Positions 1 to 59,885 of a DNA stretch of 59,885 bases are shown here, one piece after another (position 1 is the stretch's first letter; the number at the start of each line of letters is the position of its first letter). The stretch is from NCBI GenBank assembly GCA_946405105.1, contig CAMJFY010000009.1, positions 1-59,885 of the forward strand, in the 5' to 3' direction. Under the pieces are notes generated by a model that was given only the letters and a program-made list of their open reading frames with translations, did not search any database and was not told the origin of the DNA. This DNA is from an uncultured Caryophanales bacterium (GTDB taxonomy: Bacteria; Bacillota_I; Bacilli_A; Acholeplasmatales; Anaeroplasmataceae). Both the position numbers and the translations under genes were made by a program.

Positions 1-1
1 C

Positions 2-1399
2 GGTATTTTTGGAATATTTGAAAGCACACAATCTGATGTTGCTACTTCAGCATATCTTGGCTTATTTGCACTTCAGCATAGAGGCCAAAACACATGTGGT
101 ATAGCTGTATCAGATGATGGAGTTTTCCGTCATCACAAGGGTTTTGGACTTGTTAGTGAGGTATTCTCTACTGATGATATTAAAAAATTAGGAAAAGCAA
201 ATATGGCTGTTGGCCATGTTGGTTCTTCTTCTGATTCAAATATTAACAATGTAGGTCCAATCGTTGTAAGACATATAAAAGGTAATTTAGCATTAGCTCA
301 TAATGGTAATTTAACTAACGCATCTGAATTAAGAAATCATTTTGAATTAAATGGTGCAATATTCCATACTACTTCTGATACAGAAGATATTATCTACGCA
401 ATAGTTTCTGAAAGACTTCAATCAAGATCAATTGAAAATGCAGTTGAAATGGCAATGTATAAAATTAAGGGAGCATATTCATGCTGCCTAATGAGTCCAT
501 CTAAGCTTATCGCTTTTAGAGATCCAAATGGATTTAGACCTCTATGCTTAGGTATGACAAGAACTGGTGGATATGTTGTTGCTTCTGAATCTGCAGCAAT
601 AGATTCAATTGGTGCTACTTTCGTAAGAGATGTACTACCAGGCGAAATTATTGAAATTTCTGAAGAAGGTTTAAAATCAATTAAAACTCATTGTAAAAAT
701 ATTAATACACTTTGTGTATTCGAATATATCTATTTTGCAAGAAAAGATTCAATTATTGATGGTGTAAGTGTTTATTCAGGTAGAAAAGAAGCTGGTGCTA
801 TTTTAGCTAAGGAAGCTCCTGTAGATGCTGATGTTGTAATTGGTGTACCTGATAGTGGAATCGATGCTGCAATTGGTTATTCTAACCAAAGTAAAATACC
901 ATACGCAATTGGATTTGTAAAAAACAGCTATATTGGAAGATCAGTAGGAAGAATCGTTTCTTTATTTGATAATAGAGAATTTGAAGTTAATAATAAATTA
1001 AATGTAATTAAAGAATCAGTTGAAGGTAAAAAGGTTGTATTAATTGATGATTCAATTATTATGGGTACTACTTCTAAAAGAATCGTTAAGCTATTAAAAG
1101 ATAATGGTGCTAAGGAAGTACATATTAGAATTACTTCTCCTGCTCTTAAATATCCATGCTTCTTTGGATCTAATATCAATCCTAAGGCAGATTTAATCGC
1201 TAATAAATATGATTCAATTGATGAAATAAGAGATTTCATTGGTGCTGATTCTCTTGCATATTTATCAATTGAAGGTGCACATAAGATTGCATCTGATTCT
1301 GGATTTAAATTATGTGATGGATGCTTCAGTGGTAAATATCCAATTGAAACTCCAAAGAATGAAGAAAAAAATATTTTTGAACAAAAAATAAATAGATAA
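2..1399 (+). CDS. PurF-like amidophosphoribosyltransferase paralog, diverged, 5' end cut by window edge
   Basis: The open frame runs from the first bases, so the start and the N-terminal nucleophile Cys lie outside the window. The order matches PurF: Ntn glutaminase domain (ALQHRG, AHNGNLTNA, TSDTED), then a PRTase-fold domain. The four Cys positions of Bacillus-type Fe-S PurF are present (LCVFEYIYFA, YPCFFG, LCDGC). Compared with the intact purF at 33359, GHVRYSTTG has become GHVGSSSDS, removing the Arg-Tyr pair of the glutaminase site. The flexible-loop segment after YIGRS is replaced by unrelated sequence two residues longer, and DDSIVRGTTS is DDSIIMGTTS. There is no stop or frameshift. 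Seen: motif loss in an open full-length frame. Inferred: a pseudoenzyme or an enzyme with changed function. Homology is certain, activity is not. Confidence 0.85.
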   Translation, partial: GIFGIFESTQSDVATSAYLGLFALQHRGQNTCGIAVSDDGVFRHHKGFGLVSEVFSTDDIKKLGKANMAVGHVGSSSDSNINNVGPIVVRHIKGNLALAHNGNLTNASELRNHFELNGAIFHTTSDTEDIIYAIVSERLQSRSIENAVEMAMYKIKGAYSCCLMSPSKLIAFRDPNGFRPLCLGMTRTGGYVVASESAAIDSIGATFVRDVLPGEIIEISEEGLKSIKTHCKNINTLCVFEYIYFARKDSIIDGVSVYSGRKEAGAILAKEAPVDADVVIGVPDSGIDAAIGYSNQSKIPYAIGFVKNSYIGRSVGRIVSLFDNREFEVNNKLNVIKESVEGKKVVLIDDSIIMGTTSKRIVKLLKDNGAKEVHIRITSPALKYPCFFGSNINPKADLIANKYDSIDEIRDFIGADSLAYLSIEGAHKIASDSGFKLCDGCFSGKYPIETPKNEEKNIFEQKINR

Positions 1400-1403
1400 A
1401 ACA

Positions 1404-1428
1404 AAAAAGGGAATCAAATCCCTTTTTT
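1404..1428. terminator. Bidirectional intrinsic terminator
   Basis: The stem AAAAAAGGGA / TCCCTTTTTT sits between the convergent PurF paralog and the VanZ-like gene, with A- and T-runs on both sides so that it can serve both strands. Confidence 0.8.
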
Positions 1429-1978
1429 ATTTTTCTAAATTACTTATTTGATCTTCTTCTATAATTTTCTTATTTATATGCTTAAAATAATAAACATAAA
1501 AAATAATTAATATAATTATTGAAGATGTTAAATATCCACTATAATCAATAAATACATCTGTGAAAGCTCCATATCTTCCTGGAACTGATAATTGAATTAA
1601 TTCAGTTAATATCGCAAATAGAAAACCAAATGTCAAAATAATTATTACTTTTATCCAGAAAATCTTCCACTCTTTTCTAATATAATATAACATTCCTGTA
1701 AGTGTTGCGAAGATTGCCATAAATAAAAACGCACCATAATGGCCTATTAATTTTCTAATAAAGCCTCTAAATTCGTCCAAATTTGTAATTTTAGGCTTCT
1801 TGGTTATAGTTTGACTTATATTATTAATAATAGACGCTATCGTGTCAGAAACAGCATTTGATTTACTTGCAGACTCTACACCTGGAGTTGCAGCTTCTAT
1901 TATTAAAATGATACATGATATTATAAAGATAATTAAAAAGATTATTCTTAAGATTTTAGTTTTTTTAGAAATCTCCAT
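1427..1978 (-). CDS. VanZ-like family membrane protein
   Basis: The protein has 183 residues. An N-terminal membrane helix (about 9-29) is followed by a polar stretch (about 30-75) and three more hydrophobic helices. The VanZ-family pattern is visible: KLIGHYGAFLFMAIF, then ELIQLSVPGRYGAFTDVFID and a Gly-rich last helix. VanZ proteins are integral membrane proteins linked in some species to low-level glycopeptide resistance, but most are of unknown role. The start has a ribosome site (AGGTAGGTGA) five bases upstream, and a TATAAT-like -10 lies just beyond. It is a single-gene unit bounded by terminators on both sides. Confidence 0.75.
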   Translation of the reverse strand: MEISKKTKILRIIFLIIFIISCIILIIEAATPGVESASKSNAVSDTIASIINNISQTITKKPKITNLDEFRGFIRKLIGHYGAFLFMAIFATLTGMLYYIRKEWKIFWIKVIIILTFGFLFAILTELIQLSVPGRYGAFTDVFIDYSGYLTSSIIILIIFYVYYFKHINKKIIEEDQISNLEK

Positions 1979-2012
1979 AATATCACCTACCTCACTGTCC
2001 TATTATAAAATA

Positions 2013-2038
2013 AAAAGGGTTTTAGCGAAACCCTTTTA
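2013..2038 (-). terminator. Intrinsic terminator of the 2036-2362 gene
   Basis: The hairpin AAAAGGGTTT / AAACCCTTTT has a short loop. On the minus strand it ends in a T-run and overlaps the stop codon of the small upstream gene. Confidence 0.75.
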
Positions 2039-2362
2039 TGCCATTAAGCTTTCACATTTGTCTAAAATCATTCTTAGATCAAATGAATCAATTTTAATTA
2101 AATAAATTTTTTTCATGAAGCTCTTCTTAAATTCAGCTTTTTGTAATACTGGATAAACTGAATTAGAGAAATAATCCATTAGCTTATTTCTTTTACCATT
2201 ATTACTATAAGTGTTTAAAGCTTCTGCTTGTGGAAAGATTTGTTCATAATCTTTAACCTGAAGTTGTTGAAATTCTTCCATGTTATCGCCATATACAGGC
2301 TTCATGTTTCTCATTACGTGAATAATATTTTCTAAAATATGATTATAATAATTATCTTGCAT
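2036..2362 (-). CDS. Small hypothetical protein, 108 aa
   Basis: I do not recognise a family. The protein is soluble, mostly helical in character, slightly basic at its centre (NNGKRNKLMDYF), and has no signal peptide or membrane segment. A clear ribosome site (GGAGG, six bases before ATG) and its own terminator support a real, separately transcribed gene. It lies between a VanZ-like gene and uvrC on the same strand, and the context gives no functional hint. Confidence 0.7.
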   Translation of the reverse strand: MQDNYYNHILENIIHVMRNMKPVYGDNMEEFQQLQVKDYEQIFPQAEALNTYSNNGKRNKLMDYFSNSVYPVLQKAEFKKSFMKKIYLIKIDSFDLRMILDKCESLMA

Positions 2363-2430
2363 TTCTTTCCTCCATTTTTACCAAGGTAATTATAATAATT
2401 AAATTATGTGATTTCAACCAAAATTATAAG

Positions 2431-4200
2431 TTAAACGTTTTCTTTTTTTTCATCATTGAAATGATTAAAAATATTTATAGCAATTTCTTCAGGAATACCA
2501 GCATTTTTTATGTCATCTATAGATGCCTTTTTTATTGCATCTACAGTAATGAAATGCTTAATTAATGTTTCTTTTCTCTTTGGTCCTAAACCAGGGATAT
2601 TATCAAGATGTGATGAAAAGAATCCTTTAGCCTTTTCGCTTCTAAAGAAGCTTATAGCGAAATCATGTACTCTTTGAGATATATCAGCAAGTAATAAATA
2701 TATATCACTATTTTTATCAATATTAATTAATTCTTCATTAAAGAATAATATTGTTGCCCTATGGTGATCATCTTTTTGAATACCTAAAACTGGAATATCT
2801 AAATTAAGTGATGCCAAAACATCTTTACAGGCATGTACCTGAATTTCTCCACCATCCATTACAATTAAATCCGGCATAGGTGAATCTTCCATTAATAATC
2901 TAAAATATCTTCTATATACTACTTCCTTCATTGATTCATAATCATTAGGACCTTTTACAGTTTTAATATGATATTTTCTAAATTCTTTTGGAGCTGCCTT
3001 ACCATTAATATATGTAACCATTGCTGAAACAGGATATTCACCAAATAGATTTGAGTTATCAAATGCTTCTATTCTATATGGCGTAGAAATATTTAAAAGC
3101 TCTCCTAGCTTTTCAATTGTTTCTACTTTCTTTAATACTGTATTTTTATAAATGTTTCTCTTATTTTCTAAATTGAATTTGGCATTCTTTAATGCCATAT
3201 CCAATAATTCTTTTTTCTTTCCTGTTTTAGGGAATATTATTTCAGTTTTTAATAATTCTTTTATAGGCTCTAAATCAATTCCTAAGCCACAAAGCTCTTT
3301 AGGCTTATTATTAATTTCATAATATTGAATAATGTAGTCATAAATAGGATCTTCTGATGCATCATTTAAGCTAATAATAGTTTGATGATTACCTACAATA
3401 TTTCCAAGTCTTGTAATAATGATATTGATTGAAATATCATCATTATCACTATAAATACCAATATAGTCTCTACTTGTTAAATCATTAATAGATATTTTTT
3501 GTTTTAATATTGTCTCATTAACTGAATTAATTAAATCACGATATTCTATAGCTCTTTCAAAATCCATATTTTCACTTGCAGTATCCATTTTAGATTTTAA
3601 AATATTAATAACATCAGATGCATCACCATTTAAAAATGATGCAATTTTATTTTTATAATCAATATAATCAGTGTCTACCTTATTAATACATGGGGCAAGG
3701 CATTGATGCATATGATAATATAGACATGCCTTATTAGGTAGCTTATAACATTTTCTTAATGGGTAGATTCTATTTAATAGATCTACTGTTTGTCTTGCGG
3801 CAGATACATTTGGATAAGGTCCAAAATATCTAGCCTTATTCTTTTTTCTTTGATCTCTTGTAACTATTAATCTAGGGTGCTTTTCATTTGTTATTGCGAT
3901 ATATGGGTAAGTTTTATCATCAGTTAGGGCAATATTATATTTAGGCTCATATTGCTTAATTAAATTAATTTCTAACACATAAGCTTCTAATTCACTTTCA
4001 GTGATAATATAATTAAAATCTCTTATTTCAGAAACCAGCTTTGTTGTCTTGGCATTATGTGCGCCGTGGAAATAGCTTCTTACTCTATTTTTTAAATTTT
4101 TAGCTTTACCTACATAAATAACCTTACCAGTCTTATCAAGCATTTGATAAGAGCCTGGTAAATCAGGTAAAAGCTTAAGCTTTTCTTCTATTATTCCCAT
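2431..4200 (-). CDS. uvrC: Excinuclease ABC subunit C
   Basis: UvrC makes the dual incision of nucleotide excision repair together with UvrA and UvrB. The order is classic: N-terminal GIY-YIG nuclease (LPGSYQML, VIYVGKAKNLKNRVRSYF, residues about 10-90), a Cys-rich segment (CYKLPNKACLYYHMHQCLAPC region, about 150-170), a UVR motif (about 195-230), the RNase H-like nuclease (FDNSNLFGEYPVSAMV, IVMDGG), and a C-terminal helix-hairpin-helix pair (IPGLGPKRKETL). Its 589 residues are normal for the family. The ribosome site AAGGAT precedes ATG. It is followed after 74 bases, upstream on the same strand, by rpoZ and gmk. Confidence 0.97.
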   Translation of the reverse strand: MGIIEEKLKLLPDLPGSYQMLDKTGKVIYVGKAKNLKNRVRSYFHGAHNAKTTKLVSEIRDFNYIITESELEAYVLEINLIKQYEPKYNIALTDDKTYPYIAITNEKHPRLIVTRDQRKKNKARYFGPYPNVSAARQTVDLLNRIYPLRKCYKLPNKACLYYHMHQCLAPCINKVDTDYIDYKNKIASFLNGDASDVINILKSKMDTASENMDFERAIEYRDLINSVNETILKQKISINDLTSRDYIGIYSDNDDISINIIITRLGNIVGNHQTIISLNDASEDPIYDYIIQYYEINNKPKELCGLGIDLEPIKELLKTEIIFPKTGKKKELLDMALKNAKFNLENKRNIYKNTVLKKVETIEKLGELLNISTPYRIEAFDNSNLFGEYPVSAMVTYINGKAAPKEFRKYHIKTVKGPNDYESMKEVVYRRYFRLLMEDSPMPDLIVMDGGEIQVHACKDVLASLNLDIPVLGIQKDDHHRATILFFNEELINIDKNSDIYLLLADISQRVHDFAISFFRSEKAKGFFSSHLDNIPGLGPKRKETLIKHFITVDAIKKASIDDIKNAGIPEEIAINIFNHFNDEKKENV

Positions 4201-4241
4201 AATCTAATCCTTACCCTTTAATAGCTTTTAATGAAAATAAA

Positions 4242-4266
4242 GTGGTTAACCAAAATGATTAACCAC
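4242..4266 (-). terminator. Hairpin terminator after rpoZ
   Basis: The stem GTGGTTAA / TTAACCAC with a nine-base loop lies nine bases beyond the rpoZ stop. The minus-strand 3' flank is T-rich (TTTATTTTC), a moderate intrinsic terminator that may let some transcription reach uvrC. Confidence 0.6.
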
Positions 4267-4274
4267 CATAATTC

Positions 4275-4496
4275 TTACTTAAATGTAACTTTAGTCTTAT
4301 CCTCTAATATTTCTTCTAATGCAACACCAATTGGCTTATCACATAGAGGGTCCTCTAAAGGAGACCAATCATTCTCTTGTTCCATAATTTTAGCTCTTTT
4401 TGCAGCTGCATAAGCTAATTTATATTTTGAATCTATTTTCTTTAATAACTCATCCACAGATGGATAACGCATACCATCATAATCTTTATCTACCAT
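4275..4496 (-). CDS. rpoZ: RNA polymerase omega subunit
   Basis: Omega is the small RNA polymerase subunit that helps beta-prime folding. The 73-residue protein shows the family pattern: MRYPSVDELLKKIDSKYKLAYAAAKRAKIM, then KPIGVALEEI near the C terminus. A longer frame begins at an upstream TTG, but GGAGG lies nine bases before the ATG chosen here and only three before the TTG. It follows gmk by 55 bases, the common gmk-rpoZ order of Gram-positive bacteria. Confidence 0.93.
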   Translation of the reverse strand: MVDKDYDGMRYPSVDELLKKIDSKYKLAYAAAKRAKIMEQENDWSPLEDPLCDKPIGVALEEILEDKTKVTFK

Positions 4497-4551
4497 ATCC
4501 AAAAACCTCCTATAAGATTATATCACAACAATATTTATTAATCAATTTTTT

Positions 4552-5169
4552 TTAATCTTCGATTAATTTTAAATAATTATCAAGAATTCTTGTAGTTCTT
4601 GCATGCTCTGCACGAATAATTGCCATTATTCTATCTGCAGCATTTGAAACCTCATCATTAACTACAATGTAATCATATAAGCATGCCTTCTTGAATTCTC
4701 TATTTGCTTTTGCAATTCTTGCTTGAATTACATCTTCTGATTCAGTGCCACGAGCCTTTAATCTATTATATAATTCTTCCTTTGAAGGTGGGGCAATAAA
4801 TATCATAACACAATCTGGCATTTTAGCTTTAACCTGAGATGCACCCTCTACTTCAATTTCTAGTACAACCTCTTTACCTTGCTCAAGCTGCTCATTTACT
4901 TTATCAAGTGGTGTACCATAATAATTACCAACAAATTCAGCATGCTCTAAAAGCTTACCATCCTTTATTTTTTGTTCAAATTCATCCTTTGAAACAAAAT
5001 AATAATCTTTACCATCAACCTCACCAGGTCTAATTTTTCTTGTAGTCATAGAAACACTATATGTAAGATTGTGATCAGTCTTTTCAAATAATGCTTTTCT
5101 AACTGTACCCTTTCCAACTCCAGAAGGGCCTGAAATAACAATTAATAAACCTCTATTATTTAATTTCAT
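4552..5169 (-). CDS. gmk: Guanylate kinase
   Basis: It phosphorylates GMP (and dGMP) to GDP with ATP in purine nucleotide synthesis. The 205-residue protein has the P-loop SGPSGVGKGT (about 12-21), the GMP-binding TTRKIRPGEVDGKDYYFV segment (about 41-58), EIEVEGASQVK and the lid ARGTESEDVI. The ribosome site GGAGGGG is seven bases from ATG. It is in a probable operon with the YbjN-like gene upstream (13-base gap) and rpoZ downstream. Confidence 0.97.
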   Translation of the reverse strand: MKLNNRGLLIVISGPSGVGKGTVRKALFEKTDHNLTYSVSMTTRKIRPGEVDGKDYYFVSKDEFEQKIKDGKLLEHAEFVGNYYGTPLDKVNEQLEQGKEVVLEIEVEGASQVKAKMPDCVMIFIAPPSKEELYNRLKARGTESEDVIQARIAKANREFKKACLYDYIVVNDEVSNAADRIMAIIRAEHARTTRILDNYLKLIED

Positions 5170-5182
5170 CTTTTATCCCCTC

Positions 5183-5575
5183 CTAAAAATTTTCAATATA
5201 ATCTAAAAGATTATCTAAACTTCCAACTGAAGCTTCATAAATATCTTTTAGATTATCTGAGTATATTGTATTATATTCCAAATATAATATATTGTCACTA
5301 GATATTTTCGCAACAAAATATTGGCTAATTAAATTAAAATCATTTATTTTTTGATATATATCAGCTAATTTCTTGTCATTATATTTTTTGATATTAATTA
5401 TTATTGAGAAATAATTATTATCATCGTCAATAACAAAATATGGGTATAGTGAAATGTTTTTTGAGCTAAAAATTATTTCAGTCTCTATTTTATTATTTGA
5501 TTCATTATATGTAATTTTATTTTCTTTAAAATATTTTATTATTTTATCTCTTTGAGAATTACGAAATAATGCCAT
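5183..5575 (-). CDS. YbjN-like small protein, function unknown
   Basis: The 130-residue soluble protein resembles the YbjN / type III secretion chaperone-like fold: helix at the N terminus, central strands (YPYFVIDDDNNYFSIIINI), a helix with YQKINDFNLISQYFVAKIS, then strands and a C-terminal helix. The assignment is by pattern only. A slightly longer frame starts at GTG, but the site GGAGG abuts that GTG and is seven bases from the internal ATG, so ATG at 5575 is preferred. It is the first gene of a gmk-rpoZ-uvrC run. Confidence 0.65.
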   Translation of the reverse strand: MALFRNSQRDKIIKYFKENKITYNESNNKIETEIIFSSKNISLYPYFVIDDDNNYFSIIINIKKYNDKKLADIYQKINDFNLISQYFVAKISSDNILYLEYNTIYSDNLKDIYEASVGSLDNLLDYIENF

Positions 5576-5642
5576 TTTCACACCTCCACATAATTATATA
5601 ACAAAAATCACCTTAATTATAGAATAATTAATTAAAAAATGC

Positions 5643-5648
5643 TATACT
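5643..5648 (+). promoter_or_regulatory. Probable -10 element for rqcH
   Basis: TATACT lies 16 bases before the rqcH ATG and 17 bases after a poor -35 (TAGAAT). The transcript would have a very short leader containing just GGTGAT as ribosome site. Confidence 0.45.
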
Positions 5649-5664
5649 TAACTCGGTGATTTCT

Positions 5665-7317
5665 ATGTTTGATGGTATTTTTTTATCTAAATTAATAACT
5701 GAATTAAGTATTTTAAAATCTGGTAGAATAACTAAAATTAATGAAATTAGTGATACAGATTTTTTATTTACCATCAGAAGTCAAAAAAATAATCATAATT
5801 TAATTATTTCATTATCTTCTTCTTATTCTAGAATTCACCTATCAAATAAGATTTATGATACCGCAATTAACCCTAAAAGCTTTACTATGCTTCTTAAGAA
5901 GCATTGTGAAGGATATTTCATTGAAGAAATATTTCAAAATGAAACTGATAGAATATTAGTTTTAAAGCTTACAGGATTTAATGAAATACAAGATAAAAAT
6001 TCAAAATATTTAATTGCTGAAATAATGGGTAGATATTCTAATCTAATCTTAACTAATGAAGATTATATTATCATTGATTCATTAAAACATGATGGAGTTG
6101 GTGAATATAATAGAACAATATTACCTAATGCTAAATATGTATTTCCAGAAATTAATAAATTAAATCCATATAAGATGACATTAGATGAAATTAAAGATAC
6201 ATTCATTAAAAATAAAATTGATAATCCTAAAATGATTGTTGATACATTTAATGGTATATCATTATCTACTGCTTATTCTTCTTTTTTAGCTGATGAGCAT
6301 TATTTAGAATTTTATAAAGATATTAATAGTGAAATAAAGCCAGCAATAATTAAAGGATTTAATGATAAAAATGACTATTATTTTAATCCATTATCTTATG
6401 AAATAATTAAAGAATATGATACATTATCATTAATGCTTGATGATTATTATTATGATATGGATGTTAAAGCTAAAGTAAAAGCTAAGACAGATGATTTATC
6501 TAATTTCTTAAATAAACAAATTAAGAAACATGAAGAAAAAATAAATAAGCTAAAGATCTTATTAGAAGATACTAAAAATGCTGATGAATTTAGAATTAAA
6601 GGTGAGCTTTTATTAACATATCCTAATCTAAAAGAAAAATCTAAATCTGTTGATATTTATAATTATTATAATAATAAAATTGAAAGAATTTTATTGGATG
6701 AAAAATATAGCATCATAGATAATTCAAATAAATTCTTTAAGAAATATCAAAAAATGAAAACATCTGTATCTTATCTAAATGAACAATTAGATAAAGTATA
6801 TGATGAATTAGAATATTTTAAATTATTAAGTTATCAATTAACTAATTGTAGTGTTAATGAAGCACTAGATATAAAAGATGAACTAATAAAAAATAAATAT
6901 TTATTTAAGCCATTAACTAATAAGAAAAAACAACAAAAACCTAGATTATTAACATATATTGTTAATGATATTGATATATCAGTTGGTAAAAATAATATTC
7001 AAAATGAATATTTAACACATAAATATTCTAAACCTAATGATATGTGGTTCCATGTTAAAGGAGCCCCAGGAAGCCATGTTGTAGTTCATAGTGAAGATGA
7101 GCTTGATGAAGATTTAATTAGAGCGGCAGCTAATCTTGCTGCATATTATTCTACTTTCAAGGATTCTTCTAGTGTTGCAGTAGATTATACTAGAATTAAA
7201 TATATTAAAAAGATTCCAGGCAAAAGAGCTTGTTTTGTTACATATACACATCAAAAGACTATTTATATAGATCCTGATATTGAATTTATTAATAAGCTTG
7301 AGGTAAAAAGAAAATGA
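5665..7317 (+). CDS. rqcH: Ribosome-associated quality control protein RqcH (NFACT family)
   Basis: RqcH binds stalled large ribosomal subunits and adds C-terminal alanine tails; older names are YloA and fibronectin-binding protein FbpA. The 550 residues show NFACT-N (MFDGIFLSKLITEL; IAEIMGRYSNLILT), a long central coiled coil (about 255-410) and the NFACT-R domain (KPNDMWFHVKGAPGSHVVVH, then AAYYS and VDYT). The longer frame begins with a GTG that overlaps the likely ribosome site GGTGAT, so the ATG at 5665 is chosen. Its stop overlaps the ATG of the following methyltransferase (ATGA), indicating an operon. Confidence 0.93.
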   Translation: MFDGIFLSKLITELSILKSGRITKINEISDTDFLFTIRSQKNNHNLIISLSSSYSRIHLSNKIYDTAINPKSFTMLLKKHCEGYFIEEIFQNETDRILVLKLTGFNEIQDKNSKYLIAEIMGRYSNLILTNEDYIIIDSLKHDGVGEYNRTILPNAKYVFPEINKLNPYKMTLDEIKDTFIKNKIDNPKMIVDTFNGISLSTAYSSFLADEHYLEFYKDINSEIKPAIIKGFNDKNDYYFNPLSYEIIKEYDTLSLMLDDYYYDMDVKAKVKAKTDDLSNFLNKQIKKHEEKINKLKILLEDTKNADEFRIKGELLLTYPNLKEKSKSVDIYNYYNNKIERILLDEKYSIIDNSNKFFKKYQKMKTSVSYLNEQLDKVYDELEYFKLLSYQLTNCSVNEALDIKDELIKNKYLFKPLTNKKKQQKPRLLTYIVNDIDISVGKNNIQNEYLTHKYSKPNDMWFHVKGAPGSHVVVHSEDELDEDLIRAAANLAAYYSTFKDSSSVAVDYTRIKYIKKIPGKRACFVTYTHQKTIYIDPDIEFINKLEVKRK

Positions 7318-8018
7318 AAAATGCATATAAAAAATTTGCATATTATTATGATGAAGTAATTCAAGAAACTAATTATGATTTATGGGTTGAATTTGTAGAG
7401 CCATATCTAAAAAAAGATGATAAAATTCTTGATTTAGCGTGTGGTACTGGTACATTTTTAACTATGTTATGTTTAAATGGTTATAAAAATGTTTCTGGAT
7501 TAGATTTATCAGATGAAATAATTGAAATCGCAAATGAAAAAAGAAAAATAAATAGATTTAATATTGATTTTTATGTTGAGGATATGATGTCATTTAAGGT
7601 GGCTGAAAAACAAGATGTTATTACTTGCTTCTTCGATTCAGTTAATTTCTTAAAAGATAAAAATGAAATCAAAAAATTATTTAATGCTGTATATAATGCA
7701 TTAAAGCCTAATGGATATTTTATATTTGATATATTCTCTAAAGAAATGTTAAAAGAATATACAGATAATAAATATGAAAAAGATTTTGAAACATTTAAAA
7801 TCAATTGGGTGACTAAAAAGATTAATTCTACTACTCTTAAACATGAAATTGAAATTAATGAGGATGGAGAATCAATCAATGAATCTTATTATGAATATTA
7901 TCATCCTTTAAATGAATTAATGGATTCTAGATTTAATTTAGAAAAGCTTAGTGGTGATTTTAATGATGATCTTGAAGATGAGGATGAAAGAATAATAATT
8001 GTTTATAGAAAAAAATAA
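7314..8018 (+). CDS. Class I SAM-dependent methyltransferase
   Basis: The 234-residue protein has the Rossmann SAM-binding signature LDLACGTGTFLTML (about 39-52) and an acidic motif II (GLDLSDEIIEIA). The substrate cannot be read from sequence. The N-terminal YYDEVIQ and C-terminal YYHPLNELMD are typical of the Methyltransf_25-type proteins of Gram-positive bacteria. It is translationally coupled to rqcH by an ATGA overlap. Confidence 0.88.
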   Translation: MKNAYKKFAYYYDEVIQETNYDLWVEFVEPYLKKDDKILDLACGTGTFLTMLCLNGYKNVSGLDLSDEIIEIANEKRKINRFNIDFYVEDMMSFKVAEKQDVITCFFDSVNFLKDKNEIKKLFNAVYNALKPNGYFIFDIFSKEMLKEYTDNKYEKDFETFKINWVTKKINSTTLKHEIEINEDGESINESYYEYYHPLNELMDSRFNLEKLSGDFNDDLEDEDERIIIVYRKK

Positions 8019-8041
8019 AGGAACTTTTAGTTCCTTTTTTC
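8017..8041. terminator. Bidirectional intrinsic terminator
   Basis: The stem AAAGGAAC / GTTCCTTT with a four-base loop and T6 lies between the convergent methyltransferase and MBL genes. Confidence 0.8.
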
Positions 8042-8042
8042 A

Positions 8043-8936
8043 TTAGAATTTATCATCAAATGCTTCAATTGAAATAAACACTAATTTATTATTCTTAAAA
8101 TAATTTTTAATTCTTCTTTCATTTGATAAATATGAAAGATAACTTTTGATTGTTGATGTGATAATCATATATTTGTTATATGATATTTTTAAATCATAAT
8201 AATTAAATATATATGCAGTAACATCTTCTACTGTTCTTTCTTTATCTAAATAATCTACAATTAAATCCATTAAGGTATAGATTTGTTTTTTATTATATTC
8301 AACTAAATCTGAGATTTCTGTAGTTACTGGTGCGTGGCTTGGAACAATTATATTTCCATCTAATGTTTTGAGGAAATTTAATGTTTCTAAATATCCTTTT
8401 ACATCATAAATTAATACAACATGTTGTGTATCTAATAATGTTTTAGAAACAATTGAATCTGCCACAAAATGAACTCCATCTGGTGTTCTTATACCAATCA
8501 TTCCATAATGGTGTCCTGGAAGCTTAAATGAATGTAGGTCTCTAGGTAATTCATTTAATGAATAAATTTCTTTTTGATCATCAATATGCATTAATCTACT
8601 ATCATATTCATCTAATGGATATCCACCATATAAAAAGCCAATATCTAGCTTTGAATCTCTTAAAAATGCTCTTTCAATTCTTGATGTTACAATTCTACAG
8701 CCAGTTTGTTTCATTAAATATAAATTAGCACCACTATGGTCAGCATGTGAATGAGTATTAACAATGTATTTTAGCTTTAGCTTATATCTTCTTAATAATG
8801 ATTCTAATACTGGTCCTTCTTCACTATGACCGCAATCAATTAATACACAATCTGTGTCATTAAGTTTATATAAGCCAACATTTGTTGTTCCATCAATATA
8901 ATATGTATTACCTTTTAAATGATGCAATTCATACAT
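8043..8936 (-). CDS. MBL-fold metallo-hydrolase
   Basis: The 297-residue protein has the metallo-beta-lactamase motif THSHADHSG (about 69-77), a later metal His (LPGHHYG), the bridging Asp (VADSIVSK) and a fourth His (SHAPV). After about residue 210 it carries an extra helical, winged-helix-like domain common in hydrolases of this family from Gram-positive bacteria. The substrate is unknown. The frame extends to an upstream TTG, but AGGAGC seven bases before the ATG at 8936 fixes the start. It is transcribed alone. Confidence 0.85.
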   Translation of the reverse strand: MYELHHLKGNTYYIDGTTNVGLYKLNDTDCVLIDCGHSEEGPVLESLLRRYKLKLKYIVNTHSHADHSGANLYLMKQTGCRIVTSRIERAFLRDSKLDIGFLYGGYPLDEYDSRLMHIDDQKEIYSLNELPRDLHSFKLPGHHYGMIGIRTPDGVHFVADSIVSKTLLDTQHVVLIYDVKGYLETLNFLKTLDGNIIVPSHAPVTTEISDLVEYNKKQIYTLMDLIVDYLDKERTVEDVTAYIFNYYDLKISYNKYMIITSTIKSYLSYLSNERRIKNYFKNNKLVFISIEAFDDKF

Positions 8937-9067
8937 AATATCAGCTCCTAAATTCAATATCTTTATAATTCTTTTTAAAGATATATTTAAATAAAACGAA
9001 ATATATTTAAGATTCTATAATAAAATCAAGTAAATTATACAAAAATTATATATTTTTGTAAATATAA

Positions 9068-9092
9068 AAAGCATTGCCGGAGCAATGCTTTA
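9068..9092 (-). terminator. Intrinsic terminator of the diguanylate cyclase gene
   Basis: The stem AAAGCATTGC / GCAATGCTTT closes on CGGA, followed on the minus strand by TTTTATATTT. Confidence 0.8.
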
Positions 9093-9095
9093 AAA

Positions 9096-10142
9096 TTATT
9101 TATCTTCGTTTATATAGAATAATAATCCTAATACATTAGCTAAATGTACTAATGTAACTAAATCAGTTTGTTGCCATATTCTTCCTGTGTCTACAGCAAC
9201 CATATCACATCTTAAGAAGCCATAATGGAATTCATATGCTTTTATTTCTGCAAGGAATGATGAATAAATACCTTGTTCTTTATATTTTTTTCCTAAAGCA
9301 ATATTATCATTATCATAAATGCCTTTGGTAACATTGACATAAAATAGTCCATTAACATCAATATCTTTCATTATTGTATCGTATCCGAATGCTTCATATC
9401 CACCAAATTTTTTAGATAATGGATGGAAATATTCATAATTTAATTGACCATCACGTTCGATACAAATATGATCAATCATTAATGTAGCACCTAAAAATGA
9501 TAAAGAATCTTTTATTCCTTCTTCAAATGATCTATTTGTGATTAATGATGTATAAAATTTATTGTTGATATATAAAGGTGAATAAACCTTATCACGGTGA
9601 TTTAAGACATCAATATCTTTATGCTTTTCAGGTAAATAAACGATGAAACAATTTCTTCCTTTTAATTTACCTCTATATAATGCTTTATCAGCTAATTCAA
9701 ATAATTCATCTAGATTTGTTGTATCTAATGGGAATCTTGAGCATCCCATTGTATAAGAAATATTTAAATCCTTAGCCATTGGTATTTCTAAGTCAACAGT
9801 TGATTTTAAAATTTTTAATGCACATTTCCAAATATCTTCATATTCTTGTACATTTGGGAAAACAAATATAAATTCATCTCCACCATATCTACCTACGACG
9901 CCAAAATCTTCACATTCTTTTTCGATAGATTTAGCTACAATTTTTAATACTTCATCACCAACTAAATGTCCATAATTATCATTAACAAATTTGAAATTAT
10001 CAATATCTAGAATGACAAAAGAGAATGGTGTTTTCTTTGAGACTAATTCATCCATATATGAGTTAATCGCATATCTATCATAAATATCTGTCAGTTCATC
10101 ATATCTATAATTATTTTTATTTTTGAAAAAGCTTATATCCAT
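9096..10142 (-). CDS. Diguanylate cyclase (GGDEF) with C-terminal GAF-like domain
   Basis: It makes cyclic di-GMP from two GTP. The 348-residue protein begins with the GGDEF domain: DELTDIYDRYAI, LDIDNFKFVNDNYGH, and an intact RYGGDEF (about 96-102), ending near residue 165. No RxxD inhibitory site stands five residues before the GG, so product inhibition at that site is not expected. The rest (about 190-340) looks like a GAF-type sensor domain, an unusual C-terminal position. An upstream GTG frame is rejected because the ribosome site AGGTG overlaps it. It lies 29 bases after a kinase-fold gene on the same strand. Confidence 0.88.
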   Translation of the reverse strand: MDISFFKNKNNYRYDELTDIYDRYAINSYMDELVSKKTPFSFVILDIDNFKFVNDNYGHLVGDEVLKIVAKSIEKECEDFGVVGRYGGDEFIFVFPNVQEYEDIWKCALKILKSTVDLEIPMAKDLNISYTMGCSRFPLDTTNLDELFELADKALYRGKLKGRNCFIVYLPEKHKDIDVLNHRDKVYSPLYINNKFYTSLITNRSFEEGIKDSLSFLGATLMIDHICIERDGQLNYEYFHPLSKKFGGYEAFGYDTIMKDIDVNGLFYVNVTKGIYDNDNIALGKKYKEQGIYSSFLAEIKAYEFHYGFLRCDMVAVDTGRIWQQTDLVTLVHLANVLGLLFYINEDK

Positions 10143-10171
10143 AGGAATCACCTACAATCGATTATTATTTT

Positions 10172-11149
10172 CTATACTACTAACATGTATAATAAATTTG
10201 TTACTTTATTTCTATCCTTTGTTCTTAAAACATTTTTATAAATTTGATAATAATGGAATCCAGAAATATATAAAAGCTTGTTGTATAGTTCTAAGGCTTT
10301 TTTCTCAATAGGTAATAATTCATAATTTTGTAAAATTAAATTAAGACTTCCTCTATGGGATTTAAGTAATTTATTACAAATATCTGTAGGAGCCATAGTT
10401 GTAAAATCATCTTCTGAAAGATCAGCTCTTGCCTCACATGAGAAATAATTAACAACTACTTCACTACCACATACACTAAAATCATCTAATCCAACAAAAT
10501 GATTATCCTTAACAAGGATAGATCTGTTAGTTAGAGTACCATGATAATTACATCTTGGTAGCTTTTTATAAATTTCTTTTAATTCCTGTCTTATTTTATC
10601 GTTAAATTTGATTAATTTATTACATAAGTCTGTAAATCCAGCTTTTTTTAGCATTTCGCATAATAGATTAAGGTTTGCTTGTCTTTCATCTACTTCTGAA
10701 TCTAAAGGTGATAAATCAAATACTGAATAAGGAGATTTTGTTTGATATAAATCCTGACTTCTATATTTTGCAGAATATTTACCAAGATAAGCATAAAGCT
10801 CCTTTAAGATATTTAAATAATTTACATCTTTTGATTCTGATAATAAAATGCCATCAGTCTTTTCACGAACTGTTGTGCTGTATTCACCATCAAAATAAAT
10901 ATATTTTCCATCATTAGATTGAATATATTGAGGACAAATTATGCCAAATTCGATATATCTAGAAATTAGCTTATTCATATTAACAACTTTATTTTCATCA
11001 AAGTTCTCATCATTAGTAGCTTCTAAGATATAATTATCATTTATATCATAGACCATTTTAATTGTATTACCAGATGATGAGCTAATAAGCTTAGCGTCAC
11101 TACATTCAATATTAAATTCTTGTAATGCCTTTTTATAATCGTATGCCAT
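10172..11149 (-). CDS. Aminoglycoside-phosphotransferase/CotS-like kinase-fold protein, catalytic residues altered
   Basis: The 325-residue protein has the APH-type layout: N-lobe with IKMVYDI and YILEA strands, and a C-lobe with NYHGTLTNRSILVK (about 200-213) followed by GLDDFSVCG. In active members the first motif reads HGDxxxxN and the second IDF. Here the catalytic Asp is Thr and the metal Asn is Ser, while the later Asp remains. It may be a pseudokinase, or the alignment may be looser than it looks. It is co-transcribed with the diguanylate cyclase downstream, which could make it a sensor or scaffold for that enzyme; this is inference. Confidence 0.6.
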   Translation of the reverse strand: MAYDYKKALQEFNIECSDAKLISSSSGNTIKMVYDINDNYILEATNDENFDENKVVNMNKLISRYIEFGIICPQYIQSNDGKYIYFDGEYSTTVREKTDGILLSESKDVNYLNILKELYAYLGKYSAKYRSQDLYQTKSPYSVFDLSPLDSEVDERQANLNLLCEMLKKAGFTDLCNKLIKFNDKIRQELKEIYKKLPRCNYHGTLTNRSILVKDNHFVGLDDFSVCGSEVVVNYFSCEARADLSEDDFTTMAPTDICNKLLKSHRGSLNLILQNYELLPIEKKALELYNKLLYISGFHYYQIYKNVLRTKDRNKVTNLLYMLVV

Positions 11150-11199
11150 AATGAATCGTCCCCTTTCTTATATTCTATCATACTTTTTTAAATTTTAAT

Positions 11200-11224
11200 A
11201 GAAAGTATAAATATATTACTTTCT
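11200..11224 (-). terminator. Weak hairpin after ppdK
   Basis: The stem AGAAAGTA / TACTTTCT includes the ppdK stop codon. The minus-strand flank is AT-rich but lacks a clean T-run. Confidence 0.4.
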
Positions 11225-13846
11225 AGGGTTTTTAATGTTTGCTTGAGCAGCAGCTAATCTAGCTACTGGTACTCTAAATGGTGAACATGATACATAATCT
11301 AAGCCTACATTATGGTAATATTCAATAGATCTTGCATCTCCACCAGTTTCGCCACATACACCTACATGAAGGTCAGGTCTAGTCATTCTACCTTGCTGAA
11401 CGCTCATTTTAACAAGCTTACCAACACCTTCAGTATCTAATGTCTTGAATGGGTTGAATTCTAAAATCTTAGTATTGTAATAAGATGGTAAGAATTTTTG
11501 TGCATCATCTCTTGAGAAACCAAATGTCATTTGTGTTAAGTCATTTGTTCCAAATGAGAAGAATTCTGCTTCTTGTGCGATTTCATCAGATAATAGGGCA
11601 GCTCTTGGAATTTCAATCATTGTACCAACATGATATTTTAATTCAACATTTGCCTTCTTGATGATTTCATCAGCAGTCTTACAAATAATATCTTTTACAT
11701 ATTTTAATTCTTTAATTTCTAATACTAATGGTACCATTATTTCTGGCTCTACATTAATGCCTTCCTTTTTAACATTAATTGCAGCCTTAATAATAGCTTC
11801 TGTTTGCATTTCACAAATTTCTGGATATGTTACAGCTAAACGACATCCTCTATGACCCATCATTGGGTTAGATTCATGTAAGTCGTTAATTCTATCCCAA
11901 ATTTCAGCTGGAGTTTTTCCTAATGCATCAGCTAATTCTTTAACTAATGATTCTTCTTTAGGTAAGAATTCATGTAGAGGTGGATCTAATAAACGTACAT
12001 TAACATTTAGACCCTTCATAATTCTATATAAATCTTCGAAGTCTTTTTGTTGCATTGGCTCAATTTCAGCTAATGCAGCCTTTCTATCTTCTTTCTTATC
12101 AGCTAAAATCATTTTTCTCATAGAGAAAATTCTGTCCTTTTCAAAGAACATATGCTCTGTTCTACAAAGACCGATACCCTCAGCACCAAAATCTAAAGCC
12201 TTCTTTGCATCTCTTGGATTATCAGCATTTGTTCTAACCTTTAGATATCTATTTTCATCAACCATCTTCATAAATCTAGCGAAATCACCACTAGTTAAAT
12301 CAGGGTCAACTGTCTTAATAGCACCTAAATATACTAAACCTGTTGTACCATCAATAGAGAATGTATCCTTATCAGTATATACCTTACCATTGATAGTTAC
12401 AGTTTTTGCTTCTTCATCAATTAAAGCTTCACTACATCCACAAACACAGCACTTACCCATACCTCTAGCAACTACTGCAGCATGTGAAGTTTGTCCGCCT
12501 CTCATTGTTAATATAGCTTCACTTGAAATCATACCAACAATGTCTTCTGGAGATGTTTCAGCTCTTACTAAAACAACCTTTTCTCCAGCTTTATGTCTCT
12601 TCTCAGCCTCTTCAGCTGTAAATGCTAATTTACCTGTTCCAGCACCTGGACCTGCAGCAATACCTTTAGCTATTGGTGTAAATTTAGCAATATCGTTCTT
12701 ATCGAAGTCTGGAAGTAAAATCATATCAAAGCTTTGAGGATCAATTCTTAAGATTGCAGTCTTTTCATCAATTAATCCTTCATCTAATAAATCTAGGGCA
12801 ATCTTTAATGATGCCTTAGGAGTTCTCTTTCCATTTCTTGTTTGTAAGAAATATAATTTACCATCTTCAACAGTAAATTCCATATCTTGCATATCCTTAT
12901 AATGATTTTCCATTAATTTAATAGTCTTAATGAATTCATTATAAACATCTGGCATTCTTTTTTGTAATTCTTCAATTTTTAATGGTGTTCTAATACCTGC
13001 AACTACATCCTCACCTTGTGCGTTAGGTAAATATTCTGCAGATACCTTATTTTCACCTGTAGCTGGGTTTCTTGAGAACGCAACACCTGTACCAGATGTT
13101 TCACCCTTGTTACCAAATGCCATTGATTGAACATTTACGGCAGTACCCCAGTCATATGGAATATTGTTCATCATACGATAAACATTTGCTCTATCATTAT
13201 CCCATGATCTAAATACTGCTTTGATTGCTTCAATTAATTGAGCATATGGATCAGTTGGGAATTCTTGATTAAATGTTTTCTTATAATATTCTTTATATTT
13301 CTTAACTAATTCTTTTAATTCGTCAGCCTTAACTTCAGTATCTAGCTTATAGCCTTTAGACTTCTTTAAATCATCTAACATCTTATCCATATCATCTCTT
13401 GGATGACCTTTCGCAATGTTAGTAAACATTAAAATGAATCTTCTATAGCTATCATATGCGAATCTTTCATTATTTGTTTCTTTAGCTAAAACATCAACTG
13501 TCTTGTCATTTAATCCTAGGTTTAAGATAGTATCCATCATACCTGGCATTGATACTCTAGCACCACTTCTTACTGATACTAATAATGGATTCTTATCTCC
13601 ACCAAATTTCTTACCAGTTTTCTTTTCAACCTCAGCGATTGCTTTATAAACATCGTTGATTAGAAATTCAGGTAAATCTCTGTTTGATTTATAATATAAG
13701 CCACATGCCTCAGTTGTAATTGTAAATCCTTGAGGGATAGGTACACCGATGTGAGTCATCTCAGCTAAACCAGCGCCTTTTCCTCCTAATAATTCTTTGC
13801 CTAAGCCATAGGCTTCTTCAAAATGATAAACGTATTTTTTAGTCAT
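11216..13846 (-). CDS. ppdK: Pyruvate, phosphate dikinase
   Basis: It interconverts pyruvate, ATP and phosphate with phosphoenolpyruvate, AMP and diphosphate, giving reversible glycolytic flux in anaerobes. The 876 residues comprise the ATP-grasp N domain (LLGGKGAGLAEM at the start; VSVRSGARVSMPGMMDT), the phospho-His domain (MRGGQTSHAAVVARGMGK) and the C-terminal PEP-utilising barrel with the catalytic Cys (HVGVCGETGGDARSIEY). The length is normal. The ribosome site TGGAGG precedes ATG, and a strong promoter lies upstream. It is monocistronic. Confidence 0.98.
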   Translation of the reverse strand: MTKKYVYHFEEAYGLGKELLGGKGAGLAEMTHIGVPIPQGFTITTEACGLYYKSNRDLPEFLINDVYKAIAEVEKKTGKKFGGDKNPLLVSVRSGARVSMPGMMDTILNLGLNDKTVDVLAKETNNERFAYDSYRRFILMFTNIAKGHPRDDMDKMLDDLKKSKGYKLDTEVKADELKELVKKYKEYYKKTFNQEFPTDPYAQLIEAIKAVFRSWDNDRANVYRMMNNIPYDWGTAVNVQSMAFGNKGETSGTGVAFSRNPATGENKVSAEYLPNAQGEDVVAGIRTPLKIEELQKRMPDVYNEFIKTIKLMENHYKDMQDMEFTVEDGKLYFLQTRNGKRTPKASLKIALDLLDEGLIDEKTAILRIDPQSFDMILLPDFDKNDIAKFTPIAKGIAAGPGAGTGKLAFTAEEAEKRHKAGEKVVLVRAETSPEDIVGMISSEAILTMRGGQTSHAAVVARGMGKCCVCGCSEALIDEEAKTVTINGKVYTDKDTFSIDGTTGLVYLGAIKTVDPDLTSGDFARFMKMVDENRYLKVRTNADNPRDAKKALDFGAEGIGLCRTEHMFFEKDRIFSMRKMILADKKEDRKAALAEIEPMQQKDFEDLYRIMKGLNVNVRLLDPPLHEFLPKEESLVKELADALGKTPAEIWDRINDLHESNPMMGHRGCRLAVTYPEICEMQTEAIIKAAINVKKEGINVEPEIMVPLVLEIKELKYVKDIICKTADEIIKKANVELKYHVGTMIEIPRAALLSDEIAQEAEFFSFGTNDLTQMTFGFSRDDAQKFLPSYYNTKILEFNPFKTLDTEGVGKLVKMSVQQGRMTRPDLHVGVCGETGGDARSIEYYHNVGLDYVSCSPFRVPVARLAAAQANIKNPRK

Positions 13847-13908
13847 AAAAATCCTCCAAAACTAAAAAAATTTACTTATTTAAAATCCTGTCTAAGTATA
13901 TATAACCT

Positions 13909-13937
13909 ATTATATAGCCTTTTAGTTTTATTTTCAA
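13909..13937 (-). promoter_or_regulatory. Promoter of ppdK
   Basis: On the minus strand TTGAAA (13937-13932) and TATAAT (13914-13909) are separated by 17 bases, about 60 bases before the ppdK ATG. Confidence 0.75.
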
Positions 13938-13963
13938 GAAACTTATATATTTATTATAAATAA

Positions 13964-13986
13964 AATAAGCCCTTAATGGGCTTATT
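13964..13986 (-). terminator. Intrinsic terminator of the LTA-synthase-like gene
   Basis: The stem AATAAGCCC / GGGCTTATT is followed on the minus strand by TTTTATTTAT. Confidence 0.75.
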
Positions 13987-16008
13987 CTACTTCATTAATT
14001 TATATAATTTTCTCTGATAAAATCTATCAAATAATTTGATTCTAGTAGCCATTTTCATGCTATAAGAATCATATCTTTCTAAATAGCTTTCATCAATGCC
14101 TTCAGCCTTGAATCTATAATCCTTTAAATTATCACTATAAACCTTATCACTAAATATAGCCTCAAGCTCATGTGAATAGAAAATATTTTCTAATTCATCA
14201 TTAACCATAAATGCACTCTTACCAACATAATAATTTTCATTATATTCAACACCTAATAGATCTAAAATTGTAGGAACAATTACATATGGTGTTGAGAATT
14301 TATCATATGTTTTATTACCATATATTGCTTCATATGATGAATTTAAATCAGTGTTATACATTATTAATGTTGTGCTATAAAGCTCTGGATTTGTTGCATC
14401 ATCAGAATTATACATTGCATATTTTAATTGCTTCTCACCATTACTCATATAATATGGTTCATGATCACCATATAAAACAATTAATGTATCATCTAAAATA
14501 TCTAATGATTCTAATCTATCTAGCATTGTTCCAACTGCTAAATCTAAATCCATATATTCAGCCTGTAGATTAATTACTTGTTTCTGTAGATTTTCATTAT
14601 CATCAGCACAAATATTTGTCCATAATCCAGAATGTTCTGCTTCTATAATTCTTTGATAATATCCAAGTCTAGTATAATAATCCATATTTCTCTTTGATGT
14701 ATTATATGGACCATGTGTAGACATTGTTGTCCAGAAGCTAAAGAATTTTCCTGTATCTGGAATTATTTTTTCAATAATACCATCAATATCTTCCATATTT
14801 TCTTCTAATCTATTCATTCCAGATGCTGATAGACCACTCATAAAATATGAATCTAGAGGGTAATTAGCACTAATAAAATTATGTGTTTGTTTTGGATCTA
14901 TATCTTCTTTAAAGTATAGATTTTCAAATCCTGTAGTTTCTAATACCTTTCTTCTATCATAGAAAGATCCACTATTATTATGGAAATATGATGTTTGATA
15001 TCCTTCTTCCTTTAAAATGTTTGGTAAGGTAGCCTTTGTGTTGTAATTCTTAGTTGTTCCAACCTCAGCAATGCTTCCAATTATACCAATCATTTCAGAC
15101 ATATTAGTTTTATTTTTTGAATAATTTTTACTAAAATCCACACCATCATTTTTTAATCTATAAAGATTAGGTGTTAATGTTTCATTAATATAATAATCAA
15201 CGCCAGTTTCAATCATAATTGTAATAACATTTTTGTCACTACAAACTCCTGATAAATCATCAGTAATATCTTTATTTACAATCTTTCCTTCATTAAAGAA
15301 TCCATTTAAATCTTTTGAATCTGATCCTTGAGGAATTGTATATGTTATTTCTCCAAAAAGATATGTTAGCATACCATAATTTTTAATGGCACCTCTCTTT
15401 AAAATAACTGATGAATTTTCAATTATTTCATTACCTGACATACCTTTATATACATCATAATCTTTAAAATCTTTTTTAACCTGAGATGAGCCAATCGCTC
15501 TAAATATTGCTCCAATAGCTATTGCCATTACCATTATAGATAATGCTATTGGATAATATTTATATGATTTTTGTTTATTTTGAAGAATATGATGATTAAA
15601 TATTCTGTGAATTAATACTACAAATAATACATAAATTACTACTAAAATTATTGCTAAAATAATATACCATGCATTAACGAATTGCATACTCATAACCTGA
15701 GCAGCTTCGTTAAATAAGAATAAATATTTAATTGAGAATATATCTCCTGATGCATAATTTAATAATAATGAAATAACCATGATTACTATAAATAATCCAA
15801 ATATTACTGAACTATATGCAATTGAAAACTTATTATTTTTTAACAAAAATAATGGTGCTGCAATAATCATTATTACTGATATTTCAAGTAAAGGGTATGT
15901 AACAAAAAATTTGTTAAATACTACACTTGAGATGACACAGTCAATAAATATTAGCATTAATACCATAAAAATATATATGCATATCTTTTGTTTTACTAGG
16001 TTATGCAC
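13987..16008 (-). CDS. LTA synthase-family phosphoglycerol transferase / sulfatase-fold membrane enzyme
   Basis: The 673-residue protein has five N-terminal membrane helices (about 8-30, 38-55, 60-87, 110-135, 150-170) and an extracellular alkaline-phosphatase/sulfatase-like domain: VITIMIETGVDYYI, TPNLYRLKNDGVDFSKNYS, KNKTNMSEMIG (putative nucleophile Thr), FSFWTTMSTHGPY and IVLYGDHEPY with metal Asp and His. LtaS-type enzymes polymerise glycerol phosphate on membrane glycolipid; others decorate glycans. The exact polymer here is unknown. The ribosome site AAGGGATG precedes ATG. Confidence 0.87.
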   Translation of the reverse strand: MHNLVKQKICIYIFMVLMLIFIDCVISSVVFNKFFVTYPLLEISVIMIIAAPLFLLKNNKFSIAYSSVIFGLFIVIMVISLLLNYASGDIFSIKYLFLFNEAAQVMSMQFVNAWYIILAIILVVIYVLFVVLIHRIFNHHILQNKQKSYKYYPIALSIMVMAIAIGAIFRAIGSSQVKKDFKDYDVYKGMSGNEIIENSSVILKRGAIKNYGMLTYLFGEITYTIPQGSDSKDLNGFFNEGKIVNKDITDDLSGVCSDKNVITIMIETGVDYYINETLTPNLYRLKNDGVDFSKNYSKNKTNMSEMIGIIGSIAEVGTTKNYNTKATLPNILKEEGYQTSYFHNNSGSFYDRRKVLETTGFENLYFKEDIDPKQTHNFISANYPLDSYFMSGLSASGMNRLEENMEDIDGIIEKIIPDTGKFFSFWTTMSTHGPYNTSKRNMDYYTRLGYYQRIIEAEHSGLWTNICADDNENLQKQVINLQAEYMDLDLAVGTMLDRLESLDILDDTLIVLYGDHEPYYMSNGEKQLKYAMYNSDDATNPELYSTTLIMYNTDLNSSYEAIYGNKTYDKFSTPYVIVPTILDLLGVEYNENYYVGKSAFMVNDELENIFYSHELEAIFSDKVYSDNLKDYRFKAEGIDESYLERYDSYSMKMATRIKLFDRFYQRKLYKLMK

Positions 16009-16089
16009 ATTATCATCCCTTTCAATAATATAATTGTAATGATTTTGATATGAAAAGTCAATTATTGTTTATTTATAAATAAATAAAAA

Positions 16090-16112
16090 ATCCAGTCAAC
16101 AAATGACTGGAT
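16090..16112 (-). terminator. Intrinsic terminator ending the gltB-dapL operon
   Basis: The stem ATCCAGTCA / TGACTGGAT with a five-base loop is followed on the minus strand by T6ATTTATTT. Confidence 0.85.
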
Positions 16113-16120
16113 ATATTATT

Positions 16121-17302
16121 TTATAAAAGCTTTTCTAATCTAGAAATTGCCTTTAATGTATTTTCTTTTGAAGCAAATGCTGTTAATCTAAAATATCCTT
16201 CTCCATATTTACCAAAGCCTACACCAGGTGTACCTACAATATTTGCTTTTTCTAATAAATATTGGAAGAATTCAAAGCTCTTCATATTATTAGGACATTT
16301 TAACCAAATATATGGTGAATTCTTTCCACCAGTATACCAAATATTTTTTCTATCAAATAATTCACATAATAGCTTAGCATTTTCATAATATATATCTAAA
16401 TTCTTTTTACATTCCTTTATTCCTTCAACTGATAAGGCAGCCTCTGATGCTCTTTGAACAGGATATGAAACACCATTGAATTTAGTAGCTTGTCTTCTTT
16501 TCCATAATTTATTAATTGATTTATCATTAGCCTTTAGCTCTAAAGGAATAATTGTATAGCCACATCTTATTCCTGTAAATCCAGCCATCTTAGATAAGCT
16601 AGATACCTCAATTGCCACATATTTAGAATTAGGTATTTGATAAATTGATCTAGGATAATCTCCTTTTATAAATGCTTCATATGCTGCATCATAAATAATT
16701 AATGATCCAGTTTCATAAGCATAATTAACCCATTTTGTTAGCTCCTCATAATTATATGTTGCTCCTGTAGGGTTGTTTGGTGAACATAAATATATAACCT
16801 TTGGATTATAATCTAGTGAATCAGGCATTGGTAAGAAATGATTTTTTTCATTGCCTTCAATGAAATTAATTTTTCTTCCGCTCATTAAATTTGAATCTAG
16901 ATAAACTGGATATACTGGATTAGGAATATAAATTTCATTATCACCTAATATATCTACCATATTACCTAAATCACTTTTAGCACCATCAGAAATAAATACT
17001 GAATCTAGATCTATCTCTGTATTATTTCTTTTATAATAATCTTTTACTGCTGTTTTTAAAAAATCATATCCATACTCAGGTGGATAGCCTCTAAATGTAT
17101 CCTTATTAAGCATTTCTAGTGATGCGTTTACCATCGCATCTACAACAATTTTAGGTAATGGTAATGTTACATCTCCAATACCTAATCTTACTATATCGCT
17201 ATTTGGATTTTTTGATTTATATTCATTTACTCTTTTATTAATATCTGAAAATAAATAGCTTTCAGGTATATTAGAAAAATTATCATTTACCTTAATCTTC
17301 AT
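16121..17302 (-). CDS. dapL: LL-diaminopimelate aminotransferase
   Basis: DapL converts tetrahydrodipicolinate directly to LL-diaminopimelate with glutamate, the short route to lysine and peptidoglycan. The 393-residue class I aminotransferase shows ESYLFSDINKRV, RLGIGDVTLPLP, SPNNPTGATYN and the PLP lysine in SSLSKMAGFTGIRCGY, all typical of DapL. Upstream ATGs at 17320 and 17317 are possible. The ATG at 17302 gives the N terminus usual for the family and has GGAG nine bases upstream. It overlaps the dapF end by 11 bases and is last in a glutamate-linked operon. Confidence 0.93.
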   Translation of the reverse strand: MKIKVNDNFSNIPESYLFSDINKRVNEYKSKNPNSDIVRLGIGDVTLPLPKIVVDAMVNASLEMLNKDTFRGYPPEYGYDFLKTAVKDYYKRNNTEIDLDSVFISDGAKSDLGNMVDILGDNEIYIPNPVYPVYLDSNLMSGRKINFIEGNEKNHFLPMPDSLDYNPKVIYLCSPNNPTGATYNYEELTKWVNYAYETGSLIIYDAAYEAFIKGDYPRSIYQIPNSKYVAIEVSSLSKMAGFTGIRCGYTIIPLELKANDKSINKLWKRRQATKFNGVSYPVQRASEAALSVEGIKECKKNLDIYYENAKLLCELFDRKNIWYTGGKNSPYIWLKCPNNMKSFEFFQYLLEKANIVGTPGVGFGKYGEGYFRLTAFASKENTLKAISRLEKLL

Positions 17303-18137
17303 ATTCGTATACTCCATCATAAACCTTCTTTGCAGGTCCAGTCATTGTAATTCTATAATTATTGTCACAAATTATTTCTAAAATGCCACCAATTAATTCG
17401 ACATATACTGTTTCATTATGATTACATATTCCATTGATGCATGATGATGCAACTACAGCGCATGCGCCTGTTCCACAAGCATATGTTTCTCCGCTTCCTC
17501 TTTCCCATACTCTCATTTTTAAATGATTTTTATCAATTACTTTAACAAATTCTGTATTAACTCTTTCAGGAAAGATTGGATTATTTTCAAAGAAATGTCC
17601 TTTCTTCTCTAAATCAATATTTGAAATATTATCCATATATATTACAGCATGAGGATTTCCCATTGATACTGCTGTAATATTATAATCTTGCTTATTCACA
17701 ATGCATTTTTCATTAATCATTGGGTGATCTAGGGTTGTTGGAATTGATTGTGGAAAAAATGATGCATTACCCATATCAACACTTACTTTTGAAACTAATC
17801 CATTTTCAACTGTAAGCTTTAAATGCTTAATACCAGATAATGTTTCAATGCTTATTTCTTTTTTTAATACTAGCTGATTATCATACAAATATTTGCCGAT
17901 GCATCTAATTGCGTTACCACACATTTTTCCTTCGCTACCATCAGCATTGAACATTCTCATTTTTGCATCTGCAACCTTGCTTCTTTCAATTAATACAACT
18001 CCATCGCTACCTACTGAAAAATGTCTTTCTGACATTTTAATTGCTAACATATTTGGATTAGATATTGTATTATCGAAACAATTTATATAGATATAATCAT
18101 TTCCACAGCCATGCATTTTAGTAAAATTTATTTTCAT
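17292..18137 (-). CDS. dapF: Diaminopimelate epimerase
   Basis: It interconverts LL- and meso-diaminopimelate without cofactor, using two cysteines. In the 281-residue protein these are in GKMCGNAIRCIG (about 72-83) and TYACGTGACAVV (about 222-233). The N terminus KMHGCGNDYIYI is also diagnostic. The ribosome site GGGAG is followed by ATG. It sits two bases after the pyrG stop and is coupled to dapL, so diaminopimelate synthesis is tied to the nitrogen operon. Confidence 0.97.
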   Translation of the reverse strand: MKINFTKMHGCGNDYIYINCFDNTISNPNMLAIKMSERHFSVGSDGVVLIERSKVADAKMRMFNADGSEGKMCGNAIRCIGKYLYDNQLVLKKEISIETLSGIKHLKLTVENGLVSKVSVDMGNASFFPQSIPTTLDHPMINEKCIVNKQDYNITAVSMGNPHAVIYMDNISNIDLEKKGHFFENNPIFPERVNTEFVKVIDKNHLKMRVWERGSGETYACGTGACAVVASSCINGICNHNETVYVELIGGILEIICDNNYRITMTGPAKKVYDGVYEYED

Positions 18138-18139
18138 AA

Positions 18140-19735
18140 TTATTCTCCCAAAGACGCTTTAACAAAAGCTTTAAATAATGGATGTACCTTATTTGGTCTT
18201 GATTTGAATTCAGGATGATATTGAACACCAATATAGAATTTATTATTTGTTAATTCTACTGCCTCAATTAATGTACCATCTGGTGACATACCTGATAATG
18301 TCATTCCATTATTGATGAAATCATCACGATATTTATTATTAAATTCATATCTATGACGATGTCTTTCACTAATGCTTTCTGAATTATATATTTCATATAG
18401 CTTTGATTTTGTATTTAATACACAAGGATAAGCACCTAATCTAAGTGTTCCACCCTTTTTAATATCATCAGATTGACCATCTAAATAATCAATAATCTTA
18501 TAGCTTGATTTATCATTAAATTCATTTGAATCAGCATCTTTTTTATTTAAAACATTTCTTGCAAATTCAATACACATAATTTGCATACCAAGACATATTC
18601 CAAAATATGGAATATTATTTAATCTTGCATATTTTGCAGTTAATATCATTCCATTTATTCCTCTTTTACCGAAACCACCTGGAACGATAATACCATTAGT
18701 ATCCTTAAATAATTCATTAACATTATCTTCAGTTATATTTTCACTATCAATCCAGTTAATATTAACTTTGCATGATAAATCATATCCTGCATGATGTAGT
18801 GCTTCTACAACTGATAAATATGCATCATGAAGCTCTACATATTTACCTACTAATGAAATATTTACTTCTTTATGTAAATTCTTTATTTTTGATACCATTT
18901 GTCTCCATTCAGTTAAATTTGAAGGGCCTGCATCAATTCTTAGCTCTCTACATACAATATCAGAGAAGCCAGAATCTTCTAGCATTAGTGGTACCTCATA
19001 TAAATTATCTAATGTATTATTCTCAATAACACAATCTTGCTTAACATCACAGAATAATGAAACCTTTTTAAAAATATTTGGATCCATTATCTTTTCATCA
19101 GTTCTTAAAATAATAATATCTGGAGTGATACCCATTCCTCTTAATTCTTTAACAGAATGCTGAACAGGCTTTGATTTATGCTCCTTTGAAGCATATAAAT
19201 ATGGAACTAGACAAACATGAATAAATAATGTATCATGTTCATCCTGTTCACGGCCTATTTGTCTAATGCTTTCAAGGAATGGTTGTGATTCAATATCACC
19301 TGTTGTTCCACCAATTTCAGTGATAACTACATCGGCATTTGTCTTCTTTCCAACCTTATAAATAAATTCCTTAATTTCATTTGTTATATTAGGAATATAT
19401 TGAACTGTTGATCCTAAATAATCACCATTTCTTTCCTTTGAAATAACATTAGAAAATACCTTTCCAGTTGTTAAATTAGAATATTTATTTAAATTTTCAT
19501 CAATAAATCTTTCATAGTGGCCTAAATCTAGATCTGTTTCTGCCCCATCTTCAGTGACGAAGACCTCTCCATGCTGATATGGTGACATAGTTCCTGGATC
19601 AACATTAATATATGGGTCTAGCTTTTGAGCAGCGACCTTTAAGCCTCTAGATTTTAATAATCTTCCTAAGGATGCAGCAGTTATACCCTTTCCGAGTCCT
19701 GATACTACTCCTCCTGTTACAAATATATATTTCAT
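18140..19735 (-). CDS. pyrG: CTP synthase (glutamine-hydrolysing)
   Basis: It aminates UTP to CTP using glutamine and ATP. The 531-residue protein has the synthetase domain ([20 protein letters not shown] at the start; [20 protein letters not shown]) and a class I glutaminase domain with the nucleophile in [11 protein letters not shown] (about 376) and the His-Glu pair in GVQYHPEF. Its ATG overlaps the stop of the ANTAR regulator (ATGA). As a glutamine user, it fits the nitrogen operon. Confidence 0.98.
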
Positions 19736-20316
19736 TTTGCCCTCTTATAGTTTGAAATAATTTCTTGTGCTACATAAGCCTTTGTTTTTCTAATAAACAT
19801 TGCTCTCTTTTCGATATGCTTATGTGCCTCATCCTCACTCATATGTAAGTTTTTAATTAATAATAATTTTGCATTATTAATTAGTTTTATCTCTTCTAGC
19901 CTATCTTTAATATCTATTGGCTTAGTTTCTCTCATTCTCTCCCTAGATAATGAAGCCTCTAATAATTTCATTGATTGAATTATTATTTGACTTGATGTTG
20001 GTCTTGGAAGTGTTAATATTCCATAATCATATGTTTTATCATAAACCTCGTTATATAATTCATTCTTTACAAATAATAAAATTCCCATTTTATATTTATA
20101 TTCAGAATCAATAGCGAAATTAATTCCAAATTCATCAGGCAATGGAGAGCTTATAATCATCAAATCATAATCATTATCAATTAGCTCTCTTCTTGCCTCA
20201 CTAATAGATTCAACAACCTTGATTGGGTCGTTTTTATCTTTTAATAGGTGAATGATTGTGTCTGAAAAGCTATTTTTTCTAGCTACAATTAATAAGCTAT
20301 TAACTTTTTCTTTCAC
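19732..20316 (-). CDS. ANTAR-domain RNA-binding regulator with pseudo-receiver
   Basis: ANTAR proteins bind hairpin RNAs and block transcription terminators. The C-terminal third (about 135-190) matches the ANTAR pattern: [19 protein letters not shown], then [18 protein letters not shown]. The N-terminal part (about 5-115) has a receiver-like fold, but the acidic pocket is missing (LLIVARKN) and the phosphoacceptor position in [14 protein letters not shown] is Ser. It is therefore probably controlled by a partner or ligand, not by phosphorylation. A longer frame begins at TTG, but the ribosome site AAGGTGAG favours the GTG at 20316. It sits between glnA and pyrG in the operon whose leader is a plausible target, with a matching leader in front of glnN. 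Confidence 0.88.
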
Positions 20317-20344
20317 AATCTCACCTTCTTTCAAATATTGTTAA

Positions 20345-21547
20345 TTAATTTAGATAATTATCAATAATTCTTTGATTTAATATTTTCTTAATAAATTCTG
20401 AATCCTTTGCTACCTTTTTAGCTTCTTCTAAAGTTTCAGGTAATAATTCTAATTTATCTAATACCTCCTTAGGAGCTGTGTATAAATTGTAATTAACTGG
20501 CTCTCTAAGGGCTTTTTTATTTTTAATTCCATCTATTGCTGCATAAATTAATAATGTATAAGCTAAATATGGATTTGTCATAGGGTCAGCCTGTCTAAAT
20601 TCAATACGCTTATATTTTCCATTTGCAGCAGGTATTCTAATTAATTCACTACGATTTTCACTTGACCATGAGACATATTTAGGAGCCATCATCTTACCTA
20701 ATCTCTCATAAGATTTTTCAGTTGTATTGAAGAACGCTGTCATTTCTCTTGCGTGCTCTAGGATTCCTTCAATTGCATAACAAATGTCTTTTTCATCATT
20801 TGATTCAACTGAAATATTTATATGCTGTCCATTACCTGGAGCGTTAATAATAGGCTTTGGATCAAAAGATGCATATAAACCATTTCTTGCCGCAATAGTT
20901 TTAACAACGCCCTTAAATGTTGTGGCATCATCAGAAGCACTTAAGGCATCACTATATCTAAAATCTATTTCATTTTGACCTGGACCCTCCTCATGGTGGC
21001 TACCAACTGGAAGGATACCCATTTCTTCTAATGTCAAACAGATTTCTCTTCTGACATTTTCTCCTTTATCCTCAGGTGCTATATCCATATAACCAGCCTT
21101 ATCAAATGGGACTGATGTAGGCTCGCCTAGCTCATCTGTTTTAAATAAATAAAATTCTATTTCAGATCCAAAATTAAATGTTAATCCATATTTTTTAGCT
21201 TCCTCTATTGCCTTTATTAGAATAGTTCTTGTATCACACTCAAAATCACTACCATCAGGATTTTTAATGTTACAATACATTCTAATTACTCTACCTTGGC
21301 TTGGTCTCCATGGTAGTCTTTGAATAGTATTTGTATCAGGTTTTAAAATTAAATCTGATTTAACATTAGAATCAAAGCCTTTGATGGCAGCACCATCAAT
21401 GCTTACTCCATGTAAAAATACCCTTTCTAGCTCATGTGGCATTACTGATATATTCTTTTGATTCCCATAAATATCTACAAATGCCAATCTTATGAATTTA
21501 ACGTCCTCTTCTTCAATGTAATCTGAAATTGTTTTTAAATCGTACAT
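20345..21547 (-). CDS. glnA: Glutamine synthetase, type I, short form
   Basis: It makes glutamine from glutamate, ammonium and ATP. The 400-residue protein has the beta-grasp N terminus (VDIYGNQKNISVMP), the metal and substrate residues in GSEIEFYLF, HHEEGPGQNEID and GNGQHINISV, and the Arg-rich RIPAANGKYKRIEFR. Usual GSI-alpha enzymes are about 440 residues. Here the C-terminal tail seen in Bacillus (about 25 residues ending WEREQYMSQY) is absent, and the Bacillus feedback Arg in GFVRIEES is replaced (GFDSNVKS). Regulation thus probably differs from the Bacillus model. It lies between gltD and the ANTAR gene. Confidence 0.95.
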   Translation of the reverse strand: MYDLKTISDYIEEEDVKFIRLAFVDIYGNQKNISVMPHELERVFLHGVSIDGAAIKGFDSNVKSDLILKPDTNTIQRLPWRPSQGRVIRMYCNIKNPDGSDFECDTRTILIKAIEEAKKYGLTFNFGSEIEFYLFKTDELGEPTSVPFDKAGYMDIAPEDKGENVRREICLTLEEMGILPVGSHHEEGPGQNEIDFRYSDALSASDDATTFKGVVKTIAARNGLYASFDPKPIINAPGNGQHINISVESNDEKDICYAIEGILEHAREMTAFFNTTEKSYERLGKMMAPKYVSWSSENRSELIRIPAANGKYKRIEFRQADPMTNPYLAYTLLIYAAIDGIKNKKALREPVNYNLYTAPKEVLDKLELLPETLEEAKKVAKDSEFIKKILNQRIIDNYLN

Positions 21548-21584
21548 AGAATACCTCCATTATTAAGAAAATATTTTTTATGAA

Positions 21585-23021
21585 TTAATTAGTATACTTA
21601 TCAATAATTTGTTGTGCACAATCGATACCATCTTTAATAGCTATAACTACTAAAGATTGACCATTTTTCATATCTCCACAAACGGAAATTTTATCATTAT
21701 ATTTGAAATTGTTTAATTTAACTCTATTGTTAATAGAATCTAATTTATAATTGTTTAAATCTTCTGTTGTTGTACCAATGAATCCCATTGCGATAATTAA
21801 ATAATCACATGGTAAATATTCTCTAGTATTTTCAACATCTACAAGCTTCATTTTGCCGCCATCATTAACGAATTTAACTTTTTTAATATAAACACCAACT
21901 AGTTTATCGCCTTCTTTAACGACCTCATCAATTGTTGTTTCATATCTTCTAATATCATGATTCATTAATGTGTTAGCTTCTAATACACCATAGTCTGTCT
22001 TCTTTTTATTTGGATAATTAGGCCATGGTAATGTATTTTCTAGTGGTGGCTCCTTAGTTATTTCAAGCTCAGTTATAGATTTCGCTTTTTCTCTAGCTGC
22101 AGTACCACAACAGTCATTTGCGGTATCACCACCACCAACTATAATTACATTTTTATCTTTTAAATTGTATTCAAATTCTTTTCCATCTAATAAATTCTTA
22201 GTGGTCTTAGTTAAGAAATCAACTGCATAAACAATACCTTTAGCATCATTATTCTTAACCTGAAGTGGTCTTGCAAAAGATGTACCACATGCAAATACGA
22301 TTTCATCATATTTTTCATTTAGCTCATCCATTGTAATATCAACACCAATTTTAGTATTGTTAATAAATGTAATTCCTTCTTCCTTTAAAAGGTTGATTCT
22401 TCTTTCTACAATTTTCTTTTCAACCTTCATATTAGGAATACCATACATTAATAAGCCACCAAATCTATCATTCTTTTCATAAACTGTAACACTAAAGCCA
22501 TTATCATTTAGCTTTTTAGCTGCAGATAATCCTGATGGACCAGATCCAATTACACAAACCTTTTTATTATTTCTTTTAATATCCTTTTTAGGCTTAATCC
22601 AACCATTCTCATATGCCTTTTCAATAAGGAATAATTCATTTGCTCTAATAGATACTGATTCCTTATTTATACTGCATGAGCAGCATGCTTCACATAATGC
22701 AGGACATACATTACCAGTAAATTCAGGGAATGGTGCTGTTTTTTCTAATCTCTTATATGCTTCTTCAAATAATCCAAGATAGATTAAATGATTCCATTCA
22801 GGAATAAGATTAGATAATGGACAACCAACGTTTCTGTTGTTTACCTTCATTGCTGATTGGCAAAAAGGCACGCCACAGTTCATACATCTAGATGCTTGTT
22901 CCTGTTGAGTTTTTAAATCAAATGGAATGTGAAAGTCATTAAAGTTTTCGATTCTAGTTAGAACATCGATTTCTTTTTTATTCTTTCTTTCGAATTCCAT
23001 AAAACCAGTAGGCTTGCCCAT
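21585..23021 (-). CDS. gltD: Glutamate synthase small subunit (NAD(P)H-dependent)
   Basis: GltD feeds electrons from NAD(P)H through FAD and Fe-S clusters to GltB. The 478-residue protein shows the Cys-rich N terminus (RCMNCGVPFCQ; CPALCEACCSCSI), an FAD-binding GSGPSGLSAAKKL (about 158) and an NAD(P)H-binding VGGGDTANDC (about 293). Its ATG overlaps the last base of the gltB stop (TAATG), and GGGGTGA is the ribosome site, indicating translational coupling. Confidence 0.97.
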   Translation of the reverse strand: MGKPTGFMEFERKNKKEIDVLTRIENFNDFHIPFDLKTQQEQASRCMNCGVPFCQSAMKVNNRNVGCPLSNLIPEWNHLIYLGLFEEAYKRLEKTAPFPEFTGNVCPALCEACCSCSINKESVSIRANELFLIEKAYENGWIKPKKDIKRNNKKVCVIGSGPSGLSAAKKLNDNGFSVTVYEKNDRFGGLLMYGIPNMKVEKKIVERRINLLKEEGITFINNTKIGVDITMDELNEKYDEIVFACGTSFARPLQVKNNDAKGIVYAVDFLTKTTKNLLDGKEFEYNLKDKNVIIVGGGDTANDCCGTAAREKAKSITELEITKEPPLENTLPWPNYPNKKKTDYGVLEANTLMNHDIRRYETTIDEVVKEGDKLVGVYIKKVKFVNDGGKMKLVDVENTREYLPCDYLIIAMGFIGTTTEDLNNYKLDSINNRVKLNNFKYNDKISVCGDMKNGQSLVVIAIKDGIDCAQQIIDKYTN

Positions 23022-26000
23022 TATTTCACCCCCGTAAACTTATTAAATGCATATAATTCTTCATCTAATACACCTAAAGATTTTGCTTCTTCTATGTATG
23101 ATAGAATCTTTGCATAATCATTAGGTAATACCTTAAAGTAATCCTTAGAATCGAAATTATATAATAAATTAGATACATATTCGCTATTTGTATATTTAAC
23201 GTGGTTAGCTAATAATTCTTTAATAGTCTTAATATCATTATCATCAATATCTAATACTGATACTAATTCTTTATTAATGTTTTTCTTGTTCATAGGTCCA
23301 TAAATATATGCAACACCACCAGACATACCAGCAGCAAAATTTCTACCTATCTTTCCAAGTAAAACAACTACACCACCAGTCATATATTCACAGCCATGTA
23401 GACCACAGCCTAGTGCTACTACCTTAGCACCTGAATTTCTGATAGCGAATCTTTCACCACAAATACCATCTAGGTATACCTCTCCTGAAGTAGCACCATA
23501 AAGTGCAACGTTACCACAAATGATATTCTTTTCAGGTGCGAATGTTGCCTTATCTGATGATTTAACAATTATCTTTCCACCACATAATCCTTTTCCTAAA
23601 TAATCATTTGCATCTCCTGTGACATCTAGTGTTACACCACTAGTTAGGAATGCACCAAATGAGTTACCTGCGTTACCTTTAGCATTAATGATGATTGTAT
23701 CTTCCTTTAGACCTTTATCCTTATATACTTTAGTTATTTCATTAGATAAGATTGTTCCTAAAGATCTATTAACATTAGATATTTCAATATCCATTCTCTT
23801 TACATGACCATATTTAATAGATTCTTCACATAAAGGAAGTAACATTCTACAGTCTAATGTATTATTTAAATCTATCTTCTTATATTCTTTGAATATATTG
23901 TCATGTCTATTAACAACCTTAGCATTGAATAAAAGCTTAGAAACATCTAATCTATCCTTATATTCATCCTTAAGTGATAATAATTCAGTATGACCAACCA
24001 TTTCATCAATAGTTCTAAATCCTAATTTAGCCATATATTCACGTAATTCTTGAGCAATAAACCTCATGAAATTAATAACATATTCAGGCTTACCCTTAAA
24101 ATTCTTACGTAAATTTGCATCTTGAGTTGCAACACCTACAGGACATGTGTTCATGTTACAAACTCTCATCATAATACAACCCATTGCGATTAATGGTCCT
24201 GTAGCAAAACCAAATTCTTCTGCACCTAAAAGAATAGCTACTGCTAAATCCTTACCAGTTAAAAGCTTACCATCAGTTTCAAGTCTAATTCTATCTCTTA
24301 AACCATTTAATACTAATGTTTGGTGAGTCTCAGATAGGCCAATTTCCCAAGGAATACCTGCGTTAGAAATTGATGTTCTAGGTGAAGCACCTGTACCACC
24401 ATCATAACCTGAAATTAAGATTGTATTAGCACCAGCCTTAACTACACCAGCAGCAATTGTACCAACACCTGATTCAGATACTAATTTAACAGAGATTCTT
24501 GCTTCTCTATTAGCATTCTTTAAATCATAAATTAATTGAGCTAAATCCTCAATTGAATAAATATCATGATGTGGTGGAGGTGATATTAATGAAACACCAG
24601 GAGTTGAATGTCTTGCCTTAGCAATCCAAGGGAATACCTTTTGTCCTGGAAGTTGTCCTCCTTCACCTGGCTTAGCACCTTGTGCCATCTTAATTTGAAT
24701 TTCAATTGCGTTTGTTAAATATTCAATAGTTACACCAAATCTACCAGATGCTACCTGCTTAATCTTTGAGCATCTATCTGTTCCATATCTAGCTCTTTCT
24801 TCTCCACCCTCACCAGTGTTAGATTTACCACCTAGAGTGTTCATTGCGATAGCCATACATTCATGTGCCTCTTTAGATATTGAACCGTAGCTCATTGCAC
24901 CAGTTTTAAATCTCTTAACGATTTCATCTACGCTTTCAACCTCATCAATTGAAATTGAATGAGAGAAATCTAAATCTAATGTATCTCTAATATTTATTCT
25001 CTTTTTAGCTAATAAAGATGTAAAATCTTTATACATTTTATAATCATTGCTTCTACATGCTGCTTGTAATGTGAATATAGCAACTGGATCATAGATATGA
25101 TCGTGCTTATTCTTTCTATAGCCATGTAGACCCATTGAATCTAGAGTATCATCTGTTCTATTTAATGCTTTTTGATATAACTTAATTGAATTTGCTTCAA
25201 TTACATCAATATCAATACCACCAATTGAATTTGGTGTATTTGTGAAGTATTTATCAACAACCTTATCTGATAGGCCAATACATTCAAATATTTGAGCACC
25301 ATTATAAGATTGAATAGTTGAAATACCCATTTTAGAAATGATTTTTGTAATACTCTTTATAGTGGCATGTCTATAATTTTCAACAGCCTTCTTAGCATCA
25401 ATTGTGATATATCCTCTCTTAGCATATTCATCAATTGTTTCATATACTAAATAAGGATAAATAGCATTAACACCAAAACCTATTAATGCAGCAAAATGAT
25501 GAATTTCTCTTGGTTCTGCAGCCTCTAATACGATTGATACATGTGTTCTCTTTGAAACCTTAGTTAAATATTGATGTAAGCCTGAAGATACTAATAATGA
25601 AGGAATCTTTAATCCCTTAGCACCTCTATCAGTTAAGATAATAATAGATGCTCCATCATCAACCTTCTTTTCACATTCTTTAAATATTCTATCTAAGGCA
25701 TCAGCCATCTTTTCTTTTGTATAATCATATGCAAAAGATACGATATCTACTTTAATTTGATATGATTTATCAATATATTTAATCTTATTGAATTCTTCTT
25801 CAGATAGAATTGGATTATCTACTCTAATTCTTCTTGCGTTAATCTTTGTAGGATTTAATAAGTTTCCTTCTCTACCTAAATACATTAATGAAGACATTAC
25901 TATATCTTCTCTTATTGAATCAATAGGAGGGTTTGTTACTTGAGCAAATCTTTGTTTAAAGAATTGATATAAATTAAATTCTTTTTCCATTAATACTGCA

Positions 26001-27481
26001 AGAGGTAAGTCATTACCCATTGAAACTACCTTTTCAGCATCATTTTGTGCAAGTGGAATAATACCTTCCATTAATTCATCATATGTATAATTTAATTCAT
26101 GTTGAATAAAATGAATATCATCTTTGTTTGTTTCCTTATGAGCTTTTAAATCATCAATATGAATAATGTTTTCATTCCACTCCTTATAAGGAAGCTGCTT
26201 TGAATATTTCATTTTTATTTCATCGTTAGAAATAATCTTTCCAACGCTTGTATCAACTAATAAAATTTTACCTGGTTCTAGTCTCTTCTTTTCTAATATA
26301 TTATTTTCATCAATAGGAAGAGATCCTGTTTCACTAAATAAAATTAGATAATCATCTTTAGTTACATAATATCTAGATGGTCTTAAACCATTTCTATCTA
26401 GAGATGCACCAAGCTTAATACCATCTGTAAATAATACAGCTGCAGGTCCATCCCAAGGCTCTAGGAATGTTGAATGGAATTCATAGAATGCCTTTAGATT
26501 TTCATTCATTGTATTATTTTTCATCCAAGGCTCTGGAATCATCATCATAATTGTTTCTTCTAGTGTTCTACCATTTAAATATAAGAACTCTAAGAAATTA
26601 TCAAACATTGCTGAATCTGATGATTCCTTTGGAATCAATGGAATGATTTTCTTTAAATCATCATTAAATATTTCAGATTCAAATAAACCTTCTCTTGATC
26701 TAACGTTATTAACGTTACCTCTAATTGTGTTTATTTCACCATTATGACATAAATATCTATTAGGATGAGCTCTTTCCCAAGATGGGAATGTGTTAGTTGA
26801 AAATCTTGAATGTACTAAAGCAATGGCAGTTTCTACTTTTGTATCCTTTAAATCAAGATAGAAATCTCTAACTTGTGTAGATACTAACATACCCTTATAA
26901 ACAATAGTTCTTGATGATAATGAACAAAAATATAAAGTTTGTTTTTCTTTTATAGCAAGAGTTTCAATTACTCTTCTTACTACATATAGCTTTCTTTCAA
27001 AAGGTAAACCCTCTTCAATGTCTTCAGGCTTTTTAACAAATACCTGCATAATATATGGCATAGCTTTAATAGCTGTTTGACCAATACCATATGTATCTAC
27101 TGGTACTCTTCTATAACCTAAAACCTCAAGGCCTTCCTTTTTAAATGTTTCATCAATTAAAGATATTTCTTTATTTCTAATATCTTCATTCTTAGATAAG
27201 AATAATTGACCAACACCATATGAACCTAGCTTTGGTAATTCAAAATCAAGCTTTTCACTTCTAAAGAACTTATCAGGAACTTGAAATAATATTCCGGCAC
27301 CATCACCTGAATTATCTTCAGCACCTGTTCCACCTCTATGTTCTAGATGAATTAATATATTTAGGGCGTCTTTTATCGTCTTATGAGTCTTAATGCCTTT
27401 TATTTGAGCGATTGCACCAATACCACAAGCATCATGCTCATAGCTAGGATTATATAAGCCTACTTTCTGTTGTTCATTCAT
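23021..27481 (-). CDS. gltB: Glutamate synthase large subunit
   Basis: GltB hydrolyses glutamine and transfers ammonia to 2-oxoglutarate, giving two glutamates. The 1486 residues begin with a short propeptide before the nucleophile Cys (HDACGIGAIAQI), then the class II amidotransferase domain, central domain, FMN barrel with the 3Fe-4S ligands (MRVCNMNTCPVG) and the C-terminal GXGXG helix domain. The open frame extends upstream, but GAGGG eight bases before the ATG at 27481 and the propeptide pattern set the start. It is the first gene of a seven-gene operon preceded by a terminator-containing leader. Confidence 0.98.
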   Translation of the reverse strand: MNEQQKVGLYNPSYEHDACGIGAIAQIKGIKTHKTIKDALNILIHLEHRGGTGAEDNSGDGAGILFQVPDKFFRSEKLDFELPKLGSYGVGQLFLSKNEDIRNKEISLIDETFKKEGLEVLGYRRVPVDTYGIGQTAIKAMPYIMQVFVKKPEDIEEGLPFERKLYVVRRVIETLAIKEKQTLYFCSLSSRTIVYKGMLVSTQVRDFYLDLKDTKVETAIALVHSRFSTNTFPSWERAHPNRYLCHNGEINTIRGNVNNVRSREGLFESEIFNDDLKKIIPLIPKESSDSAMFDNFLEFLYLNGRTLEETIMMMIPEPWMKNNTMNENLKAFYEFHSTFLEPWDGPAAVLFTDGIKLGASLDRNGLRPSRYYVTKDDYLILFSETGSLPIDENNILEKKRLEPGKILLVDTSVGKIISNDEIKMKYSKQLPYKEWNENIIHIDDLKAHKETNKDDIHFIQHELNYTYDELMEGIIPLAQNDAEKVVSMGNDLPLAVLMEKEFNLYQFFKQRFAQVTNPPIDSIREDIVMSSLMYLGREGNLLNPTKINARRIRVDNPILSEEEFNKIKYIDKSYQIKVDIVSFAYDYTKEKMADALDRIFKECEKKVDDGASIIILTDRGAKGLKIPSLLVSSGLHQYLTKVSKRTHVSIVLEAAEPREIHHFAALIGFGVNAIYPYLVYETIDEYAKRGYITIDAKKAVENYRHATIKSITKIISKMGISTIQSYNGAQIFECIGLSDKVVDKYFTNTPNSIGGIDIDVIEANSIKLYQKALNRTDDTLDSMGLHGYRKNKHDHIYDPVAIFTLQAACRSNDYKMYKDFTSLLAKKRINIRDTLDLDFSHSISIDEVESVDEIVKRFKTGAMSYGSISKEAHECMAIAMNTLGGKSNTGEGGEERARYGTDRCSKIKQVASGRFGVTIEYLTNAIEIQIKMAQGAKPGEGGQLPGQKVFPWIAKARHSTPGVSLISPPPHHDIYSIEDLAQLIYDLKNANREARISVKLVSESGVGTIAAGVVKAGANTILISGYDGGTGASPRTSISNAGIPWEIGLSETHQTLVLNGLRDRIRLETDGKLLTGKDLAVAILLGAEEFGFATGPLIAMGCIMMRVCNMNTCPVGVATQDANLRKNFKGKPEYVINFMRFIAQELREYMAKLGFRTIDEMVGHTELLSLKDEYKDRLDVSKLLFNAKVVNRHDNIFKEYKKIDLNNTLDCRMLLPLCEESIKYGHVKRMDIEISNVNRSLGTILSNEITKVYKDKGLKEDTIIINAKGNAGNSFGAFLTSGVTLDVTGDANDYLGKGLCGGKIIVKSSDKATFAPEKNIICGNVALYGATSGEVYLDGICGERFAIRNSGAKVVALGCGLHGCEYMTGGVVVLLGKIGRNFAAGMSGGVAYIYGPMNKKNINKELVSVLDIDDNDIKTIKELLANHVKYTNSEYVSNLLYNFDSKDYFKVLPNDYAKILSYIEEAKSLGVLDEELYAFNKFTGVK

Positions 27482-27512
27482 ATCGAAAACCCTCTTCCTA
27501 ATATAAAATAAT

Positions 27513-27581
27513 AAAAAAAGGCATTCACCCCTATACAATGATGTCCTAAATAAACATCATAAAGGTGAACACCATTGTTCA
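27513..27581 (-). promoter_or_regulatory. gltB leader: hexaloop hairpin overlapping an intrinsic terminator (candidate ANTAR target)
   Basis: At the predicted 5' end of the transcript, TGAAC-(AAUGGU)-GUUCA (27581-27566) forms a five-pair hairpin with A at loop position 1 and G at position 4, as in known ANTAR RNA targets. Its 3' arm is also part of the terminator 5' arm GGUGUUCACC (27573-27564), which pairs with GGUGAAUGCC (27529-27520) and is followed by U7. A further hairpin, ATGATGT / ACATCAT, sits inside the terminator loop. The two structures exclude each other, so stabilising the first hairpin should permit read-through into gltB. Function is inferred. Confidence 0.7.
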
Positions 27582-27588
27582 TAAATAT

Positions 27589-27615
27589 ATTATATTTTTT
27601 TATTCGATATGTCAA
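27589..27615 (-). promoter_or_regulatory. Promoter of the gltB operon
   Basis: A perfect TTGACA (27615-27610, minus strand) precedes TATAAT (27594-27589) by 15 bases, or TAATAT two bases further by 17. Initiation is expected near 27582. Confidence 0.8.
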
Positions 27616-27708
27616 CAAAAAATAAAATAAAATTCGTGAAAAAACTTTTTTTCATAAATAAAATTTAAATTTTAGCCAAAAAATTGATAAAAAAATTCAA
27701 AAAAAGTG

Positions 27709-27737
27709 TTGACACACTAATTTTTTAGAATTACAAT
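27709..27737 (+). promoter_or_regulatory. Promoter of glnN
   Basis: TTGACA (27709-27714) and TACAAT (27732-27737) are separated by 17 bases, with A-tracts upstream. Initiation is expected near 27744. Confidence 0.85.
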
Positions 27738-27748
27738 AGAAGCATACA

Positions 27749-27794
27749 AGGCAAGGATGCCTAGGGTAAAAACCTAGAGTCCCTGCCTTTTTTT
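27749..27794 (+). promoter_or_regulatory. glnN leader: hexaloop hairpin overlapping an intrinsic terminator (candidate ANTAR target)
   Basis: AGGC-(AAGGAU)-GCCU (27749-27762) is a hairpin with the A1/G4 hexaloop, about five bases from the predicted transcript start. The terminator uses GGCAAGGA (27750-27757) and UCCCUGCC (27780-27787; one A-C mismatch), followed by U7; CUAGG / CCUAG forms inside it. The hairpin and terminator share eight bases and cannot coexist. The layout mirrors the gltB leader on the opposite strand. Function is inferred. Confidence 0.7.
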
Positions 27795-27809
27795 GTTTAA
27801 GGAGGATAT

Positions 27810-29897
27810 ATGAAACAGGTAAATGATTATTTTGGATGTCTTGTATTTAATGATGAAGTAATGAAATCTAGATTATCTTCTGATATATATAAGTCATTAA
27901 AGAAAACAATTAATGATGGTTGTGAACTTGACATCAGCGTTGCTAACAGTGTTGCAGTAGCAATGAAAGACTGGGCAATCGAAAATGGCTGTACACATTA
28001 CACTCACTGGTTCCAACCAATGACAGGTATTACAGCTGAAAAGCATGATAGCTTCATTTCACCAGATGGTGATGGAAAAATTATCATGGAATTCAAAGGA
28101 AAAGAGTTAGTAAAGGGTGAGCCTGATGCTTCTTCATTCCCATCTGGAGGATTAAGAGCAACATGTGAAGCTAGAGGATATACAGCTTGGGATCCAACAA
28201 GCTATGCCTTTATTAAGGATAAGGTATTATGTATTCCTACAGCATTCTGCTCATATGGTGGTGAGGCACTAGATAAGAAGACTCCACTTCTTAGATCTAT
28301 GCAAGCTATCAATAAAGAAACATTAAGAATATTAAAATTATTTGGTCATACAGATGTTACTTCTGTTAAAACAACAGTTGGACCTGAACAGGAATATTTC
28401 TTAGTAGATAAGGAATATTATGATCAAAGACCTGACTTAATTTATACAGGTAGAACATTATTCGGTGCAATGCCTCCTAAGGGACAGGAACTTGAGGATC
28501 ATTACTTTGGTGTAATTAAACCTAGAGTACAGGCATTCATGAATGATTTAAATGAAGAGTTATGGAAATTAGGCATTCTAGCTAAGACAGAGCATAATGA
28601 GGTTGCTCCTGCACAGCATGAATTAGCACCTATCTTTGCAACAACAAATATTGCTGCAGATAATAACCAATTAACAATGGAGATTATGCAAAAGGTTGCT
28701 AAGAAGCATAATTTAGTTTGCTTATTACATGAAAAACCATTCAAGGGAGTAAACGGATCAGGTAAACATAATAACTGGTCTATATCAACAAATACCGGCC
28801 TAAATCTATTAGAACCAGGTGCTACACCACTTCAAAATGCACAGTTCTTATTATTCCTAGTTGCAGTAATTAAAGCTGTAGATGAATATCAGGATTTATT
28901 AAGAATAAGTGTTGCAAGTGCTGGAAACGACTTCCGTTTAGGAGCAAACGAGGCACCTCCTGCAATCATCTCAATGTTTGTTGGTTCTGAATTACAAGAT
29001 GTCTTAGATTCAATTGAAACAGGTAAACCATTAAATACAAAGGGAACAAAATTCTTAAAGATTGGTGCTGACGTATTACCTGATTTACCAAAGGACTCTA
29101 CAGATAGAAACAGAACTTCTCCTTTCGCATTTACAGGAAACAAGTTCGAATTTAGAGCACTTGGTTCTTCTGAATCAATTTCTTGTGCAAACATCATGTT
29201 AAATACAGCTGTTGCTGAAGTATTAAGAGAATTTGCAGATCAATTAGAAAAATCTAAAGATTTCAACAATGACTTACATGATTTAATTAAAGATACAATC
29301 ATTAAACATAAGAGAATTATCTTCAATGGTAATGGTTATGATGAGTCATGGGTTAAAGAAGCTGAAGCAAGAGGCTTATTAAATTTAAAATCTACACCAG
29401 AGGCATTACCTCATTACTTAGATAAGAAAAATGTTAAGTTATTTACTTCTCATGGTGTATATACAGAAGCTGAAATTAATGCAAGATATGAAATTGCTCA
29501 AGAGCATTACATTAAGATTGTAAATATTGAAGCATTAACAGCTTTAAATATGACAAATAAATATTATTTACCTGCTATTAGTAAATATAGTGCTAAGCTA
29601 GCTAAAGTCGTAAATGAAAAAGCAAGCTTACAAATTGATGCAGTTTATGAAAAAGATATGTTAAAGAAGCTATCTGATGGCTTAAACAAGGCATATGTAA
29701 TTAAAAATGAATTAGAAACTGCATTAGCTAAGAAAGATGATATTAAGAAAGCATCTGATGAATCTATTTATTTAAAAGAAAATGTATTAACTAAGATGGA
29801 GGCTCTAAGAGATGTAATTGATTCTCTTGAAGAAATTACTTCTGAAGAAGCATGGCCATTCCCATCTTATGGAAAACTATTATTCGGTGTAAGATAA
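27810..29897 (+). CDS. glnN: Glutamine synthetase, type III
   Basis: GSIII is a large dodecameric glutamine synthetase found in Bacteroidetes, cyanobacteria and some Bacillota. The 695 residues match [25 protein letters not shown] (about 62-81), [30 protein letters not shown] with metal Glu, [15 protein letters not shown], and [18 protein letters not shown] lies four to five bases before ATG. It is the first gene of the rightward unit and faces the operon carrying a second, type I enzyme. Confidence 0.98.
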
Positions 29898-29923
29898 TAA
29901 AATAATTTTTGGAGGGGATTATT

Positions 29924-31726
29924 ATGGAAATCGTAAATGGTTGGGATTACCAAATATGGAAGCTAATTGCAATTGCTTTAATCTTCTTCATGCAAGCAGG
30001 ATTTGCAATGTGTGAAGCAGGTTTCACAAGATCAAAAAATACTGGTAATATCACAATGAAAAACTTAATGGACTTCTGTTTAGGTACAGTAACATTTATC
30101 TTAATTGGTGGTCCATTACTATGTGCAGAAAATGCAATCGCCGGTGGTCTATTTGGCGATGCAGTCCAAGTATGGAAAGGTATGTTCGGAAAAGAAGCCT
30201 CATTATATAACTGGACTGATTTCATATTTAACTTAGTATTCTGTGCTACTACTGCTACAATCGTATCAGGAGCTATGGCAGAACGTACAAACTTTAAAGC
30301 TTATTGTATTTATTCAATGATTATTTCAGCTGTTGTATATCCAGTTGAAGCTTATTGGAACTGGGGTGTTGGAAACCAAGGTTGGTTACAACAATTAGCT
30401 GCATCTTGGGGCTTAGCTGATGGTTATGCTCAAGGATTCATTGATTTATCTGGTTCTTGTTCAATTCATATGGTTGGTGGTTTAACTGCATTAATCGGTG
30501 CTTGGATGGTAGGTCCAAGAATTGGTAAGTATACTAGAGATGAAAATGGTAAGGTTGTTAAAATTAACGCTATTCAAGGTCACAATGTATTAATTGGTGC
30601 TCTTGGTGTATTCATTCTATGGTTTGGTTGGTATGGATTCAACCCAGCTGCTTGTACAACATGGGATGGATATGAAGGTATGGGTCAAGTATTCATGACT
30701 ACTACTATTGCAGCATCACTTGCTACAGTAACAGTAATGATGATTACATGGATCAAAAATGGAAAACCAGATGTCTCAATGACATTAAATGGTTCACTTG
30801 CAGGTCTAGTAGCTATTACTGCTGGTTGTGCAAGAGTTGATTTAGTTGGTTCTGTATTTATTGGTATCGTTGCCGGTGTAATTCTATGCGTTGGTGTTGA
30901 ATTCTTCGATAAGGTTTGCCATATCGATGACCCAGTAGGTGCTTGTTCAGTACACTTCTTAAATGGTGTTTGGGGAACAATCGCTTGTGGTTTATTCTCA
31001 ACAACTACAGGATTATTCTATGGTCATGGCTTCGCACAATTAGGAATCCAAGTAATTGGTGTATTAGCAGTATGCGCTTGGACAGCTGCTTGGGCATTCT
31101 TAATCTTTGGTGTAATGAAGCTAATCAAGAGAAAAGATGGTGTAACTCCATTCTTAAGAGCTACTCCTGAAGAAGAAATTAAAGGTCTTGATATTTCTGA
31201 ACATGGTTTATTATCAGCATATCCAGACTTCGTAGCACAAGTTGAATCAATTGATTATAGCGGTGCTATGGTAGTTACAGGTGATGCTCCAATGGCTGAG
31301 GCTGTTGAGGTAGCTCACTTAAGTAAAAATGATGCAGTTGTTCCTGAAGCTTCAGGTGCTAAGGGCGATTATAAATTTACAAAGGTTGAAATCATTTGTA
31401 AAGAAAGAATGCTTGATTCATTAAAGGATGCAATGCTAAATCTTGGAATAAATGGTATGACAGTTACTCACGTACTTGGTTGTGGACAACAAAAGGGTAA
31501 GCCTGAATATTACCGTGGTGTTCAAATTGAAGCTACACTTCTACCTAAGATTCAAGTAGATATGGTTATTTCTAAGGTTCCAGTAAGAGATGTTATTGAA
31601 ACTGCTAAGAAGACATTATATACAGGTCACATCGGCGATGGTAAGATCTTCGTATACGATGTAGAAAATGTAATCAAGGTTAGAACTGGTGAAGAAGGCT
31701 ACGCCGCTTTACAAGACGAAGAATAA
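29924..31726 (+). CDS. amt: Ammonium transporter fused to a PII nitrogen-sensor domain
   Basis: Residues about 1-405 are an Amt/Rh ammonium channel (11 helices) with the conserved Asp of FIDLSGSCSIH and the twin pore histidines in SIHMVGG and SVHFLNGVWG. A linker contains the usual GLDISEHG Amt tail. Residues about 483-600 are a complete PII protein: NLGINGMTVTHVLGCGQQKG, the T-loop PEYYRGVQIEA, TGHIGDGKIFV and KVRTGEE. In E. coli numbering Gln39, Tyr46, Lys58 and Lys90 are kept, but the uridylylated Tyr51 is Ile. The transporter thus carries its own GlnK-like gate. GGAGGGG precedes the ATG at 29924; an upstream ATG frame lacks a ribosome site. Confidence 0.95.
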   Translation: MEIVNGWDYQIWKLIAIALIFFMQAGFAMCEAGFTRSKNTGNITMKNLMDFCLGTVTFILIGGPLLCAENAIAGGLFGDAVQVWKGMFGKEASLYNWTDFIFNLVFCATTATIVSGAMAERTNFKAYCIYSMIISAVVYPVEAYWNWGVGNQGWLQQLAASWGLADGYAQGFIDLSGSCSIHMVGGLTALIGAWMVGPRIGKYTRDENGKVVKINAIQGHNVLIGALGVFILWFGWYGFNPAACTTWDGYEGMGQVFMTTTIAASLATVTVMMITWIKNGKPDVSMTLNGSLAGLVAITAGCARVDLVGSVFIGIVAGVILCVGVEFFDKVCHIDDPVGACSVHFLNGVWGTIACGLFSTTTGLFYGHGFAQLGIQVIGVLAVCAWTAAWAFLIFGVMKLIKRKDGVTPFLRATPEEEIKGLDISEHGLLSAYPDFVAQVESIDYSGAMVVTGDAPMAEAVEVAHLSKNDAVVPEASGAKGDYKFTKVEIICKERMLDSLKDAMLNLGINGMTVTHVLGCGQQKGKPEYYRGVQIEATLLPKIQVDMVISKVPVRDVIETAKKTLYTGHIGDGKIFVYDVENVIKVRTGEEGYAALQDEE

Positions 31727-31730
31727 TTGA

Positions 31731-31748
31731 TGTGCCCTTCGGGGCACA
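31731..31748 (+). terminator. UUCG hairpin between amt and asnB
   Basis: TGTGCCC-TTCG-GGGCACA starts four bases after the amt stop. The following TTATATTGTT is a poor T-run, so it is probably a partial terminator or an mRNA 3'-end stabiliser inside the unit. Confidence 0.55.
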
Positions 31749-31775
31749 TTATATTGTTAGAAAGGGATTATTTAT

Positions 31776-33356
31776 ATGTGTGCAATAATAGGATATTTAA
31801 GCTTAGAAAATTATGAACTATTATTAGAAAATTTTGATAAGGTAACATCTAGAGGACCTGATAAATGTGAAATAAAAAAGTTTTCTAATGCTGTATTAGG
31901 ATTCAAGAGATTATCAATAATGGGTATTGATGATTCGGGAATGCAACCATTTAATTACAAGGATTATACAATTGTATGTAATGGTGAAATATATGGCTTT
32001 AGAAAAATCAAAAAGGATTTAGAAGATAAAGGATATAAATTTAACAGCAATTCAGATTGTGAAATACTTCTTCCCTTATATGAATTATATGGAACAGATA
32101 TGTTTAGCAAGCTAGATGCAGAATTTGCATGCATAATTTATGATTCTAAAACAAAAGATTTTATTGCCGCTAGAGATCCTATTGGTATTAGACCACTATA
32201 TTATGGATATGATAAAGATAATAAAATTATCTTTGCATCAGAACCTAAATGCTTAGTAGATATAGCACAAAGAATTTATCCATTCCCACCAGGATATTAT
32301 TATAAAGATAATAAATTTGTTTGTTATACAGATATTACTAAAGTAGATTCTTATGTAAATGATGATCTTGAAACAATTGCTAAATCAATCCATGATAAGC
32401 TAGTTGAAGGTGTAAATAAGAGATTAGATTCAGATGTTAAGGTTGGATATTTATTATCTGGAGGACTAGATTCTTCTCTTGTTTGTGCTATCGCAGCTAA
32501 AACATTAAATAAGAAAATAGATACATTTTCTATTGGTATGTCTACAGACGCAATAGATTTAAAATATGCAAAACAGGTAAGTGATTATATTAATTCAAAT
32601 CACCATGAAATTATTATTACTAAAGATGATGTATTAAATGCTTTAGAAGATGTAATTGAAATATTAGCAACATTTGATATTACTACTATCAGAGCTTCTA
32701 TTGGTATGTATTTATTATGTAAAGCAATACATGAACAAACTGATATTAGAGTTTTATTAACTGGTGAAATATCAGATGAATTATTTGGATATAAATATAC
32801 AGATTTCGCTCCTAATGCTGAAGAATTCCAAAAAGAATCTATTAAGAGAGTTAAGGAATTACATATGTATGATGTATTAAGAGCTGATAGATGTATTTCT
32901 TCTAATTCATTAGAAGCTAGAGTACCATTTGGTGATCTAGATTTTGTTAAATATGTATTATCAATTAATCCAATTAAGAAAATGAATACCTATAATATGG
33001 GTAAATATTTATTAAGACATGCGTTTGAAGAAGATAAAATCTTACCAGAAAATATCTTAATGCGTGAAAAGGCAGCATTCTCTGATGCTGTTGGACATTC
33101 AATGGTAGATTATTTAAAGGAATATGCAAACAACAAATATACTGATGAAGAATTTGAACTTCTATCATGTAAATATACTCACGCAAAACCATTTACAAAG
33201 GAATCATTATTATATAGAGAAATATTTGAAAAATATTATCCTGAACAAAGTCAAATGATTGTTGATTTCTGGATGCCTAATAAAAATTGGGAAAACTGTA
33301 ATGTAAATGATCCTTCTGCAAGAGTATTAAAAAATTATGGAAATAGTGGTAAGTAG
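31776..33356 (+). CDS. asnB: Asparagine synthetase B (glutamine-hydrolysing)
   Basis: It converts aspartate and glutamine to asparagine and glutamate with ATP. The 526-residue protein starts MCAIIGYL, giving the Ntn nucleophile Cys after Met removal. It has RGPDKCE, VCNGEIYG and ARDPIGIRPLYYG in the glutaminase domain and the PP-loop LLSGGLDSSLV (about 228-238) in the synthetase domain, followed by LLTGEISDELFGY. The length matches bacterial AsnB. The ribosome site AAAGGGA is nine bases from ATG. It lies two bases before purF. Confidence 0.96.
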   Translation: MCAIIGYLSLENYELLLENFDKVTSRGPDKCEIKKFSNAVLGFKRLSIMGIDDSGMQPFNYKDYTIVCNGEIYGFRKIKKDLEDKGYKFNSNSDCEILLPLYELYGTDMFSKLDAEFACIIYDSKTKDFIAARDPIGIRPLYYGYDKDNKIIFASEPKCLVDIAQRIYPFPPGYYYKDNKFVCYTDITKVDSYVNDDLETIAKSIHDKLVEGVNKRLDSDVKVGYLLSGGLDSSLVCAIAAKTLNKKIDTFSIGMSTDAIDLKYAKQVSDYINSNHHEIIITKDDVLNALEDVIEILATFDITTIRASIGMYLLCKAIHEQTDIRVLLTGEISDELFGYKYTDFAPNAEEFQKESIKRVKELHMYDVLRADRCISSNSLEARVPFGDLDFVKYVLSINPIKKMNTYNMGKYLLRHAFEEDKILPENILMREKAAFSDAVGHSMVDYLKEYANNKYTDEEFELLSCKYTHAKPFTKESLLYREIFEKYYPEQSQMIVDFWMPNKNWENCNVNDPSARVLKNYGNSGK

Positions 33357-33358
33357 GA

Positions 33359-34780
33359 ATGTTTGATAGTATTCATGAGGAATGTGGTGTTTTTGGCATT
33401 TATGAGCCAAAACAAACAGATGTTGGAAATTTAACATATTTAGGCTTATATGCTTTACAGCATAGAGGCCAAGAATCATGTGGTATTGTTGTTTGTGATG
33501 ATGGAATATTTAGACAACATAAAGGAATCGGCCTAGTTGGTGAAGTATTCTCAAAAAATGATTTAGATGAATTAGGAACAGCAAATATGGCAGTAGGCCA
33601 TGTTAGATATTCTACTACTGGCGTTAATAATGAAAATAATATACAGCCACTTGTAGTAAGACATATTAAGGGAAATCTAGCATTAGCACATAATGGAAAT
33701 TTAACTAATGCAGATGAATTAAGAGAAAAATTCGAGCTTAATGGTGCTATTTTTAGAGCGACATCAGATACTGAAGATATTGCATATCAAATCGTCGCTG
33801 AAAGATTAAAAGCTAAATCTATCGAGGAAGCTATTAAAAAGGCAATGAAAAAGATAAAAGGTGCTTATTCTTGTGTCGCAATGTCTTCTCAAAAGCTTGT
33901 AGCATTTAGAGATGTTAATGGTTTTAGGCCATTAATATTAGGTAAAACAAAAACAGGAGGCTATGTTGTAGCTTCTGAATCTTGTGCAATAGATGCGATT
34001 GATGGTGAAGTAATTAGAGATATAAAGCCAGGTGAAATCTTAACAATTTCAAAAGAAGGAATTAAATCTGATTTCGTACCTTCAAGTACTTCTTCACTTT
34101 GCGTTTTTGAATTTATTTATTTTGCAAGACCAGATTCAGTTATTGAAGGTTCTTCTGTTCATCAAGCAAGAATAAATGCAGGTAAGATTTTAGCAAAAGA
34201 ATCTCCTGTTGATGCTGATGTTGTTATTGGTGTACCTGATTCGGGCTTAGATGCTGCACTTGGTTATTCAATGGAATCTAAAATACCATATGGTATTGGA
34301 TTTGTTAAGAATAAATATATTGGAAGAAGCTTTATTAAGCCTACTCAAAAAGAACGTAGTGCTGCCGTTAAAATAAAATTAAATGTAATTAAAGAAACAA
34401 TAAAAGATAAAAGAGTTATTTTAATTGATGATTCCATCGTTAGAGGAACAACATCACAAAGAATAATAAAGCTATTAAAGGATAATGGTGCTAAGGAAGT
34501 ACATATGCGTATTTCTTCTCCTGCCTTTAAATTCCCTTGCTATTTTGGAACAGATATTGATTCAAAAGAAAACTTAATCGCATGTAAATATGATACCAAT
34601 GAAGAAATTGCAAAGGAAATATGTGCTGATTCATTAGCATATTTATCAATTAAAGGAGCACATATGCTTGCAACAAATTCTAAATGTGGATTCTGTGATG
34701 GCTGCTTCTCAGGAAAATATCCAATTAAAACTCCTACTATTACAAATAAAAATAAATTTGAAGAAAAAATCAACAAATAA
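33359..34780 (+). CDS. purF: Amidophosphoribosyltransferase
   Basis: It commits PRPP to purine synthesis using glutamine. The 473-residue protein has a short propeptide (MFDSIHEE) before the nucleophile in ECGVFGIYE, an intact GHVRYSTTG, AHNGNLTNA, the flexible loop YIGRSFIKPTQKERSA and the PRPP site LIDDSIVRGTTS. Four Cys at the Bacillus-type Fe-S ligand positions are present (LCVFEF, FPCYFG, FCDGC). It starts two bases after asnB, so it is coupled to it. It is the catalytically complete counterpart of the paralog at the window start. Confidence 0.97.
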   Translation: MFDSIHEECGVFGIYEPKQTDVGNLTYLGLYALQHRGQESCGIVVCDDGIFRQHKGIGLVGEVFSKNDLDELGTANMAVGHVRYSTTGVNNENNIQPLVVRHIKGNLALAHNGNLTNADELREKFELNGAIFRATSDTEDIAYQIVAERLKAKSIEEAIKKAMKKIKGAYSCVAMSSQKLVAFRDVNGFRPLILGKTKTGGYVVASESCAIDAIDGEVIRDIKPGEILTISKEGIKSDFVPSSTSSLCVFEFIYFARPDSVIEGSSVHQARINAGKILAKESPVDADVVIGVPDSGLDAALGYSMESKIPYGIGFVKNKYIGRSFIKPTQKERSAAVKIKLNVIKETIKDKRVILIDDSIVRGTTSQRIIKLLKDNGAKEVHMRISSPAFKFPCYFGTDIDSKENLIACKYDTNEEIAKEICADSLAYLSIKGAHMLATNSKCGFCDGCFSGKYPIKTPTITNKNKFEEKINK

Positions 34781-34786
34781 ACATTC

Positions 34787-34818
34787 AAAAAGCGTCATAC
34801 AACAATATGACGCTTTTT
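34787..34818. terminator. Bidirectional intrinsic terminator after purF
   Basis: The 13-pair stem AAAAAGCGTCATA / TATGACGCTTTTT lies between the convergent purF and DUF3990 genes. Confidence 0.85.
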
Positions 34819-34822
34819 TATT

Positions 34823-35392
34823 TTAGCTTAATATATCTTTAACATTATCATCTAATAATGAAAACATTAAATTTTGATAATCTTCTTCCATTTTCTTTAC
34901 TTCTTCAATAGAATTTTTTATGATTTCTTTATCTATTATTTCATATTTTAAAAATTTTAATTGTGATTTAGCTTTCTCACTTTTAATTACTATTTGATAA
35001 TATAGGGGATCATTATTTAATATTTTAAGGGCAGTTTCATTATTTATAAATCCACTAGTTAAAATACCATATAAATCAAAAATAGTATCATTAGCTATAG
35101 GTCCTATAATAACATCATAATCTTTATAAATGTCACCATAACCATTTCTATTTTTAAATATATAATTAAGCCAATCATTATTTCTTTCTTTAAAATTTAA
35201 TATTTTTAAATCATTGATATCTAATGAATAATAATTAATTATGGTGTCCTGTTTTTCTCTTAACCTAGCCCATTTTTTAGAGAAATCTAGGTCTGATGAC
35301 AAATAAAAACCTTGACCAAAATCAGCATTTATTCTACCATGTTTTATATCTATTTCTTTTATTATATTAAATCCTACATGATATAGCTCCAT
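34823..35392 (-). CDS. DUF3990-family protein (ADP-ribosyltransferase-like fold)
   Basis: The 189-residue protein opens LYHVGFNIIKEIDI and has DFGQGFYLSSDLDFSKKWA (about 24-42) and YDVIIGPIANDTIF (about 92-105), the recognisable DUF3990 pattern. DUF3990 proteins are thought to share the ADP-ribosyltransferase fold and often sit beside a small DUF3791 gene in toxin-antitoxin-like pairs. No such partner is present: the gene is flanked by the purF terminator and the metE terminator. AGGAG lies eight bases before ATG. Activity and role are unknown. Confidence 0.7.
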   Translation of the reverse strand: MELYHVGFNIIKEIDIKHGRINADFGQGFYLSSDLDFSKKWARLREKQDTIINYYSLDINDLKILNFKERNNDWLNYIFKNRNGYGDIYKDYDVIIGPIANDTIFDLYGILTSGFINNETALKILNNDPLYYQIVIKSEKAKSQLKFLKYEIIDKEIIKNSIEEVKKMEEDYQNLMFSLLDDNVKDILS

Positions 35393-35453
35393 AATTATAT
35401 CTCCTAATATATCTATACATTAATTTTATCATAAAACTTAAATATGTAAAAAA

Positions 35454-35477
35454 GGAATAGAGATTAAACTCTATTCC
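35454..35477 (-). terminator. Intrinsic terminator of metE
   Basis: The stem GGAATAGAG / CTCTATTCC with a six-base loop is followed on the minus strand by T6. Confidence 0.85.
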
Positions 35478-35484
35478 AAATATA

Positions 35485-37734
35485 TTAGATATTATTTCTT
35501 ACATTTTTAGCCGCAGAAACTAAATTCTTTAAGCTCTTAATAGTTTCTTCAGGTTGTCTTGTTTTAAGACCACAGTCTGGATTAACCCATAATTTATTTA
35601 GATCAACTGTTTTTAACATTTTCTTTAATGCTGTTTCTATTTCTTCTACTGAAGGAACTCTTGGTGAATGGATATCATATACACCAGGCCCTACTTCTGT
35701 CTTGAAATTATTTTTCTTTAAAACATCTAATATTAATAAATCAGATCTTGAAGCTTCAAATGTAATAACATCAGCATCCATATCATCAATAGCTTTAATG
35801 ATATCACTGAATTCACTATAGCACATATGTGTATGGATTTGTGTCTCTGCCTTAACACCACTATGAACTAATCTAAATGCTGGGATTGCCCAATCTAGGT
35901 AATTAGGATACCATTCATTCTTTCTAAGTGGTAATTTTTCTCTTAATGCTGCTTCATCAATTTGAATAATACTTATTCCATTCTTTTCAAGGTCTAAAAC
36001 CTCATCACGAATTGCTAAAGCAATTTGTAGTGTAGATTCCTTTAAACTAATATCTTCTCTTGGAAAAGACCAATTAATAATTGTTACTGGACCGGTTAAC
36101 ATTCCCTTAACAGGTTTATTTGTAACTGATGCTGCATATTTAGACCATTCTACAGTAATAGGTGATTTTCTTGAAACATCTCCCCAGATTACTGGTGGTT
36201 TAACACATCTTGTACCATATGATTGAACCCAAGCATTTTCAGTGAATATATAACCATTTAAATTTTCACCAAAATATTCAACCATGTCATTTCTTTCATA
36301 TTCACCATGAACTAAAACATCAAGTCCAATTTCTTCTTGTAATTTAATACAATCATATATCTTTTTCTTGTTAAATTCCTTATATTCTTCTAAAGATATT
36401 TCTCCCTTTTTATATGCTCCTCTATTCTTTTTTACATCTAGAGTTTGAGGGAATGAACCAATAGTTGTTGTTGGCAATATTGGTAATTTAAATCTATTAT
36501 GCTGAATTATTTCACGCTCTTTGAAATCTGGCTTTCTAGTATATAAATCATCAGTTATAGAATTAACTCTATTAACTACGTTAATATCACTTGAATTAAT
36601 TCTCTTTTCACCGATTAATTTTTTATTATTATCAAATAATTCTTTATTATTATTTAATAATATTTCTTTTAATTCTTTTAATTCATTAATCTTTTCAATA
36701 GCAAATGCAAAATGTTTCTTATAATTATCATCAAGCTTTGTTTCATATTCAGTTGAATATGGAACATGTAATAAAGAACATGATGTAGAAATAACAATAT
36801 TATCTCTATTAATATTCTTTATTAAATTTATAGTCTTTTCATAATTATTTTTCCAAATATTTTTACCATTTACTACTCCAGCAAATAATAATATATTTTT
36901 ATCTAATTTATTAATTAATTCTTTAGTTTTTGATCCTTCAATAAAATCTAGTCCTACACCATCAAATTTTAATTTATTGATAGAATCAATTACATCTCTT
37001 ACATCACCAAAATATGTTTGTAATAATATTTTAATATCTTTTTTATTTAATAAATTATTATATATTTCTTCAAATAATTTAATATCATTATCACATAAAT
37101 CAGTAACTAAGATAGGCTCAGCAATAGAAATCCACTTTGAACCAAGCTTTTCAAATTTATTAATTATTTCTTTGTAAACATTAATAAAATCTTTATAAAT
37201 ATCTTTAATATTCTTCTTTCCTGTATATCTTGTTAATTTTAATAATGTAAATGGTCCAATGATTGTTGGAATAGTATTAAATCCGTTTTCTTTAGCTTCA
37301 ATATATTCGTCAAAAGGTTTAGTACCATTTAATTTAATTTCAATATCATCTTCATATTCTGGTACTATGTAATGGTAATTTGTATTAAACCATTTTTTCA
37401 TTGCTAGAGCTTTAACATCACCTTTATCTCCTTGATATCCTCTTGCCATTGCAAAATATGTATCAATAGAATCTAAAGATAAATTCTTATATCTAGCTGG
37501 AATTATATTTAATAAGACTGCAGAATCTAATAGATTATCATAATATGAGAAATCTCCTGAAGGAATAAAATCAATTTTTTCTTGCTTCTTCCAATTATTT
37601 AGTCTAATATTTTTACTTATTTCTTCTAATTCCTTTTTATTAATATCTCCCTTAAAATATTTTTCTTCTGCAAATTTTAATTCTCTTTTTTTCCCTATTC
37701 TTGGGAATCCAATTATAGATGTATAAATACTCAT
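35485..37734 (-). CDS. metE: Cobalamin-independent methionine synthase
   Basis: MetE methylates homocysteine from 5-methyltetrahydropteroyltri-glutamate. The 749 residues form two barrels; the N-terminal one starts SIIGFPRIGKKRELKFA and the C-terminal one PTTTIGSFPQT. Zinc ligands are visible in HTHMCYSEF (His and Cys), in TFEASRSD (Glu) and in NPDCGLKTR (Cys). GGAGG is nine bases before ATG. The N-terminal half is unusually rich in Asn, Lys and Ile, in line with the AT bias. No S-box or T-box is visible in its leader, only a hairpin at the 5' end. Confidence 0.97.
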   Translation of the reverse strand: MSIYTSIIGFPRIGKKRELKFAEEKYFKGDINKKELEEISKNIRLNNWKKQEKIDFIPSGDFSYYDNLLDSAVLLNIIPARYKNLSLDSIDTYFAMARGYQGDKGDVKALAMKKWFNTNYHYIVPEYEDDIEIKLNGTKPFDEYIEAKENGFNTIPTIIGPFTLLKLTRYTGKKNIKDIYKDFINVYKEIINKFEKLGSKWISIAEPILVTDLCDNDIKLFEEIYNNLLNKKDIKILLQTYFGDVRDVIDSINKLKFDGVGLDFIEGSKTKELINKLDKNILLFAGVVNGKNIWKNNYEKTINLIKNINRDNIVISTSCSLLHVPYSTEYETKLDDNYKKHFAFAIEKINELKELKEILLNNNKELFDNNKKLIGEKRINSSDINVVNRVNSITDDLYTRKPDFKEREIIQHNRFKLPILPTTTIGSFPQTLDVKKNRGAYKKGEISLEEYKEFNKKKIYDCIKLQEEIGLDVLVHGEYERNDMVEYFGENLNGYIFTENAWVQSYGTRCVKPPVIWGDVSRKSPITVEWSKYAASVTNKPVKGMLTGPVTIINWSFPREDISLKESTLQIALAIRDEVLDLEKNGISIIQIDEAALREKLPLRKNEWYPNYLDWAIPAFRLVHSGVKAETQIHTHMCYSEFSDIIKAIDDMDADVITFEASRSDLLILDVLKKNNFKTEVGPGVYDIHSPRVPSVEEIETALKKMLKTVDLNKLWVNPDCGLKTRQPEETIKSLKNLVSAAKNVRNNI

Positions 37735-37806
37735 GTTATCAATTCCTCCCTACAATTCAAATATAAATTATAAAAAAGAAATTGTAAAATACTCAAAAAA
37801 TAATAT

Positions 37807-37839
37807 GGCTATAGCTTCGGGCTATACCAAGAAATTATA
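37807..37839 (-). promoter_or_regulatory. metE extended -10 promoter with hairpin at the transcript 5' end
   Basis: TGG-TATAAT (minus strand, -10 at 37839-37834) is an extended -10 without a good -35. About seven bases on, GGTATAGC / GCTATAGCC (37828-37807, one bulge) would fold right at the start of the transcript and is followed by ATATTATTTTTT. It could protect the 5' end or act as a weak attenuator. Confidence 0.5.
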
Positions 37840-37869
37840 CCACAATTATTCAAATTAAAAAACATTAAA

Positions 37870-37897
37870 AGCCTATAGCTATTTAAAACTATAGGCT
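37870..37897 (-). terminator. Intrinsic terminator of the SDR-TetR unit
   Basis: The stem AGCCTATAG / CTATAGGCT is followed on the minus strand by TTTAATGTTTTTT. Confidence 0.8.
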
Positions 37898-37903
37898 CTA
37901 AAA

Positions 37904-38488
37904 TTATTTTTTAGGTTCTTTTATACATTTTTGAATCACATTTATTAGATTATCAATAGACATTGAACAATCATTTTTTAGCCATTCCATTAACAAACCC
38001 ATTATCCCTTGTAAATGGAACATCATGATATATTCTTGTTCTTCTTCATCATATACATTAAATTTAACTAATATAGGTTTAAATATTTTATTAAACCATT
38101 CATTATACATATTTTGTCCATTGAATACTTCATTTTTAAAATATAATAATTTAAAAATCTTTTTATTCTCATTAACAAAAGATAAATAAGGTTCTAAATA
38201 TTTTGGTGTGATTAAATATAATTCATCATTAGTTTTATTAGATAATCTATCCATTTTTATTGTTTCATCATATCTTGAAAAGAAATCTTTATATAGATTA
38301 TCTAATGTTTCTTTTAATAAATCATATATATTCTCATAATGAAGATAAAATGTTGATCTATTAACAGCTGCCTTTTGGCATATTTCTTTTACTGTTATAT
38401 CTAAAAAATCTTTTTCATCAAGTATTGATATTAATGCCAAATTCATTTTTTTTGCTGAATTATAATATTTTGATTCATTTTTGTCCAT
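37904..38488 (-). CDS. TetR-family transcriptional regulator
   Basis: The 194-residue protein has an N-terminal TetR helix-turn-helix (ITVKEICQKAAVNRSTFYLHYENIYDLL, about 31-58; quoted here only as the landmark between IT and LL) and an all-helical ligand domain. The start is taken as the ATG at 38488, which has GGAG eight bases upstream; two ATG/GTG codons further upstream are too close to that site. It lies 33 bases after an SDR gene on the same strand, and a large inverted repeat precedes that gene, so it probably represses the pair. Confidence 0.87.
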   Translation of the reverse strand: MDKNESKYYNSAKKMNLALISILDEKDFLDITVKEICQKAAVNRSTFYLHYENIYDLLKETLDNLYKDFFSRYDETIKMDRLSNKTNDELYLITPKYLEPYLSFVNENKKIFKLLYFKNEVFNGQNMYNEWFNKIFKPILVKFNVYDEEEQEYIMMFHLQGIMGLLMEWLKNDCSMSIDNLINVIQKCIKEPKK

Positions 38489-38521
38489 ATGCATCACTCC
38501 AAATATTATTATAACATATTA

Positions 38522-39535
38522 TTAGGCGCTTATTAATTTATTATCCTTTAACCATTTGATTTCATCTTTAATAGTATCTACATATGGTCTTGTTATATAA
38601 CCTAATTCATTTTTAGCTTTTGATGAATCAAAATCATTATTTCTAGATAGATTATAAACTGAAAAAGTTGTCATTAATGGTTTCTCATGTTTCTTCTTTG
38701 CCTTTTTCTCTAAATGCTTTGCGACTAGATTAGCTAACCATATCGGCATAAAGAATTTTATTTTTTTACATCCTGATTCTTTTTGAACTAATTTTGAAAA
38801 ATCTTTAAATGATACTTCATCATTGCCTAAAATATAACATTCTCCTTTTTTTCCTTTTTCAATAGCTAATATGATTCCATTAGCTAAATCTCTAACATCG
38901 CATAAATTAAATGTTCCATTTATACCCATTGGCATTTCTCCATTAATGATTTTGATTAATGTTTTTGTTGTTTCTCCTAATGCATAATCATCTGGTCCTA
39001 ATATACCACTAGGATGAACCACACAAGCATCTAAACCATCTTTTGCAGCTTCTAAAACTAATTTTGTCGCAATAGCTTTTGATTTACTATAACAACCTCT
39101 TACATATTTGTCATCTAAATCATCAAAATTATAGCATTCTTTTATCTTTCCTTTTATTTCTGGAATTGCACCTGTAGATGAACAATAAACGAGTTTTGAT
39201 ACATTATATTTAAAACATAAATCAATTATATTTTTTGTTCCACCTACATTTACATCCATTACTTTTTGATTGTAATCAGGATCCACTGTAACTATACTAG
39301 CAATATGTAATACAATTATATTTTTATTCTTATCTACATTAAATAATTCTTCTAAATCTAAAATGTTGCATAAATCTCCATATACTAGTTCTACTTTATC
39401 ACTAATATACTTTACAGATTTATCATTTGGTAATACAAATGCTCTTACCTTCTTATTTTGTTCTAATAATTTTTTAACTACATTACTTCCTAAAAAACCA
39501 GCTGCGCCAGTCACTAAATAAATATTATTATCCAT
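38522..39535 (-). CDS. NAD-dependent epimerase/dehydratase-type SDR protein
   Basis: The 337-residue extended short-chain dehydrogenase has the NAD(P) site TGAAGFLGSNVVKKL (about 9-23), an acidic YGDLCN at strand 3, a Ser-Thr catalytic stretch (VYCSSTGAIPE) and the YSKSK catalytic motif. The layout resembles dihydroflavonol-reductase-like SDRs, which reduce small carbonyl compounds; the substrate cannot be named. AAGGAGG precedes ATG. It is co-transcribed with the TetR gene. Confidence 0.85.
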   Translation of the reverse strand: MDNNIYLVTGAAGFLGSNVVKKLLEQNKKVRAFVLPNDKSVKYISDKVELVYGDLCNILDLEELFNVDKNKNIIVLHIASIVTVDPDYNQKVMDVNVGGTKNIIDLCFKYNVSKLVYCSSTGAIPEIKGKIKECYNFDDLDDKYVRGCYSKSKAIATKLVLEAAKDGLDACVVHPSGILGPDDYALGETTKTLIKIINGEMPMGINGTFNLCDVRDLANGIILAIEKGKKGECYILGNDEVSFKDFSKLVQKESGCKKIKFFMPIWLANLVAKHLEKKAKKKHEKPLMTTFSVYNLSRNNDFDSSKAKNELGYITRPYVDTIKDEIKWLKDNKLISA

Positions 39536-39590
39536 ATGCCTTTTTCCTCCTTGGCATACTTATTTTAATCATTAAAAACAGAAATAAAAA

Positions 39591-39656
39591 CAACACAATT
39601 CTGATATTATGTCGATTTAAATTAAAAGTACTAGACATATTTTTCATATTGTGTTG
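39591..39656. promoter_or_regulatory. Nested inverted repeat upstream of the SDR-TetR unit, candidate operator
   Basis: CAACACAAT (39591-39599) matches ATTGTGTTG (39648-39656), and inside it TATGTC (39608-39613) matches GACATA (39634-39639). The pairs are symmetric around one centre. The position, 56 bases before the SDR start, suits a TetR operator. Confidence 0.45.
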
Positions 39657-39682
39657 ATTTATATAACTTAAATGCAAAATAA

Positions 39683-39706
39683 AAGCCTCAGAATTATCTG
39701 AGACTT
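39683..39706 (-). terminator. Intrinsic terminator after the tRNA-like element
   Basis: On the minus strand AAGTCTCAG / CTGAGGCTT (with one U-G pair) is followed by TTTTATTTT. It has the same stem as the terminator after tRNA-Glu at 41130 and the same 12-base distance from CCA. Confidence 0.75.
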
Positions 39707-39718
39707 GTACTTTTAAGA

Positions 39719-39786
39719 TGGTGAACCATTCGAGGTAATACCCCGAACTCCTTCACGATATTAAGCCATTTTCTTTAAAACGGTTC
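39719..39786 (-). ncRNA. tRNA-like element without an anticodon arm (tRNA-Glu-derived)
   Basis: The minus strand, 68 bases, ends in ACCA. A seven-pair acceptor stem GAACCGT / ATGGTTC forms. A D-arm-like TTAA / TTAA stem has a ten-base loop containing GG, and a six-pair T-arm-like stem TCGGGG / CCTCGA closes on a five-base loop. The 14 bases where the anticodon arm should be form no stem. The D-region resembles that of the tRNA-Glu 1.4 kb away, and both are followed by the same terminator. It may be a decayed tRNA or a small RNA with a new role. Confidence 0.4.
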
Positions 39787-39811
39787 GGATGCATAACACA
39801 TATGGTTATCG

Positions 39812-41047
39812 TTAAATACTAGTAAAAGGAATTACATATACTCCTTTTTCTATTGAATATACATTTTTAGTTGTACATATTATAGCATTATTTGTCATTT
39901 CCAATTTAGTTTTTGATAGATTACCAAAAGATAAAACATCTTTAGAAGCAAATTCTTCACCACTTTTGCATTCAATTAAAGAAATTTTACCATCTCTAAC
40001 AATAATTAAATCAATTTCTTCTTGATTTGAATTTCTATAATAATAGAACGATGTTTCTTTATCATAACGATTATTCTTATAACTCTTAATTATTTCATTT
40101 ACTATAAAAGTTTCAACCATATGTCCCTTTAAATATGATGCTTTTAAAGTTTCAGGGTTTGTAACTCTTGCCAAGTAGCAAGCAAGTCCAGTGTCCCCGT
40201 AATATATTTTTGGCCTTTTTGTTACCTGCTTAACCATACTTTCTTCATTATATGGATATAAAAGATATATTATATTACCAGCTATTAAAACACTTATCCA
40301 ACTTTGAATAGTTTTAACATCTACACCAATTATTTTTGATAAATTATCATAAATTAATTCCTGGCCAGTTAGTGATGCTAAAACTGACATCAAATTTAAG
40401 AATTTTTGTTTATCTTTTAAATTAATAAAATCAGAAACATCTCTTTCTAAGTATGTTTCAACATAATCAGCATAAAAAATTGATGTTTTCAAATTAGTAT
40501 TATCATAAAGCTCAGGATAAAAACCCCTAACTATATATTCATACATCTTGTTAGTATCAATCAAGTAATCTTTAGTACGATTTTTAATCCTTTGAATATC
40601 AATTTCAAATGGTATTTCTTCCTTATTAGTTATTTCACTTAAAGATAGAGGAGACATAGATATTAAACCAACTCTACCTGACATTGATTCAGTTACTCCC
40701 TTCATTAGCTTATATGCATGAGAACCAGTAAGAACATATAATCCTTTTTTATTACCTTTTTTTATTTCTTTATCTACTATTCCTTCTAAATATTCAAATA
40801 ATTCAGGTGCCTTTTGAATTTCATCAATAATTAATGGAAATGGATTTAAAGATAAAAATTCAGACGGATCGCTTTTTGCAGAATTTCTTATGATAGGATC
40901 AGCTAATGAAACATAATTAAAGCCAAGTTCTGTTTCAATTAGTGAACATAGAGTTGTTTTCCCAACTTGTCTAGCTCCAGTAACAACAGTAACTGCTTTA
41001 TTTTTTATTGTATCTATAATTTCTTTATATATTGTTCTATTAATCAT
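39812..41047 (-). CDS. AAA ATPase with DUF4143 domain
   Basis: The 411-residue protein has a Walker A GARQVGKTTL (about 24-33), Walker B PLIIDEIQKAPELF (about 71-84), sensor TGSHAY (about 108), then a DUF4143 nuclease-like C-terminal domain with FYYYRNSNQEEIDLIIVRDG and LIECKSG. Such proteins are common, often in variable gene sets, and their role is unclear. The start at 41047 has GGAG nine bases upstream; the longer frame has no ribosome site. It sits alone between a tRNA-like element and tRNA-Glu, suggesting an acquired gene. Confidence 0.87.
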   Translation of the reverse strand: MINRTIYKEIIDTIKNKAVTVVTGARQVGKTTLCSLIETELGFNYVSLADPIIRNSAKSDPSEFLSLNPFPLIIDEIQKAPELFEYLEGIVDKEIKKGNKKGLYVLTGSHAYKLMKGVTESMSGRVGLISMSPLSLSEITNKEEIPFEIDIQRIKNRTKDYLIDTNKMYEYIVRGFYPELYDNTNLKTSIFYADYVETYLERDVSDFINLKDKQKFLNLMSVLASLTGQELIYDNLSKIIGVDVKTIQSWISVLIAGNIIYLLYPYNEESMVKQVTKRPKIYYGDTGLACYLARVTNPETLKASYLKGHMVETFIVNEIIKSYKNNRYDKETSFYYYRNSNQEEIDLIIVRDGKISLIECKSGEEFASKDVLSFGNLSKTKLEMTNNAIICTTKNVYSIEKGVYVIPFTSI

Positions 41048-41129
41048 GTCATACATCTCCATTCAAATATAGTATAGCACGTAATTTTATGGAGTACAAC
41101 TCCAAATTTTTCTTTAAACGTAAAAATAA

Positions 41130-41153
41130 AAGCCTCAGCATAAACTGAGACTT
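41130..41153 (-). terminator. Intrinsic terminator of tRNA-Glu
   Basis: On the minus strand AAGTCTCAG / CTGAGGCTT is followed by TTTATTTTT, 12 bases after the tRNA CCA. Confidence 0.8.
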
Positions 41154-41165
41154 GAATTATTAAGA

Positions 41166-41241
41166 TGGTGACCTGTATGGGGTTCGAACCCATGAGTGTC
41201 GCCTTGAGAGGGCGATGTGTTAACCATTTCACCAACAGGCC
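41166..41241 (-). tRNA. tRNA-Glu (anticodon CUC)
   Basis: The cloverleaf is complete: acceptor GGCCTGT / ACAGGTC (one G-U), anticodon stem TCGCC / GGCGA with loop CTCTCAA giving CUC, and T-arm ATGGG-TTCGAAC-CCCAT. CCA is encoded. It lies 60 bases after gltX, the synthetase for glutamate, on the same strand. Confidence 0.95.
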
Positions 41242-41244
41242 AAA

Positions 41245-41270
41245 TATGTGCTTTTTTCATCAAGCACATA
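41245..41270 (-). other. Hairpin between gltX and tRNA-Glu
   Basis: TATGTGCTT / AAGCACATA lies just before the tRNA 5' end. It lacks a proper T-run on the minus strand (only ATATTT). It may be a weak terminator or a processing structure between gltX mRNA and the tRNA. Confidence 0.45.
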
Positions 41271-41301
41271 TAATCATATCATATTTTTTATGAATTGAAA
41301 A

Positions 41302-42990
41302 CTAAAATTTTTCAATTATAGAATTAATTCTTTCAATAACCTTATCTTTACCTAATATTTTTTGAACATAGTAGATATTTGGAGTGTTTTTTCTACCTGC
41401 GATACATAATCTTAGGAATCCAGCAACATCTCCTACTTGTCCATTAAATGCCATTGGATTTGCTTTATATTCTTTTCTATCAGCGGTGAAATTATATTTA
41501 ACTGCTAATTCTTTTAGATTGTTAAACCATTCTTCTTCATCTACTGATAAATTATAATTATTAATATAATCAGCTAATAAGTCCTTAACAATCTTTTTAT
41601 CAACATCTCTTGTTTCACCTTTAGATTTCATTATTGTCCAATCTAAAGTATTCTTATCAATCTCGTTATATACATCATCATAGAAGAAAGAAATAATTGG
41701 ATAAATATCAGAATATTTAGCATAATCTTTTCTTGGGTTTTCTTTTTCTCTTTCAATATTTAATATTTGAATAAAGAAATCTCTATTTGAAACAATCTTA
41801 TTATAGAAAGCTGTATTATATTCTTTAGCCCAGTTTTCTACCTCTACTTCTAAATCAGATGCCTTTCTATAAGCCATTCTTTCTTTTGAAATAGATTCAA
41901 CCTTTTCTAAATCAAATAAAGCTCCATCAAGTGACATCTTTTCAAAGCTTAGCTTGAAATCATATGGTGATTTATCTAAATTCTCATTTCTCCATGCTTC
42001 ATAATTTGAATTAGCAATAGTTAATAAATATTCAATAAATCCATATTTAGGATAGCCCTTCTCTAAGAAATATGAGCATGCTGCTTCAGCATCTTTTCTC
42101 TTAGATAGCTTTCTTCTATTTCCATTTTCAACCTTCATAATTACTGGGAAGTGAGCATATTTAGGTCTTTCAAATCCTAATGTATCAAATAATTCAAGAT
42201 GGATAGGAAGGCTTGGTAACCATTCTTCACCTCTTGTAACTACTGTTGTATGCATAAAATGATCATCACATAAATGTGCGAAATGGTATGTAGGTAATCC
42301 ATCTGATTTTAGGATTACGATATCTTGATCATTTTGAGTTAATTCTAAATCGCCTCTAATTTCATCATGGAATGAAACCTTATTATTATGGTCTCCCATA
42401 GATTTGAATCTAATAATATATGGATCACCATTTTTAATTCTAGTGATTGCATCATCAACAGATAAATCTCTATAGATTGCATATTTACCATAATATCCAG
42501 GGATTTCTTTTAAAGCTTCTTGCTTCTTTCTTAATTCAGCAAGCTCTTCTTGGCTTGCAAAGCAAGGATAAGCTCTTCCTATTTCAATTAAATGCTTAAT
42601 TACTGTATTATAGATTTCGCTTCTTTCTGATTGCTTATAAGGACCATAATTACCTGTTTCCTTAGTATCAGATAGATAGCCTTCATCAGGTATAACATCA
42701 AATACAGCTAATTGTTTAATTAATGATTCACCAGAACCTTCAATTTCTCTTTTTGTATCAGTATCCTCAAGTCTAATATAGAATACTCCACCAGATTGTT
42801 TAGCATATCTTTGAGAAATTAATGATGTAAAAAGTGAGCCTGTATGTAAAAATCCTGTAGGTGATGGTGCAAATCTTGTTACCATTGCATCTTTTGGAAG
42901 ATTTCTACTTGGATATTTCTTTTCTAAATCAGCTATTGTTAATTTAATGTTAGGAAATATTAATTCTGCAAGATCTTTATAATTAGCCAT
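41302..42990 (-). CDS. gltX: Glutamyl-tRNA synthetase
   Basis: It charges tRNA-Glu (and possibly tRNA-Gln). The 562-residue class Ic enzyme has a roughly 45-residue N-terminal extension (MANYKDLAELIF...) before the signature TRFAPSPTGFLHTGSL, as in many clostridial-type GluRS. The KMSKS motif is RRKLSKRKD (about 270). The C-terminal anticodon-binding region is divergent. The ATG at 42990 has AGAGGT upstream; the longer frame includes that ribosome site. It has its own promoter, and tRNA-Glu follows directly. Confidence 0.96.
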   Translation of the reverse strand: MANYKDLAELIFPNIKLTIADLEKKYPSRNLPKDAMVTRFAPSPTGFLHTGSLFTSLISQRYAKQSGGVFYIRLEDTDTKREIEGSGESLIKQLAVFDVIPDEGYLSDTKETGNYGPYKQSERSEIYNTVIKHLIEIGRAYPCFASQEELAELRKKQEALKEIPGYYGKYAIYRDLSVDDAITRIKNGDPYIIRFKSMGDHNNKVSFHDEIRGDLELTQNDQDIVILKSDGLPTYHFAHLCDDHFMHTTVVTRGEEWLPSLPIHLELFDTLGFERPKYAHFPVIMKVENGNRRKLSKRKDAEAACSYFLEKGYPKYGFIEYLLTIANSNYEAWRNENLDKSPYDFKLSFEKMSLDGALFDLEKVESISKERMAYRKASDLEVEVENWAKEYNTAFYNKIVSNRDFFIQILNIEREKENPRKDYAKYSDIYPIISFFYDDVYNEIDKNTLDWTIMKSKGETRDVDKKIVKDLLADYINNYNLSVDEEEWFNNLKELAVKYNFTADRKEYKANPMAFNGQVGDVAGFLRLCIAGRKNTPNIYYVQKILGKDKVIERINSIIEKF

Positions 42991-43018
42991 ATTTATACCT
43001 CTTTTCATAACCTATATA

Positions 43019-43047
43019 ATTATAAAAGATTAATATAAATAATTCAA
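43019..43047 (-). promoter_or_regulatory. Promoter of gltX
   Basis: TTGAAT (43047-43042) and TATAAT (43024-43019) are 17 bases apart on the minus strand. The leader to the ATG is only about 22 bases, too short for a T-box. Confidence 0.8.
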
Positions 43048-43074
43048 GAAAAAAGGATATTATCAAATAATAAA

Positions 43075-43094
43075 AATGGTGCATAAGCACCATT
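43075..43094 (-). terminator. Intrinsic terminator of the HtrA-like gene
   Basis: The stem AATGGTGC / GCACCATT with loop ATAA is followed on the minus strand by TTTTTATTATTT. Confidence 0.85.
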
Positions 43095-43098
43095 CTTT

Positions 43099-44352
43099 TT
43101 ATATATTATAAACGAACTGTAATACATCCACTGTTATATTGATCTTTTTATTAGATCTATATACAACAAATGTTATCCTATCACCTACCTCTATATCGCT
43201 ATTATATAGGTAAGACATGATATCATCTACGCTTGATATTGAGGCTAATGTAGTATCATCCTTAGTTGTAACGCTATAGTCAATTGATACACTAGAAATG
43301 ATGTCACCAACCGCCAATTCAGAGCCTGTATATGTATCTTTGGAATTAATTGCTGAAATATACGCAACATTTTGATATGAATTATTTGATCTATATGTTC
43401 CTAAAGAGATTGTAAATCCAAATTCATAATCTCCTTCATAATAGCCAGTTTTCCATACCTTATTTGCGCTATCATATTTAGCTGTTGCCATTAGCTTTTC
43501 AATAACATCATTAAATGTATTTGATGGAATTGCAAAGCCTAATCCTTCTATTCCTGATGATGAATATTTAGCACTTACAATGCCAATAAGTGCTCCTGAG
43601 GTATTAAATAAGCCTCCACCAGAATTTCCTGAATTTATCGCAACGTCAGTTTGAATTAATGTTTGTTTCTTATATGTAGATACACTAACCTCTCTATTTA
43701 CATATGATACTACTCCTATAGATACTGAACCAGGTAATACACCAAGTGGGTTTCCAATACATATAACCTGTGAACCTAATCTTAAATTATCTGAATTATC
43801 AAATAATGTAGCATAACATAAATCATCTTCTTCAGGTGTTTCAATAGCCATTATTGCCAAATCTTCATCCTCATATCCTGCAACTAAATATGCATCATAT
43901 ACATCTCCATCTGATTCTGTAACAACAAATGAATACGCATCTTCTATAACATGAAAACATGTTAATAAATATGAAAATCCTAATGTATTATCTTTCGCAA
44001 ATAATACGGCAGATCCACTTGAAATTGAGCTTGAAGATGTTGCCTCAATTGATACAACTGAATCATATATATCTTCTACAACATCTTCAATAATTGTTGA
44101 TGCTGAAGCTGATGATGATGTTTCTAATGATATATTTATATCATTATATATAGGGTCATATAATAATTCCTTAGTTGTTGTAGGTTGATTTTGACCTCCA
44201 GTGCTTAATCCTAAATCAGATAATGTGTAATTGTTATCATTATCTGTTGATTCAATATCGTCATTAGTTGTGCTTGCTGTATTTGAACTGCATGAGCCTA
44301 AAACTAATCCTATTAATAATAATGGAGCTAATAAAAAGTATCTCTTTTTCAT
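43099..44352 (-). CDS. HtrA-like serine protease, predicted lipoprotein
   Basis: The 417-residue protein begins with a lipoprotein signal peptide (MKKRYFLLAPLLLIGLVLGSC; lipobox LVLGSC), then a Ser/Thr/Asp-rich linker (about 25-85). The trypsin-like domain has the catalytic His in LLTCFHVIEDA, Asp in EDEDLAIMAI and Ser in INSGNSGGGLFN. A PDZ-like domain (about 320-410, AVGDIISSV, VGDRITFVVYR) ends the protein. It is probably surface-anchored and acts in envelope protein quality control. The ATG at 44352 is chosen because AAGGCGAG lies just upstream; the longer frame overlaps it. Confidence 0.9.
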   Translation of the reverse strand: MKKRYFLLAPLLLIGLVLGSCSSNTASTTNDDIESTDNDNNYTLSDLGLSTGGQNQPTTTKELLYDPIYNDINISLETSSSASASTIIEDVVEDIYDSVVSIEATSSSSISSGSAVLFAKDNTLGFSYLLTCFHVIEDAYSFVVTESDGDVYDAYLVAGYEDEDLAIMAIETPEEDDLCYATLFDNSDNLRLGSQVICIGNPLGVLPGSVSIGVVSYVNREVSVSTYKKQTLIQTDVAINSGNSGGGLFNTSGALIGIVSAKYSSSGIEGLGFAIPSNTFNDVIEKLMATAKYDSANKVWKTGYYEGDYEFGFTISLGTYRSNNSYQNVAYISAINSKDTYTGSELAVGDIISSVSIDYSVTTKDDTTLASISSVDDIMSYLYNSDIEVGDRITFVVYRSNKKINITVDVLQFVYNI

Positions 44353-44415
44353 ATTCTCGCCTTCTTTCATTTATAATTATAGTTGGCAAAAATGTGAAAA
44401 AATCGGAAATAAAAA

Positions 44416-44441
44416 GAGGAATGTTATTAAAAACATCCCTC
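44416..44441 (-). terminator. Intrinsic terminator of the perR-rubrerythrin unit
   Basis: GAGGGATGTT / AACATTCCTC (one mismatch) is followed on the minus strand by T5ATTT. Confidence 0.8.
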
Positions 44442-44462
44442 AAACTAAATTTAACCTAAATA

Positions 44463-45011
44463 TTATTTACCAAAGTATCTCTTTAGTAATCCTTCAAAGG
44501 CTCTACCATGTCTAGCTTCATCTCTAGCCATTTCATGAACTGTATCATGAATAGGATCTAAATTTAGAGCTTTAGCTCTCTTAGCTAAATCAAGCTTACC
44601 AGAAGTTGCACCATTTTCAGCCATTACTCTAGCTTCAAGGTTCTTCTTTGTAGAATCAGTTAAAACCTCACCTAAAAGCTCAGCAAATTTAGCTGCATGC
44701 TCTGCTTCTTCAAAAGCTGCTTTTTCATAATAAAGACCAATTTCAGGATAGCCTTCTCTGAAAGCTACTCTAGCCATAGCTAAATACATACCAACTTCAC
44801 TACATTCACCAGCAAAATTAGCTCTTAAATCTTCTTTAATATCCTCTGGTGCATCCTTTGCTACACCTAAGACATGCTCACATGCCCAAGTTGTCTCTGT
44901 TTGCTCCTCAAACTTAGAAGCTGGAGCCTTACATACTGGACACTTGAAGTCCTCAGGTAATGTATCTCCCTCATAAACATAACCACAAACCTTACAAACA
45001 AACTTTTTCAT
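44463..45011 (-). CDS. Reverse rubrerythrin (N-terminal rubredoxin, C-terminal diiron domain)
   Basis: Reverse rubrerythrins of anaerobes reduce hydrogen peroxide and oxygen with NADH-derived electrons. In the 182-residue protein the rubredoxin domain comes first ([22 protein letters not shown], giving two CxxC), then a ferritin-like domain with Glu and His ligands ([36 protein letters not shown]). The frame extends 24 residues upstream with poor sequence, but GGAGG before the ATG at 45011 sets the start. It lies ten bases after perR. Confidence 0.93.
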
Positions 45012-45021
45012 ATTTTCCTCC

Positions 45022-45420
45022 TTATTTATTTGTTTTATTATTAGCTTTACAGTTGCCACAAACACCAATAAAAATAATCTCACAATCTAATATTGAATTA
45101 GTTTTAATTTCATTATAATTAACTCCATTAACCTTTAAATCAATAATAGATTCAGGCACATCTATGATATTATTACACATAAGACATTTAAAATGATAAT
45201 GCTTCTCTTTTACAACCTCATAAATATCATTTCCAGCAACACTAATCTTTTTAATTTGCTTTTCATCTAATAAAATATTTAGATTTCTATAAATAGTTGC
45301 CAAAGAAATATTTGAATAATTATTATTAATATAATTAATCAAATCATCAGATGTAGCATGTCCTAGACATACTAGAGAATCAATAACAATTTGTCTTTGA
45401 TTCGTATTTCTTCTTATCAT
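45022..45420 (-). CDS. perR: Fur-family peroxide regulator (PerR-like)
   Basis: The 132-residue protein has the Fur winged helix ([32 protein letters not shown]) and a metal-binding C-terminal half with HYHFKC, CLMCNN and GVCGNCKA, i.e. two CxxC for structural zinc. Its position before a peroxide-reducing rubrerythrin, and a PerR-type box over its own promoter, favour PerR over Fur or Zur. The C-terminal tail is short. Confidence 0.87.
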
Positions 45421-45436
45421 AAGCTTTCCCCTCTTA

Positions 45437-45455
45437 ATTAAGAATTATTCTTAAT
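45437..45455. promoter_or_regulatory. Fur/PerR box over the perR promoter
   Basis: ATTAAGAATTATTCTTAAT is a perfect 19-base palindrome centred on T45446. Its core matches the 7-1-7 Per-box type (TTATAATTATTATAA) closely. It lies immediately downstream of the -10, covering the expected start site, so binding should block initiation. Confidence 0.8.
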
Positions 45456-45458
45456 AAG

Positions 45459-45487
45459 ATTATAATATATATACAATATATTGTCAA
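45459..45487 (-). promoter_or_regulatory. Promoter of perR-rubrerythrin
   Basis: TTGACA (45487-45482) and TATAAT (45464-45459) are exactly 17 bases apart, a consensus promoter on the minus strand. Confidence 0.9.
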
Positions 45488-45500
45488 TAAATATACAAAA

Positions 45501-45524
45501 AATAGTGGAACAAAGTCCACTATT
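45501..45524 (-). terminator. Intrinsic terminator of the SNF2 gene
   Basis: AATAGTGGA / TCCACTATT contains the SNF2 stop codon and is followed on the minus strand by TTTTTTGT. Confidence 0.8.
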
Positions 45525-48500
45525 CTAATAATTCTAATATATCCTTTTTAGTAAGCTTAATAGCTTTAGCTTCTTCTTCAACAACAATAGATTTAGCTAA
45601 ATCTCTCTTAAGCTCTTGTAAATGAATAACCTTTTCTTCAATTGTATCTTTACAAACAAGCTTTATAACAATAACATTCTTTGTTTGACCAATTCTATAT
45701 GTTCTATCTGTTGCTTGAACCTCAGCACTATTATTCCACCATGGATCTAGGTGAATTACCATATCGGCACCAGTTAAATTTAAGCCTGTTCCACCAGCCT
45801 TTAGTGAAATAATAAAGATTTTAATATCTTCATTCTTATTAAATTCATCTACCATTTCAATTCTAGATTTAGCTTTAGTTTGTCCATCTAAAATGAAATG
45901 CTTAATTCCCATATTATCTAATTCTCTAGATATAATTGGGAAGCTTTGTGCAAATTGTGAGAATAATAATAATCTATGACCAGCTTCAATTGATGATTTA
46001 ATAATATCTAGTGCCATATCTATTTTTGTATTAGAGAAAGGCTCTTGATATATTAATTCTGGAGTAATACAAATTTGACGTAATCTTGTTAATAATGCTA
46101 ATACATTATTACCACCCTGATTAAGATCATCTTTTAACTTTAATACATAAGAATCATAAATTTCTTTTTGTTTAGCTTCCATCTTACAATAATAATAATC
46201 TTCAATCTTATCAGGAAGATCATTTAATACATCCTTCTTAGTTCTTCTAAGAATAAATGGTGCTACTCTCTTCTTTAAATTAATTAATGCTTCTGTATCA
46301 TCATGAATAATTAATGATTCATATCTATTCTTGAAATGATTATAATTAGATAAATATCCAGGCATTAAGAAATCAAATATACTCCATAAATCAGCTAATC
46401 CATTTTCAATTGGTGTACCAGTTAAAGCAAAATTAATTTCACTCTTTAAAGACTTAATTGCTTCACTCTTTTGAGCAAATTGATTCTTAATAAATTGTGC
46501 TTCATCAGCAATAATAAATCTAAATTCTTTACCTTCATAATGCATTATATCTCTTCTTAATGAATCATATGAAGTGATATATAATACCTTCTTAGAAGAT
46601 TCAATATCTTTTATTATTGCTTCTCTTTCTTCACTGCTACCTAAAACCAACTTGACATTCGCATCAAAATTCCATTTGTTACATTCTGTTTCCCAGTTAT
46701 AAACTAAACTCATTGGACAAACAATAAGTGATGGCTTTTCTTTATCATCAGATAATAAGAAGCTTATCATTTCTAATGTTTTACCAAGACCCATATCATC
46801 AGCTAAAATACCACCAAATCCGAAGCTTGCTAGAGTCTTTAGCCATCTAAAGCCTTCCTTTTGGTATTCTCTTAATGAATCATTTAATGCTGCAGGAACC
46901 TGGTAATCATTATCTTTATAATTTTGAATTGTTTTAATAATTCTTATTATTTCTTTATCAACATTAATATTGCTTCCAATACCATTAACAAGCTTTAATA
47001 AATGATTTAATGATTTTCTAATAGGCTTTTTAATATCTTTTACAGAAATATTGAAATTCTCTAAGAAATCATCTATTTCTTTAGCTGATTCCTCATCAAT
47101 TTCTAAAATAGTGTTATCCTTTAGCTTAATGAATTTTTTCTTTTCATGGTAAGCCTTTAACATAGCTTCTATTTCTTCTATTGTTAAATCTTTATTTTCA
47201 AAGCTAAAATCCAATAATCCTACATTATATGAAATATTAATTTTAGTCTTTGTTGATTTCTTTGTTGTAACCTTTTTAATATTTTCATCAAAGAATATTT
47301 CACCAAATGATTTAATATTAGATAAATCACTTGTTAAGAATTTATATTGGCTTTCTAGATTATCTAAATAATATTTCTTTTCTGGATTTCTAATAAATGA
47401 ATAGCCCTCAATTGTTTCAAAATATCCATCTAATAATTGACGAATATATGGACTCTTTCTATCTATTTCCTTACAAGCAATCTTAGGTGTTAAATAAATT
47501 GAATTATTTGCGTAAGTGAAATATGAATTTATTTTAATATCAGGAATTGGATATTTATCATAAAAATCATTTAAAATAGTTATTTCATTTTTAATTAAAG
47601 GTAATACATTAGAAATAAATTCATCACTAGATGCATCTATCATAAGCTTTCCTGAAAGCTTTGATAAATAACTAAATAGTTTACCTTCATTTCTTGATTT
47701 ATATGGATATGCATAAATCATATTATTATTGATGAAATATGAATAATTAACTCCTGATAATAATAAATCTGAATTATCTGTTTTAATATATAAATAATTA
47801 GAATCTAGACTTATATTAAAATCATTACTTTCTTGAATTAATCTTAATGTAGCCTTATCTTCATTAATTCTCTTATAAAATATAGAATTATCTTTATATA
47901 TTTCTAATATACGTAGTAAATGAGATTTACGAATTGTAATACTCTTTTCTGAATCTACACTAGATATATTCGCAATGAAATTATATAATACCTTACTTAC
48001 CTGATCTAGGCATTCATAAGAATGAATAAATTCAAGCTTTTGACCATAGCTATAAAATACATTATTTTCAGTCATATCAATGAATTCAGATATGTTTTTA
48101 ATAACATAATCTTTATCATATCCTATTTTTAATGATAGACTATAAGTCTTATCATTATTTTCTTCTATTACTGGTATTAAATGGATTAATCCAAAATATG
48201 GATTAGTTACCTTAATATCATTTTTTAAATTATTTAAAACAGTCTTATGAATAAATTTATTTTGCTTATTTAAATAGCTATTATATTCTTTATTAAATAA
48301 ATCATTATCTATTTGAGCTAAACCAGCATAATAAAGAGCTGCGATATGAACACATTCTTTTGTTTTATAAAAACTAATACATCCACAATCACAATTTACA
48401 AGCTCCTTTGAATTATCTAATTCAACGAATGTTTTTGTGGCATGTAATACGTTATTGAACAGATCCTTTGGCTTAATAATGTAGCCATTATTAACCTGCT

Positions 48501-48600
48501 CAAATTCTGAATATGCATTAAAATTATTAGTAACATTGTTAATAAATAATGTCATATTTGGATTGTTTGCAAATTTAAATAATAAACTACTTAATTTCAT
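45520..48600 (-). CDS. SNF2-family helicase with N-terminal SWIM zinc finger
   Basis: The 1026-residue protein has a SWIM zinc-finger (VNCDCGCISFYKTKECVH, about 67-84) and a long divergent middle (about 100-540). The SNF2 ATPase follows: ADDMGLGKTLEMI (Walker A), IIADEAQFIKN (DEAQ box), TGTPIEN, and in lobe 2 LFSQFAQSFPII, SLKAGGTGLNLTGAD and RTYRIGQTKNV. Such proteins translocate on double-stranded DNA; their cellular role is not settled. It is transcribed alone, with no defence or restriction genes next to it. GAGGAG precedes ATG. Confidence 0.95.
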   Translation of the reverse strand: MKLSSLLFKFANNPNMTLFINNVTNNFNAYSEFEQVNNGYIIKPKDLFNNVLHATKTFVELDNSKELVNCDCGCISFYKTKECVHIAALYYAGLAQIDNDLFNKEYNSYLNKQNKFIHKTVLNNLKNDIKVTNPYFGLIHLIPVIEENNDKTYSLSLKIGYDKDYVIKNISEFIDMTENNVFYSYGQKLEFIHSYECLDQVSKVLYNFIANISSVDSEKSITIRKSHLLRILEIYKDNSIFYKRINEDKATLRLIQESNDFNISLDSNYLYIKTDNSDLLLSGVNYSYFINNNMIYAYPYKSRNEGKLFSYLSKLSGKLMIDASSDEFISNVLPLIKNEITILNDFYDKYPIPDIKINSYFTYANNSIYLTPKIACKEIDRKSPYIRQLLDGYFETIEGYSFIRNPEKKYYLDNLESQYKFLTSDLSNIKSFGEIFFDENIKKVTTKKSTKTKINISYNVGLLDFSFENKDLTIEEIEAMLKAYHEKKKFIKLKDNTILEIDEESAKEIDDFLENFNISVKDIKKPIRKSLNHLLKLVNGIGSNINVDKEIIRIIKTIQNYKDNDYQVPAALNDSLREYQKEGFRWLKTLASFGFGGILADDMGLGKTLEMISFLLSDDKEKPSLIVCPMSLVYNWETECNKWNFDANVKLVLGSSEEREAIIKDIESSKKVLYITSYDSLRRDIMHYEGKEFRFIIADEAQFIKNQFAQKSEAIKSLKSEINFALTGTPIENGLADLWSIFDFLMPGYLSNYNHFKNRYESLIIHDDTEALINLKKRVAPFILRRTKKDVLNDLPDKIEDYYYCKMEAKQKEIYDSYVLKLKDDLNQGGNNVLALLTRLRQICITPELIYQEPFSNTKIDMALDIIKSSIEAGHRLLLFSQFAQSFPIISRELDNMGIKHFILDGQTKAKSRIEMVDEFNKNEDIKIFIISLKAGGTGLNLTGADMVIHLDPWWNNSAEVQATDRTYRIGQTKNVIVIKLVCKDTIEEKVIHLQELKRDLAKSIVVEEEAKAIKLTKKDILELLE

Positions 48601-48764
48601 AAAAACTCCTCAAAAAAATAAAAAATACTACTCTATCAATTATATCATAAAAATAAAAAAATCCTAGGAATAATTTACTACTTTTTACAAAAGTTTTGTG
48701 ATTATAATATCTTTATTTTTATAATTTATGATGATATAATCTAATTATGTAGGAGGACGATTAT

Positions 48765-49139
48765 ATGGCTGTTTTAGAATCTGGTGAAAATTACCTTGAA
48801 GCTATATTAATGATTTCAAGAGAAAAGGATGGCGTTCACGCTATTGATATAGTAAATAATTTAGGTTTTTCTAAGCCAAGCGTATCTGTAATGCTTAAAA
48901 AGCTAAAAGATGAAAAATATATAGACATTGATGAAAATCAACATATACATCTTCTTCCAGAAGGCTTAAAGATAGCTGAAAAGATATTAGAAAGACATGA
49001 AATATTAACTGATATATTAAAATATTTAGGTGTTGATGACGAAACTGCAGAAAATGATGCTTGTAAGATTGAGCATGATTTAACTGATACTACATTTGAT
49101 GCAATTAAAAAGGTTTATATAGAAAAAATTAAAAAATAA
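48765..49139 (+). CDS. DtxR/MntR-family metal-dependent regulator
   Basis: The 124-residue protein has a winged helix (AIDIVNNLGFSKPSVSVMLKKL, named here by its ends AID and KKL) and the start of a metal-binding dimerisation domain (RHEILTDILKYLGV, ACKIEHDLTD with Glu and His ligands). The MntR-like length, without an SH3 domain, fits a manganese or iron sensor. AGGAGGA lies before ATG. No transport gene is adjacent. Confidence 0.85.
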   Translation: MAVLESGENYLEAILMISREKDGVHAIDIVNNLGFSKPSVSVMLKKLKDEKYIDIDENQHIHLLPEGLKIAEKILERHEILTDILKYLGVDDETAENDACKIEHDLTDTTFDAIKKVYIEKIKK

Positions 49140-49147
49140 AAAAAAAG

Positions 49148-49175
49148 AATCCTTGTTCGATTATGAACAAGGATT
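49148..49175. terminator. Bidirectional intrinsic terminator
   Basis: AATCCTTGTTC / GAACAAGGATT with T7 lies between the convergent MntR-like gene and hom. Confidence 0.85.
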
Positions 49176-49180
49176 TTTTT

Positions 49181-50269
49181 CTACATTAAAACTCTTGCGT
49201 AGAACTTAGAGGCTAATAATTCCTCATCAGTCATATCCATTCTAATTGATATCTTATCTTCATTATCAATTACATAATATGTATTAGAATTAACATTCTT
49301 CTTGTTTACTTCTAATTCATTTTCATTCTTGTAATCAATATATGATCTATTTTCTAAAATTGATACTAAATCAGATACAATTGCAGTGGCAGTTGGAATT
49401 GAACCTGCACCCTTACCATAGAACTCTAATACATCATTTGTAGAACCTGTGAATAAGATTGCGTTAAATTCGTTGTTTACTGCTGATAATGGATGTCCTT
49501 GAGGTACCATTGTAGGTTCTACTCTAATTGTTACATCATTACCATTTCTTGAACTAGATGCTACAAATTTTAATACATAGCCTCTAGATTTAATATCATC
49601 TAAGATTTCTTTTGTTACACCAGTAATTCCATAATGATAAATATCATCATTACAAATATTACCTTTATATGCTAAAGATGATAAGATATTGATTTTTCTA
49701 ACAATATCTAATCCTTCTAAGTCTGCAGTTGGATTTGCTTCTGCAAAGCCATTCTTCTTTGCTAATGCTAGGGCATCATCAAATGATAGGCCTTCATCAC
49801 CCATCTTAGTTAAGATATAGTTTGTAGTTCCATTTAGAATACCAAAAATATTATTAACATCATTTACCTTAATATTATCAATTAATGGTCTAATAATAGG
49901 AATTCCTCCACCTACAGATGCTTCAAAGCAGAATGAGCATTTATTTTGATGAGATAAATTAATGAATTCCTCTAAATGCATTGATACAACCTCTTTATTA
50001 GCTGTAATAACACTCTTACCACTCTTTAAGCAGTTGGTAATAACTTGGTAAGGAAGATCATGTCCACCTAATACCTCTACTACAACATCAATTTCATTAT
50101 CTGAAATAATATCGTTGATATCAGTAACAAGCTTATCTCCTAAAATTTCTTTCTTAATAGGAAGGTCAAATACCTTCTTAATTTTTACATTATATTTTTT
50201 TGATAAATTTTCAACAAGAGTATAAACTCCTCTTCCAATTGTACCATATCCAAATAGTCCTAAAACCAT
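49181..50269 (-). CDS. hom: Homoserine dehydrogenase
   Basis: It reduces aspartate semialdehyde to homoserine for threonine and methionine. The 362-residue protein has the NAD(P) site LGLFGYGTIGRGV (about 3-15), NKEVVS, EASVGGGIPII and the catalytic segment GILNGTTNYILT, GFAEANPTADLEGLD. The C-terminal ACT regulatory domain found in about 430-residue enzymes is missing, so threonine feedback through it is not expected. AAGGGTGA precedes ATG. Confidence 0.95.
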   Translation of the reverse strand: MVLGLFGYGTIGRGVYTLVENLSKKYNVKIKKVFDLPIKKEILGDKLVTDINDIISDNEIDVVVEVLGGHDLPYQVITNCLKSGKSVITANKEVVSMHLEEFINLSHQNKCSFCFEASVGGGIPIIRPLIDNIKVNDVNNIFGILNGTTNYILTKMGDEGLSFDDALALAKKNGFAEANPTADLEGLDIVRKINILSSLAYKGNICNDDIYHYGITGVTKEILDDIKSRGYVLKFVASSSRNGNDVTIRVEPTMVPQGHPLSAVNNEFNAILFTGSTNDVLEFYGKGAGSIPTATAIVSDLVSILENRSYIDYKNENELEVNKKNVNSNTYYVIDNEDKISIRMDMTDEELLASKFYARVLM

Positions 50270-50366
50270 AAAATCACCCTTTTTTCAAATCCCTTTTATA
50301 TTCTATCAAAACAAATATATCTTTGCAATAATTAATATATTAATTAATGAATTTATTAATCAAAAA

Positions 50367-50400
50367 AACTGGCGTACCTTATGGTTTTGGTACACCAGTT
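50367..50400 (-). terminator. Intrinsic terminator of the surface-protein gene
   Basis: AACTGG-GTACC / GGTAC-CCAGTT (one mismatch) is followed on the minus strand by T6. Confidence 0.75.
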
Positions 50401-50444
50401 CTTTTACTTTGAATTAGCTTAATCATTAATAGATAGCTTTATGA

Positions 50445-53400
50445 TTATTTAATTTTCATTTTTGTTTCTTTAATTAAACCTTTTTCAATTAAAGCATTTG
50501 TTTCTTCATAAGGAATCTTGAAATCTTCATTAGATTCTTTTCCTTTTTCAATATGAAGCTTTCTCATTAAGATATCTACTAATTCTTTTGCATATTGGCA
50601 TCTTCTATTATTCTTAATTCTATAGAATTTAGAAACATCTGCATATTTTTTAGATTCAGTTGTTTCAACTTTATATTTTGAATCTACTTCATCTAATGCA
50701 TAATATACACATAATGTTTTACCTCTAATTGCAAATTTTACAACTTTGTTTCTACCGATATTAATAGAATCAAATTGCCAACTAATTCTTGAATTAGTTT
50801 TTCTATATGATAAAACATAATTCTTAATTTGATTATAATAATCTTTTAATTCATCTGGTGCTTGTGAAAGCTTAGCTGTAAATGATTTATTATATCTAAT
50901 TTGGAATGTATTTCCTTTTTCGTCAGTTGTAGTTATAACTTCGTCTTCAGATTTTGTAGAAGCTTCTGTTTCTTCTTCATTATTATCTAAATCTTCAGAT
51001 TCTTGGTCTCCTTCATTATTTAAAGGAGTTTCTTCATCATTAGATACTTCTTCGTCTTCAGTTATATCTTTTTCTTCAGAAATGTTATTAGCATCATTAT
51101 TAATTTTAGAAGCCTTAATAATGCCTTTTTTCTTTAATATGAATATTATTAATACGGCAATCCAAATTAATACTGCTATACTAGCAAATACATATAATGT
51201 AATAAATCCACCATCAGCTAAATGACTTGTTAAGAATATTAAACCTAGTGGTGCAACTGACATTGTTTTTACTGTATTAGGTTTATTATCTTCATCTTCT
51301 TCATCGTCGTCATTTTTCTTGCCTAATAAGAAGAATATGAAGTAAATACCAAATGCTATTGCAATAATAGATAATAACAATAATAATACCATCCATACAA
51401 TACCAGCTGTTATCATAGTATTATATTTTTTTGCTGATCCATTTAATATATTAAAGTCATCATCATTAATTAATGATTTTTGTTCTGGAGTTAATGAATT
51501 ATATGTTCTTCTTGCGTCTCTAATCTTATCTCCAGTCTCATGTGCATATTCAACTTTACCAATTGCATAAATCTTTTCTAAAGCTACATAAGTAGTTTCA
51601 TAATCGATTAATGATTGTTTTATTTCTTCAGGGAAGAATGCTTTTTGATCATCTGTTAATGCATCATAAGATTCTCTTGCAGAAATAATTTTATTATTTG
51701 ATTCTTCATCACATGTGATATCACCAATATTATTTATTTCTTTAACAACAGCATCAACCGCTAAATAATCAATTTCTGCCTTTACTAAAGCATTATAATT
51801 AACTACTAATTCTTTTTGGTCTTCAGTTAATGCATTGTATGCAGCTTTTGAACTATCAATTGCAGCTTTTGATTCTTTAGTATATTCAACCTTACTACTT
51901 ACATTAATCATTTCAATAACATTAAATGCTGCAATATCATCATTTAATATCTTAATAAATGATTCAGCTACTAATGCTTCTTGATCATCAGTTAATGCAT
52001 CAAATGTATTTTTAGCAGTAATAATCTTATCTTTACAAGCTTTTGTATTTTCAATTTCACCAATGGCATTAATCTTATCCATAGCTTCATATGCTTTTTC
52101 ATCATCTACTAATGTCTTTAAGCTAGCTTCTGGATAAATATTTTTTTGATATTGTGTTAATGCATCGTATGTAGTTCTTGCATCATCTATTAATGCTTTA
52201 CATTCAGGTGTATATACTACTTCACCTATTGCATTTACTTTTCCTACTGATTCATCAACTTTATCATAATCAGTATTAGCTTGAACTAATGTATCATAAT
52301 TAACTACTAAATCTTTTTGATCTGCAGCTAAATTATTGTATGCTGCATTTGCATCATCAATTAATGCTTTAGAGCCTGATGTATATGTAACATCTCCAAT
52401 GGCATCAATCTTATCCATTACAGGTATTATAGTTTCATCATCTGTTAATACCTTTAATACTTCTGCAGGAACTAATCCTTTTTGAGTATTTGTTAAATCA
52501 TCATAATCTTCTCTTGCATCAACAACCTTATTTCTAAAAGCTTCTGTATCTTCTACATCAATTATCATATTTGATAAATCCATAAAATCAACAACAGCTT
52601 CTCTATCTGTAAGATCATTATAATTAGTAACTAATGCTTTTTGGTCAGCAGTTAAATTATCATAATAGTTTCTTGCTGCTGTAACTTTTTGTCTAAAAGG
52701 AATAGTATTTTCTACATCAGTAACATCAATGATTAAACCCATTGCTTCATATGCTTTTTCATCATCTACTAATGTCTTTAAGCTAGCTTCTGGATAAATA
52801 TCCTTTTGATATTGTGTTAATGCATCATATGTAGTTCTTGCATCATCAATTAACGCTTTGCATGTAGGAGTATGTTCTACTACACCTATTTCAGCTACTT
52901 TTTCTACTGATTCATCAACTTTATCATAATCAGTATTTGCTTGAACTAATACATCATAATTAGTTACTAATAATTGATTAGATTCAGATAATGAATTATA
53001 TGCAGTATTTGCAGCATCAATTAATGCTTTAGATTCTGGTGTATATGTAACATCACCAATATCATTAATAAATGTTATAGTACCTTCAACAGTTACTTGC
53101 CATTGTGCATATAATGTTGTATCTGCTACTTTGTCCCAAGTTTTTGCACTTGTTCCATCTGCATTATAATATTTTGTTCCATCAGTTTCAGCATCAAAAT
53201 AACCTAAGAAATCATAATATTGTCTTGTAGGTAATGATTCTAAAGTAGTCATTGCTGAATCATATGTTGCAGTTACTGAGCTTAAACCACCTGTACCACT
53301 TTGATTGTCAAAAGTTATTGTATAAGTATTGGCTGTCCACTTTGCATATAATGTTGTAGTTGAAGTTTTATCCCAGTTTCTGGCACTTCCACCATTGGCA

Positions 53401-54578
53401 TTATAATATTGTGTTCCGCCACCATTTGTTTCTGTATAATATCCACCAAATGTATAACCAGTTCTTGTTGGCTTTGTAATTGATGGCATCGCGCTTGCGT
53501 ATGTTGCAGTTACTGAATTAGATCCACCAGTTCCATTTTGCTTATCAAAATTAACTGTATATGTATTGGCTGTCCATTTTGCATATAATGTTGTAGTTGA
53601 AGTTTTATCCCAATTTCTGGCACTTCCACCATTAGCATTATAATATTGTGTTCCGCCACCATTTGTTCCTGTATAATATCCACCAAATGTATAACCAGTT
53701 CTTGTTGGCTTTGTCATTGCTGGCATCGCACTTGCGTATGTCGCAGTTACTGAATTAGATCCACCAGTTCCACTTTGCTTATCAAAATTAACTGTATATT
53801 TATTGGCTGTCCATTTTGCATATAATGTTAAACCGCTAGCTGGACAATTGTTTGCAGATGCACCAGTTGAAGTATAATATTGTGTTCCACTACCATTTGT
53901 TCCTGTATAATATCCACCAAATGAATAACCTGTCTTTGTAGGTAATGTTATTGCTGGCATAGGACTTCCAGGAGTAGCTTTAATAGTTGATGTTCCACCA
54001 GTTCCACCTTGTGTATTAAAACTAATATCTACATTTGCGTCTTTGGCATTAAATACGAATTCACCACCAACACGAAGTTGTAATATTTCACTTGCTATTA
54101 TTGTAAAAGTAATACTAGTTGGCTTTTGAGCATTGAGTTGATCTTGATTAACACTAAACGTATATTCATTAGTTGTAGTCGTAGACTCACTAGTATATGA
54201 GCCAAAACTATATGAATAAGTAACAGATTTAGCTGCCATAGTTCCATAATCATCAATATCATATTCACCGTAAAAGTTGAAAGATGAAACACTTGTTATT
54301 ATTTTATTAGTTGGTGCAAAAGTAAATGTAAGAGATGAATTAGCAGCCATATAGTAGGATATTTTCCCTGTTGATCCATCATGCGAACCATTTGCTTTAC
54401 TAATAGTAAAATATCCATCTGCAGATGCTGTTTTAAAATTGATATTGCTTACTGTATAAGTATAAGTTGTATCCGCATAAGCATTTGGAGAATTTACAAC
54501 AAACATTACGAATGATAATACGAATGATAATACACCTATAATAGGATATAAAATCTTTTTCCTTAAAAGAAGCTTCAT
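50445..54578 (-). CDS. Large repeat-containing membrane-anchored surface protein
   Basis: The 1377-residue protein starts with a signal peptide (about 1-36, cleavage near NAYA-DT). A beta-rich domain (about 37-180) follows, then four InlB-type B-repeats of about 79 residues (each with GGTxY and TLYAKW) and ten helical repeats of about 55 residues (pattern AIGxV, ALIDDA, AYxxLTxDQK, LVxNY). After about 1065 come a strong membrane helix, an acidic loop, one or two more hydrophobic segments (to about 1158), a very acidic linker and a conserved C-terminal domain (about 1232-1377: SFTAKLSQAPDELKDYY, NSRISWQFDS, AIRGKTLCVYYAL, RRCQYAKEL). I know this last domain only as a recurring uncharacterised one. 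There is no LPXTG motif. GGAGG precedes ATG. Confidence 0.88.
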   Translation of the reverse strand: MKLLLRKKILYPIIGVLSFVLSFVMFVVNSPNAYADTTYTYTVSNINFKTASADGYFTISKANGSHDGSTGKISYYMAANSSLTFTFAPTNKIITSVSSFNFYGEYDIDDYGTMAAKSVTYSYSFGSYTSESTTTTNEYTFSVNQDQLNAQKPTSITFTIIASEILQLRVGGEFVFNAKDANVDISFNTQGGTGGTSTIKATPGSPMPAITLPTKTGYSFGGYYTGTNGSGTQYYTSTGASANNCPASGLTLYAKWTANKYTVNFDKQSGTGGSNSVTATYASAMPAMTKPTRTGYTFGGYYTGTNGGGTQYYNANGGSARNWDKTSTTTLYAKWTANTYTVNFDKQNGTGGSNSVTATYASAMPSITKPTRTGYTFGGYYTETNGGGTQYYNANGGSARNWDKTSTTTLYAKWTANTYTITFDNQSGTGGLSSVTATYDSAMTTLESLPTRQYYDFLGYFDAETDGTKYYNADGTSAKTWDKVADTTLYAQWQVTVEGTITFINDIGDVTYTPESKALIDAANTAYNSLSESNQLLVTNYDVLVQANTDYDKVDESVEKVAEIGVVEHTPTCKALIDDARTTYDALTQYQKDIYPEASLKTLVDDEKAYEAMGLIIDVTDVENTIPFRQKVTAARNYYDNLTADQKALVTNYNDLTDREAVVDFMDLSNMIIDVEDTEAFRNKVVDAREDYDDLTNTQKGLVPAEVLKVLTDDETIIPVMDKIDAIGDVTYTSGSKALIDDANAAYNNLAADQKDLVVNYDTLVQANTDYDKVDESVGKVNAIGEVVYTPECKALIDDARTTYDALTQYQKNIYPEASLKTLVDDEKAYEAMDKINAIGEIENTKACKDKIITAKNTFDALTDDQEALVAESFIKILNDDIAAFNVIEMINVSSKVEYTKESKAAIDSSKAAYNALTEDQKELVVNYNALVKAEIDYLAVDAVVKEINNIGDITCDEESNNKIISARESYDALTDDQKAFFPEEIKQSLIDYETTYVALEKIYAIGKVEYAHETGDKIRDARRTYNSLTPEQKSLINDDDFNILNGSAKKYNTMITAGIVWMVLLLLLSIIAIAFGIYFIFFLLGKKNDDDEEDEDNKPNTVKTMSVAPLGLIFLTSHLADGGFITLYVFASIAVLIWIAVLIIFILKKKGIIKASKINNDANNISEEKDITEDEEVSNDEETPLNNEGDQESEDLDNNEEETEASTKSEDEVITTTDEKGNTFQIRYNKSFTAKLSQAPDELKDYYNQIKNYVLSYRKTNSRISWQFDSINIGRNKVVKFAIRGKTLCVYYALDEVDSKYKVETTESKKYADVSKFYRIKNNRRCQYAKELVDILMRKLHIEKGKESNEDFKIPYEETNALIEKGLIKETKMKIK
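52081..53000. repeat. 660-base in-register duplication inside the surface-protein gene
   Basis: Bases from 52081 onward match those from 52741 onward nearly base for base for about 260 bases, an offset of exactly 660 bases (220 residues, four 55-residue repeats). For example 52081-52140 and 52741-52800 differ only at the third and fourth bases. This is a recent expansion by unequal exchange. Confidence 0.85.
53331..53810. repeat. Near-identical 237-base tandem InlB-repeat units
   Basis: The unit beginning GGCTGTCCA at 53331 recurs at 53568, an offset of 237 bases (79 residues), with few differences. A third, more diverged unit follows. Confidence 0.85.
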
Positions 54579-54738
54579 AAAAACTACCTCCTAAATATAA
54601 AATTTTAAATACTTTGTCTATTTTACTGTTATTTTATCATTTCAACTGCAACAAAAGTGCAACAAAAAAAATAATTATCATTGTTATCTTATCAGCACCA
54701 ATGCATTCATAACTAATTATTTAAATATATAAAAAAAA

Positions 54739-54755
54739 TCGCCTACTTAAGGCGA
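54739..54755 (-). terminator. Second of two tandem terminators after tRNA-Lys
   Basis: TCGCC-TTAAGTA-GGCGA is followed on the minus strand by T8. Confidence 0.75.
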
Positions 54756-54763
54756 AAAAAAAC

Positions 54764-54787
54764 GAACTCTTCAATACTAAAGAATTC
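54764..54787 (-). terminator. First of two tandem terminators after tRNA-Lys
   Basis: GAATTCTTT / GAAGAGTTC (two G-U pairs) is followed on the minus strand by GTTTTTTTT. Confidence 0.75.
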
Positions 54788-54801
54788 TTGTTTAATCAAA
54801 C

Positions 54802-54877
54802 TGGTGGACCCTTGGAGACTCGAACTCCAGACCCACTGATTAAGAGTCAGTTGCTCTACCAACTGAGCTAAGGGTCC
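54802..54877 (-). tRNA. tRNA-Lys (anticodon CUU)
   Basis: The cloverleaf is complete: acceptor GGACCCT / AGGGTCC, D-arm GCTC / GAGC, anticodon stem ACTGA / TCAGT with loop CTCTTAA giving CUU, and T-arm CTGGA-GTTCGAG-TCTCC region. CCA is encoded. Confidence 0.95.
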
Positions 54878-54964
54878 ATGTATATCAAAGCCGCTTTTTT
54901 GCGACTGCATTAATAATTATATCAATAAATTATTTAATGTCAACACTTTTTTTACATTTTTAAA

Positions 54965-54986
54965 GGCAAGAAAATTATTTCTTGCC
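54965..54986. terminator. Hairpin after the Sel1-repeat gene
   Basis: GGCAAGAAA / TTTCTTGCC is followed by T6 on the plus strand but only by TTTA on the minus strand. It terminates the minus-strand gene weakly and could also stop plus-strand antisense transcription. Confidence 0.5.
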
Positions 54987-54993
54987 CTTTTTT

Positions 54994-56307
54994 CTAAATT
55001 TGAACCAATTCTTTATATCTTTCAACTAATTTTGGATTAATATAATCCTCATCTATTGAATAAATTTTGATTAATTCTTCCATTGCTTCTATGTTTCCAT
55101 GATCTGCAGAATCAGTTAATAATTTGACAGCTAAATTCATATCCATTTCTACTGTATCAGCATTTTCATACATCTTAGCTAAATAATACATTGCTTCATA
55201 ATTTCCATTATTTGATAGCTCTTTAAATAATAAGAAAGCTTTTGGTTTATCAACATATACAGGATATCCAAAATAATATGCTTTTGCTACATAAATCTTA
55301 CATTCTTCTATGCCATTTAAATATGCTTCTCTATAAAGGTCATATTGAACAATATGAGTTGTAGTTGGAGCTTGTCCTCTATTTGTCTCAAAGCTATAGA
55401 AATTAGTATCTGTATTAATATCAGCATAGAATTTATATGCTTCATAGAAATTAGAATCTATACATTCTTGTAATAATTCATTTGCTTCATCTTTAAGCTT
55501 TTGTTGATATAATAGTTTAGCTTTAAATAATAAGCAATAAACATTTTTATTATCTACACCTTCTTCTAGATATTCTACATATCCTTCATCTTCTTTATCA
55601 TATAGATAATTTACCATATCAATAATAGCTTTTGGATCACCAGCTTGAATTCTTGCCTCAATCTTCTTTTTCTTAGGCTCATAATCAAATGGTGAATTTA
55701 ATCTTTCTGCAGCCTTTTCACTACCAAGTGCGGCAGCCTTCTCACAATAATCTTTAGCCATTTCAGTCGCAACAAAATCATTATCATAATCATATAGCTT
55801 AACAATTTCGTATGCAGCAAGCGCATTATCGTTATCTGCAGCCTTCATGAAGTATTCTAAGGCAGCTGTAATCGATCTTTTAGTGTCATATAGGCCGTAT
55901 GCTAGCATTTTACCTAAAAGGATTTGACTTTCATCATTCTTAAGGTTAGATGCGGCATCTAGAAGCTCGTAGACGTTTTTGTATTTTTTATTATAAATTA
56001 AAATATTTGCATAATCATATAATTCTTTAGCAAGCTCTGTAGAATCATCTAAACCATATTTTTTTAATTCTTGATAAATATATTTAGCTCTTTCTAATCT
56101 ATTTAAGAAATCAAATAATGCTGAATTAGATTTTTCACCTGGATTATATTGAATTTCAATTCTATTACCTAAGGCACCAGTATCATTTATTTCTTCTATT
56201 GCATCACAAATAAAATTATATCTAATAGAAAAATCATATTCATCTGTTAGACAGTCTACATACTCATCTAGCTGAATTTTATTTAATAATAATTCGTGTA
56301 GATTCAT
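54994..56307 (-). CDS. Sel1-like (TPR-type) repeat protein
   Basis: The 437-residue soluble protein consists of helical repeats. At least four Sel1-like units are visible, such as AALEYFMKAADNDNALAAYEI, DYCEKAAALGSEKAAERL, LLFKELSNNGNYEAMYYLAKMY and KLLTDSADHGNIEAMEELIKIY (named by their ends, about 150-420). The first 120 residues are helical without a recognised domain. Such proteins serve as interaction scaffolds. No signal peptide is present, so it is cytoplasmic. Partners are unknown; it lies alone between tRNA-Lys and map. Confidence 0.8.
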   Translation of the reverse strand: MNLHELLLNKIQLDEYVDCLTDEYDFSIRYNFICDAIEEINDTGALGNRIEIQYNPGEKSNSALFDFLNRLERAKYIYQELKKYGLDDSTELAKELYDYANILIYNKKYKNVYELLDAASNLKNDESQILLGKMLAYGLYDTKRSITAALEYFMKAADNDNALAAYEIVKLYDYDNDFVATEMAKDYCEKAAALGSEKAAERLNSPFDYEPKKKKIEARIQAGDPKAIIDMVNYLYDKEDEGYVEYLEEGVDNKNVYCLLFKAKLLYQQKLKDEANELLQECIDSNFYEAYKFYADINTDTNFYSFETNRGQAPTTTHIVQYDLYREAYLNGIEECKIYVAKAYYFGYPVYVDKPKAFLLFKELSNNGNYEAMYYLAKMYENADTVEMDMNLAVKLLTDSADHGNIEAMEELIKIYSIDEDYINPKLVERYKELVQI

Positions 56308-56411
56308 TAAATCACATCCATTCTATTGTCAAAACGTAAGTTATTAATATTATTTTAGCATAAAAATAAAAAAAATGAAAACAATTGTTTTTGAATTGCT
56401 TTCATCTATTT

Positions 56412-57224
56412 TTAGTGTGATAAAATTTCTAATCCTTCTTCAGTCATTACTAAAGTATATTCCCATTGTGCTGAAAGTCCACCATCATCTGTATAAATAG
56501 TCCAGTTATTTGATGAATCTAAGAATACATGTCTTGTGCCTTCATTTACCATTGGCTCAATAGTAAATGTCATACCTGGGAACAATACCATTCCTGTGCC
56601 CTTTTTACCAAAATGGTATACGAATGGATCCTCATGGAATCCAACACCAACACCATGGCCACCAATTTCATGTACTACTGAAAAGCCATGCTGCTTACAA
56701 TATTTTTCAATAATATATCCAATATCTCTTAATCTAGAATATGGCTTAATTTCTTTAATACATAAATCTAGTGATTCCTTTGTAACCTCTACTAGCTTTT
56801 TTGCTACATCACTACAGCTACCAATTAAAAACATTCTAGAGGCATCTCCATAATATCCATTATAGATTGTTGTACAATCTACATTGATAATATCACCATT
56901 TCTTAATACTTGGTTTTTACTAGGTATTCCATGACATACTGCATCATTTACAGATGTACATACGCTCTTTGGGAATCCTTCATAATTTAATGGGGCTGGA
57001 ATTCCGCCTAATTCTAATGTTTTCTTATGAACTATATCATTTATCTCATCAGTAGTCATTCCGGCTCTAATGTGCTTAGAAACCTCATCTAGGACTAAGG
57101 TATTAATTCTTCCTGCTTCTCTTATTCCTTCAATTTGTTCTGGAGTTTTAATCATCTCCTTAGTAGGAAGATCAACAATACCAAGTCTTTTATATTTCGC
57201 AACTAATTCGTCGTAATTAATCAT
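56412..57224 (-). CDS. map: Methionine aminopeptidase, type I
   Basis: It removes the initiator Met from nascent proteins. The 270-residue protein has a 25-residue N-terminal extension, then IKTPEQIEGIREAGRI, the catalytic His in NDAVCHGIPS, metal ligands in INVDCTTIYNGYYGDASRMF (two Asp), HEIGGHGVGVGFHEDP (His), TIEPMV (Glu) and WEYTLVMTEEG (Glu). The ATG at 57224 has GGAG nine bases upstream; a second ATG six bases earlier is too close. It overlaps the alarmone synthetase stop by eight bases. Confidence 0.96.
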   Translation of the reverse strand: MINYDELVAKYKRLGIVDLPTKEMIKTPEQIEGIREAGRINTLVLDEVSKHIRAGMTTDEINDIVHKKTLELGGIPAPLNYEGFPKSVCTSVNDAVCHGIPSKNQVLRNGDIINVDCTTIYNGYYGDASRMFLIGSCSDVAKKLVEVTKESLDLCIKEIKPYSRLRDIGYIIEKYCKQHGFSVVHEIGGHGVGVGFHEDPFVYHFGKKGTGMVLFPGMTFTIEPMVNEGTRHVFLDSSNNWTIYTDDGGLSAQWEYTLVMTEEGLEILSH

Positions 57225-57909
57225 CGTCATTTTCTCCAGTTGTCTTCTTTATATAAATCTTTTGCATATTTAAATCAACCTGATATAGGTCATCTGAATA
57301 TTGCTTTAGATTCTTTTTATCAGCTTCAGTAAAATCATTATTTGATTTATATCTTAGCTCATGCTCTAATGAAGCCCACATGTCCATTGCGATAGTTCTA
57401 AATTGAATTTCAACAGGAACTATAATAGGCTCATTTCCAAAATATACAGAAACATCAAAAACAATATGAACGCTTCTATATCCAGTAGCCTTTGGCGATA
57501 TAATATAATCCTTTGTTAATCTAACATTAATATCCTTTTGTTTTGATAATAAGGAAATGATTTGATAAATATCATTAATATAATTACAGATTACTCTCAT
57601 TCCAGAAACATCATAGATTTGTGTCTTCAATGTTTCCATATTGATTTCATATCCTCTTCTATGCATTTTCTCAATGATATTTTCAGGACTCTTAATACGA
57701 GATTCAATATGGTGAATTGGATTATGTAAGAATGTATTTTCACAATAATCATCTAGATTCTCAATAATCGCATTCATTGTTTTTAAAGCATATCTATAAT
57801 ATTTTTCTACCTTTAAAAATTCTAATATTAAATTTTTTTCCTCACTCGTATAGCCTGTTAATGTATCTAACTTGTAAACACGAGGGTCTTGCTTAGAATA
57901 TAAGCTCAT
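57217..57909 (-). CDS. Small alarmone synthetase (RelQ/YjbM-like)
   Basis: It transfers pyrophosphate from ATP to GDP or GTP, giving (p)ppGpp. The 230-residue single-domain protein lacks the hydrolase and regulatory domains of Rel. Synthetase motifs are SRIKSPENIIEKMHRRG (about 72-88), DVSGMRVICNY, KATGYRSVHIVFDV (about 141), VEIQFRTIAMDMWASLEHEL (about 168-187). The length and end resemble the RelQ group more than RelP. It is translationally coupled to map, linking stringent response and protein maturation in one unit. Confidence 0.93.
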   Translation of the reverse strand: MSLYSKQDPRVYKLDTLTGYTSEEKNLILEFLKVEKYYRYALKTMNAIIENLDDYCENTFLHNPIHHIESRIKSPENIIEKMHRRGYEINMETLKTQIYDVSGMRVICNYINDIYQIISLLSKQKDINVRLTKDYIISPKATGYRSVHIVFDVSVYFGNEPIIVPVEIQFRTIAMDMWASLEHELRYKSNNDFTEADKKNLKQYSDDLYQVDLNMQKIYIKKTTGENDDD

Positions 57910-57956
57910 CTATATCACCCAAACAATTTTATCATAATTGATAATATTTATAAATA

Positions 57957-58454
57957 TTAATTATCCTTTTGAGCATAATCATTTAGATATTGCTCAAAAA
58001 AATATAAGGCTAACTTAGCATCCTTTAATGCTTCCTTGGCCTCATCAATTGAAAACCAATTATATGAATCAACTTCATAATTAGTAACTACATTTAAATC
58101 ATCACATACAGCTAAATAATTATACATAAGTGTATTAGATTTATCAAAATAGCTAGTTCTTAAAGGCTTGATATATTTAGGCTTTAATCCAACCTCTTCA
58201 GCCATTTCTCTATATACAGCCTCTTCTGCACTTTCGCCCTTGTTAATATATCCAGCAACAAATCTATAAAAATCTTTACCATATTGTTTAATTAATAAGA
58301 TTTTAGATTTATCCTCAGATAATATTATCATTGAAACTGCAGCAGAAAAAATAGGGAAAACAAATTTATTACATGAAGGGCAAAATGGTATTATGCCCTC
58401 ATGTTCTAATTCCTTTTCGATTAATTTTGTACCGCAATCATAACAGTATTTCAT
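57957..58454 (-). CDS. Nudix hydrolase with N-terminal zinc ribbon (NudC-like)
   Basis: The 165-residue protein begins with a zinc ribbon (YCYDCGTKL and PFCPSCNKF) and has the full Nudix box in GYINKGESAEEAVYREMAEE followed by VGL. Zinc-ribbon Nudix enzymes of the NudC type cleave NADH or NAD caps; this one is shorter than E. coli NudC (257), so the substrate is open. Its ATG overlaps the yqeY stop by one base (TAATG). Confidence 0.88.
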   Translation of the reverse strand: MKYCYDCGTKLIEKELEHEGIIPFCPSCNKFVFPIFSAAVSMIILSEDKSKILLIKQYGKDFYRFVAGYINKGESAEEAVYREMAEEVGLKPKYIKPLRTSYFDKSNTLMYNYLAVCDDLNVVTNYEVDSYNWFSIDEAKEALKDAKLALYFFEQYLNDYAQKDN

Positions 58455-58879
58455 TAATTGTATTCCTTTGCAATCTTAGATACTAATCCCATATCACATA
58501 AACCATTGAAATTAGTCTTAAAATGCTTCATTACATTAGGGATTTTTTTATCTTCTAGCTTTTCAATTTCTTTTCTTATTTCTTCTTCAGACATCATTTG
58601 TGGAAGATATTTTTCAATTAATTCTTTTTGTTTAGCAATTTCATCTGCAGATTCAGTTCTTCCAACCTTGATGTAGCCTTCTCTTTCTTCATCTAATTCC
58701 TTAATTGTTTTCTTAATAATATTTAAACAATCTCCATCAGGTAGGCTTTTAGCACCTAATCCTTTATTAATACTTTCGTTTTTGAATTTACCATAAACGA
58801 TTGAATAAATGCTTCTAGCAACCTTATCATGGTTTCTTAAGGCATCCATATTAGCCTTTGCAATATCATCAAATATCAT
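58454..58879 (-). CDS. yqeY: GatB/YqeY domain protein
   Basis: The 141-residue helical protein matches the YqeY family, which resembles the tRNA-binding tail of GatB: KANMDALRNHDKVARSIYS at the N terminus, IKKTIKELDEEREGYIKVGR, EKYLPQMMSEEEI and the final MKHFKTNFNGLCDMGLV. The role is uncharacterised. It is coupled to the Nudix gene and divergent from the BrxF gene. GAGGAAGT precedes ATG. Confidence 0.9.
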   Translation of the reverse strand: MIFDDIAKANMDALRNHDKVARSIYSIVYGKFKNESINKGLGAKSLPDGDCLNIIKKTIKELDEEREGYIKVGRTESADEIAKQKELIEKYLPQMMSEEEIRKEIEKLEDKKIPNVMKHFKTNFNGLCDMGLVSKIAKEYN

Positions 58880-58972
58880 TTTTATTACTTCCTCTCTACA
58901 AAAATATTATATCATATTTATATACATAAATAAAAAATAATATTAAAAACCAAAATGAAAAGTTTTTCATAT

Positions 58973-59001
58973 TTACTTTTGTCTGTCTAAGGGGCTATAA
59001 T
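58973..59001 (+). promoter_or_regulatory. Promoter of the BrxF-like gene
   Basis: TTACTT (58973-58978) and a perfect TATAAT (58996-59001) are 17 bases apart, about 45 bases before the ATG. Confidence 0.65.
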
Positions 59002-59046
59002 AAAGTTATAGGATAACAATTCAAATTTTATAAGGAGGTTTTATAC

Positions 59047-59481
59047 ATGCAATTGTTAAACGCATTAAAAAAGAAAAAATACAAACTACTTTTAATTATT
59101 GGTAGACCTGGTTCTGGTAAGAGTAAATATTTACAGAATTATTCAAAGCAAGTTGGAATTCCTATTCTTGACCTAGACTTTATTCTTGGTAAACAGCTAC
59201 CTGATGGAAAGGATTCTGATTATGTTTTCGATTTTTTAAATGGATTCTTAGATACTTATAAGCCTGAACAGGTATTAATTGATAAGAAAGCAATATTATA
59301 TAACAAGGATTCTAAGATTGATTTATTAGATTTCTTAAAGGACTTATCACTAAAGAAAACTGTTATAGCTACATGGAATGGATATACTGAAAATGGTAAG
59401 CTAATCCATGTTTGTGATAAGCTTCAAAAAGATTTCGAATATGATCTTGAAGATGATTATGCATATATCGAATTAAAATAA
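59047..59481 (+). CDS. BrxF-like P-loop protein (BREX type 3), orphan
   Basis: The 144-residue protein is a minimal P-loop NTPase: LLLIIGRPGSGKSKYL (Walker A, about 14-29), IPILDLDFILGKQL, a degenerate second acidic site VLIDKKAILY (about 73-82), and the C-terminal segment TVIATWNGY with FEYDLEDDYAYIEL. This pattern resembles BrxF of type 3 BREX phage-defence loci. No brxC, pglX, pglZ, helicase or brxA gene is nearby; the gene has its own promoter and terminator. AAGGAGG precedes ATG. It may be a remnant or an independent house-keeping relative. Confidence 0.7.
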   Translation: MQLLNALKKKKYKLLLIIGRPGSGKSKYLQNYSKQVGIPILDLDFILGKQLPDGKDSDYVFDFLNGFLDTYKPEQVLIDKKAILYNKDSKIDLLDFLKDLSLKKTVIATWNGYTENGKLIHVCDKLQKDFEYDLEDDYAYIELK

Positions 59482-59485
59482 AATT

Positions 59486-59530
59486 AAGGAGGAAATAAGA
59501 ATCAAACAGATTCTAATTCCTCCTTTTTTT
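59486..59530 (+). terminator. Intrinsic terminator of the BrxF-like gene
   Basis: AAGGAGGAA / TTCCTCCTT with an inner AGAATC / GATTCT stem ends in T7. Confidence 0.85.
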
Positions 59531-59540
59531 GTTAATAAAA

Positions 59541-59563
59541 AAAACTCGGATATTCCGAGTTTT
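59541..59563 (-). terminator. Intrinsic terminator of the Bax-inhibitor-like gene
   Basis: AAAACTCGG / CCGAGTTTT is followed on the minus strand by TTTTTATTAAC. Confidence 0.8.
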
Positions 59564-59885
59564 AATTTTTATTACCAACGATACTAGCAATTATTAATAA
59601 TATTCTTAATAATTCAATATAAATATATGCTAGACATGTAATTAAGCCAAGTGCAACGCTCCATTCAGCATTCTTTTCAGCACCCATTTTAACTACTGCC
59701 TCTGCTTCTAAGAAATTGAAGCATAGCATTACAACTGCATATAATAAATATAATCCTTCAATTGCTAATAATAGCCATAAATAATCGTTATATGATACTA
59801 CATTAGTTATAACAAGAATAAATGTAAATAAGCCTAATGATAATATTCCAAGTAATATTCCAAGTAGGGCTGCAGTTAATACCTT
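59562..59885 (-). CDS. Bax inhibitor-1/YccA family membrane protein, C-terminal part
   Basis: The last 107 codons are in the window; the start lies beyond the right edge. Three hydrophobic helices are visible (AALLGILLGILSLGLFTF region, LWLLLAIEGLYLLYAVVML region and the final IYIELLRILLIIASIV). The segment EKNAEWSVALGLI before CLAYIYIELLRIL matches the end of the Bax-inhibitor-1/YccA family. These proteins are multi-pass membrane proteins linked to calcium leak or protease modulation. Confidence 0.78.
   Translation of the reverse strand, partial: KVLTAALLGILLGILSLGLFTFILVITNVVSYNDYLWLLLAIEGLYLLYAVVMLCFNFLEAEAVVKMGAEKNAEWSVALGLITCLAYIYIELLRILLIIASIVGNKN

Follow-up and report, generated by a model that had tools for sequence, protein, structure and literature searches.

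Introduction

The target of ANTAR proteins has been described as two hexaloop hairpins with A at position 1 and G at position 4 of the loop (A1 and G4), both of which are needed for induction of eutP (Ramesh et al. 2012, PMC3369931). Antitermination by EutV in vivo requires both hexaloops, and the predicted ANTAR targets include glutamate and glutamine synthase genes (PMC3369931). Walshe et al. (2022, PMC8934654) reported that the EutV dimer contacts one hexaloop and redefined the minimal site as one hexaloop. In the parts of that paper cited here, two hexaloops are retained for antitermination, the role of single sites is left open by the authors, and single sites are expected where no transcribing polymerase sets the pace. 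The actinobacterial ANTAR survey looked for dual stem-loops (PMC8164766). An ANTAR gene is found in a cluster of glutamine synthetase (GS) and glutamate synthase (GOGAT) genes in C. thermocellum, and nitR is mentioned in the same paper (PMC4676874). ANTAR control of GS/GOGAT genes is already known in kind. Among the openly available papers found on ANTAR antitermination, no title or abstract describes a single-hexaloop terminator leader.

The two leaders and the proposed circuit

Two divergent gene strings, each with its own leader, are present in the window, which is the whole stretch of 59,885 nt that was analysed (Table 1). The plus-strand string runs glnN, Amt-PII fusion, asnB and purF, and the ammonium transporter and the P-II domain are joined in one protein. 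The minus-strand string runs gltB, gltD, a GS-like gene, the ANTAR gene, pyrG, dapF and the gene for LL-diaminopimelate aminotransferase. Each string is predicted to form one transcript, judging from gene order and spacing.

Table 1. Features of the glnN and gltB strings in the window.
Feature	Position	Strand	Comment
gltB promoter, TTGACA-17-TAATAT	27615-27587	-	predicted +1 ~27580
gltB leader hexaloop hairpin, GAAC-AAUGGU-GUUC	27580-27567	-	proposed ANTAR site and antiterminator
gltB leader terminator	27513..27573; stem 27573-27520, U7 27519-27513	-	hairpin loop and 3' arm shared
gltB ATG	27481	-	
glnN promoter, TTGACA-17-TACAAT	27709-27737	+	predicted +1 ~27744
glnN leader hexaloop hairpin, GGC-AAGGAU-GCC	27750-27761	+	proposed ANTAR site and antiterminator
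glnN leader terminator	27748..27794; stem region 27748-27789, U7 27788-27794	+	hairpin 5' arm and loop shared
glnN ATG	27810	+	
glnN, type III glutamine synthetase	27810..29897	+	PF12437
Amt-PII fusion (ammonium transporter, C-terminal P-II domain)	29909..31726	+	
asnB	31776..33356	+	
purF	33359..34780	+	
gltB, glutamate synthase large subunit	23021..27481	-	named from size, gltD adjacency and relatives (no family-library scan)
gltD, glutamate synthase small subunit	21585..23021	-	TIGR01317
Short GS-like protein, 400 aa	20345..21547	-	Met-Ala-Pro for Glu-Ala-Pro, C-terminus missing
ANTAR protein (pseudo-receiver plus ANTAR)	19732..20334	-	

An earlier note on this DNA had proposed that the two leaders share one layout, a start-proximal A1/G4 hexaloop with a U7 terminator, and this was confirmed by sequence, folding and a structural descriptor. 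The terminators fold at -25.0 kcal/mol for gltB (z -4.7) and -21.2 kcal/mol for glnN (z -3.9), and 0 of 200 shuffles were as low. Short 5' pieces of both leaders fold as the hexaloop hairpin, and the gltB piece by itself is unremarkable (z -0.2, 78 of 200 shuffles equally good). The descriptor asks for an A..G.. hexaloop closed by three or more pairs and sharing its bases with an overlapping terminator. It has two matches in the window, both of them these leaders, against a mean of 0.2 and a maximum of 1 in 40 Markov copies. Neither leader terminator was detected by a generic short-loop terminator scan, because of the long loops or the inner hairpin. The predicted starts, taken as seven bases 3' of the -10 boxes, are 164 bp apart and lie 0 nt (gltB) and 6 nt (glnN) from the hairpins, so that transcripts from these promoters have no room for another hairpin ahead. 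The earlier note had likewise allowed space for one hexaloop only. It had also made the hairpin arm the 5' arm of the terminator in both leaders; more exactly, the 5' side of the terminator consists of the loop and the hairpin's 3' arm in gltB, and of the 5' arm and the loop in glnN. The inner hairpin that it saw inside the terminator loop is present in the window and is not conserved among relatives (e.g. G021).

It is proposed that each operon is under ANTAR antitermination through its single start-proximal hexaloop hairpin, which on the comparative evidence below is probable. From a strong promoter of the sigma-70 type, RNA polymerase would make the hexaloop hairpin first. The same bases would later pair with downstream sequence to give the intrinsic terminator, and the two folds would be mutually exclusive. 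An active ANTAR dimer, the product of the gltB string, may grip one hexaloop through A1 and G4; the held hairpin would then block the terminator and allow read-through into glnN-amt/PII-asnB-purF and gltB-gltD-GS-ANTAR. With inactive ANTAR protein, transcription would stop after some 50-70 nt. Through its gltB arm the circuit would be autoregulatory.

Conservation of the leaders in relatives

By protein similarity, glnN was located in 24 of 55 genomes of the family, together with 24 gltB-like places. The upstream DNA of the 24 glnN and 19 gltB-like places was taken without motif selection, and five split-GOGAT places were added later. A hairpin with a six-base loop and at least three pairs lies just after the best promoter in 23 of the 24 glnN upstream regions, in a scan that was blind to the loop letters and required pairing. 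A1 is found in 23/23 of these loops, A2 in 22/23 and G4 in 22/23, while positions 3 and 6 take all four bases. The odd loop belongs to G019, where the script preferred a second hairpin and the promoter-proximal loop is AAAGAG. The region without a hexaloop hairpin is that of G011, a genome without an ANTAR hit. Hairpins with loops of 4, 5, 7 and 8 bases were found in 11, 3, 4 and 11 of the 24 regions, several of them being the same hairpin with one pair opened or closed.

A hexaloop leader precedes 10 of the 24 gltB-like places. Five stand before gltB itself (G000, G007, G010, G024, G026). For the other five (G002, G003, G009, G015, G033) the enzyme is split, and the leader precedes its separate amidotransferase gene. 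Nine of the other 14 places follow an apparent pyrG end, and five have no hexaloop leader within the 260 nt read. In G021 one further leader, facing glnN, stands before the short-GS gene and is counted here with the gltB type. Another site in that genome (L172, contig C97, ~3223) has a strong promoter and, immediately after it, a short terminator hairpin that contains no hexaloop; no clear gene follows, and the site is perhaps a small RNA or a decayed leader.

The hairpin stems vary across the leaders (GGC/GCC, GAAC/GUUC, AAGC/GCUU or GAGC/GCUC). Among 33 leaders, two of them dual-type, the promoters match 9-12 of 12 consensus bases, and the stem begins 6-12 nt after the -10 box in 31 and 23 nt after it in 2. 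Stem covariation gave 29 cells changed on both sides against 12.2 in shuffles, a comparison of little weight as the rows were picked by stem and loop motif. In all, A1 and G4 of the loop are kept, the stems have changed with pairing kept, and the promoter position is kept, in support of the circuit proposed in the earlier note.

Mean terminator pairing in the glnN leaders is 0.92 for the 5' arm, 0.78 for the loop and 0.53 for the 3' arm, and in the gltB leaders 0.0, 0.61 and 0.92, respectively. These means come from 41 of the 42 leaders, G012 glnN having been dropped by the T-run rule, and in three rows (G033 gltB, G036 and G488 short GS) the terminator was ended at a T-run that came too early. 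The rows of this scoring, and of the loop counts made along with it, had been selected by their loop and stem patterns, and neither is independent evidence. Since the terminator uses different arms in the two types and the hairpin is complete in each, the comparison points to selection acting on the hairpin itself, beyond the terminator alone. By script, the hexaloop hairpin excludes the intrinsic terminator in 37 of 38 single leaders, five of them with the terminator ended at a T-run past the true one; the remaining leader, that of G014, shows the pairing in other scans.

A leader with a terminator is the general layout of an attenuator, and the conserved structure could instead be read by another RNA-binding regulator or, through a leader peptide, by the ribosome, with the likeness of the loop to ANTAR targets a coincidence. 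An ATG at 27582 does open a 34-codon frame across the gltB leader in the window, but it is missing in relatives (e.g. G007, G010, G024), no conserved start codon was seen in the aligned leaders, and a leader peptide was rejected for the gltB leader as the window frame is not kept. The Rfam scan of the window gave two tRNAs and no T-box, riboswitch or other leader over the gathering score. The bases kept include A1 and G4, on which EutV depends, and the leaders co-occur with ANTAR genes as described below, so that a coincidental loop is very improbable. Control by GlnR/TnrA, for which the operator consensus is TGTNAN7TNACA, was also rejected: no match with at most one mismatch lies between 25036 and 28354, and the whole window has 39 matches against 49 expected.

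One hexaloop versus two

A model of the glnN leader plus terminator (R1) finds the glnN type, misses the gltB type and is unusable for listing the regulon. A model of promoter plus hairpin built from 31 leaders (R2) was used in its place. Within the same family, R2 picked up further leaders, those of canonical glnA genes (~450 aa). They are of the classic dual type, in which the first hexaloop lies just after the promoter and the second, mostly GCANNGNNGC, lies 14-25 nt further on and enters the terminator. In 16 of 19 dual glnA leaders the first hexaloop forms no pair with the sequence downstream.

When a second hexaloop was scored as a further A..G.. hexaloop on at least two GC pairs, it was found in 20 of 23 dual-group leaders and in 0 of 42 single-group leaders (glnN, gltB, short GS), the groups having been assigned by downstream gene and stem motif before counting and not blind. 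The dual group is made up of glnA leaders of the order (18/20), the second type of glnN in G004 and G006 (2/2) and one leader from outside the order, G199 (0/1). The three misses have explanations of their own: the loop begins with G in G013, the stem has one GC pair in G199, and the sequence is clipped in G034, where the second loop was seen in the other scan. Some single leaders ended at an early T-run in the GC-pair scan. A scan for three pairs of any make-up, which covers the entire terminator or more in 38 of the single leaders, gave the same result with a single exception, an additional inner hairpin (CUUG-AGAGAU-CAAG) of the G040 glnN leader. No second hexaloop was found within 75 nt upstream in the 59 rows scored (the 60th, G035, failed the T-run rule). 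Of the Ramesh 2012 target motif, the window leaders contain the A1/G4 hexaloop closed by three or more pairs, and the single-group leaders lack the two hairpins with a linker. They would work like ANTAR leaders, yet by sequence they fall outside the published two-hairpin motif.

Within the order, single leaders are present in families f1 and f2, and elsewhere in the class they occur in f22 and f23. Ten genomes carry both single and dual leaders. A second, distant glnN type with a classic dual leader occurs in G004 (L078) and G006 (L079), and both leader forms of glnN are found within one genus.

Could the second hexaloop be supplied by the other transcript? The face-to-face layout of the two leaders in the window recurs in relatives (e.g. 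G007, G010, G024, G026, G036, G040, G043, G288), and one ANTAR dimer might bridge the hexaloops of two divergent nascent transcripts, the two-hexaloop rule being satisfied by two RNAs. Such bridging would need both transcripts to be made at the same moment, and six genomes (G005, G008, G012, G017, G019, G023) have a glnN leader with none found on the divergent side. Binding in trans has also been judged unlikely on timing (PMC8934654), and this arrangement is very improbable. Recognition of one hexaloop within each leader remains the preferred reading.

Co-occurrence with ANTAR genes

An ANTAR hit at E<=0.001 was found in 43 of 160 genomes of the order, and 35 are convincing. Eight hits of family f3 were set aside, as they have a partial domain in proteins of ~300 aa, with seven under the cut-off and one (G041) marginal. 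The earlier note had paired the leaders with an ANTAR protein, and the genomes uphold the pairing: a leader was read in 35/35 genomes with a convincing ANTAR gene (35/43 if the f3 hits are counted as ANTAR) and found in 1/125 others, where absence means absence at R2 E<=0.02, R2 was partly built from genomes counted, and related genomes are not independent. The Fisher value for these counts is for that reason no true probability. The exception is G004, which has a dual leader with no ANTAR gene found and is 78% complete. R2 at E<=0.02 in the 160 genomes found 33 of the 35; G063 and G071 were seen in a deeper search of 40 genomes. R2 hits at this threshold in 15 ANTAR-lacking genomes besides G004 were rejected, being by eye other promoters, for example before hrcA-like and acpP-like genes.

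In a sample of 395 genomes of the class, six from outside the order were flagged by R2 at E<=0.002. In five of the six, GS or GOGAT genes are preceded by leaders, and each of these five also has an ANTAR gene. G288 and G488 each have two single leaders (the glnN one of G488 on a short stem), and G199, G224 and G376 have dual leaders. The sixth, G336, was rejected, with an arsR-like promoter, no ANTAR gene and no leader. For the genome of the window itself, the two leaders score 50.7 and 42.5 bits and the third hit 24.6 bits, among 38 matches at E<=5. The earlier note had suggested a genome search for further leaders of this form; none beyond the two was found, the two weak hits read (C29 and C17) being without a leader, in an assembly that is 91% complete and from which others may be missing.

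A tree of 42 ANTAR proteins is split at 100/100 into 20 of clade S, encoded at the glnN/gltB locus and including the window protein, and 22 of clade D, encoded elsewhere. The S-only genomes (n=13, the partial G043 gene counted as S) have a single leader in 13/13 and also a dual leader in 1 (G026, 78% complete). The D-only genomes (n=14) have a dual leader in 13 and a single leader in 4, and the genomes with both clades (n=8) have single leaders in 7 and dual leaders in 7. Six of the 10 genomes with both leader forms have both clades. The match between clade and leader type in these genomes is strong but not strict. Counting against the model, the only ANTAR found in G014, G018, G034 and G060, which have a single-type glnN leader, is of clade D, and no single leader was seen in G013, whose ANTAR proteins include one of clade S. 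A clade-D protein may read both leader forms.

Other arrangements were seen around the ANTAR genes. A clade-D ANTAR gene lies directly upstream of the dual-hexaloop glnA leader in G060 (L173) and G034 (L174). At L246 in G224, on the minus strand from ~543, a promoter is followed by an AAC-AAUGGU-GUU hairpin overlapping a terminator, and the gene after it has a start resembling clade-D ANTARs, possibly an autoregulated ANTAR leader. Six loci (L017, L018, L019, L025, L026, L029) have long-branched clade-S ANTARs whose own operon has no leader found and keep the glnN leader.

The leaders might also be structural relics, with a terminator that is constitutive or only trims expression and a non-binding hexaloop inherited from dual leaders, as the long branches and the absence of a leader found on the own operon of the diverged clade-S ANTARs (G005, G008, G012, G017, G019, G023) would allow, but this is very improbable, as the loop letters are constant while neighbouring loop positions vary freely in hairpins found without loop letters, and the single type occurs in four families.

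The ANTAR protein and the adjoining GS-like protein

As the earlier note had stated, the gltB operon encodes an ANTAR protein. It matches the ANTAR domain PF03861 with 46.2 bits against a curated cut-off of 27.3 and is the sole ANTAR protein found in its own genome (91% complete). Its predicted structure (mean pLDDT 86.9) has Rv1626, EutV (6ww6, 6wsh) and AmiR as top PDB matches. The N-terminal part has a receiver fold without the phospho-acceptor aspartate of a phosphorylation-activated response regulator. EutV has Asp54 where the alignment gives the window protein Ser, and in an alignment of 42 relatives the Asp is kept only in G040, G060 and G034. Because of this, control of the ANTAR protein by a partner protein or a ligand is more likely than control by a histidine kinase. 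Three of the seven RNA-contact residues of EutV (PMC8934654) are identical in the window protein (K143, M172, R175) and four are changed (K147 to N, R168 to E, N173 to F, R177 to T), as mapped by an alignment with an inferred offset of two. The four differences count against the single-hexaloop ANTAR model, as do the dependence of EutV antitermination on both hexaloops in vivo (PMC3369931) and the expectation that single sites belong where polymerase does not set the pace (PMC8934654).

In the short GS-like protein encoded beside the ANTAR gene, Met replaces the Glu of the Glu-Ala-Pro active-site loop, a catalytic residue of GS. Its orthologues are 346-409 aa long and lack the C-terminus, and those of G021 and G036 have lost more of the active-site motifs. 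In all six loci examined outside the diverged sub-branch (the window, G013, G015, G021, G033, G036) the gene immediately precedes that of the clade-S ANTAR protein; it is absent beside the ANTAR gene in G012, the locus examined within that sub-branch. The GS-like protein looks degenerate and, by analogy with AmiC and NasS, may be the sensor partner of the ANTAR protein. The earlier note had put two glutamine synthetases under common control; of these, probably GlnN alone is an enzyme, the other being this degenerate GS-like protein.

Comparison with known ANTAR systems

The leaders observed here are real, and their interpretation as ANTAR antitermination leaders is well supported by comparison among genomes. 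The single-hexaloop circuit of the earlier note draws its support from the retention of A1 and G4, stem pairing, promoter position, co-occurrence with ANTAR genes and the lack of a second hexaloop. Its novelty is the putative use of one promoter-proximal hexaloop for ANTAR-type antitermination; since EutV needs both hexaloops and there is one here, this would be a new variant. More tentatively, it is possible, though doubtful, that this is a minimal form with its own ANTAR clade that acts within the first ~20 nt without a recruitment hairpin, its activity being set by the degenerate GS as a nitrogen sensor, much as AmiC and NasS act on AmiR and NasT.

EutV and the eut leaders of Enterococcus faecalis resemble the window in having an A1/G4 hexaloop on a short stem overlapping an intrinsic terminator, a receiver-ANTAR protein and nitrogen-related genes. 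The eut leaders have two hexaloops, whereas each window leader has one at the predicted start that doubles as a terminator arm. NasR/nasF, AmiR/amiE (PMC3369931) and NasS-NasT (PMC3795266) are also cases of ANTAR antitermination of nitrogen-related operons. AmiR and NasT work with the ligand-binding partners AmiC and NasS, and in the window a GS-like protein is encoded by the ANTAR gene; unlike the window leaders, those of nasF and amiE are described as dual hexaloop (PMC3369931). The NitR and clostridial GS-GOGAT clusters (C. thermocellum Clo1313_2030-2036, C. acetobutylicum nitR) share with the window an ANTAR gene, glutamate synthase and a GS-annotated gene, and antitermination of ammonium assimilation has been proposed for them (PMC4676874). 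The parts of that paper cited here mention no single-hexaloop leader.

The dual glnA leaders of the same order share with the single leaders a first hexaloop just after the promoter, the loop type AANGRN and a sister ANTAR clade, and differ in the second hexaloop that enters the terminator. PAL contains an ANTAR domain. The photoreceptor NmPAL binds single small RNA hairpins and is a precedent for one-hairpin recognition, but it is controlled by light, and its aptamers governed translation in engineered circuits, in contrast to the terminator leaders of the window (PMC11381354). Single-hexaloop leaders will have escaped genome searches in which two hairpins are required. The EutV dimer binds one hexaloop yet two are needed for antitermination, and natural leaders of the single and dual forms make the need for a recruitment hairpin directly testable.
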